From positions 1 to 22,850 of the IMG/VR virus record IMGVR_UViG_3300044997_000548: a stretch of 22,850 nucleotides of DNA; one strand, written 5' to 3'. The first letter of the stretch is position 1; every line of letters begins with the position of its first letter. Source of the stretch: a virus. The notes beneath the pieces are model-generated. The model was not told the DNA's origin. It saw only the letters and a list, made by a program, of their open reading frames with translations, and searched no databases. The position numbers were made by a program, and so were the translations under genes. Of the stretch, positions 1 to 22,850 are shown piece by piece.

Positions 1-72
1 GCGCGCGCCGCGGAGAAGCCCGAGGAGCTCCGCCCGCTCGTCGTCAATTTGCTTTTGTTCCTCAGCGCTCAT
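1..72 (-). CDS. Truncated CDS, N-terminus only, unknown function
   Basis: An ATG at 72-70 directly follows the TAA stop of the lipoprotein gene (75-73), giving a TAAATG junction. The frame stays open for 24 codons to the window edge. The visible residues begin MSAEEQKQIDDERAELL and are charged and helix-forming, which would fit a coiled-coil start. Tight junctions of this kind are the rule in this gene string, so a real gene is likely. Its function cannot be judged because the rest lies outside the window. Confidence 0.55.
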   Translation of the reverse strand, partial: MSAEEQKQIDDERAELLGLLRGAR

Positions 73-426
73 TTATTCAAACCCCGCGCGGATCAGGCTC
101 CCGCCGGACGTAACCCGCAGCCACGCCCGCGCGCATGCGGCGGGGTCGGTGAGGTCGGCGGCGGCGATCTGGTTCGTCTTCCACCAGGCATCCCATCCCC
201 ACACCTTGCCGCCGTATTGGTAAACGGCGATCGCGTGGGAGAGTTGGTTGGTCGTGTAAATGAGCACGCGGGCCGGGATGCGGTATTCGTGAAGCCCCTC
301 GACCATCGCCGCGGCCTCCGGCATGCAGGCGTTTGCATGGCGACCGGAGAAGGCGGGCTCTGCCACCGGCGGCCGCGAGGCGCAGCCGGCCAGACTGAGA
401 ACCGCGATGGCGAGGAGTCGGATCAT
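73..426 (-). CDS. Small lipoprotein with Cys-His-Asp triad-like arrangement
   Basis: The 117-residue product begins MIRLLAIAVLSLAGC, a short signal sequence with a lipobox (LSLAGC, lipidated Cys15), so it should be a membrane-anchored lipoprotein. After the anchor the sequence shows NACMPEAAAM (Cys34), SHAIAVY (His64) and WGWDAWW (Asp79). The order and spacing resemble the catalytic Cys-His-Asp of transglutaminase-like or papain-like folds. That enzymatic reading is inference from motif spacing only. The start codon overlaps the stop of the upstream secreted-protein gene as ATGA (426-423), so the two are probably translationally coupled. It could act on the host envelope (lysis, exclusion) or simply be a structural lipoprotein. 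No strong Shine-Dalgarno is visible. Confidence 0.7.
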   Translation of the reverse strand: MIRLLAIAVLSLAGCASRPPVAEPAFSGRHANACMPEAAAMVEGLHEYRIPARVLIYTTNQLSHAIAVYQYGGKVWGWDAWWKTNQIAAADLTDPAACARAWLRVTSGGSLIRAGFE

Positions 427-740
427 TCCTCCGGCGGGGTGAGGGCGGCGGTCAGGGCGGCTTGCACGGCCGTGACGAGGGCGGACAGGTTCGGAGCCAT
501 CACGGCTTGATAAGCCTCGCCAATGACGACGACGCGAGCCTCGACTCCCTTGAGCTTTACTCCGACTTCGCGGGCTTCGAGGTCGATGATGATGGACTCG
601 ATGATCGGGGAGGTCGTGTCCGTCTGCGTGGTCGTTGTCTCCGTGACCGTGACGGCAACGGGCAGAGTGACGGTGGTTTCCTGCGCGGGCGCGGTGATGG
701 CCGCGAGGGCTACGATGAGGAGTGCGGTGGTGGTTTTCAT
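423..740 (-). CDS. Secreted Thr-rich small protein, unknown function
   Basis: ATG at 740 follows the TAA of the fibre-like gene (744-742) by one base; an in-frame TTG further upstream is less likely. The 105-residue product starts with a clear signal peptide (MKTTTALLIVALAAITAPAQ, probable cleavage after APA), followed by a Val/Thr-rich stretch (about residues 20-45). It ends in a region predicted to alternate strand and helix and closes with an Ala-rich helix and PPEE. I do not recognise the family. It lies between two other proteins with export signals and overlaps the downstream lipoprotein gene by ATGA, so the three probably form one export-related unit. Confidence 0.7.
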   Translation of the reverse strand: MKTTTALLIVALAAITAPAQETTVTLPVAVTVTETTTTQTDTTSPIIESIIIDLEAREVGVKLKGVEARVVVIGEAYQAVMAPNLSALVTAVQAALTAALTPPEE

Positions 741-741
741 G

Positions 742-1740
742 TTATTGGATTCTGCGAACAAAGATCCAGGAGTTGGCTTTCAGGGTGAGCGGGTTCACGG
801 CGTCGGAGTTTGTCCTCTGGCTGGCGCTCAGGAAGATCGTTCGCTGCCCCGAGAGCGTGAAAACGCCCATGCTTTGACAAACAATAGCACCCTGCGTGAG
901 TGTGGCCGATGGATCAAGCCCGACTGCAATTATGTTTCCGCCGTTTATAACGGTGTTCCCGCGAGGTTGAAAAACTGCACCGCCGTTAATGAATACCATC
1001 GTGCCCGCTGCCCCTGTGTCACCAGAGGAAATTGCGAAGTTTGCATTGACGCCCGCCGTGGGCGAGTTGGTCGTAAAGATAAGCGTAGACTGCAGCATGT
1101 AAGTTCCGGCAGGTAGCGTGAACGAAATGGGCGTGTTGGTGGTGTTGGTGGAAGTATAGGTTTGATCGCTGCCGATGACGCGGTAGTAAGTCGGGAGCGT
1201 GGTATCGAGGAGGATCGTGCCGCTCAGGTCCGGCGCGGTGATCGTGCGATTGCCGGTCGGGTCGGTAATGGCGAGGGTTGTCTTGTTTGAGTCCACCGTC
1301 GCGCCTTCAAAGACGAGGTTGGTGTTGACGGTCACCGATCCATTCAGGGTGAGATTTGTTGCCGTGCCGTTCGTTGTGGCGACGAAGGCCGTCGAGTTGC
1401 TGGTCGCCGCTGTGCCGAGGCCGAGGGCGCTGCGGGCTTGGGTGGAGTTGCCGAAGGTGGTTGTGCCATTCAGGGTAAGGTTCGTTGCCGTGCCGTTCGT
1501 TGTGGCGACGGCGCCGATCACATCGCGCACGGTCGGCGCGTTCGTGCCGCCGAGGGCGTTGGTGAGGGCGGAGAGTGGCGGGTTGTTGGCGGACCAGAAG
1601 GTGGAGTTCGTCGGCTCGTTGATCGTCTTGGTCGTGTTGTCCACGCGCACGGACATTTGCGCGGCGAGCGGGAGGAGGGCGGCGAAGAGGACGAGGGCGA
1701 GGACGAGCGCCTCGCGGATGGTGAATGCGTTCTTTTTCAT
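742..1740 (-). CDS. Fibre-like exported protein with prepilin-like N-terminus
   Basis: The 332-residue product begins MKKNAFTIREALVLALVLF and then a further hydrophobic stretch. The KKNA/FTIRE junction matches a type IV prepilin (class III) signal: a short basic leader, Ala at -1, Phe at +1 and Glu at +5, followed by about 18 hydrophobic residues. A standard signal peptide cut near LAA/Q is the alternative. The rest is rich in Asn, Thr, Gly and Ser, with two copies of an ATTNGTATNLTLNG segment 42 residues apart and a later beta-rich region, as in phage fibres or secreted beta-structured proteins. The start overlaps the upstream stop as TGATG. Its place after the tail genes suggests a fibre or host-interaction role, but the export signal is unusual for a virion protein. 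Confidence 0.7.
   Translation of the reverse strand: MKKNAFTIREALVLALVLFAALLPLAAQMSVRVDNTTKTINEPTNSTFWSANNPPLSALTNALGGTNAPTVRDVIGAVATTNGTATNLTLNGTTTFGNSTQARSALGLGTAATSNSTAFVATTNGTATNLTLNGSVTVNTNLVFEGATVDSNKTTLAITDPTGNRTITAPDLSGTILLDTTLPTYYRVIGSDQTYTSTNTTNTPISFTLPAGTYMLQSTLIFTTNSPTAGVNANFAISSGDTGAAGTMVFINGGAVFQPRGNTVINGGNIIAVGLDPSATLTQGAIVCQSMGVFTLSGQRTIFLSASQRTNSDAVNPLTLKANSWIFVRRIQ
1341..1510 (-). repeat. Imperfect 44-bp direct repeat pair inside the fibre-like gene
   Basis: Bases 1341-1384 and 1467-1510 are near-identical copies (three differences by eye) 126 bp apart. They encode the duplicated ATTNGTATNLTLNG segment. The spacing is a multiple of three, so unit loss or gain would keep the frame. 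This is typical of repeat-built fibre proteins. Confidence 0.75.
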
Positions 1741-2636
1741 CAGATGACTTGTTTCCAGACCTTGGCGTTTGTGCTGGCGTTGAAATCGTCCGGCCGGACG
1801 ACTCCGTTTGCCGCGTTCTCGGCATCCGTCCCGCTGACCAGGAGCCAGCCTTGCATGCCAGAGCCCGCGGCGGTGCGGATCAAGTAGAAGACCGGGTAGG
1901 TCGCGAGGACGATCAGCGTCGTCGGGATGCCATCGAGGCTTGTGCCCGTGCCGCCGGTGAGCGCGGTGATGTCGGGGCGGACGATGGCCAGCGCGCCGGG
2001 GAGCGGGTAGGCGGGCGCGGCCGTCGTTGGCACGCCTTCGTTGCCCTGGTTTACATCGTTCCAGACGCGGAGAGAGAAGGTCAGCGTCGAAGTCTTCGCG
2101 CCGTTGAGTGTGCGTTCGAGTTCCGCATCGAGGTCGAGGTATTCATGCTCGGGGGCCGGTTCCCACCCGGCGGAATTGCTGGTCTCATCCGCGTCGATGA
2201 CAATCCAATACGTGCCGTTGTCGTCCTGTGCGATAATTTCGCCATTTACGAGGCCGTTGAGCGCGTAGCGCGCAGCCTGATCCGCTGCGCGGTCGGTGAT
2301 CGTGCCGTTGATGAACGCGTCGTTGAGTTCCACCGAGCCGAGATCGGGGGCTTGGCGGTAGTAGGTCTCGTCGTCCGTCGTGACCTTCGTGTGCGAGCTG
2401 TTGAAGATGAGGTAATCGCCGGAAAAGTCGCCCTCCTCCTTCGCGCCGAAACGGAACGTGAGCACGTCGCCCCCGCCCGAGTCGATGTTCAGGTAAGAGC
2501 CGAACGGACGGCAGTAGAGCCAGTCGAAAAACGGAGTGTCCCGGCGCTTGACCTCGACACGATTGTCCGGCAATGCCTCGGCATACGTCAACCCGCGTAT
2601 GAGACGTTGAACGTCCTCGTCGATATAGAACCGCAT
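1740..2636 (-). CDS. Probable tail-region structural protein, unknown family
   Basis: This 298-residue protein begins MRFYIDEDVQRLIRG and has no signal peptide or membrane segment. It is acidic, with many short beta-type stretches (TFRFGAK, DYLIF, TYWIVIDADE, TLTFSLRVWND). The C-terminal half includes GWLLVSGTDAENAANG. I do not recognise the family. The position after the tape measure and small tail genes, and before the fibre-like gene, suggests a tail-tip, baseplate or fibre-attachment component. The start lies 22 bp after the upstream stop, with a G-rich stretch before the ATG. The end overlaps the next gene as TGATG. Confidence 0.65.
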   Translation of the reverse strand: MRFYIDEDVQRLIRGLTYAEALPDNRVEVKRRDTPFFDWLYCRPFGSYLNIDSGGGDVLTFRFGAKEEGDFSGDYLIFNSSHTKVTTDDETYYRQAPDLGSVELNDAFINGTITDRAADQAARYALNGLVNGEIIAQDDNGTYWIVIDADETSNSAGWEPAPEHEYLDLDAELERTLNGAKTSTLTFSLRVWNDVNQGNEGVPTTAAPAYPLPGALAIVRPDITALTGGTGTSLDGIPTTLIVLATYPVFYLIRTAAGSGMQGWLLVSGTDAENAANGVVRPDDFNASTNAKVWKQVI

Positions 2637-2658
2637 GCCCCCGCGCGGGTGTCAAAAA

Positions 2659-3039
2659 TCACCAGTGCCGCCGCGGGCACACAGCCGACCGCCAGGGGGC
2701 TTTTTTTACCATCGGGCAGCCGCACGCGGCGCACGTCTCATCGCTCGCCCGCCACCTTCCGCAGATGTTCGACCGGCAGATCGAGATCCGCCGGTCTACC
2801 TCTTCCGCCGTCACGGGCGGGACTCCTCGGGCGATAGCGGAGACTTCCTCCACGGATTGAGCGGCGAGGTTCATTGCACGAACTGGAAACGGCGGGAGCG
2901 GCGGTTCGTCCGGTTCGCATTGCACATACGTCCCCCATTTTCCATGCTCGCAGGTGGCGCACGGGTCATGCGCTTTCTCAACGCACAGAGGGCACAGATC
3001 GAGGCGGATTTCCGCGACGGCGGAAGGCATTGCTTTCAC
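2659..3039 (-). CDS. Double zinc-ribbon-like protein of the tail region
   Basis: The product has up to 126 residues. The start is a GTG at 3039 that overlaps the upstream stop as GTGA; an ATG at 3030 is an equally possible start (123 residues). Two cysteine clusters are visible: CPLC plus CATC (residues 16-30, with Cys41), and a C-terminal set ICRSNIC...CAACGC...CP...W (residues 88-126). The C-terminal pattern, ending in CGC, a lysine, CP and a terminal Trp, recalls a small zinc-binding segment I associate with phage tail-region proteins. It probably binds zinc structurally. The exact role is unknown. Confidence 0.65.
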   Translation of the reverse strand: MKAMPSAVAEIRLDLCPLCVEKAHDPCATCEHGKWGTYVQCEPDEPPLPPFPVRAMNLAAQSVEEVSAIARGVPPVTAEEVDRRISICRSNICGRWRASDETCAACGCPMVKKAPWRSAVCPRRHW

Positions 3040-3968
3040 GGCTCGGGATACCCGTTTGGCTCGCCTTCGCCGGGTTCATAGCCATCCACGCATGAGAACT
3101 TTACGATCTCGACCGTGACTGTTCCGTCCGTCTCTGGTTCGTTCTCGGTGTGCTCCGGTCCCTCGATTTTGTTGTCGGCGTGATCGGCTCCTTTGTCTGG
3201 GTCGTCGATGCAGGGGTTTCCGGTCCCGTTCCAGACGTAGGGGGGCAAATCCGTATAGACCGGCTCGCCGCCGCCCTCTGGCGTGAACACTCGCCGCAAC
3301 CAAACTTTCAAATAGCACGTGCCAGTCGGTGAATGCTTGAGCCTCCATTTGAAACGGCGGACGGTGTAGCTGGATTCAGACGGCGAGAGGTCGCGGAATG
3401 ATGAGCATGTGGTGCCATTGGGCGCGCCAGGGATTAGCGCAGTTACGCGGGAAATGAGTTGAGGCGTTGTTTCCTCGGTCGCGGGCGATGAATAGGTAGT
3501 TGAGATGAGGGGAATCGTCCCATTATACAAACAAACGATATTTTGTTCGTAGGTATTCGTGCCATTTATATCGGTGACAGTTCGCGTTCCCGTCCAACCG
3601 CTGCACGAATAGGAAGCGGTGCAATCTTCGTTTGAATCAAAATCGGGATTGTCGCAGGTGCGATAGCTGTTTGACGTGGAGGTTCCGCTGCATTGCATCG
3701 TAGGTCCGCTGCACGGGTTTTCGGAGTATTGAAAAATCTCGGTTTTGCTTACATTGTAACTCCACCCCTCCACGCAGGCGCCCTCGTTTGTGATTAGGGT
3801 ATCGGAATCCGCCGCGTGGTAATACTTTGTCACTGTCAGATAGTGTTTTCCATCTGCGGGGTTCAGTTCCCCGCAAATCGGGAGCTTGCTGGCGCTCGCT
3901 GAAAAACTCTTGCAAACGAAAACCGGCTCGACGCACGGGGGCTCGGAGCAACAATTACACGCGCTCAT
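3036..3968 (-). CDS. Cysteine-rich tail-region protein, unknown function
   Basis: The 310-residue protein contains about 17 cysteines, starting with MSACNCCSEPPC. Several Cys-Ser-Gly type segments occur (PCSG, QCSG, SCSG) and the tail is acidic and Pro/Gly/Glu-rich. There is no signal peptide, so disulfides would have to form in the assembled virion or outside the cell, or the cysteines bind metal. The coding sequence between about 3430 and 3900 is visibly more AT-rich than its neighbours, which suggests separate acquisition. The ATG lies two bases after the upstream stop. By position it could be a tail-tip, receptor-binding or decoration protein. No family was recognised. Confidence 0.65.
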   Translation of the reverse strand: MSACNCCSEPPCVEPVFVCKSFSASASKLPICGELNPADGKHYLTVTKYYHAADSDTLITNEGACVEGWSYNVSKTEIFQYSENPCSGPTMQCSGTSTSNSYRTCDNPDFDSNEDCTASYSCSGWTGTRTVTDINGTNTYEQNIVCLYNGTIPLISTTYSSPATEETTPQLISRVTALIPGAPNGTTCSSFRDLSPSESSYTVRRFKWRLKHSPTGTCYLKVWLRRVFTPEGGGEPVYTDLPPYVWNGTGNPCIDDPDKGADHADNKIEGPEHTENEPETDGTVTVEIVKFSCVDGYEPGEGEPNGYPEP

Positions 3969-3970
3969 CT

Positions 3971-4567
3971 CTACACTCCTTCGAGGGTGACGCCGTAATA
4001 AGGCGCTTCGCTGGCAAACCAGTTCCGGCAGATTGTGGCGGTGATCGGGCCGAAGACTGAGTTTGACGCGATCCAGTTGTTCTCGGCGTCTTGCCCTACC
4101 GTGCCGATTTCAATGTAAAAGGTGTCGTCCGATTCGGCGGTGAGTTCCCCGACAATCTCGATCCATCGGGAGGTGACGTTGCCGTCGTCGTCGATGGTGA
4201 TTCCTCCCTGAACGACGCCTACTTGCGGGGTGAGCAGATACGGTGGATCGTCGCCTTCGGAGAATCCGATGTCCGTCGATGAGCCGCCGGCGATGGTCGA
4301 AGGCCGGACGCGGATTTTGTAAACGGGGGGATCTGGCGGGGAGTTTGGGTCGATTTCTACCGAAAGGGCGAGCGGACGGGGCGTCTCGCCAGCGAGAGCG
4401 TCACTGATAACGGAGGAGAGTTCGATGCGTGAGCCATGCGCGGATTCGGAGATGTCGCAGGTATCGCTCGGCAGCGGGCGCGTGGCGGTGGTGAAGGCGA
4501 GGAGGGAGTCGAGCCAGTCGCGGAGCTTGGGCGGACCCCATTCGATTTTCTTCGGGGGGTTAATCAT
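3971..4567 (-). CDS. Probable tail protein, unknown family
   Basis: The start is the ATG at 4567 (MINPPKKIEWGPPKLRDWL), which overlaps the upstream TAA; an upstream in-frame start at 4606 would overlap the previous gene by about 47 bp and is less likely. The 198-residue product is acidic, rich in beta-type segments and prolines, and includes IDDDGNVTSRWIEIVGELT. No transmembrane segment is seen. I cannot assign a family. Its neighbours on both sides are tail-module genes, so a structural or tail-tip role is the simplest inference. Confidence 0.65.
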   Translation of the reverse strand: MINPPKKIEWGPPKLRDWLDSLLAFTTATRPLPSDTCDISESAHGSRIELSSVISDALAGETPRPLALSVEIDPNSPPDPPVYKIRVRPSTIAGGSSTDIGFSEGDDPPYLLTPQVGVVQGGITIDDDGNVTSRWIEIVGELTAESDDTFYIEIGTVGQDAENNWIASNSVFGPITATICRNWFASEAPYYGVTLEGV

Positions 4568-5213
4568 CGCCGCGGAAGACGTAGCTGATCGTATCCGTGC
4601 AGGCATACCACGGCGTGCCGGCGATCTCCTCGGCGGCGTGGCTGGTGATGAGACCGGTCGCCGGCATCTCGAGGGCGTTTGCCAGGGCGGCGGGGGCGTT
4701 GCCGTAGAATGTGCGGGATTTGCCGCCGGCGGTGGCGGTGATGACCGAGCGGAGGAGGGTTGGCGCGGCCGTCTCGATCGGCGACGTGAATCGCGGACCG
4801 CTCGGGCGCGAGCTGGCGAAGTAGGTGTAGACCGTCTGCGGGGAGATGAAAGACATCGTCCGGTTGCCTTGGATCTCCGTCTCGCCGTCGATGATGCCCG
4901 AGGCGGTGACGGTCGTTCCCTTGCTGGCGGTTTGCTGCATCATGCCGGTCGAGAGTTTGTAAGCGGTGAAATCCGGCGGGAGGGCGATCGTGATCTCGAT
5001 CTCGCCGAATGGGCCTTGTGGCGACACCTTCGAACGGTCGATGATGTAGCCGCCAGCCATTGCCGTTCCCGGGGTGACGGTGGCAGCGAAGGTGGCAGCC
5101 TGATCGAGCCGGCCGAAGTAGACGCGGCGGAAGGTGGGCAAATCCTTAGACTTTCGGATCTCGCTTTCTTCCTTGAGTTCCCATCCACAGTTGCCGACGT
5201 AGGTAATCGCCAT
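4560..5213 (-). CDS. Probable tail protein downstream of tape measure
   Basis: This 217-residue protein (MAITYVGNCGWELKEESEIR) starts one base after the tape-measure stop (TAATATG). The gene immediately after a tape measure is commonly the distal tail or a related tip protein in siphoviruses, but no diagnostic motif is visible here, so that identity is inference from synteny only. The sequence is mostly beta-prone with a Thr/Gly-rich middle and no membrane segment. Its stop overlaps the start of the next gene by a few bases. Confidence 0.65.
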   Translation of the reverse strand: MAITYVGNCGWELKEESEIRKSKDLPTFRRVYFGRLDQAATFAATVTPGTAMAGGYIIDRSKVSPQGPFGEIEITIALPPDFTAYKLSTGMMQQTASKGTTVTASGIIDGETEIQGNRTMSFISPQTVYTYFASSRPSGPRFTSPIETAAPTLLRSVITATAGGKSRTFYGNAPAALANALEMPATGLITSHAAEEIAGTPWYACTDTISYVFRGDD

Positions 5214-5214
5214 A

Positions 5215-6780
5215 TTATTTGAGGGTCGCTTCGAGGATGTCTTTGATGCCGCCGAGGGCTTCGTTCGTGCCGACGAGGGTCTCGTTTTTCTGGCGGTTTT
5301 TCTCAGCCTCCGCCGCGGCGGCGGCTTTCTTCTCCTCGCGGGTCGGAAGGCGGAATGATCCCGGCGCGCGGCCGGGGCGGAATCCGAGCGTGTCGAGATT
5401 GCCCTCGCCCGCGATGAGCGAGGCGGAACGGAGGCGGAAGGAATCTTTCAATGCCGCGCCGGAGCCGAAGGCGGACGCTTGCAAGCGATCAAAAGAGGAC
5501 GAGCCAGCTTGAAGGCGGTTGAATGCGCCAATCTCTTTCGGGCGGAACTCCTGGGTGAGCGTGGTCGTCAATGGCGAACGAGTCGGCGCGAGAGCGGCGA
5601 AGGTTTGAAGCATCCGTTCGGCAGCGTTGCTAAAAACAGACGCGCCGAAGTTGACGGAGGGGTTCGCAATTTCGGGGGTTGAGAAGGACGTCACGCCAGG
5701 CGCGGTCACACCCGCGGCGGGGGCCGGTGGAGGAGGTGGCTTGATCCCGGCTTGGATGCGGTCGAAGGTAGAAGGCGCGGTGGCTTCGCCGATGGAAGCG
5801 ACGGAGGATGCGGCTTGGCCTGGAAGAGTTGCGACGGCGACGCCGGCATTCAAAAAAGGAAAAAGAGATGCCAGTTGCTTTGATAGAGCGGAGGCAATCG
5901 GGATTGCGGCTTGGGCCTTGTTGGTGATCGCTGTGATGTTGTTTGCAATCTCGGCGGTGCCGCGGATGAAGAACCCGACTTGGCGACCGGGCTCGGTCAA
6001 ATCAATTTGATCGACGAGGGCGGCGGCGTTGTCCATGTCGCCGGTGAAGCCGCCGAGGGCTCCGGCGAAGAATTGATTTTTCTTGGCTTCGAGTCCCTCT
6101 AGTGAATCGGAAATCTTATCAAGCGCGCCGGAGCCTAGTTCGAGTTCATTGGCCAGTCCGCCGACTTGGCGACGTGCGACGTCGAAGATGGAAGCGTCGC
6201 GGAAGAGGACGAGCAACTCGGCGCCGGACTTTCCGAAAATATCCATTGCCGCTTTGGTCCGCGCGCTGGCGGTGCCGAGATTTGCGATGGCGGTGGATAC
6301 CGCTTCAAATGCCGCGGCGGGGGTCATGGCTTGCAGGGCGAAGATGGAAAGCCCGAGTTTTTCGAATGCGGCGTTCGTCGGCTCGCCTTCCTCGTTCACT
6401 CCCTGCATGGCTTTTTGAAGGCGGGCGATGCTTGAGCCGACCTGAGTCGAGGAGAGTCCGGCGAGGCGGAAGGCGCGTTCGAATGTGACCGCCTGGGCCA
6501 CGCTGAGGCCCGTCTTTGCGCTGAGGTCGCTCATTGCGCCGGAGAAATCGGAGATGCGCTTGACGCCTTCGGCGGCGACGGTAATGGCTTCTTTGAATGC
6601 GACACCCGAGCCCGCCACGCCGGCGACGGCGGTGAGCGCGGCGGTCACTCTTGCGCCCATCGTGAGCATTGCGCGATCGACGGCGGAGGCGGTTCGGTTG
6701 CCAACGGCGCGGACCTCGGCCATGCCGTTTTTGAAATTGGTCGTGTCGGCTCCTACGTGGAATTGAATGGCGGAGTTCAT
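5215..6780 (-). CDS. Tape measure protein
   Basis: The 521-residue product begins MNSAIQFHVGADTTNFKNGM, a start typical of tail tape-measure proteins, followed by Ala-rich helices and a hydrophobic helix (about residues 45-70). The middle segment (DLSAKTGLSVAQAVTFERAF...) matches the repeated helical style of the family, and there is a Lys/Glu/Ala-rich coiled coil near the C-terminus (REEKKAAAAAEAEKNRQKNE). Tape measures set tail length at roughly 0.15 nm per residue, so this short one predicts a tail near 80 nm if unprocessed. It starts with an ATGA overlap and lies downstream of the frameshifting chaperone, as expected, with one gene between. Confidence 0.85.
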   Translation of the reverse strand: MNSAIQFHVGADTTNFKNGMAEVRAVGNRTASAVDRAMLTMGARVTAALTAVAGVAGSGVAFKEAITVAAEGVKRISDFSGAMSDLSAKTGLSVAQAVTFERAFRLAGLSSTQVGSSIARLQKAMQGVNEEGEPTNAAFEKLGLSIFALQAMTPAAAFEAVSTAIANLGTASARTKAAMDIFGKSGAELLVLFRDASIFDVARRQVGGLANELELGSGALDKISDSLEGLEAKKNQFFAGALGGFTGDMDNAAALVDQIDLTEPGRQVGFFIRGTAEIANNITAITNKAQAAIPIASALSKQLASLFPFLNAGVAVATLPGQAASSVASIGEATAPSTFDRIQAGIKPPPPPAPAAGVTAPGVTSFSTPEIANPSVNFGASVFSNAAERMLQTFAALAPTRSPLTTTLTQEFRPKEIGAFNRLQAGSSSFDRLQASAFGSGAALKDSFRLRSASLIAGEGNLDTLGFRPGRAPGSFRLPTREEKKAAAAAEAEKNRQKNETLVGTNEALGGIKDILEATLK

Positions 6781-7514
6781 CGAGTGAAGGAGAGGCCGGG
6801 ATAGGCGCGGGCGAGGTTGGCGAGTTTTTCGAAGACGCCTTTTTTAAGATTCTTTTCGAAAAATCGGATGCGGCGGTTTACGGCGCGGGCGAGGATGCGG
6901 GATTCGGCATCCTGCTTGACGGCGCCGGGCTGCGCGTTGGAGCCGGAGATCGTGATGCCGTCGCGGGTGCGGGTGATCAGGGCGGAGATATTCGAGATGA
7001 GTTGTTGGCCTTTGACCTTGGCTTTCTTCACGTAGCCTGGCGCCTTGGAGACTCCGCCGATTTTCTCGACGAGGAAGTGCCAGCTTTGTTTGGCGATACC
7101 GCGGCGGCCGGTGCGTTCTTTGGTCTCGACGACGAGGTCGGATCGGCGGTCGCGTTCTTCGGCGCGGTATTGACTCCACCGGTCGGGGCTCCACCGGCGG
7201 TTGCCGTTCATGAGATAAAACGTCCGCTTGCCTTTATTGTTTCGGTCGATCCACCAGGCGCGGGTGCCGCGGCGGGTGATGTGAATGCCGGGGGTTTTGC
7301 CATTTGCGGCGGCGCTGAAATCTCCGCCGGCGTATCTGTTGAACGAGCGGATGACGCCTTCGCGGATGGATTTCGCGGGCGCGACATCGGTCAATTGCAT
7401 GGCCGCGTTCATGATTTGCGCGGTCTCGTTTAAGACCACTTCGGGGAGGGCCGCGCCGCTGTATGTGGCGATGCTCCGGCATGCGGCGTTAAACTGGGAG
7501 ACATCGACGCTCAT
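6777..7514 (-). CDS. Basic tail-module protein between chaperone and tape measure
   Basis: The start is the ATG at 7514 (MSVDVSQFNAACRSIATYSG), which overlaps as ATGA the stop (7513-7511) of the frameshifted chaperone product. An open frame continues upstream to 7685, but that part lies over the chaperone extension and is Arg/Pro-rich noise. The 245-residue protein is strongly basic (many Arg/Lys between residues 80 and 245) and soluble. I do not recognise the family; it loosely recalls minor tail or HK97-gp10-type proteins, a weak guess. Its position is unusual, because the chaperone usually abuts the tape measure directly. Confidence 0.7.
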   Translation of the reverse strand: MSVDVSQFNAACRSIATYSGAALPEVVLNETAQIMNAAMQLTDVAPAKSIREGVIRSFNRYAGGDFSAAANGKTPGIHITRRGTRAWWIDRNNKGKRTFYLMNGNRRWSPDRWSQYRAEERDRRSDLVVETKERTGRRGIAKQSWHFLVEKIGGVSKAPGYVKKAKVKGQQLISNISALITRTRDGITISGSNAQPGAVKQDAESRILARAVNRRIRFFEKNLKKGVFEKLANLARAYPGLSFTR

Positions 7515-8145
7515 GTGATGATGCGGTTTGTCAATTTTGACGCGGATCGGCGCAACAGGGGGAAGCCGCGGTCTTCGTGCCAGAGGACGATGGCGGACTC
7601 GCCGACGACCATGTCGAAATCCCACCATGCGGTTGCGATCGGGATGCCGAACATTTTGTGGACGATGGCTAGATAGTCTGCCCACCGGGAGGCGGGCACG
7701 AGGCTTTTGGGCTTGTGGAGTCCTTCGTCTTTTCGGGTTCGCCGTAGAGGGAGACGAGGGCGGCCATCTTTGCGATGAAGAGGGCGGAGCCTTCGCGGAA
7801 TGCGGGGCTCATGAGGTCGAGGAGGCCGACGGATTCCGCCCAGGCCTCGGCGGCGGTCCATGCGGCGGAGGGTTCGCGCTGCGCGGAGGTGATCTGCTCG
7901 GGGCGTTCGAGGCGGCGGACGTGGAGGAAGACGACAACGTCGCGGATCATGCCGGGGTATGTGCCGGTGCGCTCGAATTGTTCTTTGCCTCCGTCGCCGA
8001 GGAAGGGGTAGATCATGCCCATGCATTGAGCGGCGATCTTGCGGGCGGGCGACCATGCCTGGAGGGGCTGGCCGAGGAATTGCTCGTCGGTCTGGATGGC
8101 GGAGACGAATGGGTCTTCTTTGATTTCTTCGGGGTCGAGTTCCAT
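7511..8145 (-). CDS. Tail assembly chaperone, -1 frameshift (GT-like) product
   Basis: This is the predicted long product made by slipping -1 at CCCAAAA (7711-7705). It has 147 residues in frame 0 and then 64 residues beginning SLVPASRWADYLAIVHKMFG and ending at the TGA at 7513-7511. Three facts support it: the slippery heptamer has the canonical X-XXY-YYZ phase; the -1 frame stays open exactly to the next gene; and that gene starts with an ATGA overlap with this stop. Siphoviruses typically encode such G/GT pairs upstream of the tape measure, where the extension recruits tape measure to tail tube subunits. Frameshift efficiency cannot be judged from sequence. Confidence 0.75.
7669..8145 (-). 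CDS. Tail assembly chaperone, short (G-like) form
   Basis: The frame-0 product has 158 residues, begins MELDPEEIKEDPFVSAIQTD and ends PPPGGQTI. It is acidic at the N-terminus and helical, like the short tail chaperones of siphoviruses. It has no transmembrane segment. It follows the tail tube gene and one unknown gene and precedes the tape measure, the standard place. The last 11 frame-0 codons, after the slippery site, are Pro/Ser-rich and look non-conserved, as expected if most of the domain lies before the slip. Family assignment rests on synteny plus the frameshift signal rather than on a sequence motif. Confidence 0.7.
   Translation of the reverse strand: MELDPEEIKEDPFVSAIQTDEQFLGQPLQAWSPARKIAAQCMGMIYPFLGDGGKEQFERTGTYPGMIRDVVVFLHVRRLERPEQITSAQREPSAAWTAAEAWAESVGLLDLMSPAFREGSALFIAKMAALVSLYGEPEKTKDSTSPKASCPPPGGQTI
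7705..7711 (-). other. Programmed -1 frameshift slippery site
   Basis: On the minus strand the heptamer CCCAAAA lies in phase as C CCA AAA (codons AGC CCA AAA GCC). Both tRNAs can re-pair after slipping one base (CCC, AAA). A GC-rich stretch follows about 20 bases later and could form a stimulatory structure, which I could not fold. Confidence 0.75.
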
Positions 8146-8149
8146 AAGA

Positions 8150-8692
8150 TTAGAGTCCGAGTTTTTGTAGGAGTTCGTTGCTGGCGTTGACGGATACCAT
8201 TTTGACGCTGCCGGTGAGGACTTTGCCGCCGGGGCGGGTGGGGTCGTTCTCGCTGGCGAGTTCGCCGGGGACGGCGAGCATGGAGGCGGCGGTTTGCCAG
8301 CCTGCGATGAGGTCGGGGCGGTTGGCTAGGAGCTGGCAGGCGAACTTGGCGAGGACTTCGACATCGGCGTCGATGTCGATCTGTGGCTTCGCGGCTCCGT
8401 GGTTTTCCTCTTTCAGAGCGTCACTTACCTTTTGCCAGGCTGCGGTGATTTTTTCGAGGAGGGGGGTGCGGAGGAATTGGTAGTGGATCACCCCTGGGCG
8501 TTTGCGTGAGATCGCGTCGCGGGCGGCCTCGAGCATCTTCCAGCCTTTGTATCCGAGTTTGCGGAGGAGGCCGGGGTCGTAGACGTTGAGCATCGGGCAA
8601 GGGCGGCCGGTGTCGTCTGTGGCGAATGGCACGCCGAGAGTGGCGAGCGTGAGCGCGAGGGGGGTGTCGGAGGTCTGGTAGATTCTTTGCAT
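8150..8692 (-). CDS. Tail-module protein of unknown function
   Basis: The 180-residue product (MQRIYQTSDTPLALTLATLG) follows the tail tube gene after a strong hairpin and precedes the chaperone by four bases. It contains LNVYDPGLLRKLGYKGWKML and a helical second half with no membrane segment. I recognise no family. By position it could be a second chaperone-like or tube-associated protein. There is no clear Shine-Dalgarno before the ATG, and the leader consists of the hairpin region. Confidence 0.6.
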   Translation of the reverse strand: MQRIYQTSDTPLALTLATLGVPFATDDTGRPCPMLNVYDPGLLRKLGYKGWKMLEAARDAISRKRPGVIHYQFLRTPLLEKITAAWQKVSDALKEENHGAAKPQIDIDADVEVLAKFACQLLANRPDLIAGWQTAASMLAVPGELASENDPTRPGGKVLTGSVKMVSVNASNELLQKLGL

Positions 8693-8716
8693 AGTGTGGG
8701 CGGCGGTTTGGGTTTA

Positions 8717-8747
8717 CCCCACCGGGGCCGCCGTGGACCCGGTGGGG
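8717..8747 (-). other. GC-rich 10-bp perfect hairpin after the tail tube gene
   Basis: CCCCACCGGG (8717-8726) pairs perfectly with CCCGGTGGGG (8738-8747) around an 11-base loop. It begins 9 bases after the tail tube stop codon in the direction of transcription. No U-tract follows, so it is not a classical intrinsic terminator. It could attenuate transcription or protect the upstream message. Confidence 0.65.
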
Positions 8748-8756
8748 CTACGGAGA

Positions 8757-9194
8757 TCAACTGATTCCGTTGTTGGCGGAAAATTCGAGCGAGACGGATT
8801 TGAAGCCGTCGCGAGTTTCGGTGACCTCGCCGGAGTTGAGATACTTGCCGGTGGAGGGAGCGCCGAAGTAGGAGGTCGAGTTCGCGATCGTCGTCGCGGT
8901 GGCCACGACGGCGGCCATCACGCCGGTCCCGCCGCTCACTTCGCCTTCGATGGTGACGGTCAGTTCGGGTGCGCCAACGGCGAATCCGCGTTTCTCGCCA
9001 TCTTTGTTGAGGGCGAAAGTCTTGAACTCCGGCGCGACCCGGGCGCGGAAGGAACTGATATTGATGCCGGTCTCGGCGGATGCGACTCCGTATTGGAAGC
9101 CGGAGAGGTTGACCAGGGTGAGACCGAAGAGGAGTCCGGCTTCGGGGTTACCGAAGAGGAAGGTGACGATGAAGTCGAGGGCGGCGTGAATCAT
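8757..9194 (-). CDS. Probable major tail (tube) protein
   Basis: The 145-residue protein begins MIHAALDFIVTFLFGNPEAG. It has the style of tail tube proteins: an N-terminal strand-rich part with hydrophobic turns, then ELTVTIEGEVSGGTGV and a C-terminal GEVTETRDGFKSVSLEFSAN strand pair. It lies in the expected place after the tail terminator candidate and before the chaperone. The start overlaps the preceding small gene as ATGA. A 10-bp hairpin follows the stop, in keeping with a gene whose product is needed in excess. Assignment is by synteny and fold style, not by a signature motif. Confidence 0.65.
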   Translation of the reverse strand: MIHAALDFIVTFLFGNPEAGLLFGLTLVNLSGFQYGVASAETGINISSFRARVAPEFKTFALNKDGEKRGFAVGAPELTVTIEGEVSGGTGVMAAVVATATTIANSTSYFGAPSTGKYLNSGEVTETRDGFKSVSLEFSANNGIS

Positions 9195-9361
9195 GGCTTG
9201 GTGGGTGTTGGTTTGGAGATTGCGGCTTTTACTTCCGCGAGGCGGGCTTCCTCGGCGGCGGTGACGGCTTTGAAGTCGGGCGTCTGTGCCTCATCCGGCG
9301 CGGCTTTGCGGGCTGCAATGCTCGCGGCGAGGTTGGCGGCCGTGGCTTCGAGGGCGTTCAT
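9191..9361 (-). CDS. Small Ala-rich helical protein
   Basis: The ATG at 9361 gives a 56-residue product: MNALEATAANLAASIAARKA, then a charged helix (AAEEARLAEVKAAISK), ending PTPTKP. The frame ends in a TGA that overlaps the tail tube start as ATGA (9194-9191), the junction type used across this gene string, and this is the main support for it being real. It starts 22 bases after the tail terminator candidate's stop. The function is unknown; it may be a small tail assembly factor. Confidence 0.55.
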   Translation of the reverse strand: MNALEATAANLAASIAARKAAPDEAQTPDFKAVTAAEEARLAEVKAAISKPTPTKP

Positions 9362-9383
9362 TGATTTTTACGCGGTGTCAAAT

Positions 9384-9794
9384 TCACGCGAGGAGGACGG
9401 TGGCGGTCCACCCGTGGGCGAGGATGCGAAAGGCTTCCTCGGTGGAGTATTGTTCGGTCGGCTCGAGGAGCTGAAAGTATTCGAAGGCGGCGAAGTCGTC
9501 CGCCGCGGAAGCCTCAATCGCGGCCACGGCTCGGGCGGCCATGTCGTCGAGGATCTGGTCGCAGTTTGCCAGGCTCGCGTGAACGCGGCATGCGAGGGTG
9601 ACGGATACCGTGGCTCCGTGGCGGGTGTCGTTCTTGATGCGGAAGTCGTCGGCTTGCTTTTGCGCAGCGACGACGATGCAGGGATTGATTCGCTCGCCGG
9701 CGTGGTGCGAGACGTAGACATTCACGCCGGGGAGCGAGGCTTGGCGGAGGATGGCTGCGAGGGCGTTTTCGATTGTGGCGGCGAGGATTTCCAT
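9384..9794 (-). CDS. Probable tail terminator / tail completion protein
   Basis: The 136-residue protein begins MEILAATIENALAAILRQAS, followed by VYVSHHAGERINPCIVVAAQ and a strand-rich core. This is the architecture of tail terminator proteins: an N-terminal amphipathic helix and then a beta sheet, with a size near 130-150 residues. It sits between the head-tail connector candidate and the tube gene, the usual place. No diagnostic catalytic or binding residues exist for this family, so confidence rests on position and secondary-structure style. The leader contains an unusual double palindrome (9801-9832). Confidence 0.6.
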   Translation of the reverse strand: MEILAATIENALAAILRQASLPGVNVYVSHHAGERINPCIVVAAQKQADDFRIKNDTRHGATVSVTLACRVHASLANCDQILDDMAARAVAAIEASAADDFAAFEYFQLLEPTEQYSTEEAFRILAHGWTATVLLA

Positions 9795-9800
9795 AGTGTG

Positions 9801-9832
9801 GAACTTAGTTCTACGTAGAACTTAGTTCTACG
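9801..9832. repeat. Near-perfect 28-bp dyad built from two 15-bp direct repeats
   Basis: The 15-bp unit GAACTTAGTTCTACG occurs twice (9801-9815 and 9818-9832), separated by TA. The centre AGTTCTACGTAGAACT (9807-9822) is a perfect 16-bp palindrome, and the whole 9801-9828 is palindromic apart from one symmetric mismatch pair. It spans the stop codon of the connector gene and the leader of the tail terminator gene. It is unlike the surrounding GC-rich coding sequence. Confidence 0.85.
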
Positions 9833-10154
9833 CGGACGAGGTTTGAGGGTTTATGAGGTCGACGACGTATTCGCCGCGGATGAGGTCTTTGCGGATCGAG
9901 GCGATAACCAGCGTGCCGTGGTCGGGGGTGGTGAATTTATCCCACCGGTAGGGAATCGCGGCGGTGATCGCGAACGAGGCGGTGGCCTCGACTTGAACGT
10001 CAACCCCGCCCTCGACCGCGGCGAAGCGATCTTTCACGGGAGAGACGGCCGCCGTGATGGCGACGGATTCGCGGAGCGTGCAGGCAACCCCATATGCCGC
10101 CAACCTCGCCGCGCGACCTTCCTCGGCGGCAGCGAGCAATTGGTCCCTGGTCAT
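9828..10154 (-). CDS. Probable head-tail connector protein
   Basis: The 108-residue product begins MTRDQLLAAAEEGRAARLAA (helix), followed by beta-type sequence (VQVEATASFAITAAIPYRWD, TLVIASIRKDLIRGEYVV). Head-tail stopper or joining proteins of the gpFII kind are about this long and occupy this slot, after the capsid and before the tail terminator. The assignment is by synteny. The ATG at 10154 is preceded by purine-rich AAGGCGAGG. It starts only 17 bases after the U-tract of an intrinsic terminator, so its expression needs read-through, antitermination or a nearby promoter that I could not identify. Confidence 0.55.
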   Translation of the reverse strand: MTRDQLLAAAEEGRAARLAAYGVACTLRESVAITAAVSPVKDRFAAVEGGVDVQVEATASFAITAAIPYRWDKFTTPDHGTLVIASIRKDLIRGEYVVDLINPQTSSA

Positions 10155-10170
10155 GCCCTCGCCTTGTTGT

Positions 10171-10214
10171 CAAAAAAAAATGCGGCCCGGTCAGGTTCCC
10201 CCAACCAGGCCGCA
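10171..10214 (-). terminator. Intrinsic terminator with nine-U tract
   Basis: On the minus-strand RNA, TGCGGCC...GGCCGCA (10214-10208 with 10187-10181) closes a stem that continues through G-U pairs to a GGAA tetraloop, about 15 pairs in all. It is followed by nine U (10180-10172). The wobble positions pair only in the minus-strand transcript, which fixes its direction. It closes the glycosyltransferase and small Cys-rich gene unit. Confidence 0.85.
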
Positions 10215-10234
10215 CGCCGATGCCAGTCAGACAA

Positions 10235-10345
10235 TCAGGGGGCGGGTGTCAAACTGTTAGCGGGGTGGTGATAATTCCCGGACTCTTCGCAAATCCAATC
10301 GTAAAACACACAGTCGCGGCAGAATGGCCTATCGTATTTTTTCAT
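10235..10345 (-). CDS. Tiny Cys-rich (zinc-binding-like) protein
   Basis: The ATG at 10345 gives 36 residues starting MKKYDRPFCRDCVFYDWICE and ending in HHPANSLTPAP. An in-frame ATG at 10369 that overlaps the glycosyltransferase stop would add eight residues. The CRDC pair, a further Cys19 and the HHPAN segment resemble small phage proteins with a CxxC...C...HPAN pattern that probably bind zinc. It follows the glycosyltransferase directly and ends just before the intrinsic terminator, so the two are probably co-transcribed. No clear ribosome binding site; translational coupling is likely. Confidence 0.6.
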   Translation of the reverse strand: MKKYDRPFCRDCVFYDWICEESGNYHHPANSLTPAP

Positions 10346-10362
10346 AGTTGCGTTTTCTGTTT

Positions 10363-12054
10363 TTACCATACGCCGGCGTTTGGGTTTCTGCGTTCGAAGG
10401 TGGCTTTTCCGCGGGCGAAGGCTTCGGGGTTTTGCTGGCGCATGTAGGATTCGTCGGATTCGGCGCCGGTGAAGGCGGGGTGGTCGTGGTAGAATTTGAT
10501 GTGGCGGCCGTGAATGACTTCGCCGGCTTCGTAGGCGCGGTAGGAAAATTCGGTGTCTGAGTAGTAGCCGTCGTATTCGGGGCTCAGGAGGGTGCCGTGC
10601 TTTTTGAGCCAGGCGCGGGTGACGCACATGATGACCATGATGCTGTCTGTTCGGAATCCGTCGTGGAGGTGGAGGACGCGGGGCTGCGCGGTGTGGCGGA
10701 CGAGGGCTTCGAAGACTTGGGTGTCCCATCCGTGGGGCGGGTAAATGTCGTCTTGGGCCGCGATGATGATCGGGCCGGATGTGGCGGCAGCGGCGGCGTT
10801 GTAGTTTGCCACGGCGGAACTGTGTCCGTCGGGGACGGGTTCGCTGAGGGCGTGGGGGAACTCTGCGATGCGGTGGCTGGCGGCTTCGGGTTCGATGCCG
10901 AAGATGTATTCGATATTCTCGGGGTGATTGGCGCGACCGAGCCAGAGTTCGCGGATCTTGATGGCTTTTTCGGGCCTGCAGGTGGGGTGCGCGACGCTGA
11001 TGCGGATGCCGTGGTGTTTGTGCCATGCGCGGCGGCGTTTGGCGGCTTCTTCTGCTTTGCCGTTTTGGATGAGGGCGCGGGTGGTGATGTCGAGTCCGCG
11101 CCATGAGTGGAGGGAGGCGTCGTGATTCCACGGGGGCTCGGCGGGGGCGGGGATGCTTTGCATAAGTGCGGCGTAGTCGCTGGCGAGGTTGGGCTCACCG
11201 CGGTCGAGGTGGATCTGTGCGAGTTCGCCAAATGGTTCGCGGCGGAAGGGGTCGAGGCGGACGCATTCGAGGAGGGGTCGGGCGGCTTCGGCGGGGTCTT
11301 TGATCCAGCGGCCGATGCTCAGATAAGCGGAGAATTTTTCCTGGTCGCCGAGGTCGTCGCGGCCGGAGGCGATGACGGCGGCGTGGAGGGCGGCGGGGAT
11401 GTCGTTTTGCAGCTCGCATTCGCGGGAGAGAAACCACCATTCGCGGCCGGTGCGCTGGTCGGCGGGGATGGCGTCGAGGATGCGGCGGTTGCGTTCCTGG
11501 GAGGTGCGTTTGAGTGTGGCGGGGGCGTGGATGACTTTGAGGCCGGGGCAATGGATTTGCTTGGTGCCGGCGGGCAGGACGATGTCTTCGTGGACTTTGT
11601 TTTCCCACCCGACGAATGCGGATGCGGAGACGAGGCGGATACGCTGGCAGGCGGAGCCATCTGCGCCGACGATGTAAGGGGCGGTGGCTGCGCCGAACTC
11701 TGGCGCGCTGCCCGCGCGGATCTCGGCGAGGGTGAGTTGACCTTCTTCGCTGAGGAGGTCGTCGATGTCGGCCCACATGAGATAGTCGCATCCGGCGGAG
11801 GCGGGGGAGCGGAATGCCAGATTGCGGGCGGCGGCGAAGTCGTCAACGTGGGGCCAGTGGTGCCCGGGGGCGTTGTGATATTCCTCGAGGTGGCAGCCGC
11901 GGATGGCGGCGATCTCGGCGGTGCGGTCGGCTTCCTGGGTGCCGATGGCGCGGACGAGGGTGATGGCGTCTACGTGGGGCGCGAACGAGTCGAGGAAGCG
12001 CGCGATGATTGCTTCTTCATTGCCGGCGATGACGCCGAGGTGGATTTTTTTCAT
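10363..12054 (-). CDS. Two-domain glycosyltransferase (GT-A/GT2-like) with helical linker
   Basis: The 563-residue protein has an N-terminal GT2-like domain (residues 1-180): a GNEE start motif at 11-14, a DxD-type site in MWADIDDL (Asp96-Asp99) and a VHED segment near 154-157. Residues about 205-345 look like TPR-type helical repeats (LLECVRLDPF, ELAQIHLDRGEPNLASDYAA). A second GT-A-like domain begins at about 352 (ISVAHPTCRPEKA), with AAQDDIYPP (Asp435-Asp436), a DTEFSYRAYEAG segment (500-511) and YHDHP (522-526). It presumably transfers sugars from nucleotide sugars in the cytoplasm; the acceptor is unknown. It sits among virion genes and is bracketed by terminators, suggesting an accessory insertion that could decorate capsid or tail, or modify host surface glycans. 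Confidence 0.8.
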   Translation of the reverse strand: MKKIHLGVIAGNEEAIIARFLDSFAPHVDAITLVRAIGTQEADRTAEIAAIRGCHLEEYHNAPGHHWPHVDDFAAARNLAFRSPASAGCDYLMWADIDDLLSEEGQLTLAEIRAGSAPEFGAATAPYIVGADGSACQRIRLVSASAFVGWENKVHEDIVLPAGTKQIHCPGLKVIHAPATLKRTSQERNRRILDAIPADQRTGREWWFLSRECELQNDIPAALHAAVIASGRDDLGDQEKFSAYLSIGRWIKDPAEAARPLLECVRLDPFRREPFGELAQIHLDRGEPNLASDYAALMQSIPAPAEPPWNHDASLHSWRGLDITTRALIQNGKAEEAAKRRRAWHKHHGIRISVAHPTCRPEKAIKIRELWLGRANHPENIEYIFGIEPEAASHRIAEFPHALSEPVPDGHSSAVANYNAAAAATSGPIIIAAQDDIYPPHGWDTQVFEALVRHTAQPRVLHLHDGFRTDSIMVIMCVTRAWLKKHGTLLSPEYDGYYSDTEFSYRAYEAGEVIHGRHIKFYHDHPAFTGAESDESYMRQQNPEAFARGKATFERRNPNAGVW

Positions 12055-12060
12055 AGTATA

Positions 12061-12107
12061 AAAACGAACATCCCGCCGACTGCCGGGAAGTTGCAGTCAG
12101 CGGGATG
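12061..12107 (-). terminator. Intrinsic terminator after the major capsid gene
   Basis: Bases 12069-12083 pair with 12093-12107 (15 pairs, loop of 9). The single non-Watson-Crick position is a U-G pair only in the minus-strand RNA. A short U-rich tract (UUCGUUUUU) follows, running to the start of the glycosyltransferase gene. It lies about 55 bases past the capsid stop and should limit transcription from the capsid into the downstream genes. Confidence 0.8.
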
Positions 12108-12162
12108 TCGAAAACCAACACCGCAGGTTGCTCCGCGCGCTTCCCTCGCGCGAAGTCGGGGA

Positions 12163-13014
12163 CTAGATCGCGAGGGCCATCGTGCCGCTTGTGACGGCGG
12201 CGGATGCACCAAACATGACTTCAATGCTGGCGTTGATCGCGCGGTTGCTTGTGGAACCCCACACGTTCCAGTAGACGGTCATGCCCAGGTCGGGGATCTG
12301 AACCGTCTCGGAGAGCGTGTATTTTTCGGAGACCTCGGCCGGGATCGCGGGCGTGGCGCTCGCGATGGCGATGGCTTCCGGTGAGCAGGCGAACCCGTCG
12401 AGGCCGGAGACCGCGCCGGTGAAGTTCGAGACGTAGTAGACGCCGTTGTCGAACCCGTAGGCGCCCGCGGCGAGCGGGAGGCTTTGGGTGGAGGTCGGCA
12501 GGAACTCGCTGTAAACCGTGCTGGTGAGGACGAGCCCCTTGCGGTTGCTCTTGCTCACGGCGGCCCACAGCGCCTTCGTGCCAGCGCCGGACGGGGTGAG
12601 CGACGGGATGCTGGTGACGGTGGCAGCGCCGAAGTTGACGGTCGTGATCGGTGTGATCGCGAGCGACCAGACCTTGTCGGCGAAGGCGTCGAGGTTGATC
12701 TGAATGATCTGCTCAAGGCGCCGGCCGTTCATGAGGTCGCTGTTGCTGAGGCCGAAGGGCTGGAAGATGTGGTCGAGGGCGACGGATGCCTTGCCAATCG
12801 TGGTGTTCGAGCCGGGCTCAAAGTTCGTGGGGTTGGTCTGCGTCGCTTCCGCCGCGGAGACAACCGGAACGATGACGGTGTCTTTCGGCCTCTTGACTTC
12901 GTCGGAGAAATCCGACGTGAAGAGACGGAGAGGTGCCAGCCGGTTCTTGAGAACCGTCTGAGTGGTGGCGCTGATCGTGTTGACCAGGAGGCCTGATTCG
13001 TAGCTGTTAGCCAT
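12163..13014 (-). CDS. Major capsid protein
   Basis: The 283-residue protein begins MANSYESGLLVNTISATTQT and has the layout of a compact HK97-fold coat protein. The N-terminal segment mentions TVIVPVVSAAEATQTNP; a helix follows (NGRRLEQIIQINLDAFADKVW), then a Gly/Ser/Thr-rich beta domain and a C-terminal strand region (GMTVYWNVWGSTSNRAINAS). It follows the ClpP-like protease/scaffold gene, the standard order, and is preceded by the best ribosome binding site in the structural block (AAAGGA, eight bases before ATG), as expected for an abundant protein. A strong terminator follows. It has no large N-terminal delta domain because the scaffold function appears to be in the protease gene. Confidence 0.8.
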   Translation of the reverse strand: MANSYESGLLVNTISATTQTVLKNRLAPLRLFTSDFSDEVKRPKDTVIVPVVSAAEATQTNPTNFEPGSNTTIGKASVALDHIFQPFGLSNSDLMNGRRLEQIIQINLDAFADKVWSLAITPITTVNFGAATVTSIPSLTPSGAGTKALWAAVSKSNRKGLVLTSTVYSEFLPTSTQSLPLAAGAYGFDNGVYYVSNFTGAVSGLDGFACSPEAIAIASATPAIPAEVSEKYTLSETVQIPDLGMTVYWNVWGSTSNRAINASIEVMFGASAAVTSGTMALAI

Positions 13015-13051
13015 GGTGTGTGGTTCCTTTCAGGTGTTGGTGGTTGGTTTT

Positions 13052-14131
13052 TTACCGGCTGGCGTCGGAAAGTTTGCGGCGGTGGGCGAAAATTAGGTCT
13101 TTGTGCTTCGCGAAAATCTCGGCTTGTTTGGCGCGGTCGTTGGATTCGACGGCGGCGATCCACTCGGTGACCGGGGCGGGGATGCCGCCGCGGGATTCGG
13201 TGAGTTCCTCGGCTGTGGGCGGGAGGGCTTGAGACTGGATGCCGGTGACGGCTTGCTGTGCCTCGAGCGTGGCGAGCTTGGCGGCGAGGTTTTTGTTTTC
13301 CTCGGCGGCTTCATCGAGGGATTCGGTGAGACCGGCGTTGACTGTCTCGGCTTCGACGGCGCGGACTTCGGCCGCTGTGGCGCGGGCCTCGGCGTCGTCG
13401 ACGCGGACGGTGAGGGCGGCGAGGGCTTCGTTGCGCTCGGTGAGAGCGGCCTCGGCGGCTTCGGCGATTTGTGTCTTCGCGGAAAGTTCGAGACGGAGGG
13501 CGGCGATTTCGAGTGTGGCGTCCATTTTTGCTTTGCTGAAGGTGTCAAATTTTGCGCGGAGGTCGGACGGGGTGAGGGATGCCGCGGCGGCGATTGGCTC
13601 CTCGATGAGATCGGCGAAACCGAACGTGACGGCTTCCTCGGCGGTGAGCCATGTCTCGGCGTCCATGAGCGTGATGATTTCGTCGGCGCTCATGGTGGTC
13701 TTCTTGCGGTAGGCGGCGACGATGTTGTCTTTGATCTTGTCGAGGAGGTCGGCTTGCTTGCGGAGTTCCTCGGCGTCGCCGCTGCCAACGGTCCAGGGGT
13801 TGTGAATCATGAGGAGGGCGTTTTCCGCGATGACGACCGGGGCGCCGGCCATCGCGATGACGCTGGCCATCGAGGCGGCGAGGCCGTCGATGTGAACGGT
13901 CACTCCGCCGGTGTGGCGGGCGAGGGCGTTGAAAATGGCGTTGCCTTCGATGACGCTGCCGCCGGGGCTGTTGATTCGGACGCTGAGGGCTCGGCCACTG
14001 AGGGGGCGGAGGTCGTCAATGAATTGCTTCGCGCCCACGCCGAAACCACCGATCTCGTCGTAGATGTAGACTTCAGCCTCCGCAGAATCGGAGGGAGTTT
14101 TAATTGCATACCAGGAAGGGATCGCGGACAT
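13052..14131 (-). CDS. ClpP-like prohead protease fused to scaffold-like coiled coil
   Basis: The 359-residue product has a ClpP/SppA-type serine protease domain (residues 1-180): NSPGGSVIEG at 54-63, the nucleophile Ser87 in GLAASMAS, His110 in LLMIHNPW and an acidic Asp157 in MDAETWLTAEEA. Residues about 205-295 are Ala/Glu/Leu-rich coiled coil, typical of an internal scaffold fused to the protease, and a short C-terminal region follows (AKHKDLIFAHRRK). It should drive prohead assembly and then cut the scaffold during maturation. The ATG (14131-14129) lies in a 9-bp stem with a 4-base loop. It sits next to a plus-strand gene cassette that separates it from the portal gene. Confidence 0.88.
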   Translation of the reverse strand: MSAIPSWYAIKTPSDSAEAEVYIYDEIGGFGVGAKQFIDDLRPLSGRALSVRINSPGGSVIEGNAIFNALARHTGGVTVHIDGLAASMASVIAMAGAPVVIAENALLMIHNPWTVGSGDAEELRKQADLLDKIKDNIVAAYRKKTTMSADEIITLMDAETWLTAEEAVTFGFADLIEEPIAAAASLTPSDLRAKFDTFSKAKMDATLEIAALRLELSAKTQIAEAAEAALTERNEALAALTVRVDDAEARATAAEVRAVEAETVNAGLTESLDEAAEENKNLAAKLATLEAQQAVTGIQSQALPPTAEELTESRGGIPAPVTEWIAAVESNDRAKQAEIFAKHKDLIFAHRRKLSDASR

Positions 14132-14148
14132 GACCTTGGGGTCATGTC
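14127..14148 (-). promoter_or_regulatory. Hairpin holding the protease start codon
   Basis: GACATGACC (14127-14135) and GGTCATGTC (14140-14148) form a perfect 9-bp inverted repeat with a 4-base loop. In the minus-strand RNA the protease ATG is in the second arm, so folding would hide the start codon and the AAGG before it. As DNA it could equally be a protein-binding dyad. It lacks a U-tract, so it is not a terminator. Confidence 0.65.
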
Positions 14149-14216
14149 AAACGGCGCGGCGATTTTCTGCGGCGGGGATGGCAAAAAATAAATTTTCGAG
14201 GCGGGGATTTTTTCTG

Positions 14217-14245
14217 TTGACAATAGCCAAGCGGTTCGGTATTTT
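14217..14245 (+). promoter_or_regulatory. Sigma70-type promoter for the plus-strand cassette
   Basis: TTGACA (14217-14222) is followed after a 17-base spacer by TATTTT (14240-14245). Transcription would start near 14252, three bases before the ATG at 14255, implying a leaderless or nearly leaderless message. The region is AT-rich compared with its surroundings. Confidence 0.65.
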
Positions 14246-14254
14246 TTGAGCGTT

Positions 14255-14476
14255 ATGAAAACCTCAACTCTACTATCAATCGCCGCCCAAATCGAAAACG
14301 CCATAGGCATCCAATCGCGGGCGACGGTCAACGAAATGTCCGCAATGGTTCAGGATGTCGCCGGTCACTGCCGATCGAAAGCGGAAGCCGCTGAAGTGCT
14401 GGCCACCGAGCACTACGGCTACGCACCCGGCGAATGGGATTGTATTCGGGAGGTCGTCGCCGCGCAGCGGAAATGA
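14255..14476 (+). CDS. Small protein of plus-strand cassette, gene 1, unknown
   Basis: The ATG at 14255 is preferred over the in-frame TTG at 14246 because the consensus promoter leaves no room for the earlier start. The 73-residue product begins MKTSTLLSIAAQIENAIGIQ and ends GEWDCIREVVAAQRK. It is predicted helical and soluble, with no motif I recognise. It is the first of three overlapping plus-strand genes placed against the direction of the structural operon, overlapping the next by ATGA. A regulatory or accessory (moron-like) role is inferred from this context only. Confidence 0.65.
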   Translation: MKTSTLLSIAAQIENAIGIQSRATVNEMSAMVQDVAGHCRSKAEAAEVLATEHYGYAPGEWDCIREVVAAQRK

Positions 14477-14601
14477 ACTACCGCGCCGACTACGATAAAG
14501 CCGACTGGACGAAAACGGATGTCCAGTTGGCGCGAAAATTCGGAGTAACCACCGTTGCCAATGCAATCTCCACCATCACCGCTCCCATCGATGAAGAATA
14601 A
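14473..14601 (+). CDS. Tiny helix-turn-helix-like protein, cassette gene 2
   Basis: The ATG at 14473 overlaps the stop of gene 1 (ATGA). The 42-residue product contains ADWTKTDVQLARKFGVTT, which resembles the first helices of a helix-turn-helix domain (DxxLAxxFGV pattern), followed by a short helix and IDEE. At this length it could be a minimal DNA-binding protein or a truncated remnant. The overlap pattern on both sides argues that it is translated. Confidence 0.5.
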   Translation: MNYRADYDKADWTKTDVQLARKFGVTTVANAISTITAPIDEE

Positions 14602-14722
14602 AGCCGCCGCCGCGCTAGGAAGACTCGGGGGTCGAAAGACCTCCGAGGCAAAGACCGCTGCCGCCAGGCTGAACGCCAAAAAAGGCGGATGGCCGAAGGG
14701 GAAAAAGCGAAAACAAAAATAG
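14591..14722 (+). CDS. Tiny basic Gly/Lys-rich protein, cassette gene 3
   Basis: The ATG at 14591 overlaps the end of gene 2 by 11 bases. The 43-residue product begins MKNKAAAALGRLGGRKTSEA and then reads AARLNAKKGGWPKGKKRKQK. The GRxGG...AKKGG style is seen in small phage and bacterial proteins of unknown function with a possible nucleic-acid-binding role. It is strongly basic. It ends 31 bases before the convergent portal stop, with no obvious terminator between them. Confidence 0.5.
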   Translation: MKNKAAAALGRLGGRKTSEAKTAAARLNAKKGGWPKGKKRKQK

Positions 14723-14753
14723 GGCCAACACGCCATCGCGACGAATCCCGCGG

Positions 14754-16259
14754 CTAGACGCTGGCGAGGTCGTCGTCCGCGGCGGGACTTGGGGCGGAGG
14801 TGGTGCGGGGCCAGAGTTGTTCGTAGGTCAGGGACTGGCCGGTCTTGGTGTTGAGGGCGGCGAGTTTTTGCAGGCGGCGCTCGACGACGCGGAGGTTTTC
14901 GTCTTCGACGTCTTCGTCGTCTTCGCCTTCGAGGCCGTGGTAGGCTGAGGGGGTCATTTTACCGGAGGCGACGCGGTCGTCGTAGAGGCGGCCTTCGCGG
15001 CCGCGGTCGACGGAGGCTTTGCGGGGATGAATCCATTTCACTTTCCACCAGTCGTATGGGACGGGTGCGGTGACGCCGCCGTGTTTGATTTTCTGCCAGA
15101 GCCAAAATGTGTAGTAGCGTTCGCAGAATTGGGATTGGAGTTGATTCTCGCGGATGGTGTCGATGGTGTCCTGCACGCGGTCCATGACGAGGCGGGCGAC
15201 AGTGCCTTGCCCGAGGTTGCTCAGGAAGTAGACCCACTCGGCGGGATAGGGCGTGGAGTGGGCGATCGAGCGGAGCATGGATTCGGTAAATGAGGATGCG
15301 GGCGTGGCGCGGTTGCTCTCGATGACTTTGATGTCGGTGCCGACGGGGAGGTCGGCGACGTCGATGTCGTCGCCTTGGTTCGAGACGATTTGCTGGACGA
15401 TCATTTTGCCGGAGTCGGTGGAGACTTCGGCGGAGCCAGTGGCGCCGGGGAGCAATGAGCCGAAGCCGGATTCGGAGTCGTTCTTGGTGATGGCGTAGGC
15501 GATGCGCTCGCGGAGGAGCATGCCGCTGGTAGCGGCGCGGTCGATGTCGTCCATCGAGAAGATTTTGCGGATGACGGAATGCAGCGAGGAGACGCCGCGG
15601 ATCTGGCCGGCGAGGAATGGGTCGTGAAGGTGCAGGAGGTCGCTGGCGGAGTAGTCGGAGAAGGAGGTGCGCTCGGGGTTGCGGAGGACGCGGTATTTCA
15701 GGGCGCGGCCGGTGTCGTTGAGCCAGACGCCGTCGCGCCATTTGTCTTGCGGTTCGTTGATCTGCGCGTTGTCGACTTGCCAGTCGGGGATGAGGTAGAA
15801 ACTCGCGCGGTGCGACCCGGGGGAGGGGCGGACGAGGGCGGCGAAGATGGCGCCGTGGAGGCGGATGTGGCGGCGGATGGAGAATTGGGCGGAGTAGAAG
15901 TTGTCAACGGCGCGGGCGTCGCAGACGCGGGGGTCTTTGTTGTCCTGATGGAAGGCTTCGGTGATCTCGCGGTTGAAGTCGGCGGAGCTGGTGACGGCTT
16001 TGGGCCACATGCCGCGGCCGGCTTCGGCCTGGGAGATGTTGTTGGTGAGGACGTTGACCTCGGGGACGTTGTTGTCGAGCCAGACGGCTTTCTTCGCCAT
16101 GTCGAGCCGGGTGCCGGAGGGGGCTTGTGCGGCGGGGTTGAGATTCGGGAAATAGAAGTAACCGCGGTAGCCGCTGCGGCGGGCGGCTTCGAATGCGGTG
16201 ACCATCGCGTTCGGGACGGGCTTGGTGAGACGGGGGAAGAGTTTTTTCAGGAAGTTCAT
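14754..16259 (-). CDS. Portal protein, lambda-type
   Basis: The start is the ATG at 16259 (MNFLKKLFPRLTKPVPNAMV), which overlaps the upstream stop as ATGA; the open frame continues upstream but is an Arg/Pro-rich shadow. The 501-residue length fits lambda gpB-type portals. Features include the N-terminal amphipathic region, the RRSGYRGYFYFPNLNP segment, an AAxxxRDxxR-like helix region around LDMAKKAVWLDNNVPEVNVL, and a long middle beta/helix region with IPDWQVDNA. The C-terminus is acidic (GEDDEDVEDENLRVVERR). It forms the dodecameric DNA channel at one capsid vertex and docks the terminase. It lies downstream of terminase and a small joiner gene. Confidence 0.85.
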   Translation of the reverse strand: MNFLKKLFPRLTKPVPNAMVTAFEAARRSGYRGYFYFPNLNPAAQAPSGTRLDMAKKAVWLDNNVPEVNVLTNNISQAEAGRGMWPKAVTSSADFNREITEAFHQDNKDPRVCDARAVDNFYSAQFSIRRHIRLHGAIFAALVRPSPGSHRASFYLIPDWQVDNAQINEPQDKWRDGVWLNDTGRALKYRVLRNPERTSFSDYSASDLLHLHDPFLAGQIRGVSSLHSVIRKIFSMDDIDRAATSGMLLRERIAYAITKNDSESGFGSLLPGATGSAEVSTDSGKMIVQQIVSNQGDDIDVADLPVGTDIKVIESNRATPASSFTESMLRSIAHSTPYPAEWVYFLSNLGQGTVARLVMDRVQDTIDTIRENQLQSQFCERYYTFWLWQKIKHGGVTAPVPYDWWKVKWIHPRKASVDRGREGRLYDDRVASGKMTPSAYHGLEGEDDEDVEDENLRVVERRLQKLAALNTKTGQSLTYEQLWPRTTSAPSPAADDDLASV

Positions 16260-16576
16260 TCGGAGAGTTGGATGCGGATGCCGATCGGGCGGCGTTGGAC
16301 GCCGGAGCCGGTGGCGAGCTGGTCGGAGTAGGAGGTGTCGAGTTCGCCGCGGCGGGCGTGAAGTGCGGTGAGGAGGGTTTTTTGCGGGAAGTTTTTGACG
16401 CCGCTGTGGCTTGCGCCTTCGGTGGAGAGGTTCGTAATGAGTGTGGCGGTGAGACCTTGCTGAGAGACGCGCAGATATTCGGCCCACCATGTGGCGGGGG
16501 GCGTGCCGGTGCCGAGGGATGCCTCGTCGGGAAAGAGGAGGCGGTAGTGCTGGAGGGCAAGGGCGAAGTCGTCCAT
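16256..16576 (-). CDS. Small head-tail joining-like protein (gpW slot)
   Basis: The 106-residue protein (MDDFALALQHYRLLFPDEAS) sits between the large terminase and portal genes, the position of gpW-like joining proteins in lambda-type modules. It contains a helical first half, then HSGVKNFPQKTLLTALHARRGELDTSYSDQ and a C-terminal strand (RPIGIRIQLSE). Ending in a short strand after a helix that counts its residues (ALxARRxEL) is compatible with gpW-like proteins, but the length exceeds the classic 68. The stop overlaps the portal start as ATGA. Confidence 0.6.
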   Translation of the reverse strand: MDDFALALQHYRLLFPDEASLGTGTPPATWWAEYLRVSQQGLTATLITNLSTEGASHSGVKNFPQKTLLTALHARRGELDTSYSDQLATGSGVQRRPIGIRIQLSE

Positions 16577-16598
16577 CGCAACTCGGGGGAGTCAAATC

Positions 16599-18293
16599 CT
16601 ACTGCATCGCCCACAAGACCATCGTGAGCTTCTCGGCGTCGGCGTAGTGGTTCGCGCCAAATCGCTTCCAGACGAATTCTTCGTAGCCGCGTTTGTTCTC
16701 GATCGTGATGAGGCGCTCGCGGAGTAGCTCGTCGACGTAGTCGTCGCCGGCGGAGGCGGGTATCCACCAGGGCGTTTTTCCGTCGCGGAGGGCGTCGATG
16801 TAGAGCTTTCGCTTGAACTCGACGTCGGAGTAGATGATGAGGGACTTGCGGAGCGTGCGGCTGCTGACGGTGATGTCGGACATGCGGACGGGCTTCGAGA
16901 GGAATTTTTCGCCGCTGCCTTTGCTCGGGAAGAGCCGGAGATTTTTTCGCGCGGCGTCCATGCAGGCGCGGTAGACGTGTTCGGTTGCGAAGCCGGAGTC
17001 GACGATGCCGGCGGTGAGTTTGCGTCCGTTCCACTCGGCGGAGGAGGCCCATTGGACGAGGTCGTCGAGGCCGGCGAAGCGGCCGTAGTCGATGAGCCAG
17101 GATTCGCCATCGCGGGCGAAGGCGCGGACGACGTAGTTCGTGAAGGCCTGCTGGACGTCGGAGCCGAGGAAGAGGGCGACGGCTTTGTCGGGGACTTCGC
17201 CGAGGCGGTAGTCGGCGCGGCGGGCGGCGACGTGCGTCTCGTCGACCTCGGCGCCGCGTTCGCGGAAGGGGATGCCGAGAATGGAGTTGTGGAAATCGTG
17301 GAGACCGCCGGTGGTGTTTTTTTTCTGGAGGAAGATTTTCGCCACTTGCCCCCAGGAGATGGCGGGGGAGTAGAGGGCGGAGATCTGCGCGCTGCGATGC
17401 TCGGCGGGGGCTTTGGGATTTGTGGCGTGCCATTCGCCGCCGCGGACGAGGGCGTCTTTCATCATGGCGGGCCAATGGCTTTCGCATTTTTTGCACTGAT
17501 ACCAAGCTTCGCGCTCGACGCCGTCGAGATCCCACTCGCCGACGAGGTCGCGGAGAGATTCGGGCCAGCGGATTTGCTCGAACTCTTTGAATTGCCACTC
17601 TCCGCAATCGGGGCAGCGGACGAAGAATCGATGTTGCGATCCCTGGAGGTAGTGGAGCCAGATTTGGCCTTTCTCGATCGAGGGGGTCGAGATCATCACG
17701 ATCTTCGAGATCGCGCGGAAGGCGTTCGTGCGGGCTTTGGCGAGTTCGATGGCGGGGGCTTCTTTGCCGGATTCGGGGGGCCATTTATCGACTTCGTCGG
17801 CGAAGAGGAATCGGACGGGGCGGGAGGCGAGGTTGCCTTCGGAGTTGGAGCCCACAAGTTTTACCGTGCAAGATTGGAAGTGCATCTCGCATTTGCGGAA
17901 GTCGTCGTGGTCGACCGGCATGAGGGGCTTGATGGCTTTGCAGAGTTTGAGGCGGGGGAGGAGTTCGCGCTCGGACCAGGACTTCGCGTTTTCGTTCGTG
18001 CTGGTGACGTAGAGGACGGGGCCGGGGTTCTCGGCGATGACGTATTGGATGAGGTTCGCAAGCCAGGTCGTGCCGCCAAGCTGCGCGCCTTTGGCGAGGG
18101 TGATCTGCCGGATCGCGGGGTCGGAGAACCAATCGTGGAGACGCGCCAAGTAGGGCGTGTAGGTCACGTCATACGGGCCGGGGCGCATGGTGAAGCGTTT
18201 ATCGAGGACGATGTTGCGCTCGGCCCATTGCAGGGCGGTGAGTTTTTCCGTAGGCCGCCAGAGTTCGGCCAGCCGCCGATCAAGCGAGGACAT
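16599..18293 (-). CDS. Terminase large subunit (GpA family)
   Basis: The start is the ATG at 18293, overlapping the end of the small terminase gene by 14 bases; the extra 55 codons of the open frame upstream are Ser/Arg/Pro-rich noise. The 564-residue product has the GpA opening (LTALQWAERNIVL... TPYLARLHDWF). Its ATPase has a Walker A-like KGAQLGGTTW (68-77) lacking the usual GKT lysine, as in lambda gpA, and Walker B LFADE (163-167). Paired CxxC motifs (227/230 and 267/270) may bind zinc. Nuclease-domain acids are visible in FLGSDVQ (Asp379), GIVDSGF (Asp432) and HYADAEKL (Asp552). It packages DNA through the portal and cuts it. Confidence 0.92.
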   Translation of the reverse strand: MSSLDRRLAELWRPTEKLTALQWAERNIVLDKRFTMRPGPYDVTYTPYLARLHDWFSDPAIRQITLAKGAQLGGTTWLANLIQYVIAENPGPVLYVTSTNENAKSWSERELLPRLKLCKAIKPLMPVDHDDFRKCEMHFQSCTVKLVGSNSEGNLASRPVRFLFADEVDKWPPESGKEAPAIELAKARTNAFRAISKIVMISTPSIEKGQIWLHYLQGSQHRFFVRCPDCGEWQFKEFEQIRWPESLRDLVGEWDLDGVEREAWYQCKKCESHWPAMMKDALVRGGEWHATNPKAPAEHRSAQISALYSPAISWGQVAKIFLQKKNTTGGLHDFHNSILGIPFRERGAEVDETHVAARRADYRLGEVPDKAVALFLGSDVQQAFTNYVVRAFARDGESWLIDYGRFAGLDDLVQWASSAEWNGRKLTAGIVDSGFATEHVYRACMDAARKNLRLFPSKGSGEKFLSKPVRMSDITVSSRTLRKSLIIYSDVEFKRKLYIDALRDGKTPWWIPASAGDDYVDELLRERLITIENKRGYEEFVWKRFGANHYADAEKLTMVLWAMQ

Positions 18294-18870
18294 CGGCGAG
18301 GGAGAGACTTGCGGCCGCGGTTCGCACGACGTTGACCTCGTCACGCAACTTCTCAGCGGCGCCAGTGGGGAGATCGGGGAATAGAGAGAAAAACCGGTCG
18401 GGCAGTTGTTCGAGGTGCGAGACGACGTTCGACACGTAGCCGAGGAGTGCCTGTTCAACCGGACGGCGGGGGATCACGTCGCCGCTCTCGCGAGAGATAG
18501 AGGGGGCGTCTTTCTCGAGCCTCCGCAACGACTCGGTGTGTTGCAGCCACATCCGGCGGAGGGCCATCTCGTCGTCTATCCTCCCGGCGAGCTTCGCCAG
18601 TTCCGCGCGCTCATGGAGATCCGCCGTGGCCTCCTTCAACTTCCGAACCTGCGCGTCCATCGAGATGTCCTCCGGCTTCCACTCCCGAGGACTGGCCGGC
18701 GGGAGGGAACAAGACCCAACCGCCACAGTCCCCGCCGCGGCGCGTTCCGCTAGGAATTTGACCCACCGATCGTCGCCCTGATCGCGCCACTTCCGAACCC
18801 CGCGCGGCGTTATCCCATGCCGGGCCGCGCAAAGTTTGATGAGTTCCGCTTGTTCTCTACCGTGGCGCAT
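18280..18870 (-). CDS. Probable terminase small subunit
   Basis: The 196-residue product begins with a helix-turn-helix-like segment (LIKLCAARHGITPRGVRKWRDQGDDRW, residues 10-36; pattern only), as in small terminases that recognise packaging sites. The middle is helical and charged (MDAQVRKLKEATADLHERAE, LRRMWLQHTESLRRLEKD), and the C-terminal part is more hydrophobic. It precedes and overlaps the large terminase gene. A 406-bp non-coding region lies just upstream and holds repeated GGAAC elements that could be its binding site. The ATG is preceded by a small GGGTC/GACCC hairpin and no strong Shine-Dalgarno. Confidence 0.75.
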   Translation of the reverse strand: MRHGREQAELIKLCAARHGITPRGVRKWRDQGDDRWVKFLAERAAAGTVAVGSCSLPPASPREWKPEDISMDAQVRKLKEATADLHERAELAKLAGRIDDEMALRRMWLQHTESLRRLEKDAPSISRESGDVIPRRPVEQALLGYVSNVVSHLEQLPDRFFSLFPDLPTGAAEKLRDEVNVVRTAAASLSLADVLA

Positions 18871-19276
18871 AGGGTCTTACGGACCCCGAAAAGTCAAAAC
18901 GGAACGGAAACGGAACGAGTGCCGTGAATCCGTTCCCTAGAAGTTCGGGAACTGCTCTCTCAAAAATTCCGCGGCGCGCCGATACTGTGCACGCCCCCTA
19001 TAAGGGAAAAAGATTCCTTTAAGCGTAGGTAGCGTAGGTGTACCCCCCCAATTGGCAGCCCTTTTCTACTATCCCCGCTCCCTTTTGAACTAACTTTCAG
19101 AAAACACCTACGCTACCTACGCTACCTACACACCCCCGCATAGCAAACCTCAAAACAACAAGGACTTGCCAAAGTAGAGAAAACGCACACACTGAGCGTA
19201 GGTGGCGTAGGTCGAAGAAAAAAACGAAACCGAAAGGCAGGGAAACACCACCGCGCCGGGTGGCCTCTGGCAAAAA
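18871..19276. other. Non-coding control region with iteron-like repeats
   Basis: Between helicase and small terminase genes lie 406 bases without a convincing gene. It contains two clustered elements: a GGAAC-type cluster near the terminase gene (18901-18952: GGAACG at 18901 and 18912, its inverted copy CGTTCC at 18931, and GTTCGGGAAC at 18943) and the GCGTAGGTR repeats (19022-19213). An AT-rich CCCTATAAGGG stretch lies at about 18997-19007. No promoter could be assigned with certainty. Its place between replication and packaging genes fits an origin, a packaging site or both. Confidence 0.6.
19022..19213. repeat. Seven GCGTAGGTR-type repeats with a 20-bp inverted repeat
   Basis: Units occur twice on the plus strand at 19023-19040 (GCGTAGGTA GCGTAGGTG), three times on the minus strand at 19105-19131 (the last degenerate), and twice on the plus strand at 19196-19213 (GCGTAGGTG GCGTAGGTC). 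The first two groups form a perfect 20-bp inverted repeat (19022-19041 with 19104-19123) around a 62-base loop. Iterons of this kind commonly bind initiator or helicase proteins at origins. A large cruciform is also possible. Confidence 0.85.
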
Positions 19277-20902
19277 TCAAGCGAGAGCGATCGAGTAATT
19301 CTTCCCGCGCTTCTTCCCGACCACGTCCCATCTCACGCGCTTACCACTTGGGAGGGTGAACTTTTTGCCGCCGAATGCGGAAAGAGCGCGGCCGAATTTG
19401 GAACACCCCTTGGCATCCAGGACGAAATGCGAATCTTTCTTACTCCCAGATAGAGCCCATGTAAACGCATTGACATCGACGGCCTTGTCAACGATCTGCT
19501 GCCAGTCGACAGACCACCCGGCGGAAGTTTCCTCCAAAAACTCTGTGTCATCCAATAGCCCCGAAATGAGGGCGATCATGTCCGCGAGTTCGGAGTTCCC
19601 GCTTTCCTCGGCTGACAACGGCTCCAATGCATCCCCAAAACCGGCGAAGGCCACGATCGAAGCGTATACCCGGCACCATTCCTCATACCCGCGGATCTCA
19701 GTGGGCGCCTTCGGCCTCCCGGCACCATCCCACTCCCGAACCATTGCCCACAACGCCCCGAGGAGGATGCGTCGATTTGCTGGCCGCGTCAGCCATGCGT
19801 CGTCGATAACGCGATTGATATTACGATCCTGCGGGTTTGATTCGTCAACGATCATCTTCACGTGCAAGAACCTTCGAGTCACGTCCTGCGATACCTCGAG
19901 ATTGTTGCCCGTTAAAATAACCTGTGAGATTTTCGGGACCGTGAACCTCGAAAGACTGTGCATCCTTCGGCCGCTCCAGGTAGGAGCGGTGAGAAAAGAG
20001 TTCAAAATCCGGTTCTTGAAAAAGCCCTCGATGTCATCGAAGAATACGTAGCTCGATCCAGCTAATGCCTCCGTATCGAGAATCTTTCGGAAATTCTCGT
20101 CGCTTTCAGGAACCGGCTGCACATCACAATTGCCATATACGGGGATTATCATCATCTGTCCGAGCAGCGTCTTGCCGGAGCCGACAGAGTTTGATGAGAT
20201 CATCGCGTTCAGTCTGCGCGAAGTCAGGGACAACAACGCCGGGGCATAAAAAGACAACGCCAACGCCAAGAGGGCCGCTTCGTTCCTCGATTGGCCATTC
20301 GGCTTCCGATCGTTCAGTGGAAACTCTGACAATATGTCACGCCATATTTCGCGGGCCTCAGCCAATGGCACGTCGAGAGGATAGTCAATCCCGCTCTTGA
20401 CAGTGAAAGTACTCGATTCGGAATCATATCCCCAGGGGAGAAGCTCAATCTTCCCGTCAGCGCGTTTCACAGGCTGGCGTATCGTGGCCGTGCGCTCGAC
20501 TTCACGTTGCCGGCGTAAAAACTGATCCGATTCCAATATAGCGCGCGCCAGCTCTACCCCAATGCTCTGCGGGTCGTCGATGTAAACGTCCCTCCCGATT
20601 GCCTTCGACTTATAGGTGACGAGATGATCCTCACAGTAACTCCTCAACCTCTGCGGCGACATCTCCAAGAGCCGCCCGTGCCGGTCGATGGTAAAGGTCG
20701 CCCGCTGCCGCGTGAAAACTCCGTTATTGCACAACACCCCGCCAAAAGCCGCGGCGACCTTTGAAACCACAGGCACAATCTCAACCTTTGGGAGAGTCGG
20801 CGGTTGATTCGGATCTTCATCTGCGACACTCTCTTGATGCTCCGGCACACTCACCCCGCTATCCACCGACAGCGCCTTAAACTGGTCCCATTGGTCACTC
20901 AT
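19277..20902 (-). CDS. D5/SF3-like helicase ATPase of replication
   Basis: The ATG at 20902 has a good Shine-Dalgarno (GGGGAG, seven bases upstream) and overlaps the primase stop as ATGA; a TTG further upstream is rejected. The 541-residue protein has a P-loop NSVGSGKTLLG (GSGKT at 241-245), Walker B YVFFDDIEG (285-293), a sensor segment VILTGNN (328-334) and a TRR arginine-finger-like motif (342-344). These fit the AAA+/SF3-related helicases that accompany AEP primases in phages and plasmids. It probably unwinds the genome at the repeat region just downstream. The N-terminal 200 residues and the last 150 look family-specific. Confidence 0.8.
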   Translation of the reverse strand: MSDQWDQFKALSVDSGVSVPEHQESVADEDPNQPPTLPKVEIVPVVSKVAAAFGGVLCNNGVFTRQRATFTIDRHGRLLEMSPQRLRSYCEDHLVTYKSKAIGRDVYIDDPQSIGVELARAILESDQFLRRQREVERTATIRQPVKRADGKIELLPWGYDSESSTFTVKSGIDYPLDVPLAEAREIWRDILSEFPLNDRKPNGQSRNEAALLALALSFYAPALLSLTSRRLNAMISSNSVGSGKTLLGQMMIIPVYGNCDVQPVPESDENFRKILDTEALAGSSYVFFDDIEGFFKNRILNSFLTAPTWSGRRMHSLSRFTVPKISQVILTGNNLEVSQDVTRRFLHVKMIVDESNPQDRNINRVIDDAWLTRPANRRILLGALWAMVREWDGAGRPKAPTEIRGYEEWCRVYASIVAFAGFGDALEPLSAEESGNSELADMIALISGLLDDTEFLEETSAGWSVDWQQIVDKAVDVNAFTWALSGSKKDSHFVLDAKGCSKFGRALSAFGGKKFTLPSGKRVRWDVVGKKRGKNYSIALA

Positions 20903-22164
20903 GGCAATTCTCCCCGATGGCAAATCTCTTCCCGCATTTGTCGCAACTCCGCAGACATCGCGGCCATCTCTTCGCTCTCGCGGCGGTAGTAATCAGCGGC
21001 ACTCTGCGCGGCTGCCAACCCCGCCAGATCATTGTTGATTAGAGCAACCCGGGCTTTTGTCGCCCATTCCTCCACTAGCCGCCGGCGACGGGGCATTTCG
21101 CAGATCGGCGCCGCCTCCGGCCGGCTGCACAGATAGATCAACTTTTGATCCTGCGGTTCGGGGAATTTTTGATAGCGGCGAAGAGTGCTACCATCTGGCT
21201 TCTTGACCTTGCACCCCCCCGCATCGACGACGTCCACCATCTTTCCGTGACGAACGCAGCCAGGCAAGCGCGACAAACGCACGCCCGACATCGCGCCCGG
21301 GTCAGCCCCGATGATCTTCAATCCGTTCGCAGCCTTGCGCTTTTGCGCATCCCAAGCAGCGTTTGATCTCGCATCCACCCGCACAAGAGCATGAATCGAC
21401 CTGGCGCCCGACGTGTATATCGCGGCGATTCTCAGGGGCATTCTTGCGAGAGCGCCCATCCAATGCGCCGCGTCCGCCTTATCCGATTCCAAGAGCATGT
21501 ATCGAAACTCCGTGACGCATTCCATCACTCGCCGGGACATCTTTGGCTTGTGTTCCCGGCGGGAGATCGACACCGGCCGCCAGTTCCCGTCCACCGGCTG
21601 GCAAAGAAACCACACCCCGCAACGTCCCTCCCGCGGCAGCCGATCGTCAGGCCAGACCGCGTCCCCTTGGCTATATTCCGAGGTAAAAACGAGAACCTTT
21701 TCCCCGGGATTGTATAGCCGATCCAAGAATCCCGAGGAATCAACCGTACACGGATCGACCTCCGACCTCTCCGCGAAGAAAATCAAGTCCGCCTTCGTGG
21801 CAAACTCACCAGCGAGTGCGGCTAATTTGTCAGGGCAAAAATCAACCGTTGGGGCCGGGGGAATTTCTTTTTCCGGCAGCGGGCAAGATGGCGCGCGATC
21901 ATCTCTTGCAAGCCATCCCTCGCCTTTCTGCGGGGCTGGCCCCTTCATCGCGGAGCGGATCTTATGAATTAACTCCCGTTCCGTCCATTGCTCATCGTTC
22001 CCGCTATTCCAGCGGAGCAACAGAGACAAAGCCTCAGACTCCGAAAACAGAAACCCGCGCACCAATACCCTCGCGACCGCCAGCGTGTGCGTGTGTCCAC
22101 CGCACCCCGAGATCGCCGGCCCCATTTTCGTGATGTATGCGAGCGCGCGGGAAGTCTTATCCAT
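20899..22164 (-). CDS. AEP-type primase-like protein with PriCT-like N-terminus
   Basis: The 421-residue product starts in a TGATG overlap with the upstream gene. Residues about 16-75 (GCGGHTHTLAVARVLVRGFL..., then WTERELIHKIRSAMKG) resemble the PriCT helical domain found with phage primases. Residues about 220-345 resemble an archaeo-eukaryotic primase core: motif I-like LLESD (224-228), the SxH motif SIH (256-258) in a TSG..SIHALVRVD context, and RLSRLPGCVR (296-305). The usual double-acid motif I is reduced to ESD, so catalytic activity is not certain. The C-terminal 60 residues are a charged helix. It is paired with the adjacent helicase, an initiation module of primase plus helicase. Confidence 0.75.
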   Translation of the reverse strand: MDKTSRALAYITKMGPAISGCGGHTHTLAVARVLVRGFLFSESEALSLLLRWNSGNDEQWTERELIHKIRSAMKGPAPQKGEGWLARDDRAPSCPLPEKEIPPAPTVDFCPDKLAALAGEFATKADLIFFAERSEVDPCTVDSSGFLDRLYNPGEKVLVFTSEYSQGDAVWPDDRLPREGRCGVWFLCQPVDGNWRPVSISRREHKPKMSRRVMECVTEFRYMLLESDKADAAHWMGALARMPLRIAAIYTSGARSIHALVRVDARSNAAWDAQKRKAANGLKIIGADPGAMSGVRLSRLPGCVRHGKMVDVVDAGGCKVKKPDGSTLRRYQKFPEPQDQKLIYLCSRPEAAPICEMPRRRRLVEEWATKARVALINNDLAGLAAAQSAADYYRRESEEMAAMSAELRQMREEICHRGELP

Positions 22165-22487
22165 CAGGAGAAAAGGGCTTTCTTGACGGACAACACCCGC
22201 CGGATCGTTTTTAATAGTTCATCCCATCCAATCTCCCGACGCATGCCATCGACACGGATCGAGTTCGACCGGGCCGCCTGGCGAACGATCACGCGCTTCA
22301 CTAAGCCATCAGCCCCGTGCCATTGAAGCGACCCGAGAAAACGTCCCGGCGGGACGCGCACAATCTCGCCATCACTCCCCCACCTGTCCGTCCCGTTAGC
22401 GCGGCGCGTATCCCACCCACGCCGCGTTCTTTCAGACGCTTTCTTTCGAACATCTCTCCCCCTGAACCTCTTGCGACGACTTTGCAT
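22164..22487 (-). CDS. Basic protein of unknown function
   Basis: The ATG at 22487 lies four bases after the upstream gene's stop and gives 107 residues, MQSRRKRFRGRDVRKKASER...; a GTG at 22574 would extend it but overlap the upstream gene by over 80 bp. The N-terminal 30 residues are strongly basic. Later segments (GEIVRVPPGRFLGSLQWHG, WDELLKTIRRVLSVKKALFS) suggest a small beta domain and a C-terminal helix. It may bind nucleic acid. I do not recognise the family. Its stop overlaps the primase start by one base (TGATG). Confidence 0.6.
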   Translation of the reverse strand: MQSRRKRFRGRDVRKKASERTRRGWDTRRANGTDRWGSDGEIVRVPPGRFLGSLQWHGADGLVKRVIVRQAARSNSIRVDGMRREIGWDELLKTIRRVLSVKKALFS

Positions 22488-22491
22488 TTTT

Positions 22492-22725
22492 CTAATTCTC
22501 GCGAGAATTGGTAACTTGCGTGTTCGGAGAATTAAAGGTCCAATATTCGACGCTAGTTCTTCCGCATTTCTCACAGGTTAGGTCATCGACTCCCTTAATT
22601 GACTCATCAGGTTGAACGTGCCCCTCCGAATGGAAGCAGCGCCATGAGTGGTCGCAGAAAAATCTCCGAACAAGGCGAGCGAGCCAACGGCGAACAACGC
22701 CAACTTTTGATGCGGTAGTCTTCAT
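22492..22725 (-). CDS. Small zinc-binding-like protein with amphipathic N-terminus
   Basis: The start is the ATG at 22725, with a clear AGGAG eight bases upstream, overlapping the previous gene's stop as ATGA; a longer frame upstream is the shadow of that gene. The 77-residue product has an amphipathic basic helix (VVRRWLARLVRRFF, residues 10-23), then CDHSWRC (24-30), His32/His36 and CEKC (51-54), a typical small zinc ribbon layout. The C-terminus is Asn/Thr-rich. Its role is unknown; phages often carry such small zinc proteins in early regions. Confidence 0.65.
   Translation of the reverse strand: MKTTASKVGVVRRWLARLVRRFFCDHSWRCFHSEGHVQPDESIKGVDDLTCEKCGRTSVEYWTFNSPNTQVTNSREN
22494..22509. 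promoter_or_regulatory. Perfect 16-bp palindrome AATTCTCGCGAGAATT
   Basis: The palindrome spans the last codons and the stop of the zinc-protein gene, 6 bases before the next start at 22487. It could be a symmetric protein-binding site or a short RNA hairpin, but no repressor gene is visible in the window. Confidence 0.55.
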
Positions 22726-22850
22726 CGCCGTGGCTCCTCTTGGATGTTCGCAGAAATGCGCCCCGTCCCCTGGCATTTCTCGCATTTCCAAAATTGACCG
22801 CCGCAAAACTGACCGCCTGGCTCGCCGGTGCCGTCACATTCGTCGCATTC
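22722..22850 (-). CDS. Truncated CxxCxGxG zinc-finger protein (C-terminal part)
   Basis: The minus-strand frame is open from the window edge to a TGA at 22724-22722 that overlaps the next gene's ATG (ATGA). The 42 visible residues contain two CxxCxGxG motifs, CDECDGTG (2-9) and CEKCQGTG (23-30), with another Cys at 16. This is the zinc-binding signature of the DnaJ central domain, also used in small single-domain proteins. The N-terminus lies outside the window, so it cannot be said whether this is a full co-chaperone or only a zinc finger; the short tail after the second motif and the phage setting favour the latter. Confidence 0.7.
   Translation of the reverse strand, partial: ECDECDGTGEPGGQFCGGQFWKCEKCQGTGRISANIQEEPRR

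Follow-up and report, generated by a model that had tools for sequence, protein, structure and literature searches.

The double glycosyltransferase (GT) encoded directly behind the major capsid protein gene of an uncultured tailed phage is proposed to be a soluble protein glycosyltransferase, expressed late, that builds a short glycan on a protein of the phage's own virion, with the major capsid protein as the most likely acceptor. The probability of this reading is estimated at approximately 0.6. The analyzed DNA is the virus record IMGVR_UViG_3300044997_000548 (22,850 bases, hereafter the window), and the GT gene (563 aa) occupies positions 10363..12054 of its minus strand. Glycosylation of the virion was suggested in the initial annotation of the window and is now the best-supported use of the enzyme, through its kinship with SunS and GmaR, its TPR arm, and its capsid-adjacent place, which together point to a putative virion substrate.

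The placement of the gene in a structural operon by the initial annotation agrees with the minus-strand gene series, which comprises the genes of the small terminase subunit, GpA-type large terminase, lambda-type portal, ClpP-type head protease, and capsid protein, followed by the GT gene, small genes, and the tape-measure gene. The capsid protein gene (283 aa; 12163..13014, minus strand) is located directly upstream of the GT gene. Its label is weak when the window is considered by itself (PHROG major head protein, E 0.0025). The homologous capsid protein of distant relatives matches the Pfam family Phage_capsid_4 (8e-8), and the profiles of the window and distant-group capsid proteins are aligned by hhalign with E 9e-24. 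Comparison with 50,697 deposited phage records gave no match to the capsid protein of the window, which suggests that this collection contains no isolate of the lineage. A literature search found no earlier description of the capsid-GT lineage; most subscription journals lie outside the reach of this search, and such a description may exist. As for the bacterial host, no assignment to Burkholderiaceae is made, since the sole genome match was L102, a MAG contig titled as belonging to this family and possibly a mis-binned phage contig, and 25 other genomes of the family gave no match.

The first gene after the GT unit (108 aa; 9828..10154, minus strand) has no family match and is described by position and length only. 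It takes the place of a gene of ~105–112 aa found in relatives after the capsid or GT genes, and it probably functions in head completion. A short palindromic repeat, TAGAACTAAGTTCTACGTAGAACTAAGTTCCA, is located between two head-region genes (9799–9830, minus strand).

According to PHROG, PDB profile, and Foldseek searches and AlphaFold modeling, the GT is an enzyme with two GT-A domains around a TPR-like region, and sugar transfer is its predicted activity. The two-domain organization of the 563-residue protein, proposed initially from the sequence, was thereby confirmed; a fold search of both halves had been named as the check, and both came out as GT-A. Residues 3–339 match PHROG 13126 ("beta-1,4-glycosyltransferase", E 1.5e-15), and residues 351–541 match PHROG 14945 ("glycosyltransferase", E 1.7e-6). 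The two families, one per half, are fused here, whereas in deposited phages the halves occur apart, half 1 in the Pseudomonas phage PaBG and half 2 in Streptomyces phages such as Comrade.

The first GT-A domain (residues about 1–180; 11515..12054, minus strand) is SunS/GmaR-like. Its predicted metal/nucleotide-sugar site is the DIDD motif (residues 96–99; 11758..11769, minus strand) within the sequence WADIDDLL (residues 94–101). The comparison of a profile of the first half with the PDB gave good matches with SunS (2e-10), GmaR (3e-10), and ThuS (7e-7). Foldseek analysis of the full model, which is good only over the first 350 residues, placed SunS and ThuS on top, followed by TPR proteins; a different domain arrangement kept the TM-scores low. 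The helical joint noticed initially (residues about 181–348; 11011..11514, minus strand) indeed resembles TPR proteins: the model contains helices in this part, TPR proteins are among its matches, and TPR_19 was found in the relative L183.

The second GT-A domain (residues 349–563; 10366..11010, minus strand) was modeled poorly from 16 similar homologues, whereas a diverse alignment of 33 sequences gave a confident model (mean pLDDT 93.8). Among the matches listed by Foldseek against the PDB for this model, all were glycosyltransferases, the best being the WrtF fucosyltransferase (TM about 0.70), and PF00535 was detected in 14 of the 33 homologues. Its DxD-like site is D435–D436 (10747..10752, minus strand) within QDDIYPP (residues 434–440). 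Both DxD-like sites had been pointed out in the initial annotation and hold up in 32 homologues, where D96, D98, D99, E156, D157, and D436 are invariant and residue 435 is D or S. Thus, the GT shows the features of GT2-type GT-A enzymes, namely the fold in both halves, a conserved DxD-type acidic motif, and a catalytic acid. No membrane segment was found in the protein.

The closest characterized systems are the peptide S-glycosyltransferases SunS and ThuS, the former encoded by the SPbeta prophage, in which a GT-A domain is likewise followed by TPR-like helices. In contrast to them, the window enzyme has a second GT-A domain (and, in relatives, also a methyltransferase), its gene neighbors a capsid gene, and no glycocin peptide gene was seen. 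The GT-A plus TPR-like architecture of the SunS family TIGR04195 is present in the window GT, but the NCBI equivalog cut-off of this family (350 bits) is not reached: P0001 gave no match, and the relatives L183 and L186 scored 20–21 bits. GmaR of Listeria has the same order of GT-A and TPR parts (sequence match E 3e-10); behind the TPR part, it carries a linker and antirepressor domains, whereas the window enzyme carries the second GT-A domain. GmaR is both the flagellin O-GlcNAc transferase and the MogR antirepressor, and the flagellin that it glycosylates is a self-assembling surface protein (PMC9638930). Since the nearest solved relatives of half 1 together with the TPR part (SunS, ThuS, and GmaR) act on peptides or proteins, a protein substrate is favored.

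The association of the enzyme with the capsid gene was assessed in related virus contigs, which may be fragments. In close relatives with capsid proteins 54–64% identical to that of the window, the GT comes after the capsid gene. The distant-group capsid proteins are only 26–30% identical to it. In a scan keyed on the distant-group capsid profile alone, all 69 informative contigs carried the GT (two further contigs end too early to judge), nearly always 57–119 nt behind the capsid stop codon. When all loci are taken together, 133 of 140 non-redundant capsid-GT junctions are within 300 nt, and the remaining seven contain inserted ORFs; some of these counts pool loci found via the GT itself, a bias that the capsid-keyed scans escape. 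Insertions of 0.8–1.5 kb between the capsid and GT genes of L276, L221, L223, L291, and L259 carry ORFs resembling mobile endonuclease genes (with a GIY-YIG-like start in L276). In viral_contigs, some 450–500 stretches match half 1; examination covered the best 80 per scan.

One clade, with capsid proteins 51–55% identical to that of the window, has no GT at this site, nor was one found elsewhere in the 14 contigs of the clade searched whole. On the capsid tree, a quick one without bootstrap, these phages form a single cluster (SH-aLRT 99), and when the distant GT-bearing group serves as outgroup, their lack of the gene is apparently explained by a single clade-level loss. To judge from the contig sequences, the GT is a near-obligate, fixed part of the lineage and not a sporadic accessory.

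Intrinsic terminators on both sides of the GT gene were reported in the initial annotation, and both are real hairpins with T-runs and folding energies of about −32 kcal/mol each. The upstream one (12061..12107, minus strand; stem-loop 12069–12107, about −32.6 kcal/mol) has equivalents behind the capsid gene in 37 of 37 close and 91 of 96 distant GT-bearing relatives and in 21 of 21 GT-less relatives, with 0.6–2.4 expected from shuffles; it belongs to the capsid gene and not to the GT unit. The downstream one (10172..10215, minus strand; hairpin 10180–10215, 16 pairs) is particular to the window: behind the GT gene of relatives, a terminator was found in 0 of 32 and 0 of 67 cases, and what directly follows the GT gene there is a third GT gene or a small gene of head type. 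In the window, this place is taken by a Cys-rich ORF of 36 aa (10235..10345, minus strand), the tiny gene seen initially after the GT; neither a third GT nor a methyltransferase was found elsewhere in the window. The GT start codon lies a few bases past the T-run of the capsid terminator (12055–12068), with no Shine-Dalgarno sequence visible; in relatives, the same setting is combined with a GTG start. A scan of positions 12055–12107, limited to sigma-70-like promoters, found no such site.

The two hairpins gave rise to the initial view of the gene as a moron, i.e., an accessory unit of transcription enclosed by terminators and gained or lost from phage to phage. Besides the flanking terminators themselves, this view could draw on the clade in which the GT is lacking and the site is closed up, and on L102, which holds further extra genes at the site. 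Comparison of relatives, the check named for it, did not bear it out: the upstream terminator is kept, the downstream one is absent, and the GT is near-constant apart from one clade. Since relatives keep the upstream hairpin with or without the GT and none of them has the downstream one, the two window hairpins are not a pair. In addition, the presence of the GT in the capsid-keyed scan is not patchy, a single loss suffices on the capsid tree, and the third-position G+C content of the gene (0.80, compared with 0.79–0.87 in its neighbors) gives no foreign-gene signal. The moron interpretation was therefore abandoned as highly improbable. In L102 (7889–10570), a Cys-rich ORF of 176 aa comes next after the GT, then a C-5 cytosine DNA methylase-like gene and a third GT, and only then the head genes, indicating that the GT site also takes up other genes.

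Targets other than the virion were considered as well. The enzyme could modify host surface glycans (LPS, capsule, or teichoic acid), either late in infection or in lysogens, thus blocking superinfection or changing receptors. Phage GTs that alter host surface glycans exist, as in serotype conversion; the proteins nearest to half 2 in fold (WrtF fucosyltransferase, TarS, and RmlT) have polysaccharide or wall polymers as substrates, and an integrase-like gene in 12 of 20 related contigs suggests that many of these phages may be temperate. However, the GT has no membrane segment, no flippase-type partner was recognized, half 1 resembles protein glycosyltransferases, and the gene is placed in the late capsid operon rather than in a lysogenic region, all of which makes a host-glycan target unlikely. 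Glycosylation of hypermodified bases in phage DNA, which would shield it from host nucleases, is considerably less probable still. DNA-glycosylating phage GTs are known (cited in PMC12619734), and capsid-proximal genes act at packaging time, but genes of the thymidylate synthase/dCMP hydroxymethylase family are absent from 20 related contigs of 34–48 kb, which argues against such a role, and the SunS/GmaR-like half with the TPR part indicates protein substrates.

Glycosylation of the virion is favored because the place of the GT behind the capsid gene is fixed despite the low identity of the capsid proteins, because an unrelated podovirus shows a similar layout, and because mycobacteriophages provide a precedent. 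The podovirus, ctKR88 (MW202524), encodes a GT-A-TPR-GT-B protein two genes behind its capsid gene, along with an ORF annotated as gtA and a further GT. It differs in having a GT-B-type second domain and an SU10-type capsid protein unrelated to that of the window. In mycobacteriophages, the capsid and tail tube are glycosylated by phage GTs (PMC12363180, PMC11256854, PMC12619734). Che8 gp110, Corndog gp38, and the system of Myrna, likened here by description, are phage-encoded virion GTs of the kind proposed for the window; the Che8-like phage Maravista has its GT genes close to the 3′ genome end, whereas the window GT is behind the capsid gene. The window GT shares with phage virion glycosylation systems a phage-encoded GT in a structural operon. 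Several observations count against the virion as target: phages of one clade live without the GT, genes beside the capsid gene can have other targets, half 1 scores far below the SunS family cut-off (20 against 350 bits), and comparison of capsid proteins between the GT-bearing and GT-less clades shows no clear acceptor difference.

If the virion is the target, transcription of the capsid operon would pass the capsid terminator at lowered efficiency, so that the enzyme would be made in small, catalytic amounts; a low dose relative to the capsid protein is suggested by the conservation of the terminator ahead of the GT gene. The TPR part may hold the protein substrate, by analogy with what has been proposed for GmaR and flagellin and reported for OGT. 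By comparison with its nearest characterized relatives, the SunS/GmaR-like GT-A domain would put the first sugar on a side chain, and the second GT-A domain would then add a second sugar, the sugar donors presumably being supplied by the host.

Architectural variants among relatives fit the assembly of a glycan. Of the 105 complete enzymes, 57 have 500–600 residues and 48 have 680–800 residues, and a C-terminal methyltransferase is fused in 45 of the 48 long enzymes (45 of all 105). The fusion was noticed in the distant relatives L183 (PF13578, E 2.5e-21), L184, L191, L193, L195, L199, L204, L208, L213, and L216. A third GT gene follows the double GT gene in 81 of 90 cases. In such relatives, the third GT and the fused methyltransferase would extend and cap the glycan, probably in this order.

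In the accessible literature, glycosylation of phage virions has been demonstrated for mycobacteriophages only. It is proposed tentatively, at somewhat less than even odds, that glycosylation of the capsid belongs to the core, near-obligate traits of the whole uncultured lineage, in which one TPR-armed polypeptide would both start and extend the capsid glycan, many members would also methylate it, and the catalytic dose would be set by the capsid terminator. The fixed capsid-GT pair, seen in well over a hundred contigs from the environment, together with the similar layout in an unrelated phage, suggests that virion glycosylation may be common in environmental phages. The pair provides a simple genomic marker, and the GT-less clade, which has the capsid without the enzyme, offers a natural control for asking what capsid glycans do.
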